From Oceanimonas smirnovii ATCC BAA-899 (GTDB lineage: Bacteria; Pseudomonadota; Gammaproteobacteria; Enterobacterales; Aeromonadaceae): a stretch of 64,000 nucleotides of DNA. Within the stretch, counting starts at the first letter, position 1. Every line of letters begins with the position of its first letter. Below, in pieces: positions 1 through 64,000 of this stretch. Position numbers and translations under genes: made by a program. The notes beneath the pieces were generated by a model. The model saw only the letters and a list, made by a program, of their open reading frames with translations, was not told where the DNA came from and ran no database searches. Where the stretch lies: assembly GCF_000381965.1 (NCBI RefSeq), contig NZ_KB908458.1:62001-126000 (forward strand), given 5' to 3'.

Positions 1-534
<534 letters not shown>

Positions 535-541
535 CTACCTG

Positions 542-574
542 GGTGCCCCACCCTGTTAACAAGCGAGGGGCACC
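542..574 (-). other. rpoB-rpoC intercistronic stem-loop
   Basis: A perfect 8-bp inverted repeat (GGTGCCCC / GGGGCACC, 17-nt loop) lies between the rpoB stop and the rpoC ribosome-binding site. No T-run follows, so it is more likely an RNA stability or processing hairpin than a terminator. Confidence 0.5.
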
Positions 575-599
575 GTTATTTCCGAGGCAGTCTGATGCC

Positions 600-3500
600 T
601 TAATTTTCTTCCAGCTCGATGTTGATACCCAGGGAGCGGATTTCCTTCAGCAGTACGTTGAAGGACTCGGGCATGCCCGGCTCCATGCGGTGATCGCCGT
701 CCACTATGTTCTTGTACATCTTGGTACGGCCATTTACATCGTCCGACTTGACGGTCAGCATTTCCTGCAAGGTATAGGCGGCACCGTAAGCTTCCAGTGC
801 CCACACTTCCATCTCACCGAAGCGCTGACCACCAAACTGGGCCTTACCGCCCAGCGGCTGCTGGGTGACCAGACTGTAGGAACCGGTAGAACGAGCGTGC
901 ATCTTGTCGTCCACCAGGTGGTTCAGCTTCAGCATGTACATATAGCCCACGGTCACCGGACGCTCAAAGGCGTTACCGGTACGGCCGTCGAACAGGCGGA
1001 TCTGACCGGACTCGGGCAGGTCAGCCAGCTTCAGCAGACGCTTGATTTCATGCTCGCGGGCACCGTCAAACGCCGGCGTGGCAATGGGCATGCCGTTGCG
1101 CAGGTTATTGGCCAGTACGCGCACTTCGTCGTCGGAGAAGGTAGACAGATCCACTTTCTGACGAACACCGTCACCCAGATTGTAGACTTCCTGAATGAAT
1201 TCGCGCAGACGGGCCAGCTCCTGCTGCTCCTTGATCATGCGGTCAATCTTTTCACCGATACCCTTGGCAGCGAGGCCCAGGTGGGTTTCCAGAATCTGAC
1301 CGATGTTCATCCGCGAGGGTACACCCAGCGGGTTGAGCACGATATCGACCGGACGGCCCTGCTCGTCGTGAGGCATGTCTTCAACCGGGACAATGGTGGA
1401 TACCACACCCTTGTTACCGTGACGACCAGCCATCTTGTCACCGGGCTGAATGCGACGCTTCACCGCCAGGTAGACTTTAACGATCTTGAGCACGCCCGGT
1501 GCCAGGTCATCGCCCTGCGTGATTTTGCGGCGCTTGTTCTCGAACTTCTTGTCGAAGTCGGCCTTCAGCTCGGCGTACTGCTCGGCGATCTGCTCAAGCT
1601 CAATCTGCTTGCCTTCGTCGTCCAGGGCCTGCTCCAGCAGTTTTTCGCGGGCCAGTTTGGCGACCTTGTCGGCACTCATGCCGGCCGCAGTCAGCACAGA
1701 GCGGGCACGGGCGAAAATGCCGTCTTCCAGAATGCTGAATTCTTCGGTCAGATCTTTCTTGGCCTGCTTGAGCTGCATGTGCTCAATGTCCTGAGCACGC
1801 TTGTCCTTCTCGACGCCGTCACGGGTAAAGACCTGAACGTCGATCACGGTACCGTACACAGAGTTGGGCACGCGCAGGGAAGAGTCTTTAACGTCAGACG
1901 CCTTCTCACCGAAGATGGCACGCAACAGTTTCTCTTCCGGGGTCAGCTGGGTTTCGCCCTTGGGCGTTACCTTACCTACCAGAATGTCACCGGGCTTCAC
2001 TTCCGCACCCACATACACAATACCGGACTCATCCAGCTTGTTCAGGGCGGCTTCACCCACGTTGGGAATGTCGGCAGTGATCTCTTCCGGACCCAGTTTG
2101 GTGTCGCGGGAGATACAGGACAGTTCCTGCACATGAATGGTGGTCAGGCGATCTTCCATCACCACCCGCTCGCTGAGCAGAATGGAGTCTTCGAAGTTGT
2201 AGCCGTTCCAGGGCATAAAGGCCACGCGCAGGTTCTGACCCAGCGCCAGTTCACCCAGGTCGGTAGACGGGCCGTCGGCCAGTACGTCACCGCTGATCAC
2301 CCGCTCACCCGGCATCACGCAGGGACGCTGGTTAATACAGGTGTTCTGGTTGGAACGGGTGTACTTGGTCAGGTTGTAGATGTCGATACCGGCTTCGCCG
2401 GGCAGCATCTCTTCCTCGTTCACCTTCACCACGATGCGGGACGCGTCAACGTAGTCAACCACACCGCCACGCTTGGCCACGGCGGTTACGCCGGAGTCAA
2501 CGGCCACGGCGCGCTCAATACCGGTACCTACCAGCGGCTTGTCCGCCTTAAGGGTCGGCACGGCCTGACGTTGCATGTTCGAGCCCATCAGTGCCCGGTT
2601 GGCGTCATCGTGTTCCAGGAACGGGATCAGTGAAGCAGCCACAGACACAATCTGCTGCGGGCTCACGTCCATATACTGAACCTGATCGGCGTTCATGTAA
2701 GTGGCTTCGCCCTTGTGACGGGACGGTACCAGCTCATCAAGCAGACGACCTTCTTCATCGATGGCGGCGTTGGCCTGGGCGATCACGAAGTGACCTTCCT
2801 CGATGGCAGACAGGTAATCCACTTCATCGGTGATTCGACCATCCACTACCCGGCGGTACGGAGTCTCGAGGAAACCGTACTCGTTGGTGCGGGAGTAGCA
2901 GGACAGCGAGTTGATCAGACCGATGTTCGGGCCTTCAGGGGTCTCGATGGGGCACAGACGACCATAGTGGGTCGGGTGTACGTCCCGCACCTCAAAGCCG
3001 GCGCGCTCACGGGTCAGACCGCCCGGGCCCAGAGCCGAAATACGACGCTTGTGAGTCACTTCGGACAGCGGGTTGTTCTGATCCATAAACTGGGACAACT
3101 GGCTGGAACCGAAGAATTCCTTCACCGCGGCGCTGATCGGCTTGGCGTTGATCAGATCCTGCGGCATCAGGGTATCCAGATCGCCCAGAGACAGACGCTC
3201 TTTCACTGCGCGCTCAACACGAACCAGACCTACACGGAACTGGTTTTCGGCCATTTCGCCCACGGAGCGAATGCGGCGGTTACCCAGGTGATCGATATCG
3301 TCGACTTCGTCGTTACCGTTACGAATGGCGATCAGCTGCTTCATGACGTCGACAATGTCGGACTTGGTCAGGGTACCCGGACCATTCAGCTCTTCACGCA
3401 GCAAACGACGGTTGAACTTCATGCGGCCAACGGTAGACAGATCATAACGATCATCGCTGAAGAACAGGTTTTCGAACAGGGTCTCGGCGGCTTCGCGGGT

Positions 3501-4628
3501 GGGCGGCTCGCCCGGACGCATCATGCGATAGATTTCCACCAGCGCTTCAAGGCGGTTGGTGGCGGAATCGATACGCAGGGTCTCGGACATGTAAGCGCCG
3601 TGATCCAGTTCGTTGGTGAACAGGGTCTCGAACTGCTTGATGCCGGCCACAGACAGATTGGCCATGGTTTCCAGGCTAAGCTCGCTGTTGGCAGCCACAA
3701 TCACTTCGCCGGTATCGGCGTTGATGTAATCCTTAGCGGCCACTTTACCAACGGCATATTCAACCGGTACTTCCAGCTGCTCAACGCCGGCTTTTTCCAG
3801 CTGACGAATATGGCGTGCAGTAATGCGACGACCGGTTTCCACCAGTACTTCGCCGTCAACCATAATGTCAAAGGAAGCCGTATCGCCCCGCAGACGCTCG
3901 GGCTTAAGCTCCATCATCAGCTTGCCGTCGATCACTTCAAAACGGGTAGTTTCAAAGAAGGTCGACAGTATGTCTTCAGTGGTGAAGTCCAGGGCACGCA
4001 GAATAATAGACGCCGGCAGCTTGCGGCGACGGTCAATCCGGACAAACAGGTTGTCTTTAGGATCGAATTCAAAATCGAGCCAGGAACCACGGTAAGGGAT
4101 CACGCGGGCGTTATACAGGACCTTACCGGAGGAGTGGGTCTTGCCGCGATCGTGATCGAAAAACACACCCGGGCTGCGGTGCAGCTGGGAGACGATTACC
4201 CGCTCGGTACCGTTAATAACAAAGGTACCGTTCTCAGTCATGAGCGGGATTTCGCCCATGTAGACTTCTTGCTCTTTGATGTCCTTGACAGTACCGGCCG
4301 CAGCCTCTCTGTCGTACAGGACCATACGCAACTTGACGCGCAACGGCGCCGAGTAGGTCACGCCACGGATTTGACATTCCTGCACGTCAAATACGGGCTC
4401 ACCCAGACGATAGCTGACATACTGCAGCTCGGCAGTGCCAGAATAGCTAGTGATAGGGAAAACGCTGCGGAAAGCCGCTTCCAGACCGTACTCGCCCTGA
4501 GGATCTGCTTCAATAAACTGTTTGAAGGAGTCAAGCTGGATTGACAGCAGGTAAGGCGTGTCCAAGACCTGGTCACGCTTACCGAAGTCCTTACGAATGC
4601 GTTTTTTCTCTGTATAAGAGTAAACCAT
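600..4628 (-). CDS. rpoB: RNA polymerase beta subunit
   Basis: The 1342-residue beta subunit of core RNA polymerase has the same length as the E. coli protein and is full length. It starts [18 protein letters not shown]. The rifampicin-pocket region is intact, with [21 protein letters not shown] and [16 protein letters not shown] around residues 505-545. The catalytic C-terminal part has [11 protein letters not shown] and the [27 protein letters not shown]-type block, here split by standard spacing. It sits between rplL and rpoC on the same strand, and an attenuator-like hairpin 155 bases upstream probably sets its expression relative to the ribosomal proteins. Rifampicin contacts such as [13 protein letters not shown] and GLTRER look wild type. 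Confidence 0.99.
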
Positions 4629-4782
4629 AGGGTTCCTCAGCTCGCTGATAAGTGACCCACTCTGCCCAAATGGGACAGCTCTGATAACATCGTTTCTTAT
4701 TGGCCGAATGTCTCGACAACACTCGGTGGCTGGAACAACGAGAGGCTAAAACGAGGTGAAAATTCCTCTCATCCCACAGCGC

Positions 4783-4814
4783 AAAAGGGCCGGTGAATAA
4801 AGATTCACCAGCCC
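4783..4814 (-). terminator. rplL-rpoB intergenic attenuator
   Basis: On the minus strand a 12-bp stem (GGGCTGGTGAAT / ATTCACCGGCCC, one G-T pair) with a 4-nt loop is followed by TTTTGC. It lies about 40 bases after the rplL stop, where enterobacteria carry the partial terminator that lowers rpoBC transcription. A second inverted repeat (GAGAGG / CCTCTC, about 4742-4771) lies downstream and could be a processing hairpin. Confidence 0.75.
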
Positions 4815-4851
4815 TAGCCCGATTGCTCAGGCCGCTAAGCTATAGTCTAGC

Positions 4852-5220
4852 TTATTTGAGCTCAACAGAAGCACCGGCTTCTTCGAGTTCTTTCTTCAGA
4901 GCTTCGGCTTCGCCTTTGCTCAGAGCTTCTTTGATCGCAGCCGGGGCGGACTCAACCAGACCTTTGGCTTCTTTCAGGCCCAGGCCGGTAGCACCACGAA
5001 CGGCTTTGATAACGGCAACTTTGTTAGCGCCGGCACCGGTCAGGATTACGTCGAACTCGGTCTGCTCTTCAGCAGCAGCAGCACCGGCGTCGCCAGCTAC
5101 AGCAACAGCAGCAGCGGCAGAAACGCCGAACTTCTCTTCCATAGCTTCGATCAGTTCAACAACCTGCATTACAGACATTTCTGCAACGGCTTCGATGATT
5201 TGGTCTTTAGTGATAGACAT
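4852..5220 (-). CDS. rplL: 50S ribosomal protein L7/L12
   Basis: The 122-residue acidic stalk protein recruits translation GTPases to the ribosome. The N-terminal dimerisation part ([15 protein letters not shown]) is followed by an alanine-rich hinge near residues 35-52 ([18 protein letters not shown]) and the conserved globular domain with [20 protein letters not shown]. Length matches the family. It is 54 bases downstream of rplJ, whose product L10 anchors L7/L12 dimers, and both should be controlled by the L10 leader upstream of rplJ. Confidence 0.98.
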
Positions 5221-5274
5221 GACTCAAATTCCTAATGTTCTGAAGTATACGGTAATCAAGCAGCCAAACGCGCC

Positions 5275-5778
5275 TTAGGCGGCTTCGGCTTCTTTCTTGT
5301 CGCGCAGGGCAGCAAAGGTACGAACCAGCTTGCCAGCGGAGGCTTCTTTCATGGTCGCCATCAGCTTCGCAATTGCTTCGTCGTAAGTCGGCAGCGTGGC
5401 GAGGCGGTCAATGTCGGCCGCAGGGATAAATTCGCCCTCGAAAGCCAGACCTTTCACCTCAAACTCTTTCTGTTCTTTAGCAAAATCTTTGAACAGACGA
5501 GCAGCCGCACCGGGATGCTCGTTAGAGAATGCGATCAAAGTAGGACCAACGAATACGTCTTTCAGACATTCGTAGCTGGTCTCTTCCACTGCCAGGCGAG
5601 CCAGAGTGTTACGGACTACCTTAAGGTAGATACCGTTTTCACGGGCTTGCTTGCGCAGAGTGGTCATGGCAGCCACAGTTACGCCGCGAGAATCGGCAAC
5701 AACTGCAGACAGGGCGCCCTTGGCAGCTTCGTTGACTTCAGCAACAATTGCTTTTTTGTCGTCGAGTCTTAATGCCAT
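5275..5778 (-). CDS. rplJ: 50S ribosomal protein L10
   Basis: L10 forms the base of the ribosomal stalk, holding L7/L12 dimers on 23S rRNA, and as the L10-L12 complex represses its own mRNA. The 167-residue protein starts [20 protein letters not shown] and contains the family block [16 protein letters not shown] near residues 28-43. The C-terminal helix that binds L7/L12 ends in an alanine/glutamate-rich tail. It precedes rplL and follows a long structured leader, as in the classical operon. Confidence 0.98.
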
Positions 5779-5789
5779 TGGCTAAACTC

Positions 5790-5985
5790 CTGGATTCCAC
5801 CTGGGAAATTCCCAGATTAAACACACGCCTCTGTTCAGAGGCACCAAGGTGGCGAATTCCAGAAGAAAGGAAAATTTTTCTGCTTTCTAACTGGGTCCCG
5901 GCACCATCTACGCTGGAACATTAAGCCTTACGGCTCCAGCGGTCTTGGACGGGAGTCGAAGCCCCCAACCAAATAACAAGGCGCA
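5790..5985 (-). promoter_or_regulatory. L10 (rplJL) mRNA leader
   Basis: The 245-base gap between rplA and rplJ holds the leader to which the L10-L12 complex binds in gammaproteobacteria. On the minus strand the diagnostic segments CCGTAAGGCTTAA and GCGTAGATGGTG are present in the expected order, close to the E. coli leader. Just upstream is a separate hairpin (CAAGGCGC / GCGCCTTG, 5981-6015) at the end of rplA. A covariance search for the L10 leader family would settle the exact limits. Confidence 0.8.
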
Positions 5986-6023
5986 AGATCTTACGAAAAA
6001 CCCCGCGCCTTGTAAATGCTTAA

Positions 6024-6719
6024 TTAAGCGTCAAGACCAGCCTGATCAACAGTCAGGCCTGCACCCATGGTGGTGGACAGGCTGACTTTCTTGATGTACT
6101 GGCCTTTGGAAGAGGCCGGCTTGGCACGCTTCAGCGCACCCAGCAGGGCTTCCAGGTTGCCTTTCAGCTGTTCAGCGTCAAAGTCAGCCTTGCCGATGGT
6201 GGTATGGATGATACCGTTCTTGTCGTTACGGTAGCGCACCTGACCCGCCTTGGCATTTTGCACGGCTTCGGCAACGTTCGGGGTTACTGTGCCAACCTTG
6301 GGGTTAGGCATCAGGCCGCGCGGACCAAGGATCTGGCCCAGCATACCCACAACGCGCATGGCGTCGGGAGACGCGATAACCACGTCGAAGTTCAGCTCAC
6401 CGGCTTTAACTTGCTCGGCTAGGTCTTCCATGCCCACCAGGTCAGCACCGGCAGCCTTGGCGGCCTCGGCGTTGGCACCCTGAGTGAACACGGCAACGCG
6501 TACGTCACGACCGGTGCCGTGGGGCAGTACAGTGGCGCCACGAACGTTCTGGTCGGATTTACGAGCGTCGATGCCCAGGTTAACGGCAACGTCGATGCTT
6601 TCAACAAACTTGGCAGTGGCCAGTTCTTTCAGCAGAGCGATGGCTTCATTGATTTCGTACTCGCGAGTGGCATCTACACGCTCACGGATGGTACGCATAC
6701 GCTTGGTCAGTTTAGCCAT
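6024..6719 (-). CDS. rplA: 50S ribosomal protein L1
   Basis: The 231-residue L1 protein forms the ribosomal L1 stalk beside the E site and represses translation of the rplK-rplA mRNA. It starts [16 protein letters not shown] and carries the family signature around residues 120-140 ([19 protein letters not shown]). It begins 4 bases after the rplK stop, indicating translational coupling. Confidence 0.98.
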
Positions 6720-6723
6720 TGTC

Positions 6724-7152
6724 TCAGCCCTCCACTACCAGGCCCATGGAACGGGCAGAACCTTCGAGGCAACGCACGCGGGCGTCAACGTCAGCACCGG
6801 TCATGTCCGGCGCTTTGATGCCGGCAATTTCTTCCAACTGAGCGCGGGTCAGAGTACCAACCTTGTTCTTGTTCGGTTCACCGGAACCGGATTTAACACC
6901 AGCAGCTTTCTTCAGCAGGAAGGCAGCAGGAGGAGTCTTGGTTTCAAAGGTGAAGGAACGGTCGCTGTATACGGTGATAACAACCGGGATCGGAGAACCC
7001 TTTTCCAGGCTTTCTGTACGGGCGTTGAACGCTTTACAGAATTCCATGATGTTAACACCGTGCTGACCCAGAGCAGGACCTACGGGCGGGCTCGGGTTAG
7101 CTGCACCAGCTGCAACCTGCAGCTTGATGTACGCTTGTACTTTTTTAGCCAT
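6724..7152 (-). CDS. rplK: 50S ribosomal protein L11
   Basis: L11 binds the GTPase-associated centre of 23S rRNA and is needed for stringent-response activation of RelA. The 142-residue protein shows the family's N-terminal block with [19 protein letters not shown] near residues 26-44 and the RNA-binding C-terminal domain with [20 protein letters not shown]. It is the first gene of the rplK-rplA pair; a strong terminator separates it from nusG, so it probably has its own promoter in 7157-7215. Confidence 0.98.
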
Positions 7153-7215
7153 TGATAATTACCTCAAAAATGGGTGTTAGCGCCTCGGAGCAATACTCCT
7201 CTAACGGCTCCCCAA

Positions 7216-7256
7216 CAATAAAAGGGCGGCAAATTGTAGTGCAATTTGCCGCCCTT
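7216..7256 (-). terminator. Terminator after nusG
   Basis: A perfect 15-bp stem (AAGGGCGGCAAATTG and its complement) with a 5-nt loop is followed on the minus strand by TTTTATTG. It ends the secE-nusG transcript before rplK. Confidence 0.85.
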
Positions 7257-7281
7257 CTCAAGAGCTTCGCTCGAATTATGC

Positions 7282-7824
7282 TCAGGTTTTTTCGACCTGA
7301 CCGAACTCCAGATCCACCGGGGTAGAGCGGCCAAAAATAAGCACAGACACTTTCAGGCGGCTTTTTTCGTAATCCACTTCTTCCACCACGCCGTTGAAGT
7401 CGGCAAAGGGACCGTCGGACACCCGCACCACTTCGCCGGGCTCGAACAGGGTTTTCGGTTTCGGCTTGTCTACCGCATCCTGCAAACGGTTCAGGATAGC
7501 ATCGGCTTCCTTGTCGGAAATCGGCGCCGGACGCTCGGGCGTGCCGCCGATAAAGCCCATAACACGAGGAATGCTGCGCACCAGGTGCCAGGTGCCATCA
7601 TTCATCTGCATCTGCACCAGCACATAACCGGGAAAGAATTTGCGCTCACTCTTGCGCTTCTGGCCGGCACGGATTTCCACTACTTCTTCAGTGGGCACCA
7701 GCACTTCGCCAAACTGATCTTCCATGCCGTGCATCTTGATATGTTCACGCAGCGACTTGGCTACACGGCCTTCATATCCGGAAAACGCCTGGACCACATA
7801 CCAACGCATTCTTTGTTCTGACAT
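7282..7824 (-). CDS. nusG: Transcription termination/antitermination factor NusG
   Basis: NusG binds the RNA polymerase clamp and couples transcription to Rho or to ribosomal protein S10. The 180-residue protein has the NGN domain ([19 protein letters not shown] at residues 8-26, then [10 protein letters not shown]) and a C-terminal KOW domain with [20 protein letters not shown]. It is 9 bases after secE, the usual secE-nusG operon. Confidence 0.98.
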
Positions 7825-7833
7825 GGTGAATCC

Positions 7834-8205
7834 TTATACTCCGGTAACCAGGTTGACCAGCCATACCAGCAGGCCATCCAGCAAAAACAGAAACAGGCCC
7901 ACCAAAGCGGTCACGGCCAGTACAATAAGTGTGGTCTGAATGCCTTCCTGGCGGGTGGGCCAGACAACCTTGCGCATTTCAAGGCGCGACTCACGGGCAA
8001 AGGCAAAACTGCTCTGGCCCTTTTTGGTCTGGTATGCCAGCAGACCGGCAATACCAACAGCCACCACCACACCGGCAGCACGAATATAGACCGCCTGCTC
8101 ACTGTAGTAATAATTGCCGACCACGGCCGCAATCAGAATAATGAAAACCAGACCCCACAGCAGGGTATCTTTTGCCCCGCCCTGGCTCTCGGTATTTGCA
8201 CTCAT
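7834..8205 (-). CDS. secE: Preprotein translocase subunit SecE
   Basis: SecE stabilises the SecYEG protein-conducting channel in the inner membrane. The 123-residue protein is of the long, three-helix gammaproteobacterial type: two hydrophobic segments at about residues 15-60 and a third near the C-terminus (LIVLAVTALVGLFLFLLDGL). Before the third helix is the conserved amphipathic stretch RLEMRKVVWPTRQE. It is co-transcribed with nusG. Confidence 0.97.
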   Translation of the reverse strand: MSANTESQGGAKDTLLWGLVFIILIAAVVGNYYYSEQAVYIRAAGVVVAVGIAGLLAYQTKKGQSSFAFARESRLEMRKVVWPTRQEGIQTTLIVLAVTALVGLFLFLLDGLLVWLVNLVTGV

Positions 8206-8242
8206 AAGCTACCTGTCTAAATATTCCGAGTCTGTTACAGAC

Positions 8243-8266
8243 GCAAAAACCCCGCCGACGGCGAGG
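8243..8266 (-). terminator. Terminator after tRNA-Trp
   Basis: On the minus strand CCTCGCC-GTC-GGCGGGG (one G-T pair) is followed by TTTTTGC, just downstream of tRNA-Trp and upstream of secE. Confidence 0.75.
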
Positions 8267-8270
8267 TAAG

Positions 8271-8347
8271 TGGCAGGGGCGGAGGGACTCGAACCCCCAA
8301 CCGTCGGTTTTGGAGACCGCCGTTCTACCAATTGGAACTACGCCCCT
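8271..8347 (-). tRNA. tRNA-Trp (CCA)
   Basis: The cloverleaf starts AGGGGCG and ends with encoded CCA; the acceptor stem pairs AGGGGCG with CGCCCCT, the anticodon loop is CTCCAAA (anticodon CCA), and the T-loop is GTTCGAGTC. At 77 nt it has one more D-loop base than the E. coli molecule. It lies between tuf and secE, the position of trpT-like genes in many relatives. Confidence 0.97.
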
Positions 8348-8353
8348 AATACA

Positions 8354-8380
8354 ACAAAGCCCCTATTATAGGGGCTTTGT
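8354..8380 (-). terminator. Terminator-like hairpin after tuf
   Basis: A perfect 12-bp stem (ACAAAGCCCCTA and its complement, 3-nt loop) lies 20 bases after the tuf stop. The T-tract is weak (TTGTTGT), so some read-through into tRNA-Trp is possible. Confidence 0.65.
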
Positions 8381-8399
8381 GACGCGATTGTAAGCGCTA

Positions 8400-9584
8400 T
8401 TACTCGATGATTTTGGCTACTACACCAGCACCAACGGTACGGCCACCTTCACGGATAGCGAAACGCAGACCTTCTTCCATCGCGATGGGAGCAATCAGGT
8501 TTACGTCCATCTTGATGTTGTCGCCGGGCATAACCATTTCAACGCCTTCCGGCAGTTCAATGGTACCGGTCACGTCAGTAGTACGGAAGTAGAACTGAGG
8601 ACGGTAGCCTTTGAAGAACGGAGTGTGACGGCCGCCTTCATCTTTGGACAGTACATACACTTCGGACTCAAAACGAGTGTGCGGAGTGATGGAGCCCGGC
8701 TTGGCCAGTACCTGACCACGCTCAACGTCTTCACGCTTGGTACCACGCAGCAGAACACCTACGTTCTCACCGGCACGGCCTTCGTCCAGCAGTTTGCGGA
8801 ACATTTCAACACCGGTACAGGTGGTCTTGGTGGTATCTTTGATACCAACGATTTCGATTTCTTCACCAACCTTAACGATACCGCGCTCTACACGGCCGGT
8901 AACCACGGTACCACGACCCTGGATGGAGAATACGTCTTCAATCGGCAGCAGGAAAGCACCGTCAACAGCACGCTCAGGATCCGGAATGTAAGAATCCAGG
9001 GCGTCGGCCAGTTCCAGAATTTTTTCTTCCCACTGAGGATCACCTTCCAGGCCTTTCAGAGCGGAGCCCTGAATAACCGGCGTGTCGTCGCCCGGGAAGT
9101 CATACTCGGACAGCAGCTCACGCACTTCCATTTCTACCAGCTCGAGCAGCTCTTCATCGTCAACCATGTCACATTTGTTCATGAATACAACGATGTAAGG
9201 TACACCTACCTGGCGGGCCAGCAGGATGTGCTCACGGGTTTGCGGCATGGGGCCGTCGGTAGCAGCTACTACCAGGATAGCGCCGTCCATCTGAGCAGCA
9301 CCGGTGATCATGTTTTTCACGTAGTCAGCGTGACCGGGGCAGTCAACGTGAGCGTAGTGACGAGCTTCGGTGTCGTACTCAACGTGAGAAGCGGCGATGG
9401 TGATACCACGGGCCTTTTCTTCCGGTGCGTTATCGATCTGATCGTAACCACGGGCAGAGCCACCCATTTTTTTGGCCAGAACAGTAGTAATGGCAGCGGT
9501 CAGAGTGGTTTTACCGTGGTCAACGTGGCCGATGGTACCAACGTTAACGTGCGGTTTCGTACGTTCAAATTTTTCTTTAGACAT
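8400..9584 (-). CDS. tuf: Elongation factor Tu
   Basis: EF-Tu delivers aminoacyl-tRNA to the ribosome as a GTP complex. The 394-residue protein is full length. GTPase motifs are all visible: [10 protein letters not shown] at residues 19-28, DCPGHADY near 81-88 and NKCDMVDD near 136-143, followed by domains II and III ([13 protein letters not shown]). It lies just downstream of the Thr/Tyr/Gly/Thr tRNA cluster in the same direction, the tufB arrangement; a second tuf copy elsewhere is likely but not visible here. Confidence 0.98.
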
Positions 9585-9682
9585 GCTCGTCCCTCTAACT
9601 GGTTGGGTGGTGAGCTATACCACGCGAATCACAAGCAGGAAGTATATAACAAAAAAGGCCTGAGGGTGTTGTAGTAAAGAAG

Positions 9683-9758
9683 TGGTGCTGATACCCAGAA
9701 TCGAACTGGGGACCTCACCCTTACCAAGGGTGCGCTCTACCATCTGAGCTATATCAGC
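9683..9758 (-). tRNA. tRNA-Thr (GGT)
   Basis: A 76-nt cloverleaf starts GCTGATAT and ends with encoded ACCA; the anticodon loop CTTGGTAAG gives anticodon GGT. It is the last tRNA before tuf, matching E. coli thrT. Confidence 0.97.
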
Positions 9759-9760
9759 AC

Positions 9761-9837
<77 letters not shown>

Positions 9838-9901
9838 GGGTCTTTACTTGAACGACCTCAAACCGCTTTTTAATGCCCGTCTCGGGACGAACACTGGAAC
9901 T

Positions 9902-9986
9902 TGGTGGAGGGAGCTGGATTCGAACCAGCGAAGGCGGAGCCGTCAGATTTACAGTCTGATCCCTTTGGCCACTCGGGAACCCCTCC
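9902..9986 (-). tRNA. tRNA-Tyr (GTA)
   Basis: An 85-nt class II tRNA with long variable arm starts GGAGGGGTTCC and ends with encoded ACCA; anticodon GTA lies in CTGTAAATC. Matches E. coli tyrU. Confidence 0.97.
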
Positions 9987-9996
9987 AGATTTTAAA

Positions 9997-10072
<76 letters not shown>

Positions 10073-10087
10073 ACACGAGCGGGACGA

Positions 10088-10117
10088 ACTATAGGGCATG
10101 GCCATGCCTGTATGCAA
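10088..10117 (-). promoter_or_regulatory. Promoter of the tRNA-tuf operon
   Basis: On the minus strand TTGCAT and TATAGT are separated by 18 bases, placing the start about 8 bases before tRNA-Thr(TGT). A G/C-rich discriminator (GTCCCGC) follows the -10 box, typical of promoters under growth-rate and ppGpp control. The spacer contains a perfect 14-bp palindrome, GGCATGGCCATGCC (10095-10108). Confidence 0.7.
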
Positions 10118-10316
10118 TACCCTTTTGCAAAGTTTTTATAAGGGCCGGAACCGTTCGGGCAAAAAAACATCAGAAGCTGCGCTTTCACTGCTCATCTGTT
10201 ATATCCGCGTTAATGAGAGCGGGTGCACATAACCACCACCAACGGACTCGTTGTTGCCTTGTTGTACCCGATAGCTTTGGTGTATGGTCGAGCGGCGACT
10301 CACAGGACAACCCTTG

Positions 10317-11258
10317 ATGAAGACAGATACCCATTCTCCATACCTGACCTTTTCCCGCCAAACCTGGTCAGAACTGCGCGAGTCCGTGCAACAGCCGTTA
10401 AGCGAAGATGAACTGATGCGTCTGCGCAGCATGAACGATCGTATTTCACTGGCTGAGGTCAGAGACATTTATCTGCCGCTGTCACGCCTGCTTAATCTGT
10501 ATATAAAAGCAAAGCAGCGTCGCTGCAAGGTACTGGATCAGTTTCTGGGCAATGAACACCAGCGCGCACCTTATATCATCAGTGTGGCGGGTTCGGTGGC
10601 GGTGGGCAAAAGTACTACTTCCCGTATTCTGCAGGCCCTGCTGGAACGCTGGCCCCAGCATCCGCGGGTGACGCTGGTCACCACGGACGGCTTTCTTTAC
10701 CCTAATGCCGAGCTGGAACGACGCGGGCTGATGAAAAAAAAGGGCTTTCCCCAGTCTTACGATATGCGCCGGCTGGTACAATTTGTATCGGATATCAAAT
10801 CCGGCAAGCAGGATGTACGGGCTCCCGTCTATTCTCACCTGTCCTACGACATAGTGCCCGGTGAAACCGTGGCCGTAGAACAGGCCGACATTGTGATTCT
10901 TGAAGGCCTGAATGTGCTGCAAAGCGGCATGGATTACCCCCATGATCCCCACCGCGTGTTTGTTTCGGACTTTGTCGATTTCTCCGTTTATGTGGATGCC
11001 GACGAGCGGCTGCTGAAAACCTGGTATGTGGAGCGTTTTCTCAAGCTGCGATCCGGTGCCTTTGCCGATCCCGACTCTTACTTTCATCACTATGCCCGTC
11101 TCAGCGAAGAAGAAGCGGTAGCTACCGCCAGCCGTATCTGGCAGGAGATCAACTACAAGAACCTCAAGCAGAATATATTACCCACCCGGGACAGAGCCGA
11201 GCTGATCCTGACCAAAGGGCATCATCACCAGATAGAACAGATACGACTCAAAAAGTAA
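10317..11258 (+). CDS. coaA: Pantothenate kinase, type I
   Basis: This enzyme phosphorylates pantothenate with ATP, the first and rate-limiting step of coenzyme A synthesis in the cytosol. The P-loop GSVAVGKST is at residues 92-100, followed by TTDGFLYPN and a long family block containing [14 protein letters not shown]. Total length is 313 residues, close to the 316 of E. coli CoaA. I chose the ATG at 10317 because AGGA lies 9 bases upstream; an ATG 33 bases earlier lacks a ribosome-binding site. It is transcribed away from the tRNA-tuf cluster, with the pair sharing an approximately 240-base intergenic region. Confidence 0.96.
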
Positions 11259-11343
11259 TGAGTCAGCCTGCGCTTTTCACCCAAGCCGCATGCCGCACTG
11301 AGCTATGCTTCAGACAGTATAAAAAATAACCAAAGGGGTTTTT

Positions 11344-11595
11344 ATGGGGTTCTTAAGCTGGATTATCTTCGGGTTAATTACCGGCTTTCTGGCCAAATGG
11401 ATAATGCCGGGCCGGGACGGTGGCGGCTTTATCATGACCACGCTGCTGGGAGTGGCGGGCGCATTTGTTGGTGGCTGGATCGGTGTACAGCTGGGCTTTG
11501 GCAGCGTGACCGGCTTTAACCCGGGAAGTATTATTACCGCCGTTATCGGTGCGCTGTTTTTGCTGTTTGTCTACCGGCTGATCAGCCGCTCCTGA
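11344..11595 (+). CDS. GlsB/YeaQ/YmgE family small membrane protein
   Basis: An 83-residue, glycine-rich inner-membrane protein with three hydrophobic segments (about residues 2-20, 29-52 and 61-79). It starts MGFLSWIIFGLITGFLAKW and has the family's MPGRDGGG turn at about residues 21-28 and an LGVAGAFVGGWIG stretch. Members are annotated as transglycosylase-associated proteins and are often stress-induced, but no enzyme activity can be read from this sequence. A ribosome-binding site (AAAGGGG) precedes the start. Confidence 0.85.
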   Translation: MGFLSWIIFGLITGFLAKWIMPGRDGGGFIMTTLLGVAGAFVGGWIGVQLGFGSVTGFNPGSIITAVIGALFLLFVYRLISRS

Positions 11596-11673
11596 TGCCT
11601 GTACATTAAATTCGCCGAAGCCGGTCTGGGTTTGGCACAATCTTTTTTCATTTGTTCAGCCAGGAAATCACTC

Positions 11674-12075
11674 ATGCAGGCACCCAAAGTCGGCGTTATC
11701 GCCGTAGTCTGGCATCAGCAGCAGGTACTGCTGGTGCAACGTAAACACGCGCCCCATGCCGGCCACTGGGGTTTTCCCGGCGGCAAACTGGAATGGGGTG
11801 AAACCATGAGCGCAGGGGCCGCCCGTGAATTACAGGAAGAAACCGGTGTCATCGCCCGCATGGACGCGCCCTTTGCCTGCTACGACGTGCTGGCCGAAGA
11901 AGCCGGTGAACTGGCTCATCATTATGTGATGGTGGCAGTGCGCGGCCACTATCAGAGCGGTACTCCGGTGGCCGATGACGACGCCGAGGCCGTGGCCTGG
12001 TTCAGCCCCAACGCCCTGCCCTCTCCTCTATGTCCAAACCTTGCAGAAATCATCACCCGCTCACAAAAAGCCTGA
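11674..12075 (+). CDS. Nudix hydrolase
   Basis: A 133-residue hydrolase of nucleoside-diphosphate-linked compounds. The complete Nudix box is at about residues 37-59 (GGKLEWGETMSAGAARE then LQEETGV), with the metal-binding REXXEE residues intact. Chosen start is the ATG at 11674, preceded by AGGA at 9 bases; an in-frame TTG at 11632 has no ribosome-binding site. The substrate cannot be deduced; MutT/NudG-like or ADP-sugar activity are options. It stands between the small membrane protein and aspA without clear operon linkage. Confidence 0.88.
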   Translation: MQAPKVGVIAVVWHQQQVLLVQRKHAPHAGHWGFPGGKLEWGETMSAGAARELQEETGVIARMDAPFACYDVLAEEAGELAHHYVMVAVRGHYQSGTPVADDDAEAVAWFSPNALPSPLCPNLAEIITRSQKA

Positions 12076-12333
12076 GCATTAATCATGGCAGTTGCCTTTA
12101 ACAAGCCCTGTTGCTGCTCTATGATTGAGCGCCTGCCTTCGCCGGGGTCCGGCCCGGTACTTTTCCGCGATAACGCCGGCCGGCTTTGTGACAACCACAC
12201 TGGCTGGTTGCCGTTACGGCACACCGGCGTGCAGCTCTCTTTGCGCCATGACAAACGCAATCATCGGCACAGTCTTGCCAAGCAGGCGTGTCGGTACTTT
12301 TAGTTGTAGTACCCATTAGATACAGAGGAAATA

Positions 12334-13767
12334 ATGAGCGAAAATACCAACCTTAAGCTGGAGAATGACACAGAAGGAATTCGCATTGAAAAGGATTCTC
12401 TTGGAGAACAGCGGGTTCCGGTAAATGCCTGGTATGGTGCCCAGACCCAACGCGCCAAACAGAACTTTGATATCACCGGTGTTCCCATCAGCCACTTTCC
12501 CGAACTCATCCGCGCGCTGGCCATGGTCAAGGCCGCCGCCGCCCGTGCCAACCATCGTCTGGGCCTGCTCAGCAACGAAAAAGCCGATGCCATTCAGGCC
12601 GCCTGCTCCCAGCTGCTGCGGGGCGAGCATCACGATGCCTTTATTGTTGACCTTATTCAGGGAGGTGCCGGCACCTCAACCAACATGAACGCCAACGAGG
12701 TCATCGCCAATCTGGGCCTGGCCAGACTGGGTTTTGACAAAGGCGACTATCAGCACCTGCATCCCAATAACGATGTAAACCGCTCCCAGTCCACCAACGA
12801 CGTTTACCCCACTGCATCCCGCCTGGCCATTGTAGAAGCCGCTCAGGGCCTGAAGCTGGCGGTAAAAGAGCTGCAGCACAGCCTGGCCGCCAAAGGCGCA
12901 GAGTTTGCCGATGTGCTCAAAATGGGCCGCACTCAGATGCAGGACGCCGTGCCCATGACTCTGGGTCAGGAGTTTGACGCTTTTGCCTATAATCTGGGGG
13001 AAGAAGAAGCCCGCATCAACGCCGCCTGTGCTTTGTTGTGCGAAGTGAACCTGGGCGGTACCGCCATTGGCACCGGCATTAATGCTCCTGCCGGCTATGG
13101 CGAGATTGCCGTGACCGAACTGGCCGACATCAGCGGTCTGCCTGTCAGTCAGGCGGGCAACCTGATGGAAGCCAGTTACGACATGGGGGCTTTTGTTACC
13201 TTCTCCAGCACGCTCAAGCGCCTGGCAGTAAAACTGTCCAAGCTCAGTAACGATTTGCGTCTGCTGTCCAGCGGCCCGCGCACCGGCTTTAATGAAATTG
13301 ATCTGCCCGCCATGCAGCCCGGCTCTTCCATTATGCCCGGCAAGGTCAACCCGGTGATCCCCGAGGCCATGACTCAGACCGCCTTTCAGGTGATTGGCAC
13401 CGACACCACCATTACCCTGGCAGCCGAGGCCGGTCAGCTTCAGCTCAATGCCATGGAACCGCTGATCATCTACAACCTGCTCAATAACTGCCGGATTCTG
13501 AGCAAATCCATTCGCATGCTGGATCAGCTGTGTATTCGCGGCATCGCCGCCAACCGCGAACAGTGTGATCGCCACGTGCAGCAGAGCATCGGCATTGTTA
13601 CCGCTCTGGTACCGCATATCGGCTATGACAACGCCAGCCGCATTGCCGGCAAGGCCCTGCTCACCGGCAAGGGCGTGGCCGAGCTGGTACAGGAAGAACA
13701 GCTGCTGAGCGACGATCAGCTGGCTGAAATACTGTCACCGCAAAATATGGTGCGCCAGCAGGGCTGA
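12334..13767 (+). CDS. aspA: Aspartate ammonia-lyase (aspartase)
   Basis: This enzyme reversibly converts L-aspartate to fumarate and ammonia. The 477-residue protein belongs to the aspartase/fumarase superfamily and carries the signature GSSIMPGKVNPVIPE around residues 329-343. Aspartase-type rather than FumC-type blocks decide the call: QGGAGTSTNMNANEV, LKMGRTQMQDAVPMTLGQE, NDLRLLSSGPRTGFNEI and AAEAGQLQLNAMEPLI all follow AspA where FumC differs. An N-terminal extension of about 15 residues precedes the usual start; AGAGGAAATA before the ATG supports this start. A hairpin GGTACT/AGTACC (12293-12313) lies just upstream. Confidence 0.88.
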   Translation: MSENTNLKLENDTEGIRIEKDSLGEQRVPVNAWYGAQTQRAKQNFDITGVPISHFPELIRALAMVKAAAARANHRLGLLSNEKADAIQAACSQLLRGEHHDAFIVDLIQGGAGTSTNMNANEVIANLGLARLGFDKGDYQHLHPNNDVNRSQSTNDVYPTASRLAIVEAAQGLKLAVKELQHSLAAKGAEFADVLKMGRTQMQDAVPMTLGQEFDAFAYNLGEEEARINAACALLCEVNLGGTAIGTGINAPAGYGEIAVTELADISGLPVSQAGNLMEASYDMGAFVTFSSTLKRLAVKLSKLSNDLRLLSSGPRTGFNEIDLPAMQPGSSIMPGKVNPVIPEAMTQTAFQVIGTDTTITLAAEAGQLQLNAMEPLIIYNLLNNCRILSKSIRMLDQLCIRGIAANREQCDRHVQQSIGIVTALVPHIGYDNASRIAGKALLTGKGVAELVQEEQLLSDDQLAEILSPQNMVRQQG

Positions 13768-13793
13768 ACAGCCTGTGTGAACCAAGCGTGATA

Positions 13794-13818
13794 ATGCCGG
13801 GCAAAGCCCGGCATTTTT
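13794..13818 (+). terminator. Terminator after aspA
   Basis: A 9-bp stem ATGCCGGGC-AAA-GCCCGGCAT is followed by TTTTT. It lies 27 bases after aspA and just past the end of convergent metL. Confidence 0.88.
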
Positions 13819-13828
13819 GTAAACGGAA

Positions 13829-16261
13829 TTACAAGGCAGCCAGCAGCTGCCACAAATCTGCCTGCACGGCGGCTGCGGTCACTTCCCGGCCGGCTCCCGG
13901 GCCCTGAATGACCATGGGGTTCTGCCGGTAGTGGCGGGTTTCAATGGCAAACACATTATCCCCGGGGCGCAGAGGCACAAAAGGATGATTGGCGGGTACC
14001 ACTTCCAGTCCTACGCTGGCTGCTTGTGTTTCGGCATTAAAGCGGGCCACATGACGCAGTACTCCTCCCCGGTGCTGGGCCTCTGCCAGCCGCTCGGCCA
14101 GCAGGTCATCAAGCTGATGCAGGCACTCAAGGGCGCTTTCCTTGCTCAGCGCCGCCAGCTCATCAGGCACCAGGCTGGTGACGTTCACCTGAGAGGGATC
14201 CAGCTCAAAGCCTGCTTCCCGGGCCAGTATCACCAGCTTGCGCTTGACGTCCTGGCCATTGAGATCGTCTCTGGGATCCGGCTCGGTCAGGCCCTGCTGC
14301 CAGGCCTGCAGCAGCAGCTCGGAAAACGGCTGACTGCCGTCAAAATGCTGAAACAACCAGCTTAAGGTGCCGGAAAACACGCCGCTGATGGCACGAATCT
14401 GCTCGCCCGACTGGCGCAGCTGATGCAGGCTGCTTTGCACCGGCAGGCCGGCACCTACAGTGGCGTTGCTGAGAAACTTGACCCTGTGCTCGGTCAGCGC
14501 CTGTTTAAGGGTGGCATAAAAGCCCGAGTCGGCAGCGCCGGCCTGCTTGTTGGCCGCAATCAGGTGAATGCGTTGCTGCACCATGGCCGGATAATACTGC
14601 ACCAGACTCTCTGATGCGGTGCAGTCCAGTGCCACCATGGTATCAAAGCCGTGCTCTTCCAGATCTTCCAGCCAGTCGGGCCATACCAGCGTCTGGGGCT
14701 GAAAGTTATTCAGCGCTGTGTCTGCTTCCACACCCTGGCTGGCCAGCATGGCCCCTTTGGTATCAAACACGCCGTAGAGGGTCAGGCGCAGGTTCAGCTC
14801 CTGCTCCAGCCGTGCCTTCTGCTCTTTGTAAAGCCGCAGCCAGGCCTTGCCGATATTGCCCCGGCCAAACAACAGCACTCCCACCCGGCGGGGCCGGCTG
14901 AACAGACTCTGGTGCAACCGCAGCAACAGAGGATCCAGGGCGGTTTTGCGCACCACACCCACCAGACTCAGGCCATTTTTAGCCGGCTGAATAAACTCCA
15001 GCGGTTGTTCGTTCAGGGCATGATAAAATTGCAGGCACTGCTCGGCCTGGCTGGTCACATTTTTGCCTACCAGCGCCACCAGCGAAAAGCCTTCACGCTG
15101 CTGCAGCCCTTCAAAGCCACCCGCCGGCTGATGATCCCGCAACACCAGAAAGGCCTGCTCCGCCTGTTCACGGGTATAGGCAATCTGCCACAGCTTGCGG
15201 TCAGGCCGGCGCTTGCAGGCCAGCGGTGCCAGACCACGCTTGCCCAGCCAGTCAGTGAGGGCATCCACCCGCTCCTGATAACGGTCGGAAATGGTCATTT
15301 CCACCAGCACGGTATCGTCCACTGCGGTCACAATGCGCGCACCCTGTTCCCGGCGCGGGCGGCGCTCGATGCGGGTGTGGCCGTCATCAGGGTGATAACT
15401 GCAGCGCAGCATCAGCTGCTGGCGGCTGGCCGCCACCGGACCGAGGGTGCGGCTGTGCAGCACAGGCGAGCCCAACCGGGCCAGCTCGGCAGCTTCTGCC
15501 AGCGCCAGCCGCTTAAGCAGATGAGCTTCGGGAATCCGTCGCGGATCGGCACTGAACACACCGGGCACATCACTCCAGATAGTGGTATGAGAGCTGTCGG
15601 CCAGCGCGCCCAGCAGAGTGGCGCTGAAGTCGGAGCCATTGCGCCCCAGCAACCGGGTGCGGCCCTCTTTATCGGCGGCAATAAAGCCCGTAACCACCTG
15701 CATTTGCTGCGGGTGCTCGGCCAGAATGTGTTCCAGCAGGCGGCGGGACTCGTCTTCTTCCACCTGCACCGGCGTACCCGATACCCGCAGAAAACGCCGG
15801 GCATCCAGACTGTGTGCAGTTACTCCCTGCTGCTGCAGCACTGTGGCCAGCAGGCGGGATGACCAGACCTCACCAAAGGCCTGAATATAGCCGCGCTGAT
15901 AGTCATCCAGCCGGTCATGCTCAAGCACATAAGCAATGCTGACAATGTCTTCGCCAAGAGCCGCCAGCAAAGGGGCCGCCGCCTCGGCAGGCAGAGTGCT
16001 TGCTATCAGATGGCGCTGAAAGGCATGCAGGCCGGCCAGGGCTTCGGGCGCGGCGGTGTCACCGCTGGCAAACAGATTGAGCAGCTCAATCAGCCGGTTG
16101 GTGGTTTTACCCGGTGCCGAGACCACTATGAGGGCGTCAGGCTGCTGCAGCTGATGAATAATGCCGGCTACCCGGTGAAAACAGGCGGCATCGGCCAGGC
16201 TGCTGCCGCCAAACTTGTGTACCGGTCGGTGTGCGCCGGGCTCGGGCTCAAGAATAGTCAT
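13829..16261 (-). CDS. metL: Bifunctional aspartokinase II / homoserine dehydrogenase II
   Basis: The enzyme catalyses the first and third steps of the aspartate pathway to methionine and threonine. The 810-residue length equals that of E. coli MetL. The N-terminal kinase domain begins with VHKFGGSSLAD (residues 14-24) and includes GRNGSDFSATLLGAL; the C-terminal dehydrogenase has the Rossmann motif LLFGRGNIGKAWL near residue 460 and LDCTASE. Its ATG follows the metB stop with no gap, so the two are translationally coupled. The metB partner and MetJ operators upstream support the methionine isozyme rather than ThrA. Confidence 0.95.
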   Translation of the reverse strand: MTILEPEPGAHRPVHKFGGSSLADAACFHRVAGIIHQLQQPDALIVVSAPGKTTNRLIELLNLFASGDTAAPEALAGLHAFQRHLIASTLPAEAAAPLLAALGEDIVSIAYVLEHDRLDDYQRGYIQAFGEVWSSRLLATVLQQQGVTAHSLDARRFLRVSGTPVQVEEDESRRLLEHILAEHPQQMQVVTGFIAADKEGRTRLLGRNGSDFSATLLGALADSSHTTIWSDVPGVFSADPRRIPEAHLLKRLALAEAAELARLGSPVLHSRTLGPVAASRQQLMLRCSYHPDDGHTRIERRPRREQGARIVTAVDDTVLVEMTISDRYQERVDALTDWLGKRGLAPLACKRRPDRKLWQIAYTREQAEQAFLVLRDHQPAGGFEGLQQREGFSLVALVGKNVTSQAEQCLQFYHALNEQPLEFIQPAKNGLSLVGVVRKTALDPLLLRLHQSLFSRPRRVGVLLFGRGNIGKAWLRLYKEQKARLEQELNLRLTLYGVFDTKGAMLASQGVEADTALNNFQPQTLVWPDWLEDLEEHGFDTMVALDCTASESLVQYYPAMVQQRIHLIAANKQAGAADSGFYATLKQALTEHRVKFLSNATVGAGLPVQSSLHQLRQSGEQIRAISGVFSGTLSWLFQHFDGSQPFSELLLQAWQQGLTEPDPRDDLNGQDVKRKLVILAREAGFELDPSQVNVTSLVPDELAALSKESALECLHQLDDLLAERLAEAQHRGGVLRHVARFNAETQAASVGLEVVPANHPFVPLRPGDNVFAIETRHYRQNPMVIQGPGAGREVTAAAVQADLWQLLAAL

Positions 16262-17422
16262 TTACTTGCTGAGTACCTTAAATGCGTTTTCCAGATCCTT
16301 GATCAGATCGCTGCTATCCTCAATACCCACCGACACCCGCAGCAGCTGCTGGCTGATGCCCGCCTCAATCAGAGCTTCCGGGGTCATGGCCGCGTGGGTC
16401 ATGGTGGCAGGATGGTTGATCAGGCTTTCTACGCCGCCCAGCGACTCGGCCAGGGAGAACAGCTGCAGCTCATGCAGGAATGCCTTCATGCCGGCTTCGT
16501 CTGCATCCAGCTCAAAACTGAGCATGGCACCAAAGCCTTTTTGCTGGCGGGCGGCGGCTTCATGGCCCGGGTTGCCCGGCAGGCTGGGATGATACACCGC
16601 CTTCACTTTTGGCTGGCTTTGCAGAAATGCCACCAGCGCCTCGGCGTTCTCGCAGTGCTGACGCATACGCACTCCAAGGGTACGCAGGCCGCGCAGGGTC
16701 AGGTAGTTATCAAACGCTGAACCGGTCAGCCCCAGGCAGTTGGCCCACCAGCGCAGCTCTTCTGCCAGGCCGGCGTCGGCAGCCACCACGGCACCGCCAA
16801 TGGCATCGGAGTGGCCGTTAATGTATTTGGTGGTGGAGTGCAGCACCAGATCGGCACCCAGCTTGAGCGGCTGCTGCAACGCCGGCGACAAAAAGGTGTT
16901 GTCTACCACTGTGAGGGCACCCACTTCTTTGGCGGCGGCACACAGCGCCTGAATATCCACTACCCGCAGCAAGGGGTTGGAAGGCGTTTCAATCCACAGC
17001 ATACGAGGCTTGCGCGCCATTACTTCAGCCATGGCGGCGGCATCGGTCTGATCCACATAGGCCAGCTCAAACAGTCCCTTGGCGGCCAGAGAGTTGAACA
17101 ACCGCTGACTGCCGCCGTAGCTGTCGTGGGGCACCACCAGCAGATCTCCGGGTTTAAGCTGTGAGGTAACAATCAGATTAATGGCCCCCAGACCGCTGGC
17201 AGTCACGGCAGCACCGCCCCCTTCCTCCAGATGGGTCAGGGCGTCGATCAGGGTCTGGCGGGTGGGGTTACCGGAGCGGGCATAATCAAACTGACGCTTT
17301 TCATTAAAATCGGAAAAGGTGAAGGTGCTGGTCAGATAAATGGGCGGCACTACGGCGCCATGCTGCGTGTCGCTCTCAAGGCCGGTACGAACGGCGTGAG
17401 TCTGAGTCTTGTAATTTGGCAT
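16262..17422 (-). CDS. metB: Cystathionine gamma-synthase
   Basis: A PLP enzyme joining cysteine and O-succinylhomoserine into cystathionine, the sulfur-entry step of methionine synthesis. The 386-residue length equals E. coli MetB. The PLP-binding lysine is K199 in HSTTKYINGHSD, with YARSGNPTR near residue 47 and SLGGVESL near the C-terminus. I chose the ATG at 17422 because AAAGGAGAAGGAC precedes it; an upstream in-frame start lacks homology. It is divergent from metJ and followed immediately by metL. Confidence 0.96.
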   Translation of the reverse strand: MPNYKTQTHAVRTGLESDTQHGAVVPPIYLTSTFTFSDFNEKRQFDYARSGNPTRQTLIDALTHLEEGGGAAVTASGLGAINLIVTSQLKPGDLLVVPHDSYGGSQRLFNSLAAKGLFELAYVDQTDAAAMAEVMARKPRMLWIETPSNPLLRVVDIQALCAAAKEVGALTVVDNTFLSPALQQPLKLGADLVLHSTTKYINGHSDAIGGAVVAADAGLAEELRWWANCLGLTGSAFDNYLTLRGLRTLGVRMRQHCENAEALVAFLQSQPKVKAVYHPSLPGNPGHEAAARQQKGFGAMLSFELDADEAGMKAFLHELQLFSLAESLGGVESLINHPATMTHAAMTPEALIEAGISQQLLRVSVGIEDSSDLIKDLENAFKVLSK

Positions 17423-17472
17423 GTCCTTCTCCTTTGCACACGGCAGCCTGAAACACAATTCTGAGGGAAGGC

Positions 17473-17516
17473 ACAGTAACTCGAACAAAATAAGCCGTCA
17501 AGCCACCCAGACGTCT
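17473..17516 (-). promoter_or_regulatory. metB promoter with MetJ operators (met boxes)
   Basis: Three tandem 8-mers resembling the met box AGACGTCT are seen on the plus strand: AGCCGTCA (17493-17500), AGCCACCC (17501-17508) and a perfect AGACGTCT (17509-17516). On the minus strand TTGACG (17496-17501), 17 bases and TACTGT (17473-17478) form a sigma-70 promoter for metBL whose -35 box lies inside the operator. MetJ-SAM binding there would block metBL. Confidence 0.85.
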
Positions 17517-17535
17517 ATAAGGCTTTGCTGTTGGA

Positions 17536-17564
17536 TTGCCAACACAAAATGCAGGGGTTACAAT
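17536..17564 (+). promoter_or_regulatory. metJ promoter
   Basis: TTGCCA (17536-17541), a 17-base spacer and TACAAT (17559-17564) form a good sigma-70 promoter 35 bases before metJ. The met boxes end about 20 bases upstream of its -35 box, compatible with autoregulation. Confidence 0.7.
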
Positions 17565-17598
17565 TCGCCGGAAAATCATTTCCGAACGCAGGTGCATA

Positions 17599-17925
17599 AT
17601 GAAAACTGAATGGAACGGCGACTACATCAGCCCTTACGCCGAGCACGGCAAGAAAAGCGAGCAGGTCAAGAAAATCACCGTCTCCATCCCGCTGAAGGTG
17701 CTGAAAGTGCTGACCGATGAGCGTACCCGCCGCCAGGTCAACAACCTGCGTCATGCCACCAACAGCGAGCTGCTGTGTGAGGCCTTTCTGCATGCCTACA
17801 CAGGCCAGCCCCTGCCTCAGGACGACGACCTGCGTAAAGATGTACCCGATCAGATCCCTGCTCAGGCACGGGAAATCATGACCGCCCTGGGTCTGGAAAT
17901 TGAAGACTTCGGGCAGGACGACTGA
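17599..17925 (+). CDS. metJ: Methionine repressor MetJ
   Basis: MetJ is a ribbon-helix-helix repressor that uses S-adenosylmethionine as co-repressor. The 108-residue protein is nearly identical to the E. coli form through residue 75: [19 protein letters not shown], then the DNA-contacting strand [15 protein letters not shown] and helix [20 protein letters not shown]. The C-terminal tail is divergent and acidic. The ATG at 17599 matches the known start. It faces metBL across the met boxes. Confidence 0.97.
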
Positions 17926-17930
17926 AACAC

Positions 17931-18078
17931 AGCTGGAAGCGATTAGCTGGAAGCTGAAAGCCATTCTCAGCTGATTGAAGTTTCTGAATCGTGCCTGCTT
18001 GTTCATGTGTCATTTGCAGGCACGGCTCAAAACTCACCGGCACCACCACTTACAGCTGACAGCTTATGGCTGACAGCT
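17931..18078. repeat. Cluster of short AGCTG-AAGC repeats
   Basis: The metJ-cysQ gap contains several variants of a 10-mer: AGCTGGAAGC (17932 and about 17946), AGCTGAAAGC, then TACAGCTGACAGCTTATGGC and TGACAGCTTTCAG on the far side. The left group and the right group are inverted relative to each other (CTGAAAGC / GCTTTCAG). It could fold as a loose hairpin between two convergent genes; no T-run follows. Confidence 0.5.
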
Positions 18079-18079
18079 T

Positions 18080-18892
18080 TCAGTTCGCTTCAGGCTTTAA
18101 TATCTCCTGCCAGGGCAGGCTTTCATCCCCGAGGGTAATAAAGTTCGGGTTAATCATGCTGTCGCGCTGGTTATAACTGAGCTTTTCCAGCCCCAGGTCC
18201 AGAATACGGCCGCCGGCTTCTTCCACTATGCATTGCGTAGCCCCTGTGTCCCATTCACCGGTGGGGCCGATGCGCATATACAAATCGGCTTTTCCTTCCG
18301 CCACCAGACAGGATTTGAGCGAACTGGAGCCCAGTGGCACCAGCCGGTAATCCAGCTTATCGGTCAGGCGGGAGCGCACCCACTCCACATTTTGCCGCCG
18401 GCTGATGGTAATACAAAGGCTGTTCACCTGTGTCCGGTAATGGCGGGCATGAATCTGGCGTATTTCGCCGCCGGCTTCTTTAAAGGCACCCTGCCCCCGT
18501 ACCGCGTAATACATCACATCATGCACAGGCCCGAACACCACCCCCAGTACCGGCCTGCCGTGCTCAACCAGAGCGATCATGGTAGAAAAATCACCACTGC
18601 CGGCAATAAACTCCTGTGTGCCGTCCAGCGGATCCACCAGCCAGTAACGGGGCCAGGCATTGCGCTCTGCCAGCGGAATATCTCCGCCCTCTTCCGACAG
18701 CACCGGAATATCCGCCAGCTCCCGCAAGGCACGGTTCAGATAATCATGAGCCGCCAGATCGGCACTGGTTACCGGACTGTCGTCGTCTTTATTTTCAGCG
18801 ATGTAACGGCCACTGTTATACATAGACAGAATTAATCTGCCGGATTCTCGGGCTGCCGCCTTTACACCCGGTAGCAGGGCACAGGTATCCAT
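18080..18892 (-). CDS. cysQ: 3'(2'),5'-bisphosphate nucleotidase CysQ
   Basis: CysQ removes the 3' phosphate from 3'-phosphoadenosine 5'-phosphate, a by-product of sulfate assimilation. The 270-residue protein belongs to the inositol-monophosphatase fold, with metal-binding motifs LSEEGGD near residue 64, WLVDPLDGTQEFI near residues 83-95 and GEWDTGATQCIVEEAGG near residues 212-228. It starts 2 bases after the nudE stop, indicating one transcript. Confidence 0.94.
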   Translation of the reverse strand: MDTCALLPGVKAAARESGRLILSMYNSGRYIAENKDDDSPVTSADLAAHDYLNRALRELADIPVLSEEGGDIPLAERNAWPRYWLVDPLDGTQEFIAGSGDFSTMIALVEHGRPVLGVVFGPVHDVMYYAVRGQGAFKEAGGEIRQIHARHYRTQVNSLCITISRRQNVEWVRSRLTDKLDYRLVPLGSSSLKSCLVAEGKADLYMRIGPTGEWDTGATQCIVEEAGGRILDLGLEKLSYNQRDSMINPNFITLGDESLPWQEILKPEAN

Positions 18893-18894
18893 GC

Positions 18895-19452
18895 TTATTC
18901 CTCTTTGTTAAGCCAGTCCTGTAACAAAAACAGACCACAGATGCTGCGGGCTTCCGAAAAGTCAGGCCGGGCCATCAGCTCACCCAGCCGTTCCAGAGGC
19001 CAGGGAACGACTTCCAGCGGCTCCGGCTCATCACCTTCACGCTGCTCGGGATACAAGTCCCGGGCCAGCACAATATCCATACGGCTGCCAAAATAGCCGG
19101 GGGCAAGACTTACCTGCTTGAGTGGTATCAGGGTGCGGGCACCGTAGCCCACTTCTTCCATCAGCTCCCGGTTGCCGGCTTCCAGAGCCGTTTCTCCGGG
19201 GTCGATCAGCCCTTTGGGAAAACCCAGTTCATAACTGTGCGTCCCGGCAGAGTACTCCCGAATCAGTAAAATGGTGTTGTCATCCAGCATGGGCACCAGC
19301 ATAACGGCACCGCGTCCGCCGCCGCGCATTCTTTCATAAATGCGCTCAACGCCGTTACTGAAACGAAGGTGCACAGATTCAACCCGAAAAAGGCGGCTTT
19401 CTGCCACCAGCTCGGTATGCAAAATGGTTGGCTTCTGTTTGTCGTCGGTCAT
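18895..19452 (-). CDS. nudE: ADP-compounds hydrolase NudE
   Basis: A 185-residue Nudix enzyme acting on ADP-ribose, NADH and diadenosine polyphosphates in its family. The Nudix box is GLIDPGETALEAGNREL then MEEVGYG at about residues 80-103, followed by SLAPGYFGSRMDIVLA. It is the first gene of the nudE-cysQ pair and is divergent from hslR, the same neighbourhood as in enterobacteria. Confidence 0.92.
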   Translation of the reverse strand: MTDDKQKPTILHTELVAESRLFRVESVHLRFSNGVERIYERMRGGGRGAVMLVPMLDDNTILLIREYSAGTHSYELGFPKGLIDPGETALEAGNRELMEEVGYGARTLIPLKQVSLAPGYFGSRMDIVLARDLYPEQREGDEPEPLEVVPWPLERLGELMARPDFSEARSICGLFLLQDWLNKEE

Positions 19453-19610
19453 GGCCGGCCCCGTTTAAAATCGCCCTTGTATGAGGTTATCGCAACTGAC
19501 CGCCAACGTCTGCCGCAGATTGATCACAAAATGTGAATTGGTCCTGTCTTGTATGCCAAAGGGGGTCATCTGATATAATTACATATTCGATTTTGACCGG
19601 GGCAACCACC

Positions 19611-20003
19611 ATGAACGCAAAAACGGATATCGTGCGGCTGGACAAGTGGCTGTGGGCCGCGCGCTTTTACAAAACCCGCAGTCTGGCCCGAGACATGATC
19701 GATGGCGGCAAGGTGCACTACAACGGCCAGCGCACCAAGCCCGGCAAACAGGTGGAAACCGGTGCCACCATCCGGCTGCGTCAGGGCCACGATGAACGGG
19801 AAGTGATCGTACAGGCGTTGTCAGACAAGCGCGGCAAGGCAGAGCTGGCCCAGCAGCTGTACCGTGAAACCGAAGCCAGCCTGGCGCAACGAGAGCATAA
19901 TGCCAGGGCACGCAAGCTCAACAGTCAGTTTGCCCCAAGCCCGGAGCGCAGGCCCGACAAAAAAGAAAGACGCACCCTGCTCAAAATCAAGCAGGGCCAC
20001 TGA
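19611..20003 (+). CDS. hslR: Ribosome-associated heat shock protein Hsp15
   Basis: Hsp15 binds 50S subunits carrying a stalled nascent peptidyl-tRNA and helps recycle them. The 130-residue protein opens with an S4 RNA-binding domain (VRLDKWLWAARFYKTRSLA at residues 8-26, then GGKVHYNGQRTKPGK) and ends in a basic tail. A TATAAT hexamer at 19574-19579 with a TTGTAT-like -35 at 19-base spacing may be its promoter. It is followed 21 bases later by hslO. Confidence 0.94.
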   Translation: MNAKTDIVRLDKWLWAARFYKTRSLARDMIDGGKVHYNGQRTKPGKQVETGATIRLRQGHDEREVIVQALSDKRGKAELAQQLYRETEASLAQREHNARARKLNSQFAPSPERRPDKKERRTLLKIKQGH

Positions 20004-20024
20004 GCCCAGACAGGATCTATTTTG

Positions 20025-20888
20025 ATGAACAAACCCGACCAACTTCATCGTTATCTGTTCGACCATTATCAGGTGCGCGGCGAGCTGGTGCAGCTGCAGC
20101 AAAGTTTTCAGCAGGTGCTTTCCGGCCAGGCCTATCCGGTGCCGGTGCAGCGGCTGCTGGGCGAGCTGCTGACCGCGACCAGCCTGCTGACCGCCACGCT
20201 CAAGTTTGAAGGCCATATCACAGTGCAGCTGCAGGGTGACGGCCCGGTCAGCCTGGCGGTAATTAACGGTAACCATCACCAGCAAATGCGCGGTGTGGCC
20301 CGCTGGCAGGGCACAGTGCCCGACAGTGAGCGGCTGGCCGATCTGGTGGGCACCGGCTATATCGCCATTACCATTACCCCGGAAAACGGCGAACGTTATC
20401 AGGGCATAGTCGAGCTGAACGAAAACTCACTGGCCGCCAGCCTGGAGAACTACTTTGCTCAGTCGGAGCAGCTGGCCACCCGCATCTGGCTGTTTACCGG
20501 CCTGCAGGGCGATCATCAGGCCGCTGCCGGCATGCTGCTGCAGTCGCTGCCCAGCGAAGCGGAAGGACAACAGCAGGATTTTGAACATCTGGAGGCACTG
20601 ACCGGCACGGTAAAGGCAGAAGAGCTGCTGCAGCTGGACGCACAGGAAGTACTGTACCGGCTCTATCATCAGGAGGCAGTGCGCGTATTTGATCCGCAGC
20701 CGGTCAGTTTTCAGTGCACCTGCTCAAAAGAAAAGTGCGAGCAGGCCCTGCTGCAGGTAGGCCAGCAGGAAGCCATGGAGCTGATTGAAGAAAAAGGCAA
20801 AATTGAAATGCACTGCGACTATTGCGGCCATCATTATCAGTTTGATGGCAGCGATGTGCAGACGCTGTTCAGCCAGACACTGCACTGA
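20025..20888 (+). CDS. hslO: Redox-regulated chaperone Hsp33
   Basis: Hsp33 is a cytosolic holdase activated when oxidation releases its zinc. The 287-residue protein has the N-terminal substrate-binding domain and a C-terminal redox switch with CTC near residue 228 and CDYC about 30 residues later, the four zinc cysteines. I take the ATG at 20025; the preceding TTG is in frame but unlikely. It forms a stress pair with hslR, closed by a strong terminator. Confidence 0.96.
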
Positions 20889-20910
20889 ACAAAATAGCAT
20901 CGAATTATTC

Positions 20911-20943
20911 GGGCCGGCCATTGCCGGCCCGTGTTTATTTTTT
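20911..20943 (+). terminator. Terminator after hslO
   Basis: GGGCCGGC-CATT-GCCGGCCC is followed by GTGTTTATTTTTT, 23 bases after hslO. Confidence 0.85.
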
Positions 20944-21074
20944 AACGTTTGCCTTACGCTCTCTGCTCAAGTTACGCTATTTACTCATTAATAAACAAAA
21001 TAATGGCACAGTAAATTAACATAAACTCAGCATAATAAACTTAAATTTCACTTACATCCTCTTAATTCGTGTCG

Positions 21075-21112
21075 CAAAATTATAAATTTTGAACCAGATC
21101 CCCTATTTGACA
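21075..21112 (+). promoter_or_regulatory. pckA upstream palindrome and possible -35 box
   Basis: The 20944-21191 gap is AT-rich. It holds a perfect inverted repeat CAAAATT-ATA-AATTTTG (21075-21091) and, 15 bases on, a consensus TTGACA (21107-21112). No good -10 box sits at the correct distance (TCGCAT at 17 bases), which would fit an activator-dependent promoter. No clear CRP site was found. Confidence 0.35.
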
Positions 21113-21191
21113 CTGAATTCTTGATAAACTCGCATTTCAAAAAATTCAAAATAACCAAGTAACCCCTCTGTACCAAATCCAGGAGTGAACA

Positions 21192-22805
21192 ATGACGCCC
21201 AAGGCGCAACAACTCGGCTTATCCCGCTACGGTATCAATGACGTTACCGATGTACTGTATAACCCTTCCTACGAGCAACTGTTTGCAGAAGAAACCCGTG
21301 CCGACCTGGAAGGCTATGAAAAAGGCGTGGAAACCAGCCTGGGTGCCGTGGCCGTAGATACCGGCATTTTTACCGGTCGCTCTCCCAAGGACAAATACAT
21401 TGTTCGCGACGACGTCACCCGTGACACCGTATGGTGGGCTGATCAGGGCAAGAACGACAACAAACCCATGACGCAGGAAACCTGGGAGCAGCTCAAGGGG
21501 CTGGTGACTACTCAGCTGTCCGGCAAGCGCCTGTTTGTTGTTGATACTTTCTGTGGTGCCAACGCCGATACCCGCCTGGCCGTGCGTTTTATTACTGAAG
21601 TGGCCTGGCAGGCGCACTTTGTAAAAAACATGTTCATTCGCCCGAGTGACGCCGAGCTGGAAAACTTCGAGCCTGACTTTGTGGTCATGAACGGTGCCAA
21701 ATGCACTAACCCCAACTGGAAAGAGCAGGGTCTTAACAGCGAGAACTTTGTTGCCTTTAACCTGACCGAACGCGTGCAGCTGATTGGCGGCACCTGGTAC
21801 GGCGGCGAAATGAAAAAAGGCATGTTCTCCATGATGAACTACCTGCTGCCGCTGAAAGGCATTGCCTCCATGCACTGCTCTGCCAACGTGGGCAAAGACG
21901 GCGATGTGGCCATCTTCTTTGGTCTGTCCGGCACCGGTAAAACCACCCTGTCTACCGATCCCAACCGTCAGCTGATTGGCGACGATGAGCACGGCTGGGA
22001 CGACGACGGTGTGTTCAACTTTGAAGGTGGCTGCTATGCCAAGACCATCAAGCTGAGCAAGGAAAACGAGCCGGAAATCTACGCCGCCATTCGCCGCGAT
22101 GCGCTGCTGGAAAACGTGACTGTCCGTGAAGACGGCACCGTTGACTTTGACGATGGTTCCAAGACCGAAAACACTCGTGTCTCTTATCCCATTTACCACA
22201 TCGACAATATCGTCAAGCCGGTATCCAAGGCGGGTCATGCCAAGAAAGTGATTTTCCTGACTGCCGACGCCTTTGGCGTACTGCCGCCGGTAGCCAAGCT
22301 GACCCGCAGCCAGGCTCAGTACCACTTCCTGTCGGGTTTCACCGCCAAACTGGCCGGTACCGAGCGTGGCATTACCGAGCCGACTCCTACTTTCTCCAGC
22401 TGTTTTGGTGCTGCCTTCCTGAGCCTGCATCCCACTCAGTATGCTGAAGTACTGGCCAAGCGTATGGACGCTGTCGGTGCTGAAGCCTATCTGGTGAATA
22501 CCGGCTGGAACGGCACCGGCAAGCGGATTTCCATCAAGGCCACCCGCGCCATCATCAATGCCATTCTCGACGGCTCCATTGAAAACAGCGAGTTTGTTGA
22601 GCTGCCCTACTTCAATGTGGCTATTCCCACCAGCCTGGCCGGCGTGGAAGACGTGTCTATTCTGGATCCGCGCAACACCTATGCCGACCCGGCCGAATGG
22701 GACGCCAAGGCACAGGATCTGGCTCAGCGCTTTGTGAACAACTTCGAGAAGTTCACCGACACCGACGAAGGCAAAGCCCTGGTGGCCGCCGGCCCGCAGC
22801 TGTAA
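21192..22805 (+). CDS. pckA: Phosphoenolpyruvate carboxykinase (ATP)
   Basis: This enzyme converts oxaloacetate and ATP to phosphoenolpyruvate, the entry to gluconeogenesis. The 537-residue protein matches the family length. The P-loop [12 protein letters not shown] is at about residues 243-254, with the metal-binding region [18 protein letters not shown] near 207-224 and [17 protein letters not shown] shortly after the P-loop. AGGAGTGAACA precedes the start. It is downstream of hslRO but separated by a terminator and about 250 bases of AT-rich DNA, so it has its own promoter. Confidence 0.98.
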
Positions 22806-22837
22806 ACCTGCGGCCACACAAGTAAGATAATAATGAG

Positions 22838-22862
22838 ACCCCGGCACTTGCCGGGGTTTTTT
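22838..22862 (+). terminator. Terminator after pckA
   Basis: ACCCCGGCA-CTT-GCCGGGGT is followed by TTTTTT, ending within 2 bases of the convergent signalling gene. Confidence 0.88.
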
Positions 22863-22863
22863 A

Positions 22864-25353
22864 TTACTGCAACGGCCTGTGCTGATTCCACTCCGCCAGC
22901 CATTCATCAATGGCTCCGGCCGGCATAGGATGAGAAATACCATAGCCCTGCACATAGTGGCAGCCCAGCTGCTGCAGCCGGGTGCCCAGCTCTGGGGCTT
23001 CCATCCCCTCGGCCACCACCAGCATTTGCAGTGCAGCAGCAAGCTGCACCACCCCTTCTACCATGCTGACATCGGTGGGATTGGTTAATAAGTCAGTAAT
23101 AAAGCGTCTGTCTATCTTGATCACATCTACTGGTAAACGATTCAGGCTGACCAGTGACGCATGCTCGGCACCAAAATTATCAAGAGAAATCGTCAGCCCC
23201 AAACGCCGGCAATGGTTCAGCACCGCAGACAGCGCCGGCAGATCATTGCGCACCGCCCCCTCCTGAAACTCAAGCTCAAGTCGCTGCGGCGGCACAGCGG
23301 CATACAGGTTCAGCAGGTGCTCCAGATTGCTGCAGAAATCCGGATGCAGCAGCTGTCCGGCACTGGCATTAAAGCTGGCCTGATAATCGCGGCCGGCCTG
23401 CTGCCATAATGTCATTTGCTCTAACAAGTGACGGATCACCCACTGGCCCAGTTCAAACTCCAGATCACTATCAAGCACGGCCGGTAAAAACTCTGCCGGT
23501 GTCAGCAGCCCTCGCGCAGGATGCTGCCAGCGCAGCAGCGCTTCAAGCCCGGTCATGGTGCGGCTGAACAAATCGATTTTAGGCTGGTAGTGCAGCAAAA
23601 ATTCATTATTTCTGAGCGCATGCAGCAACTCGGCATAAAGCCGGTGCCGTTGTTGATCTTCAAGGTGCAGCATTGGCTCAAAAAACACATAACGCCCCTT
23701 ACCCTGCTTTTTTGCCTCATACATGGCCTTATCAGCATGGCCGAGCAAGTGTTCACTGTGACTGGCGTCTTCAGGATAAACCGCAATGCCAATGCTGGCA
23801 GACACCCGTACCTGATGGCCATGCAGATGAAAAGGTTCATTAACGGCGGATAACATTCGCTCAAGAATATCCGTACATTCCAGCGCATGGTGCAGGCCGG
23901 TGATCATCAGCGCAAATTCGTCTCCGCCAAGCCTGGCCACCGCATCACAGCTTCGCACCAGCAAGGTCATTCGCTCAGCCACTTCTACCAGTAACCTGTC
24001 GCCGGCAGCGTGACCCAGGGTGTCGTTTATCTGTTTGAATCCATCCAGATCCAGATAACACACGGCTACCATGGTGCTGTTACGCTGGGCCGCGGCCATG
24101 GCACGCTCAAGTAACTCACTGAACAACTGCCGGTTGGGAATGCGGGTCAACGAGTCGTAAAGCGCCTGCTGCCTCAGCTCCGCCTCATGCTGCTTGATAT
24201 GACTGATATCAGTAAGCAAAAACACATGGTTTTGCACCACATCCTGTGCATCTTTAATCACAGACTTGGACAGTAACAGGTTGCGCTCGGTACCATCGCG
24301 ATGACAAATCACACACTCGCCCTGCCAGTGAGCCGGATCCTGGGTGTTCCCGGGCGGGGCCGGCCTTTCTTCACACTGATGTTCGAACAGGGTTGAGACC
24401 CGGCCGGTGACCTGCTCCGCTGTATAACCGGTAATACGGGTAAAGGAAGGATTGACTTTAATTACCCGGTTATCGGCATCCGTCAGCATAATGCCATCGT
24501 AACTGGCTTCAAAAACACTGGCTGCCAGTTGCTGTTGTACTTCAAAAGCGCGCTGCTCGGTAATGTCGTGACCCACAGCTATCATGTCACCGTTGGGCAG
24601 CATAATGTTGGCCCAGAGTGTTGTCAGCCGCTGTCCCTGCCGGTTCAACGGATGCCATTCTCTGAACTCTGAGCCATGCACTTCCCTGAAGGTATGCCAC
24701 AGCTGCTGCTGTTCTTTAGGATCAGGATAAAACAGACTAATGGGATCAGGGTGCTGCTCAAGCTCAGCAAAGCTCCAGCCAAAGACCCGTTCACACTCCT
24801 GATTCCACAAAATACAGCAGCCCTGAGTATTAAAGCCGTTGATCAAAATGGGCGCGTGCAGAAACAGCACTTTCAGCCGGTTAAGCAAACGTCCGGATGT
24901 CAGGTTCAGATCATGTTGTCTGATATCCAGTTCCTGCTCCCGCCATAGCAGAGCACCATGCTCAGCCAGCAGGGCAAGCTGGTTTCGTGCCTGTGTATTC
25001 AGCTCCGGCACCGGCTTATCAAACTCCAGCAGCAAGAGCCCGCACACCTGCTTGCGACTCAGAGGCACTGCCGAGTAAAGTCTGGTGATACTCTCGGGCA
25101 GCTGACTTGCACTCAGCGGGGTATAAAAAACCCCTTGTTGCCAGACTGCAAGGTAATGCTGATCCTGCCAGCCTCTGAAGCCATCACCCATCACATCCGC
25201 AACTGCACTTCCGCCGTGCAGAAAAAAGACAAAGCAGGCCCGGCTGGCCCCCGCACTGTCAGCCGCACTTTTACACAAGTGAAGCCAGATATCAGTGTTG
25301 TGCGCATCGGCTGCCTTGCCGAAGATAGCTTCCTTTTTATTCTGCGCTCGCAT
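22864..25353 (-). CDS. GAF/PAS/GGDEF/EAL cyclic-di-GMP signalling protein
   Basis: An 829-residue soluble sensor without membrane segments. Apparent order: a GAF-like region (about 10-145), PAS (160-270), PAS (275-395), GGDEF (400-565) and EAL (575-829). The cyclase site is intact (RLGGDEFALMI) with an inhibitory I-site RSCD five residues before it. The phosphodiesterase domain keeps EALLRW, the asparagine of FNASAGQ, LEFQE, VIKID and VVAEGME, but the metal-binding DD pair reads DN (SLDNFGAEHASL) and loop 6 is degenerate. Diguanylate cyclase activity is therefore likely and hydrolysis doubtful. It is convergent with pckA. Confidence 0.88.
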   Translation of the reverse strand: MRAQNKKEAIFGKAADAHNTDIWLHLCKSAADSAGASRACFVFFLHGGSAVADVMGDGFRGWQDQHYLAVWQQGVFYTPLSASQLPESITRLYSAVPLSRKQVCGLLLLEFDKPVPELNTQARNQLALLAEHGALLWREQELDIRQHDLNLTSGRLLNRLKVLFLHAPILINGFNTQGCCILWNQECERVFGWSFAELEQHPDPISLFYPDPKEQQQLWHTFREVHGSEFREWHPLNRQGQRLTTLWANIMLPNGDMIAVGHDITEQRAFEVQQQLAASVFEASYDGIMLTDADNRVIKVNPSFTRITGYTAEQVTGRVSTLFEHQCEERPAPPGNTQDPAHWQGECVICHRDGTERNLLLSKSVIKDAQDVVQNHVFLLTDISHIKQHEAELRQQALYDSLTRIPNRQLFSELLERAMAAAQRNSTMVAVCYLDLDGFKQINDTLGHAAGDRLLVEVAERMTLLVRSCDAVARLGGDEFALMITGLHHALECTDILERMLSAVNEPFHLHGHQVRVSASIGIAVYPEDASHSEHLLGHADKAMYEAKKQGKGRYVFFEPMLHLEDQQRHRLYAELLHALRNNEFLLHYQPKIDLFSRTMTGLEALLRWQHPARGLLTPAEFLPAVLDSDLEFELGQWVIRHLLEQMTLWQQAGRDYQASFNASAGQLLHPDFCSNLEHLLNLYAAVPPQRLELEFQEGAVRNDLPALSAVLNHCRRLGLTISLDNFGAEHASLVSLNRLPVDVIKIDRRFITDLLTNPTDVSMVEGVVQLAAALQMLVVAEGMEAPELGTRLQQLGCHYVQGYGISHPMPAGAIDEWLAEWNQHRPLQ

Positions 25354-25411
25354 GTAATGGCTGTCCTGATCGTTTTCGGCATTAGCTAACGTTCAAGCAT
25401 AGAGCATGTGC

Positions 25412-26314
25412 TCAGAATACGCGCGACTCAGGCCGCTGCCACAGCTCAGCAGCCACCTCAAAAAACCCTTTGGCGAGCAGGCTGGCCCGGCCATCACTGC
25501 CCATCACCAATGCGCCAAGCCGCGACATGGCAGGCAGCGCGAGAGGCCGGCATTGCACCCCGGGCAGCTCACTGAACAGCACGCTGCCCGCTGGCACCAA
25601 AGCGCAGCCCAGCCCTGCATGCACCCAGCGCATCAGCCGGTATACAGAATTGGAGGTCAGCACCGGCTGCAGCGGCACCCCTGCCTGCCCGAACCGGGTA
25701 TCCAGATAATGGCGAAAGTACATACCGGTTTTGGGCAAGCACAACGGCAGCCCTGTCAGACTGCGGGGCGTGAGCTGGCTCGGCAGCCGTTCACCCCAGC
25801 CCGCGCCATAAGCCAGCACCACACCCTGCTCGGGCAGAGCCAGGCTACGAAAACGGCTCAGCACCTCGGGCTCAAAGAAACCACCGCCAATATCCAGGGT
25901 ATTTTGCTCCAGACCGGCCAGTATGTCGTCGGCGGTCATATCATTCATTTCAAAGCTGACACCCTCATGCTGCTGCCGCATTCGCGCCAGCACCGGGCTC
26001 AAGTCCATGCAGCTCAGCGGCACCAGCCCCAGACGCACCGTGCCCGTAAGCCGCCCCTTCATGGCGTCAACTTCCAGCCGCAGGTTCTGATACTGACCCA
26101 ATAACACGCGCGCCCGGGCCAGTACCATCTCCCCTTCGGGCGTAAAACCTTCAAACTGTTTGCCACGGCGCACCAGTGCCACACCCAGATCCTGCTCCAG
26201 CTGGCGCAACCGCATCGACAGGGTTGGCTGAGTGACACAGCAGGCCTGAGCGGCCCGGCCAAAGTGCCGGTGCTCCGCCAGCGCACATAAATAATGCAAT
26301 TGTTTAATGTCCAT
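25412..26314 (-). CDS. LysR-family transcriptional regulator
   Basis: A 300-residue regulator with the N-terminal winged helix-turn-helix (MDIKQLHYLCALAEHRHFGR, then AAQACCVTQPTLSMRLRQLE) and a C-terminal effector-binding domain from about residue 90. Two cysteines lie within the recognition-helix region, which is unusual but not diagnostic. It is divergent from the FdhF/YdeP-type oxidoreductase gene, 142 bases apart, so that gene is the obvious target; E. coli OxyR-like redox sensing cannot be claimed. The inducer is unknown. Confidence 0.9.
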   Translation of the reverse strand: MDIKQLHYLCALAEHRHFGRAAQACCVTQPTLSMRLRQLEQDLGVALVRRGKQFEGFTPEGEMVLARARVLLGQYQNLRLEVDAMKGRLTGTVRLGLVPLSCMDLSPVLARMRQQHEGVSFEMNDMTADDILAGLEQNTLDIGGGFFEPEVLSRFRSLALPEQGVVLAYGAGWGERLPSQLTPRSLTGLPLCLPKTGMYFRHYLDTRFGQAGVPLQPVLTSNSVYRLMRWVHAGLGCALVPAGSVLFSELPGVQCRPLALPAMSRLGALVMGSDGRASLLAKGFFEVAAELWQRPESRVF

Positions 26315-26342
26315 CAGACCGCGCCTTTCATCACAATTTAAA

Positions 26343-26397
26343 ATTGAAAAGTCTATCTGTAATCAATTTTTTCTATTGCAGTATCAAGCCTTTCAAT
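26343..26397. promoter_or_regulatory. Candidate LysR-regulator binding region
   Basis: The AT-rich divergent region between the LysR gene and the oxidoreductase contains ATTGAAA (26343-26349) and its inverted copy TTTCAAT (26391-26397), 41 bases apart. Such spacing fits the two sites often bound by LysR tetramers, but no single T-N11-A box stands out. Confidence 0.35.
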
Positions 26398-26456
26398 TAG
26401 AAAGACAAAAGCCCGCTCCCTACACTGAGAACATATTCGTTATTCGGACAGCCGTG

Positions 26457-28748
26457 ATGAGTAAAAAGATCAAACCTTATCAGGGAGCAGCCGGTGGCTG
26501 GGGTGCCCTGGCTTCCACTACCCGCTTTGTACTGGGCAGTAAAAAGCCCGCTGCCAACATTCGCAACCTGCTGCGGGCTAATCAGGTGAAGGGCTTTGAC
26601 TGCCCGGGCTGCGCCTGGGGGGATGAGCAGGGCAAGCATTTTTCCTTTTGTGAAAACGGGGCCAAGGCCATCAGCTGGGAGGCCACCCGCCACCAAGTCA
26701 CGCCGGCATTTTTTCGGCAGCACCCGGTAAGCCAGTTGCGCCAGCAAAGTGACTATTTTCTGGAGTATCAGGGCCGCATTGAGCAGCCCATGTATCTGAA
26801 CCGGGAAACCGACCACTATGAACCCATTTCCTGGCACGACGCCTTTGCCCTGATCAGCCAACACCTGAACCGGCTGGAACACCCGGATCAGCTGGAGCTG
26901 TACACTTCCGGCCGCGCCAGCAACGAAGCCGCCTATCTCTATCAGCTGTTTGGCCGCAGTGTTGGCACCAATAACTTTCCCGACTGCTCCAACCTGTGCC
27001 ACGAAGCCAGCGGTGTGGCGCTGAGCCGCGCCATTGGCGTGGGCAAGGGCACTGTCACCCTGCAGGACTTTGACCGGGCCGATGCCATTTTTGTGTTTGG
27101 TCAGAATCCGGGCACCAATCATCCGCGCATGCTGCACAGCCTGCGCAATGCGTCCCGCCGGGGAGCCGCCATTGTCAGTGTGAACAACCTGAAAGAACGG
27201 GGTCTGGAGCGCTTTGCCGATCCGCAAAGCCCGGCAGAAATGCTCACCACTAAAGATTCGACCATCTCCAGCCTGTATCTGTGCCCGCGTCTGGGCGGCG
27301 ACATGGCACTGGTGCGGGGCATGGTGAAGCTGTTGCTGGAGTGGGATGCCGAGGCGACAAGGCGTAATGAGCCCGGCCTGCTGGATCGGGCATTTATTGC
27401 CGAGCACACGCAAGGCCTGGAAGACTACATCGCCATCGTGGCCGCCACCCCCTGGCAACAAATAGAGCAGCAATCGGGGCTGAGTCGAAATGAGATAGAG
27501 CAGGCAGCCAAAGTGTACGCCAGCGCCGGGCGGGTGATCTGCACCTGGGCCATGGGCATTACTCAGCACAAGCACTCGGTGGCCACTATTCGCGAAATCA
27601 CCAATCTGCAGCTGCTGCGGGGCCAGCTTGGCAAACCCGGTGCCGGCCTGTGTCCGGTGCGTGGCCACAGCAATGTGCAGGGCAACCGCACCGTGGGCAT
27701 TAATGAACAGCCTGCCAGTGAGTTTATTGACAGGCTTGAAGCCCACTTCAAGACGCCCATGCCCCGCCAGCCCGGCCATAATGCCGTGGCCGCCATTCAG
27801 GCCATGCTGGACGGTAAATCAAAAGTGTTTATTGCTCTGGGCGGTAATATTGCCGCCGCTGCGCCCGACACTCATGTGACCGCCGAGGCGCTGGCCAATT
27901 GTGATCTTACCGTGCAGATCAGCACCAAGCTCAACCGCAGTCATTTAATGGCGGGCCGTGAGGCGCTGATTTTACCCTGCCTGGGCCGCACCGAGGCGGA
28001 TGTGCAGGCCGGAGGGCCGCAGTTTATTACCGTGGAAGACTCCTTCAGTATGGTGCATGCCTCACAGGGGGTGGGCAAACCCAACAGCCCGCACCAGCGC
28101 TCGGAAACCGCCATTATCGCCGGCATGGCTCAGGCAACCCTTGGCGATAAGCCGGTTAACTGGCTGGACCTGGCCGACGACTATAACCGCATTCGCGAGC
28201 ATATTGCCGCTACTCTTCCCGGCTTTGAGAATGTTAATGAACGGCTGCAGCAGCCCGGCGGCTTTTATCTGGGCAACAGCGCCGCCGACTACCACTGGCA
28301 AACTGCCAGCGGCAAGGCCAACTTCTCGGCAGAGGCGCTGCCCGAGCAGCTGCTGCCCGCCAGCGCTGAGGGCGAGCCGGTATCTGTGCTGCAGACCCTG
28401 CGCTCCCACGATCAGTACAACACCACCATCTATGGCATGAATGACCGCTATCGTGGCGTGTATGGCCAGCGCATGGTGCTGTTTATGCACACGGACGAAA
28501 TGCGCCGGCGTGGCCTGCACGAAGGGGATGAGGTGGAAATCATCTCCCTCTGGCACGACGGGGCCGAGCGCAGAGTGGGCGGCTTTAAAGTGGTGGCCTA
28601 TGATATTCCCGATGGCAACGTCGCTGCCTATTATCCGGAGACCAACCCTTTGGTGCCCCTGCACAGCACCGGTGACGACAGCCACACTCCCACTTCTAAG
28701 TCCATCGCAGTATTGATCCGTCGCCAGACCAGCCAGCGAATTGTCTGA
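26457..28748 (+). CDS. FdhF/YdeP-family molybdopterin oxidoreductase
   Basis: A 763-residue protein of the formate dehydrogenase alpha-like molybdopterin family, co-linear with E. coli YdeP. It starts MSKKIKPYQGAAGGWGAL and has the family's CPGCAW motif near residue 46, SGRASNEAAYLYQLFGR, then NFPDCSNLCHEASG near residues 179-192, GQNPGTNHPRM, and a C-terminal molybdopterin dinucleotide-binding domain (LRSHDQYNTTIYGMNDRYRG). There is no Tat signal, so it is cytosolic. The physiological substrate of this family is unsettled; YdeP is linked to acid resistance. The ATG at 26457 is used because homology begins there. Confidence 0.88.
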   Translation: MSKKIKPYQGAAGGWGALASTTRFVLGSKKPAANIRNLLRANQVKGFDCPGCAWGDEQGKHFSFCENGAKAISWEATRHQVTPAFFRQHPVSQLRQQSDYFLEYQGRIEQPMYLNRETDHYEPISWHDAFALISQHLNRLEHPDQLELYTSGRASNEAAYLYQLFGRSVGTNNFPDCSNLCHEASGVALSRAIGVGKGTVTLQDFDRADAIFVFGQNPGTNHPRMLHSLRNASRRGAAIVSVNNLKERGLERFADPQSPAEMLTTKDSTISSLYLCPRLGGDMALVRGMVKLLLEWDAEATRRNEPGLLDRAFIAEHTQGLEDYIAIVAATPWQQIEQQSGLSRNEIEQAAKVYASAGRVICTWAMGITQHKHSVATIREITNLQLLRGQLGKPGAGLCPVRGHSNVQGNRTVGINEQPASEFIDRLEAHFKTPMPRQPGHNAVAAIQAMLDGKSKVFIALGGNIAAAAPDTHVTAEALANCDLTVQISTKLNRSHLMAGREALILPCLGRTEADVQAGGPQFITVEDSFSMVHASQGVGKPNSPHQRSETAIIAGMAQATLGDKPVNWLDLADDYNRIREHIAATLPGFENVNERLQQPGGFYLGNSAADYHWQTASGKANFSAEALPEQLLPASAEGEPVSVLQTLRSHDQYNTTIYGMNDRYRGVYGQRMVLFMHTDEMRRRGLHEGDEVEIISLWHDGAERRVGGFKVVAYDIPDGNVAAYYPETNPLVPLHSTGDDSHTPTSKSIAVLIRRQTSQRIV

Positions 28749-28762
28749 GCACAAGAAACACC

Positions 28763-28790
28763 AAAGCCAGCCCCGAGTGGCTGGCTTTTT
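28763..28790 (+). terminator. Terminator after the YdeP-like gene
   Basis: AAGCCAGCC-CCGAGT-GGCTGGCTT is followed by TTT, 15 bases after the stop codon. Confidence 0.85.
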
Positions 28791-29053
28791 GTGCCCTTTA
28801 CGAACTTGTGGTTCGTTTCTCTGCGCTGTTGCCCTTCTGTTTAAAGTGCCGCGCTTGTGGTGCGCCCCGAACTGATAATCCGGCTTGCGACAGGGTCCGG
28901 TGATGCCGGCCTGCTGTTCCCGTTAAGGTGTAAACATAGTAACCCCAAGCCGTGAGTGAGTGGTTGCGAAGTCACCCTTTAAAATCATCCTTTTCGCAAT
29001 CATTCACCCCATATACACTATTAATTGAATAGTTGTTGTTATGGAGTGTGAAT
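28791..29053. other. Intergenic region before the Lrp-type gene
   Basis: No coding sequence is evident. Two small hairpins with a shared loop are present: CGAAC-TTGTG-GTTCG (28801-28815) and GCGC-TTGTGGT-GCGC (about 28851-28865). The last 100 bases are AT-rich (ATACACTATTAATTGAATAG) and probably contain the promoter of the regulator gene. Confidence 0.4.
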
Positions 29054-29539
29054 GTGAGCAAACTGATACAACTGGATCGCACCGACAGGCGCATTCTCGA
29101 CCTGATGCAACGCCATGGTCGCATCAGCAATCTGGAGCTGGCCGAGCGGGTTGGATTATCGCCTTCGCCCTGCTCACGCCGGGTAAAGGCGCTGGAAGAC
29201 GCTGGCCTGATTGCCGATCATGTCACCCTGCTCAACGCCGCCAAACTGGGGCTGACCCTGCAGGCCTATATTCATATCTCCCTCGACCGGCACACGCCGG
29301 AGCGTTTTGAGGCCTTTGATGCGGCCGTGCTGGGCTTTCCTGAAGTGCTGGAATGTGACCTGATCACCGGTACAGAAGCCGACTATCAGCTCAAGGTAAT
29401 AGTGCGCGATATGGAGCATTATCAGCAGTTTTTGCTGGGCAAGCTGACCCGGCTGGAAGGAGTGACCGGCGTACGCTCCAGCTTTGTGCTCAGGCGCATC
29501 AAGCACGATACAGCGCTGCCGCTGGATCATCTGGCTTGA
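29054..29539 (+). CDS. Lrp/AsnC-family transcriptional regulator
   Basis: A 161-residue feast/famine regulator: N-terminal helix-turn-helix (LDRTDRRILDLMQRHGRISN, then LAERVGLSPSPCSRRVKALE) and a C-terminal RAM ligand-binding domain with ECDLITGTEADYQLKV at about residues 107-122. I chose the GTG at 29054 because GGAG lies 7 bases upstream and the family begins just before LDRTD. It is convergent with kbl-tdh. Lrp regulates tdh in E. coli, but this protein is not Lrp itself by sequence, and a role in amino-acid catabolism is only suggested. Confidence 0.9.
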   Translation: MSKLIQLDRTDRRILDLMQRHGRISNLELAERVGLSPSPCSRRVKALEDAGLIADHVTLLNAAKLGLTLQAYIHISLDRHTPERFEAFDAAVLGFPEVLECDLITGTEADYQLKVIVRDMEHYQQFLLGKLTRLEGVTGVRSSFVLRRIKHDTALPLDHLA

Positions 29540-29601
29540 AGTCGGGGACTAGGGAATGGTGTAAAACAATTGCAGGCAACGAGTATGCATACAAAGAGGT
29601 T

Positions 29602-29697
29602 AAAGGGGGCTATTTCGCGACCGATCAAATGCCAGGGATGGCATTTGCCGAGCGACACAGGGAAGTGCTTGAAGTGTGTCGAGAAATAGCACCCTTT
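29602..29697 (+). repeat. Structured repeat, copy A (twin ANGGA-loop hairpins)
   Basis: Outer arms AAAGGGGGCTATTTCGCGAC (29602-29621) and its near-complement at 29678-29697 match at 18 of 20 positions. Between them are a perfect hairpin CAAATGCC-AGGGAT-GGCATTTG (29626-29647) and a short hairpin CAC-AGGGAA-GTG (29656-29667). Both hexaloops have the form ANGGAN. It lies 62 bases after the Lrp-type gene, in its sense orientation, and before the convergent tdh stop. Confidence 0.75.
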
Positions 29698-29733
29698 GGC
29701 CGACTTATTGCGGCATATCAGACAACTTGAAGC

Positions 29734-30759
29734 TTACTGCCAGTCGAGGATTACCTTGCCGGACTGGCCGGAGCGCATAATGTCAAAGCCCTGCTGGAAA
29801 TCATCCACCTTGAAATGGTGAGTGATGATGGGGCTGAGATCCAGGCCGGACTGGATTAAGCTGGCCATTTTGTACCAGGTTTCAAACATCTCGCGGCCAT
29901 AAATGCCCTTGAGCACCAGACCTTTAAAAATAACCTGAGTCCAGTCAATGGCCATATCAGACGGCGGTATACCCAGCATGGCCACCTTGCCGCCATGATT
30001 CATCTTGTCCAGCATATCCTGAAACGCCACCGGCACACCGGACATTTCCAGGCCCACATCAAAGCCTTCGGTCATGCCCAGCTCGGTCATCACATCACTC
30101 AGCTTTTCGGTGGCCACGTTCACCGCCCGGGTTACTCCCATCTTGCGGGCCAGCTCAAGGCGATATTCGTTTACATCGGTGATCACCACATGGCGGGCAC
30201 CCACATGGCGGGCTACGGCAGCGGCCATAATACCAATGGGGCCGGCACCGGTGATCAGCACATCTTCACCCACCAGATCGAACGACAGCGCTGTGTGCAC
30301 CGCATTACCAAAGGGGTCGAAAATGGCGGCCAGATCGTCAGACACTTCATCGGGCAGTTTGAAGGCATTGAAAGCCGGAATAACCAGATATTCCGCAAAG
30401 GCACCGTCACGGTTTACACCCACGCCCGAAGTATTACGGCACAGGTGCGTGCGACCGGCACGGCAGTTGCGGCAATGGCCGCAGGTAATGTGCCCCTCGC
30501 CTGATACTCTGTCGCCAATAGCAAAGCCACGCACTTCCTGGCCAATGGCCACCACTTCGCCCACATATTCGTGGCCGGTAACCATGGGCACCGGAATGGT
30601 ATTTTGTGACCATTCATCCCAGTTGTAGATATGAATATCGGTGCCGCAGATGGCGGTTTTACGAATTTTGATCAGCAGATCGTTATGACCCAGCTCGGGC
30701 TCGGGTACATCGGTCATCCAGATGCCGGGCTCGGCCTTCAGTTTTGCCAGTGCTTTCAT
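29734..30759 (-). CDS. tdh: L-threonine 3-dehydrogenase
   Basis: A zinc, NAD-dependent enzyme oxidising threonine to 2-amino-3-ketobutyrate. The 341-residue length equals E. coli Tdh. Catalytic zinc residues are in [17 protein letters not shown] (about 36-52) and GHEYVGEV; structural zinc cysteines are in [15 protein letters not shown]; the NAD-binding motif is [16 protein letters not shown] start at the ATG at 30759, preceded by GAGGAGAAAAAGC. It follows kbl by 11 bases. Confidence 0.97.
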
Positions 30760-30770
30760 GCTTTTTCTCC

Positions 30771-31961
30771 TCAAATCACGCCCAGTTCACGGCCAACGTC
30801 GGTAAAGGCCGCAATGGCCTTGTCCAGCTGCTCGCGGGTGTGGGCCGCCGACATCTGGGTGCGAATACGGGCCTGGCCTTTGGGCACCACCGGAAAGGAA
30901 AAGCCAATAACGTAAATACCTTTTTCCAGCAGCTTGTCGGCCATTTGTGAAGCCAGCGCCGCATCGCCCAGCATTACCGGAATAATGGCGTGATCCTTGC
31001 CGGCCAGGGTAAAGCCGGCAGCGGTCATTTGCTCTCTGAAATAAGCGCTGTTTTCTCTCACTTTTTGCCGCAGATCGTCACCGTTTTTCAGCATCTCCAG
31101 CACCTTGATGGAGGCCGCTACAATCGCCGGTGCCACCGAGTTGGAAAACAGATAAGGCCGTGAACGCTGGCGCAGCCAGTCGATCACTTCCTTTTTGCCC
31201 GAGGTATAGCCGCCTGAGGCACCACCCAATGCCTTGCCAAGAGTACCGGTAATAATATCGACGCGGTCCATCACTCCACAGAACTCATGAGTGCCCCGGC
31301 CCTGTTCACCCACAAAACCCACAGCGTGGGAGTCGTCCACCATCACCAGCGCATTATATTTGTCGGCCAGATCGCAAATGGCGCTCAGGTTGGCAATCAC
31401 GCCGTCCATGGAGAAAACACCATCAGTGGCAATCAGCTTGAAGCGGGCACCATCGGCCTCGGCCTGTTGCAGGCAGCTTTCCAGCTCGGCCATGTTGTTG
31501 TTGGCGTAGCGATAGCGTTTGGCCTTGCACAGACGCACACCGTCGATAATGGAAGCGTGGTTAAGCGCATCGGAAATAATGGCGTCTTCCGGGCCAAGAA
31601 GAGTTTCAAACAGGCCAGCGTTGGCATCAAAGCAGGAGGTATAAAGAATGGTGTCTTCCATACCGAGAAAAGACGACAACTCGCTTTCCAGCTGTTTGTG
31701 CAGATCCTGAGTGCCGCAGATAAAACGTACCGACGCCATGCCAAAACCATGGCTGTTCAGCCCCTGCTGTGCGGCTTGAACCAGGGCAGAATGGTTAGCC
31801 AGACCCAGATAGTTGTTGGCACAGAAGTTGATAACCTCCTGCTCACCCACGTGAATGGCAGCACTCTGGGGTGAACTGATCACCCGCTCCTGCTTGTAGA
31901 GACCTTCTGCCTTGATGTTTTCCAGCTGCTCAGCTAAATAAGCATAAAATGCCGACGACAT
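30771..31961 (-). CDS. kbl: 2-amino-3-ketobutyrate coenzyme A ligase
   Basis: A PLP enzyme that splits 2-amino-3-ketobutyrate with CoA into glycine and acetyl-CoA, taking the product of Tdh before it decays. The 396-residue protein belongs to the alpha-oxoamine synthase family, with [13 protein letters not shown] near residue 45, the PLP aspartate in [13 protein letters not shown] and the PLP lysine in [14 protein letters not shown] near residue 244. kbl and tdh form the standard threonine-degradation operon. Confidence 0.97.
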
Positions 31962-32249
31962 AACAAACTCCCGTTTTCCATGTGGCTATCTGGGTTTAAC
32001 TCAGACCATTTTACTACCTCCGTGTAGCATACTCATAACTTATCCTGCTCAAAAGCACTATTTGTGAAAGGGATCACCGGAAGGAGGCACCAGAGGCACA
32101 CTGATAACGCCTTTGCCGCCTCTGTGAGTGATAACTAAATAGTAACACAGGCCCACTGTTAGTTTTTCGCAGCTCAGGCGTGATAAACTTGCGGCAAAAT
32201 TTCTTCGAATTGCCGGACACCCACTCCGGCCAGCAAGAGGCAAACAAGC

Positions 32250-33206
32250 ATGATCATTGTAACTGGCGGTGCCGGCTTTATTGGCAGCAACCTGGTAAAA
32301 ACCCTGAATGAGCAAGGCCGCACCGACGTGGTGGTGATCGACGACCTCACCGACGGCACCAAGTTCGTCAACCTGGTTGACCTGACCATTGCCGACTATC
32401 TCGACAAGGACGAGTTTCTGCACCGCATTGTGTCCGGCGACGAGTTCGAGGAATGGGGCGGTATTGAAGTGATCTTCCACGAGGGTGCCTGCTCCGCCAC
32501 TACCGAGTGGGACGGCAAGTTCATGATGGAGAACAACTACGAGTACTCCAAGGATTTGCTGCACTACTGCCTGGAGCGGGAAATTCCGTTTATTTATGCC
32601 TCTTCCGCCGCCACCTACGGCGGCCGCAACGACAACTTCATTGAAGAGCCGCAATACGAGCAGCCGCTCAACGTGTACGGCTATTCCAAGCAGCTGTTCG
32701 ATCAGTATGTGCGCCGCCTGATGCCCGAGATTAACTCTCAGGTAGTAGGCCTCAAATACTTCAACGTGTACGGCCCCCGTGAGCAGCACAAGGGCAGCAT
32801 GTCGAGCGTGGCCTTTCACCTCAACACTCAGTTGCACAAGGGAGAAAACCCCAAGCTGTTTGAAGGCTGCGACGGCTTTGGCAACGGCGGCCAGATGCGC
32901 GACTTCATCTATGTGGGCGACGTATGCAAGGTCAACCTCTGGTTCTGGCAGAACCCGGACGTGTCCGGCATCTTCAACTGCGGCACCGGCCGCGCCGAAC
33001 CCTTCCAAAACGTGGCCGAGGCGGTAATCAAACACCACGGCAAGGGTGAAATCGAATACATTCCCTTCCCCGACCATCTGAAAGGTCGTTACCAGAGCTT
33101 TACCGAAGCGGATCTCACCAGGCTGCGCGCCGCCGGCTACCCCCACGAGTTCAAAACCGTGGCCGAAGGCGTGGCCGAGTATATGAGCTGGTTGAATAAA
33201 AACTGA
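32250..33206 (+). CDS. hldD: ADP-L-glycero-D-manno-heptose 6-epimerase
   Basis: HldD epimerises ADP-D-glycero-D-manno-heptose to the L,D form used by the heptosyltransferases of the lipopolysaccharide core. The 318-residue short-chain dehydrogenase-type protein has the NADP-binding motif [10 protein letters not shown] (5-14), SSAATYGG near 115 and the catalytic YGYSK near 140-145. It is slightly longer than the 310-residue E. coli enzyme. It opens the core locus, divergent from kbl-tdh across a 288-base gap with no gene. Confidence 0.96.
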
Positions 33207-33219
33207 ACGTCTTTTTTCG

Positions 33220-33254
33220 GAGTGAAACCTGAATAAAACCAACAGGTTTCACTC
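33220..33254 (+). terminator. Terminator-like hairpin after hldD
   Basis: A perfect 12-bp stem (GAGTGAAACCTG / CAGGTTTCACTC, 11-nt loop) begins 14 bases after hldD. It is followed by TAATATATGTTTT, only partly a T-run. It coincides with the shift from GC-rich to AT-rich DNA. Confidence 0.55.
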
Positions 33255-33294
33255 TAATATATGTTTTAGATTACTCTAATCAAGAAGCTATTTT

Positions 33295-34398
33295 ATGAGC
33301 CAAAAAAAATTATTAGAACTGTGCTTATCCCCTGATTTGGGTGGTTTAGAAATATATATGCAAAAGTGTAGCGAAAATCTTGCTAAAAACTTTGATGTGA
33401 CGGCAGTTGTCTCAGAAAAAAGTAGATTATCAGAGAGATTAAACTGCAAACGTATTAAAAAAATCCAATTAAGAAGAGGAAATAAATTCTCTTTAATAAC
33501 CGCATATCAGCTTGCGAAAGTAATTGACAAAAATAAAATTGACATCATCCACTGCCATTGGACCAATGATCTACCGATTGCAGTATTAGCGAAAAAAATA
33601 TCAAAAAGAAAGCCTAAATTGATACAAAGTCGTCATATGACCATGACGCGGTTCAAAAATGATCCCGCACACAGATTTATATACAAAAATATTAACTACA
33701 TTATATGTGTAACTAATGCAGTGGAAAGACAGATAAAAAAGTTTATTCCATCAGATATTGTTCCAGAGACATCTGTACTCTATCCTGGCGCAGATATAGT
33801 GGAACCGATTACAAGATCAGAAAGAGCTATACTAAGAAATGATACACATGGAAACGAACAGTTTATTGTAGGGATTGTTGGTCGAATTACTCCTGACAAA
33901 GGACAATACTTACTAATTGAAGCCACCAAAAAATTAGTGGAAGAAGACATCCCTGTCAAGGCCATCATCGTTGGTCATGCTATGGCCGACAGCTACCTAT
34001 TGGATTTAAAAGAAAAGACAAAATCTTTAGGTATAGAAAATAACGTATTATTTCATGACTTTACTAATTCTCCTGAAAAGTTTATGCAATCATGTGATGT
34101 TATGGTAACCGCATCTAAACAGGAAACTTTTGGACTTGTCACTGTTGAAGCCATGCAGTGTGGAGTAGCTGTTATAGCAGCCAACAGTGGTGGCACCCTT
34201 GAAATAATTGATGACAATCTTACAGGGCTACTTTTTAACAATGAAGACTCTGCCGATCTTGCATTAAAGATAAAAGAACTATATGTTGATGACGGCAAAA
34301 GAAAAAGACTATCTGATAACGGAAAAAGAAAAGCTCAAACAATGTTTGAAAATAAAAAACATTTCTTCGATCTCGGTGAGCTAATTAAAAAAATATAG
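33295..34398 (+). CDS. Glycosyltransferase family 4 protein
   Basis: A 367-residue GT-B fold transferase, probably adding an outer-core sugar to lipopolysaccharide at the inner face of the inner membrane. The N-terminal domain has LSPDLGGLEIYMQK near residue 13; the GT4 nucleotide-sugar domain has GIVGRITPDKGQYLLIEA near 196 and the E-x7-E motif as ASKQETFGLVTVEAMQCG near 278. Base composition is about one-third GC by eye and codon use is AT-rich, unlike hldD and waaF on either side, suggesting acquisition by transfer. The donor sugar cannot be predicted. Confidence 0.88.
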   Translation: MSQKKLLELCLSPDLGGLEIYMQKCSENLAKNFDVTAVVSEKSRLSERLNCKRIKKIQLRRGNKFSLITAYQLAKVIDKNKIDIIHCHWTNDLPIAVLAKKISKRKPKLIQSRHMTMTRFKNDPAHRFIYKNINYIICVTNAVERQIKKFIPSDIVPETSVLYPGADIVEPITRSERAILRNDTHGNEQFIVGIVGRITPDKGQYLLIEATKKLVEEDIPVKAIIVGHAMADSYLLDLKEKTKSLGIENNVLFHDFTNSPEKFMQSCDVMVTASKQETFGLVTVEAMQCGVAVIAANSGGTLEIIDDNLTGLLFNNEDSADLALKIKELYVDDGKRKRLSDNGKRKAQTMFENKKHFFDLGELIKKI

Positions 34399-34400
34399 GC

Positions 34401-35099
34401 TTAAATTATGTTTTTTAGTACATTAAGCTCCACATAGCTCCGGTATTTTTCTCCCCTTAGCTTTTCTACATCAAATGATTTTAAGATGGCTGACGCTCTC
34501 TTTTTATTATTAGAAGGAAGCTTTTTGACATGAGCGTCAATCCATATAATATTATTATCACAATCAACAAGTATATTATTATAATGTAAATCCCTATGTA
34601 CATAACCAAGCTTAATTAGAATAGCAACCTCTTCACTAAACTTATCAAGAAATTTGAGCCTGGATGTCTCATTTAACTCATCAAACACCTCACCACCGAC
34701 TCTGATATTCTTGAGGAATTCAACTAGCAATAAAGAACCATTTTTATTTAACGGATTGAATGACACACCAAAACCATAGCACTCAGGAGTTTTTAAACCT
34801 GCCTTTTTTATTATATTTAAGCTACGATACTCTTTAATTGCATCAGTCTGAAAAAAAATTCTTTTTTCAACAAAGTCATGAAAAAACCACTTCAATAAAT
34901 TCGTTTTTATATTATATTTGTCAGGCTTTACTTTCCCTATCACTTTCTCATTTTCAGATATAAAAAAAGTACTACTCCCTAGCAGCTCAAAGTTTTCTGT
35001 TTTGCTATTAGAAATAAAATTTAGTGCACTATAATTCAAACTGGAAAACATTAAATACCTGAACTCGTCAAATATTTTGCAATAAGAAATATTACTCAT
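34401..35099 (-). CDS. Lipopolysaccharide core kinase-like protein
   Basis: A 232-residue protein with the small bacterial kinase fold shared by WaaP/WaaY/KdkA. The catalytic loop HRDLHYNN is at residues 168-175 and the metal-binding aspartate follows in IWIDAH (188). The N-terminal part is poorly conserved but includes GKVKPDKYNIKTN where a phosphate-binding lysine would fall. It likely phosphorylates a core heptose or another core sugar; target is unknown. It is AT-rich, convergent with the preceding glycosyltransferase (2-base gap) and starts 6 bases after the next minus-strand glycosyltransferase, with which it probably forms an operon. Confidence 0.75.
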   Translation of the reverse strand: MSNISYCKIFDEFRYLMFSSLNYSALNFISNSKTENFELLGSSTFFISENEKVIGKVKPDKYNIKTNLLKWFFHDFVEKRIFFQTDAIKEYRSLNIIKKAGLKTPECYGFGVSFNPLNKNGSLLLVEFLKNIRVGGEVFDELNETSRLKFLDKFSEEVAILIKLGYVHRDLHYNNILVDCDNNIIWIDAHVKKLPSNNKKRASAILKSFDVEKLRGEKYRSYVELNVLKNII

Positions 35100-35105
35100 G
35101 GTTAT

Positions 35106-36179
35106 TTATAACTCTTCAAACTTTGGTAAAACCGCATCTTCAGAAAAATCTCTGTAATTATCAACATTAATCTCCAAAGGACTATCATCCATCTCTCTTA
35201 TGGCTTCAGATAATGCTGACTCATCGTTTAAAGGAACAAGAAACTTTTTGAGATTGCCTTTTAATATCTCTCTTGGGCCACTAGGACAATCAACACTGAT
35301 CACAGGTGTATGCAGAAAGAGCGCTTCAATTAATACTGTTGGCAAGCCTTCTTGATCAGATGTTAGTATCAATGATTTGGCTTTCTTAATAAATGGGTAA
35401 GGGTTTTCATGATAGCCTATCAATTTAACTCTATCATCAAGCCCTAATTTCTTTATCAGATTTTTTATGGACTTTTCCTCTTCAGGCTTACCTTTACCCA
35501 ATATAACCAGCGGCGTTTTCACGCCGCTATTATGATAAGCACTTAGTAACCTATCATGCCGTTTTCTACGCTCAAACGTCCCTATAAAAATAAAGTACTC
35601 TTCAAAAGATAGATCGTACAGAGACTCTTTAGCTTTTTCTCTGATAAGACTCTGATTAAATGGATTATATATTACTGATACATCGTTCTCTTCTAAACCT
35701 GCACGTAAAACAAGAGCATCCTTTATACCCGATGATACGGCAATGACTTTACGCCCTAAGTAATGCTTTCTAATTTTTGATATTTCTTTTTTAACTTTCT
35801 TTTTATCAAGAGAGCTATCCAAGCTATTAGAGTGAACCCAAAAGTAGATATTATAGCCTGTCAGGTGCCGAGTTATCTTATCGCATGAACAAGAAATAAC
35901 CACATCCGGACAGTACTTATCCAATTCCTTTTTTATAAAAAGGGCCTGTAGCTTTTCTATAAAAACATTAGAAAATGCTTTAGTCAGCTTATTAATAACA
36001 CCTAAATTAACCACATTCAAATCAGGTGGTATATGATGCTCGACTCTCTCTCTGAGAGTAAAAACTTTTACATCATTCCCTCTTAACCTCAGCCCCTCAG
36101 CTGTATTTAACAATACCTTTTGAGCTCCACCTCCATAAAAATCTGATATTATGAAAGCAAAACGTTTAGAGCTCGTCAT
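35106..36179 (-). CDS. Glycosyltransferase family 4 protein
   Basis: A 357-residue GT-B transferase: DFYGGGAQKVLLNTAEGL near residues 13-30, then IFIGTFERRKRHDRLLSAY, and DQEGLPTVLIEALFLHTPVI carrying the E-x7-E motif. Its C-terminal half is clearly related to that of the divergent gene at 36323-37423 (shared segments KTPLVI, NPYP and TPVIS), so the two look like diverged duplicates. I start at the ATG at 36179, which has GAGG 6 bases upstream; an ATG 21 bases earlier lacks one. AT-rich; first gene of a pair with the kinase-like gene. Confidence 0.87.
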   Translation of the reverse strand: MTSSKRFAFIISDFYGGGAQKVLLNTAEGLRLRGNDVKVFTLRERVEHHIPPDLNVVNLGVINKLTKAFSNVFIEKLQALFIKKELDKYCPDVVISCSCDKITRHLTGYNIYFWVHSNSLDSSLDKKKVKKEISKIRKHYLGRKVIAVSSGIKDALVLRAGLEENDVSVIYNPFNQSLIREKAKESLYDLSFEEYFIFIGTFERRKRHDRLLSAYHNSGVKTPLVILGKGKPEEEKSIKNLIKKLGLDDRVKLIGYHENPYPFIKKAKSLILTSDQEGLPTVLIEALFLHTPVISVDCPSGPREILKGNLKKFLVPLNDESALSEAIREMDDSPLEINVDNYRDFSEDAVLPKFEEL

Positions 36180-36322
36180 AGGGGACCTCAATTCAACCAT
36201 GTAAAGTAAAATTAACTTTGTATTATGACATATGAAAACAAAACTGACAACAAAACGTTAATGTTATCAGTGTGTAGATATGTTAAAATACTTGCTTAGC
36301 ATAGCTCAGTGAGATAGCCCAC

Positions 36323-37423
36323 ATGACCCGACATGTACTGTTTGTTACAGATCATATGAATGCTGGTGGAGCACCAGTTGTCATTCGTGACCTTGCACTA
36401 ACTTTAGATGAGCAAGGCATAAAGGTAACCATTGTAATTCTAAGTGATGAAATTTTATCTCACAGACTTCCGGATAGCATTCAAATACACCATGTTTTAT
36501 TTAAGCACTCAACATGGTGGCAACGACACCATCGATATAATTTGCACGCAAAAGCTCTTGATAACTGGCTTGAAAAAAATAGTATGCTGTCTCCAGATCT
36601 TACTGTTGCTCATCTGCACTACTCACACCAGGTTGTAAGCAGAAGTAAAATAAAAAAAGATGCATGGTATTGCATTCACTCAAACCCCTCACTATCATTC
36701 CTTGGAAATAAAAAAGGGCTATCAAAGCATATTAAAAAGAATAAAGTAAAAGATCTATACTCCAATAAAAATATTATAGGAGTATCATCTGGAGTAAAAT
36801 TATCACTAATTAAAAAATTTGGTGTTAATGGTGATAATATCATCCATATACACAACCCTGTTGACATTGAAAAAATAAGAACACTAAGCAATGAAACTAT
36901 AAGCGACACTCCGGAAAAGTACTTTCTTTTTGTTGGTAGACTTGAGCAGCGCTCAAAGCGTTTTGACAGGTTACTCCAGGCTTACTCCGACAGTCAGATA
37001 AAAACACCTTTAGTTATCATTGGAGAAGGTGATGCAAAACAGCTTATAACTGAACACTCAAAGCGACTCAATATAGCAGAAAGAGTGTTCTTGTTAGGTG
37101 CTCGTAACAACCCTTATCCTTACATGAAAAACGCCCAGGCACTCATACTAAGCTCTGATTATGAGGGATTCCCTTTGGTGATTGTTGAAGCACTTGCATG
37201 TCAAACACCAGTTATAAGTACAAACTGCCCAACCGGGCCCGAAGAAATATTAACAGGCTCTCTTAGTCATTACCTGGTACCGCTGGATAAACCTGACCTG
37301 TTTGCGAAAAAACTCCGTGAAGTAAATGACTTAAGACCCTACATTGCAGATGATGTTGTCAGTCACTTGGATAGAAAGCATGTTACTGCTCGCTATCTTG
37401 AGTTGATGCACACTGATAATTAG
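36323..37423 (+). CDS. Glycosyltransferase family 4 protein
   Basis: A 366-residue GT-B transferase with DHMNAGGAPVVIRDLALTL near residue 10, VGRLEQRSKRFDRLLQAY near 199 and DYEGFPLVIVEALACQTPVI near 276. It is divergent from, and paralogous to, the gene at 35106-36179. The 143 bases between their starts are AT-rich and must hold both promoters. No ops/JUMPstart element (GGCGGTAG) was found. AT-rich composition ends shortly after this gene, before waaF. Acceptor and donor sugars are not predictable. Confidence 0.88.
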   Translation: MTRHVLFVTDHMNAGGAPVVIRDLALTLDEQGIKVTIVILSDEILSHRLPDSIQIHHVLFKHSTWWQRHHRYNLHAKALDNWLEKNSMLSPDLTVAHLHYSHQVVSRSKIKKDAWYCIHSNPSLSFLGNKKGLSKHIKKNKVKDLYSNKNIIGVSSGVKLSLIKKFGVNGDNIIHIHNPVDIEKIRTLSNETISDTPEKYFLFVGRLEQRSKRFDRLLQAYSDSQIKTPLVIIGEGDAKQLITEHSKRLNIAERVFLLGARNNPYPYMKNAQALILSSDYEGFPLVIVEALACQTPVISTNCPTGPEEILTGSLSHYLVPLDKPDLFAKKLREVNDLRPYIADDVVSHLDRKHVTARYLELMHTDN

Positions 37424-37479
37424 TGCATAAAAGTACATCGTGAAGAAATAATTCAAAAAACTACAAATTGTTGATAAAA

Positions 37480-38511
37480 ATGAAAATTCTGGTTATTGGC
37501 CCATCCTGGGTCGGAGACATGGTGATGTCCCAAAGTCTTTACATCACCCTGAAAAAACAGCATCCCGGGGCCGAGCTGCATGTGATGGCACCGGCCTGGT
37601 GCTGCGCCCTGCTGGAACGTATGCCTGAGGTCGACAAGGCCATCGTTATGCCTCTGGGGCACGGCGACTTTAAACTGGCTGAGCGCTTTCGACTTGGCCG
37701 AGCGCTTGCCAAAGAAGGCTACGACTGGGCCATTATTCAGCCTAATTCGCTCAAGTCGGCGCTGATCCCGCTGTTTGCCGGCATCAAAAAGCGCACCGGC
37801 TGGAAGGGCGAGTCCCGCTACGGCCTGCTCAATGATCTGCGCAGCAATAAACGGAACTTTCCGCTGATGGTGGAGCGTTATAATGCTCTGGCCTATCCCA
37901 AAGCTCAAATGAACAGCCATCAGGATATCCCTGAGCTGCCCTGGCCGGCTTTTAGCGTAGATGAACGTAATCAGCAAGCGGCACTCAACGAGCTGGATCT
38001 GGGCATCGACAGACCAATACTCAGCCTGTGCCCCGGTGCCGAATTTGGTCCTGCCAAGCGCTGGCCGGAACAATATTATGCTGAAGTAGCCAAACAGCAG
38101 ATTGCGCAGGGCCGGCAAGTGTGGATTTTTGGTTCAGCCAAAGATGTGCCGGTGGCAGAAGCCATCAAACACAGCCTGCCGCCCGAGCTTCAGCAGCATT
38201 GTCATGTACTGGCCGGTAAAACCTCACTGCATCAGGCCATCGATTTAATGGCGCTGAGTACTGCCGTGGTGTCCAATGACTCGGGCCTGATGCATATCGC
38301 AGCCGCCCTGCAGCGACCACTGGTAGGCGTGTATGGCTCTACTTCTCCCCAATACACGCCGCCACTGGCAGAAAAAGTAGCGGTAGTGCATACGGATATT
38401 GAATGCCGGCCCTGTTTTAAACGGGAATGCCCGCTGGGTCATTTAAAATGCCTGAAAGAGCTGCCACCCCAGCGGGTAATTGATGCCCTTGCCAAGCTTA
38501 AAGACGATTAA
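37480..38511 (+). CDS. waaF: ADP-heptose:LPS heptosyltransferase II
   Basis: WaaF adds the second L,D-heptose to the lipopolysaccharide inner core. The 343-residue GT9 protein starts MKILVIGPSWVGDMVMSQSL and has the ADP-heptose-binding region LCPGAEFGPAKRWPEQYYAE (about 187-206) and SNDSGLMHIAAALQRPLVGVYGS near 271-293. GC content returns to the genome level here. The ATG at 37480 fits homology; no strong ribosome-binding site is seen. It is followed by waaA after 2 bases. Confidence 0.94.
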   Translation: MKILVIGPSWVGDMVMSQSLYITLKKQHPGAELHVMAPAWCCALLERMPEVDKAIVMPLGHGDFKLAERFRLGRALAKEGYDWAIIQPNSLKSALIPLFAGIKKRTGWKGESRYGLLNDLRSNKRNFPLMVERYNALAYPKAQMNSHQDIPELPWPAFSVDERNQQAALNELDLGIDRPILSLCPGAEFGPAKRWPEQYYAEVAKQQIAQGRQVWIFGSAKDVPVAEAIKHSLPPELQQHCHVLAGKTSLHQAIDLMALSTAVVSNDSGLMHIAAALQRPLVGVYGSTSPQYTPPLAEKVAVVHTDIECRPCFKRECPLGHLKCLKELPPQRVIDALAKLKDD

Positions 38512-38513
38512 TC

Positions 38514-39779
38514 ATGCTTTATCGCCTGCTCTACAACCTGCTTATTCACCTGTTCAGCCCGCTGCTGCTGGCGTTGCTGTACTGGCCGAAGAAAGGCAAG
38601 CCAGGCTTTGGCCGGCGCTGGCCGGAACATCTGGGGCTGGTAGCACCGGCCAGCTGCCACCGGCCGGTATGGCTGCATGCGGTCAGTGTGGGTGAAATGG
38701 TCGCGGCTACGCCGCTTATTCGGCAACTTAAGGCTGAACACCCGGAATTGCCAATACTGGTGACCACTACCACTCGCACCGGTGCCGATCAGGCAGCAAA
38801 GCTGGGTGATCTCATCGAACACCGCTATGCGCCGCTGGATTTCCCCTGGGCGGCGGCGTTGTTTTTACGGCGAATAAAGCCCAGAGCACTGCTGATTATG
38901 GAAACCGAGCTTTGGCCCAACTGGCTGACCGCCTGCGGCAGACACAAACTGCCGGTCATGGTGCTCAATGCACGGCTTTCTGAGAGATCTGCTGCAAGAT
39001 ACCGGCGTTTTCATGGTATTTTCCGGCTTTTGTCGAAAAACATCACTCACATTGCCTGCCAGTACCAGGCCGATGCCGATCGCTTTGCCGGACTGGGCAT
39101 GCCGCAAAACAGGCTCAGCACCACCGGCTCCATCAAGTTTGATATCAGCTACGACGATAATGTGCGGGAACAGGGCAAAATGCTGCGGGCACAGCTGGGA
39201 GCACAGCGTCCGGTATGGATTGCCGCTTCCACCCATGAAGGAGAAGACGAGCAGCTGCTGAGTGCTCATCAAGCATTACTGCAGTCTCATCCTGATGCTC
39301 TGTTGATACTGGTGCCCCGCCATCCGCAGCGCTTTGAAAAGGTGGCTGCGCTGGTGCAACAGCAGGGTTTCAGGCTGCATCGCCGCACTCAGAAAATGCC
39401 GGAAACAAACCCTCAAGTCTATCTGGGCGATACCATGGGCGAATTGCCAATGATGCTGGCCGCCGCCGATATCGCTTTTGTGGGCGGCAGCTTAATCGAG
39501 CGCGGTGGTCATAATTTGCTGGAGCCGGCAGCGCTGGGCAAGCCGGTGCTGACCGGCCCTTCTACCTTTAACTTCAGTGATATTACCCGCGAGCTGTTAC
39601 AGGCAAAGGGCGTCAGTATCGTGAGCGACAGCCAGGAGCTGGCAAATGCACTGGCTCAGTTGTTTGAGCATGAACCACAATGCAGTAGCATGGGTAACGC
39701 AGCCCTGAAGGTGGTCAAAGCCAATCAGGGTGCGCTGACGCGCACTCTGTCTGTTATCCGCGCTCAGATACCCTTGTAA
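38514..39779 (+). CDS. waaA: 3-deoxy-D-manno-octulosonic acid (Kdo) transferase
   Basis: WaaA transfers Kdo from CMP-Kdo to lipid A. The 421-residue protein has an N-terminal membrane anchor (LYNLLIHLFSPLLLALLYW), the catalytic region ASCHRPVWLHAVSVGE with the conserved glutamate near residue 61, and the C-terminal block FVGGSLIERGGHNLLEP near 321-337. Its end overlaps the convergent kdkA end by 16 bases. The presence of kdkA suggests this WaaA may add a single Kdo, as in Haemophilus, rather than two; this is an inference. Confidence 0.95.
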   Translation: MLYRLLYNLLIHLFSPLLLALLYWPKKGKPGFGRRWPEHLGLVAPASCHRPVWLHAVSVGEMVAATPLIRQLKAEHPELPILVTTTTRTGADQAAKLGDLIEHRYAPLDFPWAAALFLRRIKPRALLIMETELWPNWLTACGRHKLPVMVLNARLSERSAARYRRFHGIFRLLSKNITHIACQYQADADRFAGLGMPQNRLSTTGSIKFDISYDDNVREQGKMLRAQLGAQRPVWIAASTHEGEDEQLLSAHQALLQSHPDALLILVPRHPQRFEKVAALVQQQGFRLHRRTQKMPETNPQVYLGDTMGELPMMLAAADIAFVGGSLIERGGHNLLEPAALGKPVLTGPSTFNFSDITRELLQAKGVSIVSDSQELANALAQLFEHEPQCSSMGNAALKVVKANQGALTRTLSVIRAQIPL

Positions 39780-40474
39780 TACCCCTTCAGCAGGGCTTTC
39801 CAGTCCTGCTCGTCCCAATGAAACTCCTGGTGCAGGCCCTGCTCTTTACGGAATGAACGCAGCAGCCGCTCCATATTTTCTTTGGCCCAGCTGCCGGGCT
39901 GGCGGAAATGGCATTTGTCAAAATCAATCAGCCAGCTTTTGTCATTATCATCCAGCAGTATGTTATGGCTGTTAAGATCCGCATGATACAAGCCGGCATT
40001 GTGAAAGCGCCGGATGGTATAACCAATGCCCTGCCACTGCTCTGTACTGAGTTCCCGCTCTTTAAGAATGGCAACCAAGTCCTGCGCCCCTTCAATGCGG
40101 GTAAGAATAATATCGGCACGGTAAACAAAGTTAGAGCGGATCATGCGTGCAGCACAGGGCTGCGGCACCGGCAGCCCTTTGCGATGCAATTTGGCCAGCA
40201 CGGTAAATTCCGCCATGGCCCGGCTTTTGGACTCGGCCACATGCAGAAAGGTATCTTCCATTACCCGGCCAATCATGCCGCCGCGATAGTAATGGCGCAG
40301 CACCTTTTGGCCCACTTCATCTTCCACAAACCAGGTGGTGTTGCGCCCTACCGACTTGCCACGAATGGCGTTTTGTTCACGCCAGTAGTCAATTTCAAAG
40401 AAATCACGATGAAAATCACCAAAACATTCCGGATCGTACCAGATAATTTCGGAGCCATGCTCAATGCGTTCCAT
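39764..40474 (-). CDS. kdkA: Kdo kinase
   Basis: KdkA phosphorylates the first Kdo of the core, giving the negatively charged inner core known from Haemophilus and Vibrio. The 236-residue protein has KVLRHYYRGGMIG near residue 55, the catalytic loop LYHADLNSHNILLD at about 161-174 and metal-binding LIDFDKC. I prefer the ATG at 40474 because GGGGG lies about 7 bases upstream; an ATG 6 bases earlier abuts that site. It is convergent with waaA and divergent from the next GT9 gene. Confidence 0.9.
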   Translation of the reverse strand: MERIEHGSEIIWYDPECFGDFHRDFFEIDYWREQNAIRGKSVGRNTTWFVEDEVGQKVLRHYYRGGMIGRVMEDTFLHVAESKSRAMAEFTVLAKLHRKGLPVPQPCAARMIRSNFVYRADIILTRIEGAQDLVAILKERELSTEQWQGIGYTIRRFHNAGLYHADLNSHNILLDDNDKSWLIDFDKCHFRQPGSWAKENMERLLRSFRKEQGLHQEFHWDEQDWKALLKGYYKGI

Positions 40475-40559
40475 TACCATCCCCCAGCGAAAAGCTGAAT
40501 TTTACATGGCTGAAAAGGCTTTGCATAATGCTCGGTCCGGAATCTACAAGAGTTTCTTT

Positions 40560-41621
40560 ATGGCAGTGTTTACCTCGGCACCCGAATCCTTGTGTTTGCT
40601 GCGTTTATCCGCCATTGGCGACTGCTGTCATGCGGTTGCGCTGGTGCAGGCCATTCAGCGCCAGTGGCCCCAGACCCGCATTACCTGGGTGACCGGCAAG
40701 GTGGAAGCCCGGCTGTTAAGTCAGCTGCATAATGTTGAAATTATTACTTTCAACAAAAGTGACGGCTGGCGGGCCTATACCACCCTGTGGCAACAACTGC
40801 GCGGCCGCCGCTTTGATGCCCTGCTGCATATGCAGGCAGCCATACGAGCCAGCATTGCCAGCATGGGCATTCGCGCCCGCTACCGGCTCGGGTTTGAGCG
40901 GGAGCGGGCCAAAGATGGCCAGTGGCTGTTTACCAATCTGAAGGTAGCGGCTGAAGGAGAGCATGTGGCCGACGGCTTTATGAGCTTTGGCAAGACGCTG
41001 GGAGTAACGGATACCAGGCCCCGGTGGAGCTGGCCCATTGACCCTGAAGCACAAACACTGGCTGCTAAACACCGGGATCAGCGTCCGCTGCTGCTGATTT
41101 GCCCCGCTGCCAGCAAGGCCTACAAGAACTGGACCGCTGAGGGCTATGCCGCGCTGGCCGATCATGCTCATCACAAAGGGATGAAGGTCATACTGATTGG
41201 CAGCCCGGCCAGAATGGAGCAGGATCTGGCAGCGAACATTCAGCAACTAACGGCAAATATCGACGAAAATCTGGTTGGCCAAACCAGCCTGCCCGAGCTG
41301 ATGGCACTGATTAACAGCGCCAGCCTGGTGGTGGCACCCGACACCGGTCCGGCCCACATGGCCACCCTCACCGGCACGCCGGTGCTGGGGCTCTATGCCC
41401 ATCATAACCCGGCCCGTACTGGCCCTTATTATTGCCGGGATTATGTGGTTAGTGTGTACAAAGAAGCCCTGCTGGCAGAAACCGGTAAAACGCCCGCCGA
41501 GCTGCCCTGGCGAACCCGGGTAAAGGACGAAAATGCCATGCAGCGCATTACCATTGAGCAGGTCACCGCACAGTTTGACCGCATCTGCCACGACTTTAAT
41601 CTGTTACAGGAGCCGTCATGA
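40560..41621 (+). CDS. GT9 heptosyltransferase, OpsX-like
   Basis: A 353-residue GT9 protein that resembles Haemophilus OpsX, which adds the first heptose to phosphorylated Kdo: [20 protein letters not shown] at the N-terminus, [26 protein letters not shown] and [20 protein letters not shown] near the C-terminus. A role as heptosyltransferase I fits the neighbouring kdkA and the lack of another waaC-like gene in the window. Start is uncertain: ATG at 40560 follows AAGAG, while an ATG at 40506 would add 18 residues. Its end overlaps the start of waaE by 4 bases (ATGA). Confidence 0.82.
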
Positions 41622-42394
41622 ACCGTCCTACCCTCGCCGCCGTGCTGATCGTTAAAAACGAGGCCAACAACCTGGCCGACTGCCTTGCCACTCTCAGCTG
41701 GGTGGATGAGATAGTGGTGATGGACTCGGGCAGCACAGACAATACTCAGGCGGTGGCAGAGGCTGCCGGTGCCCGCTTTTTTGTGAATGATCAGTGGCCG
41801 GGCTTTGGCCCTCAACGCCGGCTGGCTCAAAGCAAGGTGAATTCCGACTGGGTGCTGTGGATAGATGCGGACGAGCGGGTCACACCGGAGCTGCGCCAAA
41901 GTATAGAGGCAGTGCTGAATAACCCTTCCAGCAATACAGTTTATTCCATTCCGCGGCTGTCCTGGGTGTTTGGCCGTTATATTCGCCACTGCGGCTGGTA
42001 TCCCGACAGAGTGCTGCGGCTCTACCCCAAGGCACTGACCGGCTATAACGACGCCCTGGTGCATGAAAAGGTGGAGACTGGCCCGGGCATACACATAGTG
42101 CCGCTTACCGGTGATCTGCTGCATTACACCTACCGTGATTTACAGCATTATCTGGTGAAATCCGCCGGTTATGCTGCCGCCTGGGCCGAACAACGCCAGC
42201 AGCGGGGCAAAAAAAGTTCACTCACTCAGGGCCTGCTGCACGGCATTGGCTGCTTTATGAAAATGTATGTGGTGAAGGCCGGTTTTCTTGATGGCAGGCA
42301 GGGCCTGCTGCTATGCCTGCTGTCGGCGCATTCCACCTTTGTGAAATACGCCGATCTGTGGATCAGGACAGAAACGACGCCGCCCAGGGAGTAA
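41618..42394 (+). CDS. waaE: LPS core glycosyltransferase WaaE/KdtX
   Basis: A 258-residue family 2 (GT-A) transferase; family members add beta-1,4-glucose to heptose I of the core. The N-terminal motif [17 protein letters not shown] is at residues 9-25, followed by [10 protein letters not shown] and the metal-binding WIDADERV near 83-90, then [15 protein letters not shown]. It is translationally coupled to the OpsX-like gene and overlaps the convergent GT9 gene end by 32 bases. Confidence 0.87.
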
Positions 42395-43382
42395 CCTTTT
42401 CAGCCACGGCGTTCACATTCACACTGCTCATATCTTCCGCTTCGGCCCCTGCCGGCGGATGAAAGGCCAGATGGCGGCCCTCGCTGTTCAGCGGCCGCCA
42501 GCGCAGTGGTGTGGCGGAGCGGCGCAGGGGAAAGAAGCCCACCGTAGGCACATCCAGCGCAGCGGCAATATGCAACGGTCCGGTACTGCCGGCCACAAAC
42601 AGCTGGCCACAGGCCAGCAGCCGGCAAAAATCAGGCAGCGGCAGGTCACTGGCTACCACAGCTCCCTCACTCACCATGCCGGCCACCTCCCGGGCCAGCG
42701 CTTCTTCTCCCGGGCCGGCGGTCAGTAGTACTTGCGCCACAGGAAAGTCCGCCTTCAGCCGGTTAATAAGTCCGGCATATTGCCCCGCACTCAGATTATT
42801 GGCCGAGCCGCCGCTGCCCGCATGCACCAACAGCCAGGGCTGCTCAGCGTTAATGCCAAGGCGCTCAGCCTGCTGCTTACGAAAACCGGCCAGATCAGCA
42901 GCGTCAAAGCTCAGATAAGGGGCGACCGGCTCCACCGGCGCAATGCCATTTTTAGCCAGAAAGGCGCGCACCAGATCCAGATTGTATTCATACTCCGGCT
43001 TGGCCGATTCGGAACGGCGTTGTTTTACCCTGTGGTTATACAGCAGCTGGGCCAGCTTGGTGGCCGGTGCCCAGCGCTGAGCAATGCCCGCCTGCCACAT
43101 CAGCCTGGCGTTGCGAAAATTAGAAAAAAGACAGATAACAGCGTCGAAATTACCGGTTTCAAGCTGCTTGAGCAGATCGCTCTGTGCTTCAGCATTCCCA
43201 CCCTTGCCCGGATCAATCAGCACATCATCAATACTGGGACAGAGTGCAGCCAGCGGCTGAGTATAGCCCGGCACCAGAGCGGTAATATGGCAGTCGAGAG
43301 ACGCCTTCAGCATGGCAAAAGCCGGCCAGGCCAGCATAAAGTCACCGATCTTGTCATTACGTACCACCAGTATTCGTTTCAT
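42363..43382 (-). CDS. GT9 family glycosyltransferase (heptosyltransferase-like)
   Basis: A 339-residue GT9 protein: [20 protein letters not shown] at the N-terminus, [20 protein letters not shown] near 175 and [22 protein letters not shown] near 261-282. It is distinct from WaaF and the OpsX-like protein and could add a third heptose (WaaQ-like) or another core sugar. I start at the ATG at 43382, with GGAG 6 bases upstream. It overlaps waaE tail-to-tail and is divergent from coaD. Confidence 0.85.
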
Positions 43383-43451
43383 TCCGCGCTCCCGCTTGCT
43401 CATTTGCTGGGGTATTCTACCTTAAAGTTTTTTCTCTGTTTTTGTTTATAA

Positions 43452-43946
<495 letters not shown>

Positions 43947-43974
43947 ACGCTCGCTTTTGTGCGAACCCGCAACG

Positions 43975-44090
43975 CAAAGCGGCAGCGCGGTTGCACTCCG
44001 CCGACACGCTACAAGTACTTCCATGTAACGCTCGAAAATGCCATCCGTGGCATTTTATGGTCGGCTCCGGCAATCCCCGCTGCCGCTTTG
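43975..44090 (-). repeat. Structured repeat, copy B (twin ANGGA-loop hairpins)
   Basis: Outer arms CAAAGCGGCAGCGCGG (43975-43990) and CCCCGCTGCCGCTTTG (44075-44090) pair at 15 of 16 positions; a middle stem pairs GCCGAC (44000-44005) with GTCGGC (44060-44065). Read on the minus strand, the cap holds AAAATGCC-ACGGAT-GGCATTTT (44056-44035) and TAC-ATGGAA-GTA (44027-44016). Both hexaloops fit ANGGAN. It lies in the coaD-mutM gap, sense to mutM. Confidence 0.75.
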
Positions 44091-44156
44091 AGAAGCATCT
44101 GTGCTGACTGTCGAATGCTAACCGTCAGCTCCTTGCTCACCTGAGGAGGACAAAGG

Positions 44157-44240
44157 GTGTCTGCTTCGCCGCGCCCTCTGCGCCAGGGAAGGCGCAGCGG
44201 AGCTCCCACGGATGGGTTTACGGCGTGCCGGCGAAGTAGT
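44157..44240 (+). repeat. Structured repeat, copy C (twin ANGGA-loop hairpins)
   Basis: CTTCGCCG (44164-44171) pairs with CGGCGAAG (44229-44236). Inside are a perfect 7-bp hairpin CTGCGCC-AGGGAA-GGCGCAG (44178-44197) and CCC-ACGGAT-GGG (44205-44216). Both loops fit ANGGAN. It is sense to coaD and faces copy B; the rest of 43947-44286 contains no gene. Confidence 0.65.
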
Positions 44241-44286
44241 GCACTTTGGCCGACGAGTATGCGCTTTATGACAAACGGCGGTTTTT

Positions 44287-45099
44287 TCAACGCTGGCAGC
44301 GCCCGCAAAACACAGTGCTGCGGCCATTCATGCGGATTTCCTTCAGCAGGCTGCCGCAGTGCACGCAGGGCTGCTCAGCCCGGCCGTATACCTGCAGCTC
44401 CTGCACAAAATAGCCGGGCTTGCCGTCACTGCCGGTAAAGTCTTTTAACGTGGTGCCGCCCTGGCCGATAGCGCGGGCCAGCACGGTTTTAATTTCTTCC
44501 GTCAGTTTCACATAACGTGCCCGGCTGATACTGCCCGCTTCCCGCTGAGGGTGGATACCCGCCGCAAACAATGACTCATTGGCATAGATATTGCCCACCC
44601 CCACCACAGTATGGTTATCCATAATAAACTGCTTAACGGCCGTTTTTCGGCCCCGGCTGCGGGTAAACAAATGATCATGGTTAAAATCATCGGTGAGCGG
44701 CTCCGGGCCCAGCTTCGCCAGCAGCGGGTGTTGTTCTGCAGGCTCGCGGGTCCACAACAGGCAGCCAAAGCGACGCGGGTCGTTCAGCCGCAGCAGCTTG
44801 CCGTTGGCAAACTCAATATCGACATGATCGTGCTTTCCCGCTGGGGTGCCATGGGGCAGCACACGCAGGTTGCCGGACATACCCAGATGCAGAATGGCGG
44901 TGCCCCAGTCGGTTTCCAGCAACAGATATTTGGCCCGGCGGCGTATGCCGGTCACGGTAAGACCGGCCAGTTCCTGTATCTCTGCCGGCACCGGCCAGCG
45001 CAGGCTGGCATTACGCACCACCACCCGCATCACAGACTCCCCCAGCAGATGCGGGGTAATGCCCAGACGACTCACTTCCACTTCCGGTAACTCCGGCAT
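44287..45099 (-). CDS. mutM: Formamidopyrimidine-DNA glycosylase
   Basis: A base-excision repair enzyme that removes 8-oxoguanine and nicks the abasic site. The 270-residue protein starts [14 protein letters not shown], with proline 2 (nucleophile after Met removal) and glutamate 3 present. Further motifs are [11 protein letters not shown] near residue 70, [18 protein letters not shown] near 168 and the C-terminal zinc finger CVHCGSLL...CGRCQ. Start at 45099 is fixed by catalytic Pro2 and the AAGGAGACAGTG site. Convergent with coaD. Confidence 0.97.
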
Positions 45100-45153
45100 C
45101 ACTGTCTCCTTCAGGTATCCCGGCGGCAGTATAGCCGGTGCTGCGGGCATAAA

Positions 45154-45177
45154 AAAACCCGGCCGAAGCCGGGTTTT
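45154..45177 (-). terminator. Terminator after rpmG
   Basis: AAACCCGGC-TTCG-GCCGGGTTT on the minus strand is followed by TTTT, 16 bases past the rpmG stop; it ends the rpmB-rpmG transcript before mutM. Confidence 0.88.
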
Positions 45178-45192
45178 TAAGAGGGTAAAATC

Positions 45193-45363
45193 TTACTTGA
45201 TTTTGCCTTCTTTGTAGATCACATGCTGGCGAACAACGGGATCAAACTTTTTGATTTCCATTTTTTCGGGCATGTTGCGCTTGTTCTTGGTAGTGGTATA
45301 GAAGTGACCAGTACCAGCGCTGGAGTTCAGGCGGATTTTCTCGCGAATACCTTTAGCAGCCAT
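45193..45363 (-). CDS. rpmG: 50S ribosomal protein L33
   Basis: A 56-residue ribosomal protein of the large subunit: [20 protein letters not shown], then [20 protein letters not shown] and the C-terminal YKEGKIK. It lacks the zinc-binding cysteines of the paralogue type. It is too short for many gene finders. It starts 11 bases after rpmB, preceded by AAGGAGATAACTC. Confidence 0.97.
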
Positions 45364-45374
45364 GAGTTATCTCC

Positions 45375-45611
45375 TTAGACCTTTTCGCCACGGGCACGCA
45401 GGTCAGCCAGGACACTGTCGATACCTTTCTTGTCGATAATACGCATACCCTTGGTGGTGATGCGCAGTTTTACAAAACGCTTTTCGCTCTCAACCCAGAA
45501 ACGGTGAGTTTGCAGGTTGGGCAGGAAGCGACGCTTGGTGGCGTTATTCGCGTGAGAGCGGTTGTTACCAACAGCTGGCCGCTTACCAGTTACTTGGCAT
45601 ACTTTAGACAT
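45375..45611 (-). CDS. rpmB: 50S ribosomal protein L28
   Basis: A 78-residue protein equal in length to E. coli L28: [20 protein letters not shown], then [20 protein letters not shown] and a C-terminal [13 protein letters not shown] use the ATG at 45611, preceded by TTGGAGAAGACTGAC; an ATG 15 bases earlier is in frame but less likely. It heads the rpmB-rpmG operon. Confidence 0.97.
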
Positions 45612-45691
45612 GTCAGTCTTCTCCAAAACTTACTTTTGCTCGAGCAATGATACCCCGATTGGCCGTCTTTCGGGGCAAAATAAGGCGGCAA

Positions 45692-45720
45692 TTTATACAG
45701 CAAATTCAGCTCGAGATCAA
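45692..45720 (-). promoter_or_regulatory. rpmB-rpmG promoter
   Basis: On the minus strand TTGATC (45720-45715), 17 bases and TATAAA (45697-45692) form a good sigma-70 promoter about 80 bases upstream of rpmB. Confidence 0.6.
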
Positions 45721-45743
45721 CAACAAGCCAAACGCGCGGCAAT

Positions 45744-46418
45744 TTAAAGCCAGCCACGTTCGGCAAAAGATACGGTTTCGCCATCGCCGACGACCAGATG
45801 GTCCAGCACGCGAATATCCAGCAGCCCCAGGGCGGCCTGTATACGCTCGGTGATCATGCGATCCGCCCGGCTGGGCTCGGCCACTCCGGACGGGTGATTA
45901 TGCACCAAAATCACAGCGGCAGCACCCCGTTTCAGCGCCAGGGCGACGATTTCTCGCGGATAGACCGCCGCGGCATCCAGCGTGCCATAAAATAACTCGT
46001 TAAATTCAATCACTCTGTGCTGATTATCCAGCAACAGCAGCGCAAACACTTCCCGGGGCTGATCTCTCAGCTTGAGCTGCAGAAACTCCCGGGTTAAATC
46101 GGGGCTGGTCAGGGCGTGCTCCCGCTTTAACCGCTCGTCCAGAAAGCGCCGCATCAGCTCCATGCAGGCCTGCAACTGCACAAACTTGGCCGGCCCCAGC
46201 CCAGGCCCTTCACAGAACTGGTGTATATCTGCCTGCAACAGCGCTCGTAACGAGCCAAACTGCTCCAGCAATACGCGAGCCAGAGTCACGGCATCCATGC
46301 CTTTAGTGCCAATACGCAAAAAAATGGCCAGTAATTCCGCATCCGACAAGCTGGCCGCTCCCCGGCTCAGCAGTTTTTCCCGCGGGCGTTCGTCTTCCGG
46401 CCAGTTTCTGATGCTCAT
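45744..46418 (-). CDS. radC: RadC/YicR family JAB-domain protein
   Basis: A 224-residue protein with an N-terminal UPF0758 helix-hairpin-helix region ([37 protein letters not shown]) and a C-terminal MPN/JAB metal-binding domain with [17 protein letters not shown] near residues 171-187, the HxHx7SxxD signature. The historical DNA-repair role has not been upheld and function is unsettled. The ATG at 46418 has AGGAG 7 bases upstream. Divergent from coaBC, as in E. coli. Confidence 0.92.
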
Positions 46419-46534
46419 GCTGTTTCTCCTGTCAGAACCAACACATTTGAATCTGAAGCTTAAGCCTAGTCCAAAGACCACAGCCGTCAGTGATTGTGAT
46501 AATCTTGCCGGCAAGATTTAAGGAGAACACCGTT

Positions 46535-47743
46535 ATGTCTGTTGCAGGAAAACGCATTGTTATCGGCATGAGCGGCGGCATTGCTGCCTATAAGGTGCCC
46601 GAGCTGGTGCGCCGGCTGAAAGAGCGGGGAGCCGAGATCAAAGTCATCATGACGGCTTCAGCAGAGGCATTTATTACGCCGCTTACCCTGCAGGCTGTGT
46701 CCGGTGAGCCGGTATCCGATGCGTTACTCGACCCGGCAGCCGAAGCCGGCATGGGCCATATTGAGCTGGCCAAATGGGCCGACCTGCTGCTGATTGTCCC
46801 TGCCAGTGCCAATACACTTGCCCGGCTGGCTGCCGGCATGGCGGACGATTTGCTCACGACCGTCGCCCTGGCCACCGCGGCCCCGCTGGCGGTGGCTCCG
46901 GCCATGAACCAGCAAATGTATCGTCATGCCGCCACTCAGGCCAACCTGGCTACCCTGCAGGACAGGGGCGCTTATATCTGGGGCCCGGCACAGGGAGAGC
47001 AGGCGTGCGGCGATGTGGGCCCGGGGCGCATGCTGGAGCCCATGGCGCTGGTGGCAAACGTGGAGCAGCACTTTGCCCCCAAAGCACAGCCCCTGGCCGG
47101 CGTAAAACTCATGCTGACCGCCGGCCCCACCCGTGAAGCCCTGGATCCGGTGCGCTATATCTCTAACCACAGTTCGGGCAAAATGGGCTTTGCCCTGGCT
47201 GCTGCCGCCCGGGCATTGGGTGCCGAGGTTACGCTGGTCAGCGGTCCGGTTCACCTTGCCACTCCCGCCGGCGTGCATCGCATTGATGTGGAAAGCGCAC
47301 AAGACATGTTTGACGCCGTGATGGCCGGCATTGCTGAGCAGAATATCTTCATTGCCTGCGCCGCCGTGGCCGATTATTCCCCCAAGATGGTGGCATCGCA
47401 CAAGATCAAGAAGACTCATGCCGATAATATGGTAGTGGAGCTGGCCAAAAATCCCGACATAGTGGCCACGGTCGCGGCTCTGCCACAAAAGCCCTTTACC
47501 ATAGGGTTTGCTGCGGAAACTCAGGAGGTGGAGAAATACGCCCTTGATAAACTCACGCGCAAAAATCTCGACATGATCGCCGCTAATGACGTATCCGGCA
47601 GCGATCGTGGCTTTAACAGCGACCAAAATGCATTAACCCTGTTCTGGCCCGGCGGGCAGCATCGTCTGCCGCTGGCCGATAAAACCGCGCTGGCCGAACA
47701 ACTACTGACACTGATTGCGAAGCGATACCATGACATCCATTGA
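46535..47743 (+). CDS. coaBC: Phosphopantothenoylcysteine decarboxylase / phosphopantothenate-cysteine ligase
   Basis: This bifunctional flavoprotein joins cysteine to 4'-phosphopantothenate with CTP (CoaB) and decarboxylates the product (CoaC). The 402-residue protein has the CoaC domain with [17 protein letters not shown] (10-26), the catalytic histidine in [20 protein letters not shown] and CGDVGPGRM; the CoaB domain has [16 protein letters not shown] near 211 and AAVADYSPK. Start at 46535 gives the usual [12 protein letters not shown]. Its end overlaps dut by 14 bases. Confidence 0.96.
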
Positions 47744-48185
47744 ACTGAAAATTCTAGACCCCAGAGTAGGCACCGACTTTCCCCTGCCCGCCTACGCCAC
47801 CCCTGGCTCCGCCGGCATGGATTTGCGTGCCTGTCTGGATGAGCCGCTCACTCTGGCCCCCGGCGACACTCAGCTGCTGCCCACCGGCCTTGCGATTCAC
47901 ATTCAGGATCCGGGGCTGTGCGCCACCATTTTGCCCCGCTCCGGTCTGGGCCATAAACATGGCATTGTGCTGGGCAACCTGGTGGGATTGATTGACTCCG
48001 ACTATCAGGGCCAGCTGATGGTATCCTGCTGGAACCGTGGTAAAGACAGTTTCACCATTGCCCCCGGAGAGCGTATTGCTCAGCTGGTTATTCTGCCGGT
48101 GGTACAGGCGCAATTCACGCTGGTGAACGACTTTGATCAAAGCGAGCGCGGAGAAGGCGGTTTCGGCTCTTCCGGCCGCCACTAA
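47730..48185 (+). CDS. dut: Deoxyuridine 5'-triphosphate nucleotidohydrolase
   Basis: dUTPase hydrolyses dUTP to dUMP and pyrophosphate, preventing uracil incorporation. The 151-residue homotrimer-type protein has the five motifs: [43 protein letters not shown] and C-terminal [11 protein letters not shown]. Overlap with coaBC suggests coupled translation; slmA follows 12 bases later. Confidence 0.97.
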
Positions 48186-48197
48186 CCGGACAGTTTC

Positions 48198-48797
48198 ATG
48201 GCCAATACCACTGCAAATAAGAAAAACCGGCGGGAGCAAATTCTGCAGGCACTGGCGCACATGCTGGAAACCAGCCCGGGCCAGCGCATTACCACCGCCA
48301 AGCTGGCAGCAGAAGTAGGTGTGTCGGAAGCCGCGCTTTACCGGCATTTTCCCAGCAAGGCCCGTATGTTTGAAGGGCTGATCGACTTTATTGAAGAGGC
48401 GCTGTTCTCCCGCATTAATCTGATCATGCAGGATGAAAAAGACAGCAATCTGCGGCTGTGCTACCTGCTGCAGCTGGTGCTGGGATTTTGTGAACGCAAC
48501 CCGGGCATTACCCGGCTGCTGAACGGTGATGCGCTGCAGGGCGAACACGAACGCCTGCTGGCCCGCATCAACCAATTGTTTGAACGGCTGGAAACTCAGC
48601 TCAAGCAAATTATGCGGGAACGCCGCCTGTATCAGGGCGAGGGCTATGCCGAAAGCGAAACCGTGCTGGCCACTTTGCTGCTGGCTTATATGGAAGGCCG
48701 CATTAACCAGTATGTGCGCAGCCAGTTCCGTAAAAAGCCCACAGAACATTTCGACAGCCACTGGCAACTGCTGCACCGGCAGCTGGCAGCGGTGTAA
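48198..48797 (+). CDS. slmA: Nucleoid occlusion factor SlmA
   Basis: SlmA is a TetR-fold DNA-binding protein that blocks FtsZ assembly over the nucleoid. The 199-residue protein has the helix-turn-helix [21 protein letters not shown] (about residues 31-51) followed by [19 protein letters not shown], and the C-terminal block [20 protein letters not shown]. It follows dut in the same direction, as in E. coli. No match to its site GTGAGTACTCAC was noticed in the window. Confidence 0.96.
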
Positions 48798-48838
48798 CCA
48801 CGCTTTCCTTTATTTCAATAACAACGAGGCACGACAGA

Positions 48839-49693
48839 ATGGAAACCGAACTGCTTAATGCCGCTTTTTTACAGGATGCGCAAAGCTGGATAGTGAACAA
48901 TCAGGAGCTGATTATTCGTTATACCGTCAATATTGCTGCTGCGTTAATCACTCTGATCATCGGCTTTATTGCTGTGGGCATGCTGACCGGGGGCATGAAC
49001 AAGGTGCTCAAGGCGCGCAATGTTGACAGCACTATTTCCGACTTTGTGACCAGCCTGCTCAAATATGGCCTGCTGGCCTTTGTGATTATTGCCGCCCTCA
49101 GCCGGGTAGGAGTGCAAACCGCATCTTTTGTGGCCGTGGTGGGTGCTGCCGGTCTGGCCATTGGTCTGGCGCTGCAGGGGTCGCTGTCCAACTTTGCCGC
49201 CGGCGTGCTGCTGATTGGCTTTCGCTTCTTCAAGGCCGGCGACTACATTGAGGCCGCCGGCACTGCCGGCACAGTGCACTCGGTACAGATTTTTACCACT
49301 ATTCTGATGACCCCGGATAACCGCATGATTGTGGTGCCCAACTCCAAAATTCTTAATGACAGAATCGTCAACTATTCCAAAGAGAGCACCCGCCGGCTGG
49401 ACCTGGTAATTGGCGTATCTTACAGTGCCGATCTTCAGCTCACCAAAGAGGTGCTCACCCGTATTATTGAAGAAGAGCCCCGCGTGCTGAAAGAGCCGGC
49501 CTGCCGCATTGCGGTAAATGAGCTGGGTGCATCTTCGGTGGACTTTATCGTGCGCCCCTGGGTGAAGGCGGAAGACTACTGGAATCTGAAGTTCGATCTG
49601 CTGGAAAAAATAAAGAACGAGCTGGATGCCAATAATATCGGTATACCCTTTCCGCAGATGGATGTGCATCTGTTCAAGCAGGACAAGGCCTGA
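48839..49693 (+). CDS. mscS: Small-conductance mechanosensitive channel MscS
   Basis: An inner-membrane heptameric channel that opens under tension to protect against osmotic downshock. The 284-residue protein has three transmembrane segments (about 27-48, 70-92, 96-125); TM3 contains the pore-lining glycine/alanine pattern AAGLAIGLALQGSLSNFAAG near residues 101-120. The cytosolic cage with VPNSKILNDRIVNYS follows. It is close to E. coli MscS in length and sequence. A terminator lies 17 bases after. Confidence 0.95.
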   Translation: METELLNAAFLQDAQSWIVNNQELIIRYTVNIAAALITLIIGFIAVGMLTGGMNKVLKARNVDSTISDFVTSLLKYGLLAFVIIAALSRVGVQTASFVAVVGAAGLAIGLALQGSLSNFAAGVLLIGFRFFKAGDYIEAAGTAGTVHSVQIFTTILMTPDNRMIVVPNSKILNDRIVNYSKESTRRLDLVIGVSYSADLQLTKEVLTRIIEEEPRVLKEPACRIAVNELGASSVDFIVRPWVKAEDYWNLKFDLLEKIKNELDANNIGIPFPQMDVHLFKQDKA

Positions 49694-49710
49694 ACATAAG
49701 GTCAGTTTAC

Positions 49711-49737
49711 AAAAAAGCCGCTTTCAGCGGCTTTTTT
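49711..49737. terminator. Bidirectional terminator between mscS and pyrE
   Basis: AAAAAAGCCGCT-TTC-AGCGGCTTTTTT has T-runs on both strands and separates convergent mscS and pyrE. Confidence 0.92.
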
Positions 49738-49745
49738 ATTGTTTG

Positions 49746-50387
49746 TTAAATACCGTACTGTTCCCGGTAAGCCCGCACCCGCTCCAGGTGCTCGCTCATC
49801 TCCGGCTGCTCGCTCAGATATTCGATCAAATCGCCAAGAGTAATAATGGCGGTCACCTCGGCGTTGTAATCCCGCTCCACTTCCTGAATGGCAGACAGCT
49901 CGCCCTTGCCCTTTTCCTGCCGGTCCAGCGCAATCAGCACACCGGCCAGTTCGGCACCGTTGGCCTGAATAATGTCCATGGACTCACGAATGGCGGTGCC
50001 GGCGGTGATCACATCGTCTACCAGCATAATGCGACCAGCCAGAGGGCTGCCCACCAGATTGCCGCCTTCGCCGTGATCCTTGGCTTCCTTGCGGTTAAAG
50101 CAGTAAGGCACGTCCTGATCGTACACTTCCGCCAGCTGCACTGCGGTGGCACTGGCAATGGGAATCCCCTTGTAAGCCGGGCCAAACAGCACGTCATACT
50201 GAACGCCCGCATCTACCAGAGCAGCAGCATAGAAACGACCCAGACGGGCCAGATCCCGGCCGCTGTTAAACAGGCCGGCATTAAAGAAATAAGGGCTCTT
50301 GCGCCCCGACTTCAGGGTAAATTCGCCAAATTTCAGCACCTGCTTGCTCATGGCGAATTCAATAAACTCTCGCTGGTAGGCTTTCAT
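49746..50387 (-). CDS. pyrE: Orotate phosphoribosyltransferase
   Basis: PyrE joins orotate to PRPP, giving orotidine monophosphate in pyrimidine synthesis. The 213-residue length matches E. coli. Motifs: [20 protein letters not shown] near residues 20-39 and the PRPP-binding loop [18 protein letters not shown] near 118-135. The ATG at 50387 has GGAG 6 bases upstream. It follows rph; a weak hairpin (GGCTG/CAGCC, 50422-50439) overlaps the rph end where enterobacteria have the pyrE attenuator, but without a real T-run. Confidence 0.96.
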
Positions 50388-50433
50388 TCTGCTCTCCGCA
50401 ATGTCATTCAATAAGTTAAGAGGCTGGCCGTGT

Positions 50434-51156
50434 TCAGCCGGCAATCATCTGGCGCTGATACTCCACCAGCTCATTCACCGCCTTGCGCGCCAGTGCCAGC
50501 ATGGCCAGCAGCTCGTCGTGGCTGAAAGGGGCTGCTTCGGCGGTGCCCTGCACCTCAATCATGTGGCCTTCGGCGGTCATTACCACGTTCATGTCGGTGT
50601 CGGCTTTGGAATCTTCGGTGTATTCCAGATCCGCCACCGGCTGGCCGTCCACAATACCCACCGAAATGGCGGCCACCAGAGTCTTGAGCGGATTGTGCAC
50701 TATCATGCCCTCGGCCTTCATCCAGTTCAGAGCATGGGCCAGAGCCACACAGGCACCGGTAATGGCGGCGGTGCGGGTGCCACCGTCGGCCTGGATTACG
50801 TCGCAGTCCACGGTAATGGTGTATTCACCCAGCTTGTCCAGATCCATGGCGGCGCGCAGCGAGCGGCCAATCAGCCGCTGAATTTCCATGGTGCGGCCAC
50901 CCTGCTTGCCCCGGGCGGCTTCCCGGTCCATACGGCTGTGGGTGGAGCGCGGCAGCATGCCGTATTCGGCGGTCACCCAGCCCTGGCCCTTGCCGCGCAA
51001 AAAGCGCGGCACGCCTTTCTCTACCGAGGCGGTACACAGCACCTTGGTGTGACCAAATTCCACCAGCACAGAGCCTTCTGCATGACAGGTATAGTTAGGG
51101 GTAATGGTAACGGGGCGAATTTCGTCTGCCGCTCGTCCTGACGCTCGTTCGGTCAT
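50434..51156 (-). CDS. rph: Ribonuclease PH
   Basis: A phosphorolytic 3'-5' exoribonuclease that trims tRNA precursors. The 240-residue protein has [40 protein letters not shown] near residues 80-100, and [19 protein letters not shown] near 122-140. It is full length, unlike the frameshifted rph of E. coli K-12. The ATG at 51156 follows AGGAGAACACC. Upstream gene of the rph-pyrE pair. Confidence 0.96.
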
Positions 51157-51309
51157 GGTGTTCTCCTGTTGGTCTGAGTGGTGCTGCCCGGCGGGCAAAC
51201 CGGAGCATTATAAAGAAAGCGCCGGCCCAATGCATGCGGCCCGACATTGGCGACCGCGCCCGGCTGTGTCACACTTCATGATTACCTTTTAACACACAGC
51301 AGGAATCAC

Positions 51310-52173
51310 ATGATCCACAGCATGACCGCCTTTGCCCGGCAGGAGTTCAAACAGGACTGGGGCACCGCCGTATGGGAGCTTCGCTCGGTAAACCAGCGCT
51401 ATCTGGAAACCTACACTCGGCTGCCTGAGCAGTTTCGTGGCCTGGAGCCCATGGTGCGGGAAAAACTGCGTGCCAGACTGCAGCGGGGCAAAGTGGAATG
51501 CGCCCTGCGTTTTGAAAGCAATCAGGCCAGCCAGGGCGAGCTGCACATTAACAGGGCGCTGGCCGAGCAGCTGATTGAAGGGGCCACCTGGGTCATGGAC
51601 AAGGCCGGCCAGGGCTCTCTGAATCCGGTAGATATTCTGCGCTGGCCCGGCGTAATGGAAACCCAGGCGCAGGACATGGACGCCATCGGCAAGGCCCTGC
51701 TGGACGGGCTGGACACCGTTATTAACGACTTTCTGGCTGCCCGGGCCAGCGAAGGCGACAAACTCAAGGTCCTGATAGAACAGCGCCTGGCCGGCATTGA
51801 GCAGGAAGTGGCCAAAGTGAGCGCCAATATGCCCGCCATTATGGAATGGCAGCGCCAGCGCCTGCGGGACCGTTTTGAAGAAGCCAAAATTGAGCTGGAC
51901 GCTCAGCGGCTGGAGCAGGAAATGGTGTTGCTGGCCCAGAAGGTAGACGTGGCCGAAGAGCTGGACCGGCTCACCGCTCACATCACCGAAACCCGCAAGA
52001 TCCTGAAAAAAGGCGGCCCCTGCGGCCGGCGTCTCGACTTTATGATGCAGGAATTCAACCGGGAGTCGAACACACTTGGATCCAAGTCTATCAATGCCGA
52101 CATCACCGCCAGCGCCGTGGAGCTGAAGGTGCTGATTGAGCAGATGCGCGAGCAGATCCAGAACATCGAATAA
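51310..52173 (+). CDS. yicC: YicC family endoribonuclease
   Basis: A 287-residue protein, the same length as E. coli YicC, an endoribonuclease family. It starts MIHSMTAFARQEF and shows WELRSVNQRYLETYTRLPEQ near 21-40, NPVDILRWPGVMETQAQD and the C-terminal block GRRLDFMMQEFNRESNTLGS plus KSINADI. AGGA lies 5 bases before the ATG at 51310. Divergent from rph, the standard neighbourhood. Confidence 0.95.
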   Translation: MIHSMTAFARQEFKQDWGTAVWELRSVNQRYLETYTRLPEQFRGLEPMVREKLRARLQRGKVECALRFESNQASQGELHINRALAEQLIEGATWVMDKAGQGSLNPVDILRWPGVMETQAQDMDAIGKALLDGLDTVINDFLAARASEGDKLKVLIEQRLAGIEQEVAKVSANMPAIMEWQRQRLRDRFEEAKIELDAQRLEQEMVLLAQKVDVAEELDRLTAHITETRKILKKGGPCGRRLDFMMQEFNRESNTLGSKSINADITASAVELKVLIEQMREQIQNIE

Positions 52174-52261
52174 AAAATCTGGCCTCGCGGCTTGCTAAAA
52201 ACGGGGCCCTGGCGTGCTAAAGTAACCTGGTCTTAAGGCCGTTAATGCCACAGGAGCCCCC

Positions 52262-53068
52262 GTGAAGGCGCACATTGTTATTGCCAACCGACTCATCAAG
52301 CTTGCTGCCAACATCACCAAGGTGCTGAGCTATGCTTTTCATTACTTTTTTCCAGACAAGCGTTTTACCCTGCCGGCGCGCTCCGGGGCGCTGATTAAAG
52401 GCGCGGACAGGGCCATCCCCCGCATCATCTGGCAGACCAATTACACCGATAAAGCCACCCTGCCGGTTTATCTTAACTACCTGTTCAACCGCATTATGTC
52501 GCCCACTTTTGAGTATCGCTTCATGATCACAGAGGCGCGGGCTGCGTTTGTGAAAGCCAACTACTCTCCGGAGATTTTTGAAGCTTACTCCCGGCTGCAA
52601 ATTGGGGCTTCTCAGGCCGATTTCTGGCGTATTCTGGTGCTGCAAAAGTACGGCGGAGTGTATCTGGATATTGATGCGCATGCCGTGTGGCCGCTGGGTT
52701 ACACCATTCGCCCTGAGCATGAAGAGCTGTATATCATTCGCAAAAACAACGAACTCACTAATTACTTTATTGCCAGCAAACCGAATAACCCCAATCTGCA
52801 GAAACTGATTGAACAGGTGCTCACCAATATTCGGGAAAACACCATTCAGGGCGTATACAACCTGACCGGCCCGGGCGTATTCAACAGCGTGCTCAACTAC
52901 CAACAAGTGCCCACCACCTGGTATCGCCACACCTGCAGCCAGGGCAGCTTTACCAACGAGCACTTTCAGTACATCGACAAGCCTCAAGGCAAATGGACCA
53001 AGGAGCAACACAAGGTCGATGTGGTGCGGCAGAATCCACCAGCAAAAGAAAAACCCGGCAACGACTGA
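52262..53068 (+). CDS. GT32-like glycosyltransferase (DXD sugar-binding region)
   Basis: A 268-residue protein of the capsular polysaccharide synthesis/Gly_transf_sug type. Motifs: IPRIIWQTNYTDKATLP near residue 52 (the IPKxIHQ-like opening) and QADFWRILVLQKYGGVYLDIDA near 118-139 with the metal-binding DID. A start GTG at 52262 follows AGGAGCCCCC. The N-terminal 30 residues include a hydrophobic segment that may anchor it. It stands alone between yicC and a chemoreceptor; its role in surface glycan synthesis is inferred from family only. Confidence 0.82.
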   Translation: MKAHIVIANRLIKLAANITKVLSYAFHYFFPDKRFTLPARSGALIKGADRAIPRIIWQTNYTDKATLPVYLNYLFNRIMSPTFEYRFMITEARAAFVKANYSPEIFEAYSRLQIGASQADFWRILVLQKYGGVYLDIDAHAVWPLGYTIRPEHEELYIIRKNNELTNYFIASKPNNPNLQKLIEQVLTNIRENTIQGVYNLTGPGVFNSVLNYQQVPTTWYRHTCSQGSFTNEHFQYIDKPQGKWTKEQHKVDVVRQNPPAKEKPGND

Positions 53069-53514
53069 TTTCCATCGCCGAGAGCAAACGTCTTTCCCTC
53101 GGCGTTAGTTTGCGTTGCTGTCACAATGCACAGCTTCCATGGTATGAATTGATACGCTCATACCATGGCCTCTTTATACACTTTCTCGACTTTATCAAAG
53201 CTGGGTACACCCTCTAAGCGGGTCAGCGTGGTGAGCTTCATGGAGTTTTTCATTGGCCTGTGCGGCACTTCTGTGACGGGTGCTTGGCTCTGGCCTTCCA
53301 AAACAGCGTTAACCCTGCCCCCGACGATTACTCCACGATTGCACCCGCTTCACGAAATCTTATTTCGTTTCTCAGATTGCACTGTACTTGTTGCAAAAAA
53401 GGACTCAAATTACTACCAGGTTGCGTACAGAAGCATCAATAACGTCTGCAACATTTAATAAAACAAAACGAGCACCGCCGGCAAGGCATGCCGGTGTACT
53501 TCAGGGAGAAGAAG
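53069..53514. other. 446-base intergenic region with perfect hairpin and possible gene remnant
   Basis: Contains a perfect 11-bp inverted repeat CCATGGTATGA / TCATACCATGG (53137-53168, 10-nt loop) and an earlier one, CGCCGAG / CTCGGCG (about 53076-53103). On the minus strand a frame open from about 53349 to 53158 (64 codons) has no convincing start; it contains the short stretch MKLTTLTRLEGVPSFDKVEK and stops within the hairpin. It could be a decayed gene; no family was recognised. The last part must hold the chemoreceptor promoter. Confidence 0.4.
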
Positions 53515-55473
53515 ATGAATCGCTGGCACCGCCTTAGCATGCGTACCCGTTTGTTTACCGCCATGGCCTTGTTGCTGGCTGTGCTGGTTTTGCTGGTTGT
53601 TATTTTGCAATCTTCGTTTAACAGCCGGGACCGGCTGGCGCGTCTGCAGTCAGACGAGCTGCCCACTGCCCTGTCGGCCATCGCCGCGCAAATTCAGTCC
53701 CGGTTAAATGTGGCCATTACCGGCTCTGAGGCGCTGGTTAACAATCCCTTTATTCTGGACTGGATTAAAGCCGGCTCACCGGCGGAGCAACTGCCCGCCA
53801 TGAAGGCTGCCATGGCCCAGACTCTGAGTTCGCTAAGCGCCAGCGCTGTGTTTATGGCTACCAACTATGGGGGCCAGGTGCGTTATCATCATTATGAAAA
53901 TGGTGAGCTACACTGGCGTAGCATGTCGGCCGACAATGCCGACGACGCCTGGTATTTCGATTATCTGCAACGCAAGCAACCCTTTGAGCTTAATCTCGAC
54001 ACCAACGCCTTCAGTAACGAGCAGTTGCTGATGTTTGTGAACTACCGCAGCGAAGCCGAAAACTTACAGGGGCAGCCCCTGAACGTGGCCGGCGGTGCCA
54101 TGAACATGGCGCAGCTGGCCGCGCTTATCAGAGAGTTTCGCATCGGGGCTGAAGGCCGCGTTATGCTGGTGCAGCCGTCGGGTCTGGTGGATATTCATCC
54201 TGATATGTCTCAGGCCGGAGCGCTCGATTTAAGCCAGCAGCCGGCACTGAAAACCCTGCTGAGCCAGCAGCAAGAGCAGGGCCGTATTATTCGCATGGAA
54301 CAACAAGGAAAAGAGCTGTTTGTGGGTGCTCTGTGGATTCCGGCATTGCAGCGCTTTCTGGTGGCCGAAGTGCCCACCGCCGATATTTACGGGGAAATTC
54401 GCCGCAACGAGCTGTTTACCCTTGGTATAGCTGTGTTGTTGCTGACCGCCGGACTGGCCCTGCTTTATCCCATGGCCGGAGCCCTGATAGCGCCGCTGAA
54501 TGCGCTGCGCAGCCAGATCAGTGATATTGCCGGCCATCTGGATCTGAAAACACGGTTTACAACCCGGGATCAGGCGGAAATCGGCGAACTGTGCGAGCAA
54601 CTGAACCGGCTAATCGCCCGGCTGCGGCAAACCCTCAGCGAAGTGCATCACGTCAGTGACGAAACTGAAGCCGTGGTGACTCAATTGCATGGCGGTGCCA
54701 GCGAGGCCAGCGACTCGTTTAATCAGCAGCAAACGGCACTGGAGCAGATTACTCAGGCCATGCACAACATCACCAGCCAGGTCACCGAGGTGGCCGGCAA
54801 TGCCGGTCAGGCGGGACAATATTCGGAAGAAGGCAATGCCGTGCTCAAGGCAGCAGAGCAACAGCTGGAACAAAGTTATGTTGCCATCGGTCGTCTGGAG
54901 CAGGATATGCTGGACGCTAAAAACCACATGGAAGCGCTGCGCCGGCACAGTGACGACATTTTGCATGTACTGGAAGTGATCCGCAGTATTTCGGATCAAA
55001 CCAATTTGCTGGCACTGAACGCCGCCATTGAAGCGGCCCGCGCCGGAGAGCATGGCCGAGGCTTTGCAGTGGTGGCCGATGAAGTGCGCCAGCTGGCTCA
55101 GCGCACCCAAAGCTCCACTACGGAAATTCAGAGTATTATTGATAACTTACGCACAGCCAGCCTGCAGGTAGCCGAGCAGATGGACGTAAGCGCCAACAGC
55201 ACCCATCAGGGTTTAAACAGCCTGACCAGCACTCGCGAACAACTGCACAATATGAGCCTGCGCATGGAAGAGGTGTTCGCCATCAATAACAGCATGAGCA
55301 CCAGCACCCGCGCTCAGCAGGAGGCCATCAGCCAGATCCATGAAGGCCTGCAACATCTGGCCGAACAGGGTGCCCGGGCCAGCAGCATGGTGCAGCAGGC
55401 AGCCGGTGCCAGTCAGCATTTAAGCCTGCAGGTAGGTCAGCTGCGGGAAAAAGTCATGGTGTTTCAGTGCTGA
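53515..55473 (+). CDS. Methyl-accepting chemotaxis protein
   Basis: A 652-residue chemoreceptor. A first membrane helix (about 14-34) is followed by a periplasmic sensor of roughly 260 residues, probably dCache-type, a second helix near 300-325 ([19 protein letters not shown]), a HAMP domain and the cytoplasmic signalling domain. The hairpin tip is highly conserved: [20 protein letters not shown] near 495-514, then [20 protein letters not shown]. There is no C-terminal CheR-tethering pentapeptide. The ligand is unknown. The ATG at 53515 follows AGGGAGAAGAAG. Its last 10 bases overlap the convergent small gene. Confidence 0.93.
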
Positions 55474-55769
55474 GCCTGCCAGCCGGGCCAGCTCATTTCC
55501 AGCTCCATGGGTGGTGCAGCGGGGGCCTGGCCGCACATTTCCTGATAGGCCGAGGCCTGCACCAGCACGCATCGGGTCACCTTTAATCCGGCCAGACGCT
55601 GACGGACGTGCTCTATGCTGCGAAACGACAGCACACGGCCATTTTCTGCTAAAGTCCGGCGCTCTTCACCCAGCTGGGCTTCAAGAGTATAAAGGCTCAT
55701 ATCATGGGAGTGCACGAACAGGGTGTCTATGTTCGTGCCCCGGGTCAGCAGCGTGTTCAGTTCCCACAT
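55464..55769 (-). CDS. Hypothetical protein (possibly DUF6482-like)
   Basis: A 101-residue soluble protein without a signal peptide or membrane segment. It starts [20 protein letters not shown] and contains [19 protein letters not shown] and [20 protein letters not shown]. It has an excellent ribosome-binding site (AAGGAG, 6 bases before ATG), which supports a real gene. The pattern recalls small proteins of unknown function such as DUF6482, from memory only. It overlaps the chemoreceptor gene tail-to-tail by 10 bases. Confidence 0.75.
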
Positions 55770-56086
55770 AAAAAACTCCTTTTTACAGGTTCAACACAAA
55801 TTCTTTTATCAGACCGGTGTTCTGCTCCAAGGCTTACCGATCAGTTTCCGTAAAAAAATAACTCGGAAATTACGAAGTTTTCGGCAGGAAAAAACTGATA
55901 GAGCCGAACCGACGTGCTGATCATAATGAAATCTGCGTGGAGGGCACTTCCGCAGCAAGCTATAGTTACTTTTTAATTGGCCGTTGCCTTTGCAGCGGCC
56001 ATTTTTTTATGCCGGTCTTTCTGGTAGGATTGGCCGCCCCTGATCCCAGCCGGTGGCTGGATACGTATCACGAACGGGCAAATACT
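55770..56086. other. Intergenic region upstream of gmk
   Basis: No protein gene is evident in these 317 bases. On the plus strand there is an imperfect hairpin TTTCCG/CGGAAA (about 55845-55870), another around CTGCG...CGCAG (55932-55954), and a strong terminator at 55978-56008 with no plus-strand gene to terminate. A small RNA or a leader with attenuation before gmk would explain it. Confidence 0.45.
55978..56008 (+). terminator. Intrinsic terminator upstream of gmk, without an obvious gene
   Basis: TGGCCGTTGC-CTTT-GCAGCGGCCA (one G-T pair) is followed by seven Ts. The preceding gene on this strand ends more than 500 bases earlier, beyond an opposing gene. Confidence 0.8.
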
Positions 56087-56716
56087 ATGGCGCACATCGG
56101 TACCCTTTTTATTATTTCTTCCCCCAGCGGTGCGGGCAAATCCAGCCTGATCCGGGCTCTGCTCGACCGCCCCAGTACCGATGGCCGGCTGCAGGTATCG
56201 GTATCGCACACCACCCGCGCCCCTCGCCCGGGTGAAGAAAACGGTGTGCACTATCACTTTACCGACAAGTCTGATTTTAAAACCCTGATCGACCGGGGTG
56301 CCTTTTATGAATGGGCCGAAGTGTTCGGCAACTATTATGGCACATCCCGTGAATGGATTGATCAGCAGCTGGCAGAAGGCATTGATATTCTGCTCGACAT
56401 CGACTGGCAGGGTGCCCGTCAGATTCGGGAGCAGTCGCCCGGGGCCAAGTCCATTTTTATTCTGCCCCCCAGCCGCGAAGAGCTGGAGCGCCGGCTGAAC
56501 GCCCGCCAGCAAGACAGCGCCGACGTAATCAAGGGCCGTATGGCCAAGGCAGTGTCGGAAATGTCTCACTATCACGAATATGACTATTTGCTGGTGAACG
56601 ACGATTTTGAGCATGCGCTCAATCAGCTCAGCGCCATTGTTCAGGCTGAGCGCGCTAACACCGGCAAGCAGGCCGCCCGTTACCAGAGCTTGCTTTCCCG
56701 GCTACTGGCGGAATAA
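56087..56716 (+). CDS. gmk: Guanylate kinase
   Basis: Gmk phosphorylates GMP to GDP with ATP. The 209-residue protein has the P-loop [11 protein letters not shown] near residues 10-20, the GMP-binding block [20 protein letters not shown] and [13 protein letters not shown], and the lid region [13 protein letters not shown]. The ATG at 56087 ([13 protein letters not shown]) matches homologues; the ribosome-binding site is weak. It heads gmk-rpoZ-spoT, linking GTP supply and ppGpp turnover. Confidence 0.96.
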
Positions 56717-56765
56717 GCTAATATCCATTAGAATTTTGCACCTTTTTTAATCATTGGAGTCTGTT

Positions 56766-57041
56766 ATGGCCCGCGTTACTGTTGAAGATGCCGTAGAACA
56801 GGTTGGCAACCGTTTTGATCTGGTGCTGGTTGCAGCCCGTCGTGCCCGTCAGCTGGCTACTCAGGGCAAAGATGCGCTGGTAGAAGAAGAAAACGACAAG
56901 CCCACCGTTATTGCCCTGCGCGAAATTGAAGAAGGTCTGGTTAACCACGCCGTCATGGACGCCCAGGATCGTCAGGAACAGCAGGAAATGGAAGCCGCCG
57001 AGCTGGCAGCTGTGGCTGCCATTACCGAAGGCCGCGGCTAA
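56766..57041 (+). CDS. rpoZ: RNA polymerase omega subunit
   Basis: Omega helps assemble beta' and forms part of ppGpp site 1. The 91-residue length equals E. coli. It starts [20 protein letters not shown] and includes [18 protein letters not shown] and [19 protein letters not shown] lies 6 bases before the ATG at 56766. It lies between gmk and spoT. Confidence 0.98.
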
Positions 57042-57062
57042 CACCGCCATTGCCTTGTTGAC

Positions 57063-57083
57063 GGGCCCGCGCCATGCGGGCCC
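57063..57083 (+). terminator. Hairpin between rpoZ and spoT
   Basis: GGGCCCGC-GCCAT-GCGGGCCC (8 bp) is followed by CTTGTTG, a weak T-tract. It may only partly terminate, lowering spoT relative to rpoZ. Confidence 0.5.
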
Positions 57084-57131
57084 CTTGTTGCTGCAGCGCG
57101 TGTCAACGGCCTTGTTTGTCGGGGTATTCTC

Positions 57132-59240
57132 TTGTATCTGTTTGAACCACTGAAAGAAATCGCCGTCACCTATCTGCCGCCCGAGCAGATGGAGCAGCTT
57201 AAAGCTGCCTACATCGTTGCCCGCGATGCTCACCAGGGGCAAACCCGCTCCAGTGGTGAACCCTATATTACCCATCCCGTTGCCGTGGCCCGCATTTTGT
57301 GTGAAATGCACCTGGATCAGGAAACCCTGATGGCCGCGCTGCTGCACGACACCATAGAAGACACGCCGGTCACCTGGGAAATGCTCGAGCAGCAGTTTGG
57401 TGCCGATGTGGCCGAACTGGTGGAAGGCGTCTCCAAACTCGACAAGCTCAAGTTCCGGGATCGCAAAGAAGCCCAGACCGAGAACTTCCGCAAAATGGTG
57501 CTGGCCATGACCCAAGATATTCGGGTCATTCTGATCAAGCTGGCCGACCGCACCCATAATATGCGTACGCTGGGGTCTCTGCGTCCCGACAAACGCCGCC
57601 GCATTGCCCGGGAAACCCTGGAAATCTACGCCCCCATTGCTAACCGGCTGGGCATTCACAGCATCAAGAACGAGCTGGAAGAGCTGGGCCTGGAAGCCCT
57701 CTACCCCATGCGCACCCGTGTGCTGCGGGAGTCGGTGCGCCGGGCCCGGGGTAACCGCCGTGAAATTATCGAGTCCATTCTGGCGGAGATAAAAGGCCGG
57801 CTGGACGACGCTCATATAGAGGCACAGGTAAAGGGCCGGGAAAAGAACCTGTTCTCCATCTATAACAAGATGGTGAAAAAAGAGCTGCAGTTTCACGAGG
57901 TTATGGATATCTATGCCTTTCGCGTGATCGTAAAAGACATAGACACCTGCTACCGGGTGCTGGGCCAGATGCACACTCTGTTCAAGCCGCGGCCGGGCCG
58001 GTTCAAGGACTATATTGCCATTCCCAAAACCAACGGCTATCAGTCGTTGCACACTTCTCTGGTGGGTCCGCATGGGGTGCCAGTGGAAGTGCAGATCCGT
58101 ACCGAATACATGGATCAGATGGCCGATAAAGGGGTGGCGGCACACTGGGCCTATAAACAGGACAGTGAAGCCTCGGGCACCACGGCACAGGTGCGGGCCC
58201 AGCGCTGGATGCAAAGCCTGCTGGAGCTGCAGCAGAGCGCCGGTTCCTCCTTTGAGTTTATCGAAGGGGTCAAAACCGATTTGTTCCCCGATGAAATTTA
58301 TGTGTTCACCCCGGAAGGCCGTATTCTTGAGCTGCCAAGCGGTGCCACCGCGGTCGACTTTGCCTATGCGGTGCACACCGACATTGGCCATGCCTGCGTG
58401 GGTGCCCGGGTGGATCGTCAGCCTTATCCGCTCAGCCAGCCGCTGCACTCGGGCCAGACCATAGAAGTCATTACCGCTCCCAGTGCCCGGCCCAACGCCG
58501 CCTGGCTCAACTTTGTGGTGACCTCCCGCGCCCGTACCAAAATTCGTCAGTTTCTCAAGAATCTGCGCACCGAAGAGTCGGTACTGCTGGGCAAACGCCT
58601 GCTTAACCACGCGCTGGGTGCCAAAAACCTGGAAGATATTCCGGTGGAGCGGGTGGAGCGGGTGCTGCAGGACACCAAACACGGCTCCATTCACAATCTG
58701 CTGGCCGATATTGGCCTGGGCAACGCCATGAGCGTGGTAGTGGCGCGCCGGCTGCTGGACGATGCTCCTGCCGAAAGCCCGAAAGCCGTCAAGAAAATGC
58801 CCATTCGCGGGGCCGACGACATGCTGCTGAACTTTGCCAACTGCTGTCGCCCCATTCCCGGTGATCCCATAGTGGCGCACATCAGCCCGGGCCGGGGTCT
58901 GGTGGTGCACCTGGAGTCGTGCAAGAATATTCGCGGCTATAACAAAGAGCCCGATAAATACCTGCCGGTACAGTGGGATATGGAGCAGGATTTCGACTAT
59001 GAGTTCAAAACCGAAATCGCCATCGAAATCATCAACCATCAGGGTGCTCTGGCAGAGCTGGCCAATGTGATTGCCGCCACCGGTGCCAATATTCACAGCA
59101 TCGCCACCGAAGAAAAAGACGGCCGTGTTTATGTGGTGGATTTGCTGATCACTACCAAGAGCCGCATTCATCTGGCCAATATCATGCGCAAGATTCGGGT
59201 TACGCCCAACGTGCTCAAGGTGTATCGCCAGCGTAAGTAA
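57132..59240 (+). CDS. spoT: Bifunctional (p)ppGpp synthase/hydrolase SpoT
   Basis: SpoT degrades and weakly makes (p)ppGpp. The 702-residue length matches E. coli. Domains in order: HD hydrolase with ALLHDTIEDT near residue 68-77 and LADRTHNMRTLGSLRPDKRR; synthetase with YRVLGQMHTLFKPRPGRFKD; TGS with DEIYVFTPEGRILELPSGAT near 385-405; zinc-finger region with CCRPIPGDPI; and ACT at the C-terminus. The only start compatible with homologues is TTG (Leu codon read as Met, MYLFEPL), as in E. coli; it may limit translation. Confidence 0.97.
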   Translation: MYLFEPLKEIAVTYLPPEQMEQLKAAYIVARDAHQGQTRSSGEPYITHPVAVARILCEMHLDQETLMAALLHDTIEDTPVTWEMLEQQFGADVAELVEGVSKLDKLKFRDRKEAQTENFRKMVLAMTQDIRVILIKLADRTHNMRTLGSLRPDKRRRIARETLEIYAPIANRLGIHSIKNELEELGLEALYPMRTRVLRESVRRARGNRREIIESILAEIKGRLDDAHIEAQVKGREKNLFSIYNKMVKKELQFHEVMDIYAFRVIVKDIDTCYRVLGQMHTLFKPRPGRFKDYIAIPKTNGYQSLHTSLVGPHGVPVEVQIRTEYMDQMADKGVAAHWAYKQDSEASGTTAQVRAQRWMQSLLELQQSAGSSFEFIEGVKTDLFPDEIYVFTPEGRILELPSGATAVDFAYAVHTDIGHACVGARVDRQPYPLSQPLHSGQTIEVITAPSARPNAAWLNFVVTSRARTKIRQFLKNLRTEESVLLGKRLLNHALGAKNLEDIPVERVERVLQDTKHGSIHNLLADIGLGNAMSVVVARRLLDDAPAESPKAVKKMPIRGADDMLLNFANCCRPIPGDPIVAHISPGRGLVVHLESCKNIRGYNKEPDKYLPVQWDMEQDFDYEFKTEIAIEIINHQGALAELANVIAATGANIHSIATEEKDGRVYVVDLLITTKSRIHLANIMRKIRVTPNVLKVYRQRK

Positions 59241-59300
59241 CACAGGTAAGAGGGCTACACTGGAAGCATTCTTATCATTCAAGAACCGTCCGGAGCCGCC

Positions 59301-60341
59301 ATGCTTGCCCGCCTGTTTCTGCTTGGGGTCTGCCTTGCCATGAATACTGCCATTGCTCAGACCAGAACCTTTACCACCGAGGCCGAACTCACCGGCCTCG
59401 GTCTTGATGGTCTGCAGCAATACTGGCAGACCCACGCCACCGAAAGCCAGTTTTCCGGCCATCAGAACATCAGCCTGCCCTGGGCCGCGCTCACTCACCC
59501 CGAACATGAACGCACCCTGATTATCGTGAACGGACGCACCGAGTCTTATCTCAAATATCAGGAGCTGGCCCGGGATCTGTTTGAAAACGGCTATAACGTT
59601 TACCTTTACGATCATCGCGGCCAGGGCCTGGCTCAGCGTCTTACCGCCGATCCCATTATGGGGCACATCACCGACTTTAATGACTATGTGCAGGATCTGG
59701 AGCAGTTTGTGCAGCAGGTGGTGCGGCCCGCCGGCCCGCAGCCGCTGTATTTACTGGCCCATTCCATGGGCGGCACCATATTGGCGCAGTGGCTGGCGCA
59801 AACCCAAGTGCGGGTGCAGGCGGCGGCGCTGTCTTCACCCATGATGGGCATTTATCTCGGCCCTCTGCCCCGCTGGCTGGCGGATGGGCTGGTGACTGTG
59901 CTCGGCACCGGCTGCCGCTGGCTGGGTCACGAAGCCTGTTATGCGCCCGGTCAGGGCGGCTATGAAGAAACGCCCTTTGCCGACAACGAGCTGACTCACA
60001 GTGAAGTGCGCTACCGGCTGTTCCGTGAGCTGTACCGGCAGCGCCCTGAGCTGCAGCTGGGCGGCGTCAGCCTGCAGTGGCTGGCACAGGGGCTGGCCGC
60101 CGGTGACCAAGCCATAGCCGATGCCGGACGCATTGCCGCCCCTGTGCTGGTGCTGCAGGCCAGCCAGGACGTGGTGGTAGACAACAACGCCCAGAGCCGC
60201 TTTTGCCGGGCGCTGGGGCACTGTGCCGGCGGCGGCCCGCTGATCATAGACAAAGCATCTCATGAGCTGTTTATTGAGCAGGACCGCCAGCGCCAGCAGG
60301 CCCTGAACGCCATTCTCGACTTCTTTGAACGCCATCCATAA
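59301..60341 (+). CDS. Alpha/beta hydrolase, PldB-like lysophospholipase, probably exported
   Basis: A 346-residue serine hydrolase of the PldB/monoacylglycerol-lipase type. The nucleophile elbow is AHSMGG near residue 155, with YLYDHRGQGLAQRL near 96-109 and a late histidine in DKASHELFIEQ; an aspartate in QASQDVVVDNN completes the triad. An N-terminal signal peptide is evident (MLARLFLLGVCLAMNTAIAQ, probable cleavage after AIA or AIAQ), unlike E. coli PldB. Four cysteines (CRWLGHEAC and CRALGHC) may form disulfides. It is followed 15 bases later by yigL, matching the pldB-yigL order. Confidence 0.87.
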   Translation: MLARLFLLGVCLAMNTAIAQTRTFTTEAELTGLGLDGLQQYWQTHATESQFSGHQNISLPWAALTHPEHERTLIIVNGRTESYLKYQELARDLFENGYNVYLYDHRGQGLAQRLTADPIMGHITDFNDYVQDLEQFVQQVVRPAGPQPLYLLAHSMGGTILAQWLAQTQVRVQAAALSSPMMGIYLGPLPRWLADGLVTVLGTGCRWLGHEACYAPGQGGYEETPFADNELTHSEVRYRLFRELYRQRPELQLGGVSLQWLAQGLAAGDQAIADAGRIAAPVLVLQASQDVVVDNNAQSRFCRALGHCAGGGPLIIDKASHELFIEQDRQRQQALNAILDFFERHP

Positions 60342-60356
60342 CCTCAGGAGCCTGAT

Positions 60357-61151
60357 ATGTATGACGTTATCGTCTCGGATCTGGACGGTACCCTGCTCAA
60401 CAGCCAGCACCGTATTTCCGGCTATACCCGTGAGGTGCTGCACGAGCTGACCCGCCGGGGCGTGGAATTTATTGTGGCCACCGGCCGCCATCATGTGGAT
60501 GTGCGCGCCATTCGTGATCAGCTCGGATTAAACGTCACTCTGGTCACCAGCAACGGGGCCCGCATTCACGACGCACAAGATAAGCTGCTGCATAACCGCA
60601 GCATACCGCCGGAGATGGTGGAAGATCTGCTGTTTCGTTTTCGCCTGCCCGAGGTGCACCTTAACCTTTATCAGGGCGATCACTGGCTGGTGGAAGAGCC
60701 GCTGCCGGTACTGCTCGACTTCAGTCCCGACAGCGCCTTTCGCTATCGGGTTACCGACCTGCGCCGCCTGAGCATGGAGGGCATTGACAAGGTGTTCTTC
60801 GCCGGCGATCACGATCAGCTGGTAAAGGTGGAAGACATGCTGCTGGCCCACTTCGGCGACCGGCTCAATATCACGTTTTCGCTGCCCATTTGCCTGGAAG
60901 TGATGCACGGCGAGGTGAACAAGGGTTCGGCCATGGCCTCGCTGGCAAAGCAGCGCAACACACCGCTGGAACGGGTGATCGCCTTTGGTGACGGCATGAA
61001 CGATTATGAAATGCTGCGCCGTGCCGGCAAGGGCGTAGTCATGGCTAATGCCCACACCCGGCTGCAGGACGCCCTGCCCCACCATGATCGCACCCTCAGC
61101 GCCGATGAAGACGGCGTAGCCCGCTATCTGGCGCGCCTCTATCAGCTTTGA
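60357..61151 (+). CDS. yigL: HAD-family sugar/pyridoxal phosphate phosphatase YigL
   Basis: A 264-residue Cof-type HAD phosphatase; E. coli YigL acts on pyridoxal phosphate and sugar phosphates. HAD motif I is SDLDGTLLNS (7-16), motif II TSNGARIHD, motif III with the lysine in VNKGSAMASL near 187, and motif IV FGDGMNDYEML near 211. The pldB-like gene just upstream supports the assignment. AGGAG precedes the ATG by 7 bases. Confidence 0.88.
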   Translation: MYDVIVSDLDGTLLNSQHRISGYTREVLHELTRRGVEFIVATGRHHVDVRAIRDQLGLNVTLVTSNGARIHDAQDKLLHNRSIPPEMVEDLLFRFRLPEVHLNLYQGDHWLVEEPLPVLLDFSPDSAFRYRVTDLRRLSMEGIDKVFFAGDHDQLVKVEDMLLAHFGDRLNITFSLPICLEVMHGEVNKGSAMASLAKQRNTPLERVIAFGDGMNDYEMLRRAGKGVVMANAHTRLQDALPHHDRTLSADEDGVARYLARLYQL

Positions 61152-61165
61152 TCCGGATACTCTCA

Positions 61166-62266
61166 ATGCAGCACATGGAACATTATATCGGCATTATGTC
61201 CGGCACCAGTCTGGACGGCATAGATGCCGTACTGGTGGCTACCAATGGCCGTGAAATCACGCTGAGGGCCAGCGCCGGCGCACCCATTGAGCCCGCATTG
61301 CGGGAGCGGCTGCTGGCCCTCGCCAGCGGCGATGCCGTGACCGCCCGCGAGTGGGGCGAGCTGGATGTGGCGCTGGGGCAGGCCTATGCAGAAGTAACTC
61401 TGCAGCTGCTGGGTGAAACCGGCATGACTGCCGGTGATGTCTGCGCCATTGGCTGCCATGGCCAGACGGTGTGGCACCAGCCCGATGCCGCACTGCCCTT
61501 TTCCCTGCAGCTTGGCGACGGCAACCGCCTTGCCGCCCTGACCGGCATTACCACCATTACCGATTTTCGCCGCAAAGACATGGCCCTGGGCGGTCAGGGT
61601 GCGCCGCTGGTACCGGCCTTTCATCAGCAAGTGCTGAGCCACCCCCAGCGGCTGCGGGTAGTGGCCAATATCGGCGGCATTGCCAATATCAGTGTTCTGA
61701 TGCCGGGCCGTCCGGTGCTGGGTTACGACGTGGGCCCGGGCAATATGCTGATGGACGCCTGGTGCCGCCGGCATACCGGTGCCCCCTTTGACAAAGACGC
61801 TGCCCTTGGCCGCCGGGGCAAGGTGCTGCCCGCCCTGCTGAACAGCCTGCTGAGCGAGCCCTGGCTGGCACTGCCGGCCCCCAAAAGCACCGGCCGTGAG
61901 CTGTTTAACGAGGCCTGGCTGAACACGCATCTGACCGGAGAGGAAGCCGTGGCCGATGTGCAGGCCACCCTGGCGGAATTGACTGCCACCGCGCTGGTGC
62001 AGCAGCTGAGCGCCCTGCCCGCGGGCGAGCTGCTGGTGTGCGGCGGCGGCGGCCATAACCCGCTGTTAATGGCGCGGCTGACCGCCCTGCTGCCCCGCTG
62101 GCGGGTTGCCACCACCACAGAGGCCGGGGTGAATATGGACGCCATGGAAGCCATGGCCTTTGCCTGGCTGGCCCATCAGACCCTGCACCGGCTGCCGGGC
62201 AACCTGCCCGAAGCCACCGGTGCCAGCCGCCCCGCCGTGCTGGGTGCCATTCACTTTCCCGACTGA
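61166..62266 (+). CDS. anmK: Anhydro-N-acetylmuramic acid kinase
   Basis: AnmK converts recycled 1,6-anhydro-MurNAc into MurNAc-6-phosphate with ATP. The 366-residue protein has the ATP-binding [15 protein letters not shown] near residues 9-23, [11 protein letters not shown] near 92, [21 protein letters not shown] and the C-terminal [11 protein letters not shown]. Start could be 61166 or 61175; the first has GGA upstream. It is followed by murQ after 10 bases, giving the two-step peptidoglycan recycling module. Confidence 0.95.
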
Positions 62267-62276
62267 CGAGACACTT

Positions 62277-63185
62277 ATGCCCAACAACCCGCTGCTGCAG
62301 GATCTGGCCCGGCTGGCCTCTGAAGGCCGCAACCCCGCCACCCTGGACATAGACACCAAAAGCGCGCTGGAAATCGTGACCCTGATGAACCAGCAGGATC
62401 AGACCGTGCCCGCGGCCATTGCCGCCGTGCTGCCGGCCATCGCCGACGCCGTTGAACTGATTGAAACCGCCCTGCGCCGCGGTGGCCGGTTAATTTATAC
62501 CGGTGCCGGCACCAGCGGCCGGCTGGGAGTGCTGGATGCGGCCGAATGCCCACCCACCTTCAGTGTGCCTTATGGCATGGTCACCGGCCTGATTGCCGGC
62601 GGCGAGGCGGCCATGTTCCGGGCTCAGGAAGGCGCCGAAGACAGCGAGCAGCAAGGCGAGCAGGATCTGCGCAACCTTGGCCTGACCAAAAAAGATGTGG
62701 TGGTGGGCATTGCCGCCTCGGGCCGCACGCCGTATGTGATGGGCGGCCTGCGCTATGCCAGCAGCCTGGGTGCCGGCACTGTGGCACTGGCCTGCAACGC
62801 CGGCTCGGCCATTGGCCGCGAAGCCGCCATTGCCATAGAGCCGCAGGTGGGCCCGGAAGTGATCACCGGCTCCACCCGGCTGAAGGCCGGCACCGCCCAG
62901 AAACTGGTGCTGAACATGCTCAGCACCGCTGCCATGGTGCGGCTGGGCAAGGTCTATCAGAACCTGATGGTGGATGTACACGCCAGCAATAAAAAGCTGG
63001 AAGCCCGCGCCATTCGTATTGTAATGCAGGCCACCGGCGAGAATGAAAGCACAGCAGCACAAGCCCTGGCAAATGCCGGCAACGAGGTAAAACCCGCCAT
63101 TTTAATGTTGCTCACCGGCCTGAGTGCCGATGAGGCCCGCCAGCGGCTGCAGCAGCATAATGGCGTGCTGCGCCGTGCGCTGTGA
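62277..63185 (+). CDS. murQ: N-acetylmuramic acid 6-phosphate etherase
   Basis: MurQ cleaves the lactyl ether of MurNAc-6-phosphate to GlcNAc-6-phosphate and lactate. The 302-residue protein has a SIS domain with [20 protein letters not shown] near residues 67-86, [14 protein letters not shown] near 111, [15 protein letters not shown] and [20 protein letters not shown]. The C-terminal UBA-like helix region closes the protein. It works directly after AnmK and probably shares its transcript. Confidence 0.96.
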
Positions 63186-64000
63186 TCAGGACACTTCCAC
63201 CCGGTTACGGCCACCACTCTTGGCCCTATATAACGCCTCATCGGCCCGTACCAGCAGCGCTTTGGCATTGTCGCCCGGACCAATCACGGTCACCCCAAAG
63301 CTGCAGGTGCGCTGACCAATAACCGGAAAGCCTTCGTTCGCAATGCGCTCCCGCAGGGCTTCTGCCAGTTGCTGCACCCCCTTGAGATCGGTGTTGGGGC
63401 AGAGGATCAGAAACTCTTCACCGCCCCAGCGGCCCGGGCAGTCACTTAGCCGGGTATGCTCCTGCATCAGCTTCGCCAGCCGGCACAGCACCTGATCGCC
63501 CACTTCATGGCCGCAGGTATCGTTTACCTGCTTGAAGTGATCCACGTCCAGCATAATCAGACCAAAACTGGTGCCATAACGGTGATACCGGTGAATTTCC
63601 TCAGCCAGCATCTGCTCTGTGCGGCCCCGGTTAATCAGCCCGGTCAGCGCGTCTGTGGTAGACAGCCGCTCCAGCTCCCGGTTTTTCTGCTCCAGAATTT
63701 CTCTGTGCTGTACCTGCTCGGTAATATCCACCGCCATGCCGATGTAGCGCACCTCCTCAAAACTGGTGCCTTCCACCCGCCGGGCCGCAAAGCGAAACCA
63801 GCGGGGTCTGCCCTCGGCGTCCAGAAAACGCCCTTCACTGCGCCACTCGGATTTTTGTCCGGCCACGGCGGCATGCCAGCTGTTCAGTATTTTTTCTTTA
63901 TCATCCGGATGCAGCGCATGGGTCCAGCCATCCCCCATCAGTTGCTCTGTGGTTTGCCCCAACACATCGCTGTAATAACGGTTGGAATAAATATTATGGC
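63186..64000 (-). CDS. PAS-GGDEF diguanylate cyclase, C-terminal part (cut by window edge)
   Basis: At least 271 residues are visible; the frame is open to the right edge. A PAS domain (NIYSNRYYSDVLGQTTEQL, WTHALHPDDKEKILNSWH) with its PAC tail (EVRYIGMAVDITEQVQHREI) is joined by a short coiled linker to a GGDEF domain with MLDVDHFKQVNDTCGHEVGD and the active site RWGGEEFLIL. The inhibitory I-site RLSD lies five residues before GGEEF, so product inhibition is likely. It is convergent with murQ (stop codons adjacent). The N-terminal sensing part is outside the window. Confidence 0.92.
   Translation of the reverse strand, partial: HNIYSNRYYSDVLGQTTEQLMGDGWTHALHPDDKEKILNSWHAAVAGQKSEWRSEGRFLDAEGRPRWFRFAARRVEGTSFEEVRYIGMAVDITEQVQHREILEQKNRELERLSTTDALTGLINRGRTEQMLAEEIHRYHRYGTSFGLIMLDVDHFKQVNDTCGHEVGDQVLCRLAKLMQEHTRLSDCPGRWGGEEFLILCPNTDLKGVQQLAEALRERIANEGFPVIGQRTCSFGVTVIGPGDNAKALLVRADEALYRAKSGGRNRVEVS

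Follow-up and report, generated by a model that had tools for sequence, protein, structure and literature searches.

The window analyzed here, a 64,000-nucleotide stretch of the Oceanimonas smirnovii ATCC BAA-899 genome, carries three copies of a dispersed, REP-like element that resembles TwoAYGGAY, and whose GGA-bearing strand is predicted, with a probability of roughly 55%, to be a CsrA-binding RNA. The element is very probably a structured single-strand element under selection. Its structure, copies, covariation, strand asymmetry, and loop conservation were observed directly; CsrA was named as the ligand mainly because the loops and their spacing agree with published ligand rules.

Copy A follows a putative Lrp/AsnC-type coding sequence in the same sense and faces a putative tdh-type dehydrogenase gene, named from sequence. 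The features of this locus and of the two other copies in the window are as follows.

29048..29539, + strand: upstream coding sequence, putative Lrp/AsnC-type, in sense with copy A
29573..29580, + strand: 5' flanking motif of copy A, CAGGCAAC, which many copies have at a fixed position, about -45 relative to the core
29602..29697, + strand: copy A (subfamily I), an outer stem around two ANGGA hairpins
29626-29647, + strand: hairpin 1 of copy A, CAAATGCC-AGGGAT-GGCATTTG, loop at 29634-29639, closing pair C-G
29656-29667, + strand: hairpin 2 of copy A, CAC-AGGGAA-GTG, loop at 29659-29664
29719..29726, + strand: 3' flanking motif of copy A, CAGACAAC, oriented like the 5' motif and lying at about +35 to +41 where other copies have it
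29734..30774, - strand: putative tdh-type dehydrogenase gene, convergent with copy A
43975..44090, - strand: copy B (subfamily II), core 44000-44065, outer arms 43975-44005 and 44060-44090
44142..44254, + strand: copy C (subfamily III), core 44168-44232, forming a divergent pair with copy B

In copy A, 18 of the 20 positions of the outer arms (29602-29621 with 29678-29697) are paired, and the arms enclose two ANGGAN hexaloops, AGGGAT and AGGGAA, as an earlier sequence-only reading of this DNA had described. Folded as RNA, copy A reaches -50.7 kcal/mol compared with -30.3 kcal/mol (sd 3.4) for shuffled sequences (z = -5.9), and none of 200 shuffles equaled it. Relative to shuffles of its own, the reverse strand does about as well (z = -6.5), so energy alone cannot assign the strand. 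CAGRCRA flanks many copies of this genome at a fixed distance, on both sides and in the same direction, and may be a target-site repeat or an element boundary. An Rfam search at gathering score gave no match on the element, and sub-threshold matches to microRNA families were rejected as artefacts of the long stems. Elsewhere in the window, the Rfam family P26 (Pseudomonas sRNA P26) matched 4787-4847 on the - strand with 40.5 bits (cut-off, 36).

An initial search used the hairpin-1 stem only, with the loop left free, and returned dozens of places. The element was present at 39 of them; loop 1 was ANGGAN in 39/39, and where hairpin 2 was of the ordinary kind, loop 2 was ANGGAN as well (36/36), on a CCC/GGG, TAC/GTA, or CAC/GTG stem. 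When this 3.28-Mb genome was searched with R1, a covariance model of the 67-base core, about 78 copies had E < 1e-4. They comprise subfamilies I (11 copies, including copy A), II (47, including copy B), III (12, including the copy at 44168-44232), and IV (2), and a variant, IIx (6), with a longer module in place of hairpin 2. Copy C scored 33.8 bits against a model built from the other copies, in keeping with the three copies counted earlier in the window. Its core and that of copy B are separated by 103 bases, and the genome holds 10 such divergent II/III pairs, 95 to 103 bases core to core. Conservation of ANGGA throughout the genome had been set beforehand as a test, and it held: the motif is kept in loop 1 of 74/78 copies and in loop 2 of 71/78, with a spacing of 23-25 nt from start to start in 67/67 intact copies. 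A loop has been lost in five ordinary copies of this genome and in 4 of 90 copies of the genus-mates G002 and G003.

Some copies depart further from the common form. The IIx sites of this genome (C7:64984, C9:38269, C7:38306, C9:109570, C9:1101, and C3:167980; L027, L030, and L031 among others) carry a double hairpin of about 100 nt, GGCGAGC..GCTCGCC plus an A/T-rich stem tipped by GAACATTAATTATGTTC, whose own stems are compensated. Three copies of G002 at orthologous sites (L233, L229, and L236) retain an ordinary hairpin 2. At L244 in G002, loop 1 is deleted and AAATGCCATGGCATTT is left, a decaying copy.

Paired positions change together. Relative to copy A, the outermost pair of hairpin 1 is A-T in copy B and the hairpin 2 stem is TAC/GTA, two compensated changes already noticed from the window itself, and among the copies the CAC/GTG stem of copy A covaries with CCC/GGG and TAC/GTA. 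It had been proposed that outer stems differ completely, but this does not hold for all copies; instead, subfamilies have diverged with compensation. Since shared ancestry within the subfamily alignments limits any claim of independent covariation, orthologous pairs and slid controls were added. In A4, which aligns 25 copies drawn from many genera, both partners changed in 13 of 15 stem pairs, and the covariation score was 0.745 compared with 0.207 when shuffled and at most 0.112 with partners slid by 1-3 columns. The letters invariant in both hairpins across genera are CANGGANG (C-ANGGAN-G), with the C-G closing pair present in 25/25 A4 copies in both hairpins. In a distant genome, the outer stems of ten copies contained 19 pairs in which both partners had changed.

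The orthologue set consisted of 16 copies at orthologous places in this genome and two genus-mates. The loop letters A, G, G, and A changed at 0/128 positions in this set, from which loci without one of the motifs (4/90) had been omitted beforehand, and the N positions changed at 17/64 (Fisher p ~2e-9). Twelve of 176 hairpin pairs changed, all on both sides, with none one-sided and none broken. Three of the 16 orthologues differ throughout hairpin 2, a pattern suggestive of conversion from one copy to another.

The two strands of the element are not equivalent. A G.T pair on one strand is an A.C pair on the other, so an excess of G.T indicates that selection acts on the single-stranded GGA strand. 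On that strand, G.T versus A.C was 13:0 (family I) and 33:4 (family II) in selected outer-stem columns, these being pairs that show both G-C and A-T types and that were picked by eye from the table; over all folded pairs, the counts were 36:2 and 110:6. A cruder arm alignment of the 78 copies of this genome gave 150:82 in the same direction, and 68 copies from other genomes, under a symmetric score, gave 75:16, again in the same direction in all six groups; the GGA strand has roughly five G.T mismatches for every A.C. Selection on structure, probably as RNA, had been suggested from the window; covariation and asymmetry bear out a selected single-stranded fold of the GGA strand, and RNA of that strand is the simplest reading of the molecule involved. 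Single-stranded DNA of the same strand would give an equal asymmetry.

Compensated stems could also arise without function. Template-switch correction is a mechanism that makes the arms of quasi-palindromes match, and during replication it would copy one arm onto the other. The outer stems in named genomes, about 30 bp long and mostly 90-96% Watson-Crick paired while the arms of different copies within one genome differ at 41-54% of ungapped positions, fit such a process, as do the orthologues that differ by entire, conversion-like hairpin-2 blocks, and template switching may contribute to the perfection of the outer stems. As an account of the element it is highly improbable, leaving unexplained both the invariant loop letters (0/128 against 17/64) and the excess of G.T over A.C.

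The habits of the element in the genome resemble those described for REP elements (PMC3733652). Like REP/BIME of the GTAG and CGTC families, it occurs in many intergenic copies, avoids divergent promoters, and forms inverted dimers spaced by about 100 bp; unlike them, it has a 64-nt core with a long variable outer stem and two ANGGA loops. It might be a mobile element that moves in the form of single-stranded DNA, in a REP/RAYT- or IS200/IS605-like manner, with the loops serving as transposase recognition letters and CsrA uninvolved. High and patchy copy number, the sharing of a recognizable tdh-side copy by only 3 of 22 tdh-bearing species, the direct CAGRCRA motifs at fixed distances, and the REP-like inverted dimers and preference for convergent or unidirectional genes (PMC3733652) speak for this explanation. 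However, a Y1/HUH transposase test of 31 loci found no RAYT association: none of these Y1 transposase loci has a complete element, and the one partial match lies at a contig end. Genome G298 is without any Y1 transposase yet has many copies, the conserved letters are those of the CsrA consensus, and the orthologues retain pairing and A-GGA after the species split, which a dead insertion need not do. We therefore consider transposition as single-stranded DNA an unlikely explanation. A RAYT/REPtron origin was rejected, as the sole Y1 transposase of this genome is IS605-style and transposase loci elsewhere are without a complete element. That transposase is an IS605-style tnpA (L041, C17:27158-27523) with an apparent tnpB-like gene beside it on the opposite strand.

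Gene context was counted for the 78 copies with a gene caller trained on this window. Thirty-three copies lie between convergent genes and five between divergent genes; of those between tandem genes, 21 run in sense and 19 in antisense orientation (14:12 for solitary copies). The elements avoid promoters and have no strand preference, and the strand bias relative to transcription that had been expected was not seen. Orientation statistics in named genomes were discarded, since the crude ORF caller used there placed 74 of 130 copies inside ORFs.

The tdh-type gene, present in 22 of 23 genomes of the genus, served to locate the orthologous site. A copy at the tdh end is common to this genome, G002, and G004, and in G004 the outer ends match but surround another core type. 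In G010, the same 3' flank adjoins a bare hairpin, AAAGGGCCTG-CCGAAA-CAGACCCTTT, and other genus-mates have nothing or other copies at this end. The suggestion that the element is a 3'-UTR target or decoy for the upstream Lrp-type transcript did not hold up: besides the even strand counts, the association is broken in two genus-mates. In the species of L144, the putative Lrp-type coding sequence adjoins tdh and the element is absent, which makes a role specific to that gene unlikely, and in G002, the element is present and the putative Lrp-type gene is not adjacent. Short tandem repeats (GGGGACTG, GGGAGACG, and CCGGAAG) occur near the tdh 3' end in several genus-mates (L138, L139, L147, and L148), those of L138 and L139 about 100-250 bases before the tdh end.

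Placement between convergent genes (33/78, with only 5 copies between divergent genes) is also what a transcription terminator or mRNA-end stabilizer would show, its loops being incidental, and related species have simple terminator-like hairpins at the tdh site (L139 and L144). No T-run was seen by eye at the ends of copy A, and either strand would do for such a function, yet the conserved loops and wobble asymmetry belong to one strand only. We regard this role as very unlikely to account for the element.

The reading of the GGA strand as a CsrA-binding RNA draws on the published properties of the ligand. CsrA/RsmE binds an ANGGAN hexaloop with flanking AC paired with GU, commonly on stems of at most 4 pairs, and a CsrA dimer bridges two sites 10-63 nt apart, best above 18 nt (PMC7652899). 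The element agrees with these dual-site rules in its ANGGAN hexaloops, C-G closure, and 23-25-nt spacing, and one copy has UACAGGGAUGU, matching 11 of 12 positions of the SELEX consensus. The proposal that the loops are of CsrA/RsmA type was thus strengthened by these rules and by the retention of ANGGA in this genome, in orthologues, and in other genera. Weighing against it are the loops lost in some copies, the replacement of hairpin 2 in six, the even strand counts between tandem genes, and one element-bearing genome, rated 98% complete, in which no CsrA match was found. On balance, our analysis leans toward CsrA as the ligand.

This genome has one CsrA-coding gene. CsrA was found in every element-bearing relative of the genus- and order-wide sample and in 59 of 63 wider element-bearing genomes; three of the four without a match are at most 88% complete, and the fourth, G255, is rated 98% complete. 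It was found also in most genomes without the element. As nearly all genomes encode CsrA, its presence discriminates nothing, and it was rejected as a discriminator.

In the proposed mechanism, the GGA strand as RNA would fold into a long stem of variable sequence topped by two short hairpins with C-G-closed ANGGAN hexaloops, which, at 23-25 nt apart, could be bridged by one CsrA/RsmA dimer. Copies would be transcribed by read-through, as antisense, or as transcripts of their own, and would then hold CsrA. With no strand bias between tandem genes, simple read-through would not make many GGA strands. Transcribed copies may serve as a pool of decoys dispersed over the genome, or may tether CsrA locally.

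Apart from TwoAYGGAY, our literature search found no paper on a dispersed CsrA-binding repeat. TwoAYGGAY (RF01731) has two hairpins with A-Y-GGA-Y loops and a poorly conserved outer stem, and CsrA was proposed as its ligand by motif matching (PMC4333381). In Rfam, it belongs to clan CL00106 with RsmY, and its architecture, two A-N-GGA-N loops in a variable outer stem, is that of the element. Some loci are scored jointly, on the same strand, by RF01731 and by R1 or R2 (G039, L101, and L127). Hairpin 2, however, has a long stem of about 15 bp in RF01731 and 3 bp plus a bulged 4 bp in the element; at the gathering score (43 bits), RF01731 gave 0 matches in the 23 genomes of the genus, and it did not match copy A at E up to 10. 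By the curated cut-off TwoAYGGAY is a different family, a relative or an analogue. Ysr224 (RF02770, a Yersinia sRNA) scored up to 51 bits on element loci, below its cut-off of 70, and matched the opposite strand (L275, L282, L114, and others), so RF02770 seems to model the antisense of the element family. CsrB/RsmZ-type sponge sRNAs likewise present paired ANGGA hairpin loops to CsrA dimers, but there the many sites belong to one or a few dedicated genes, whereas the element consists of many dispersed two-site units.

The search of this and related genomes that had been advised extended the family well beyond the window. All 22 other genomes of the genus matched R1, with 2 to 84 copies each, as did 9 of 29 genera in an order-wide sample. 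R2, a broader model searched against 369 gammaproteobacterial genomes of 272 genera, matched 74 genomes and 67 genera, with best E values mostly from 1e-8 to 1e-20; in its per-genome counts, a figure of 14 means at least 14. A pattern scan of named genomes has, among the matches listed, Oceanisphaera, Zobellella, Shewanella, Idiomarina, Alteromonas, Rheinheimera, Alishewanella, Cellvibrio, Marinobacter, Halopseudomonas, Pseudomonas, Stenotrophomonas, Xanthomonas, Erwinia, and Methylomonas.

The family is absent from catalogues as an RNA family on the correct strand. It is a DNA/RNA family in which the putative CsrA ligand motif supplies the only fixed letters and every stem drifts. A bolder view, which we hold as possible but doubtful, is that these elements form a class-wide mobile family of CsrA-binding RNAs with hypervariable, near-perfectly paired stems, dozens of copies per genome titrating or tethering CsrA, a global regulator, so that the repeat load of each genome tunes a central regulatory network. 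The scattered relatives could constitute a large, unrecognized pool of predicted CsrA-binding RNA. If the element does bind CsrA, REP-like repeats would gain a concrete protein partner, and many Gammaproteobacteria, Shewanella, Marinobacter, Stenotrophomonas, and Xanthomonas among them, would carry a large decoy pool that is absent from models of the Csr network.
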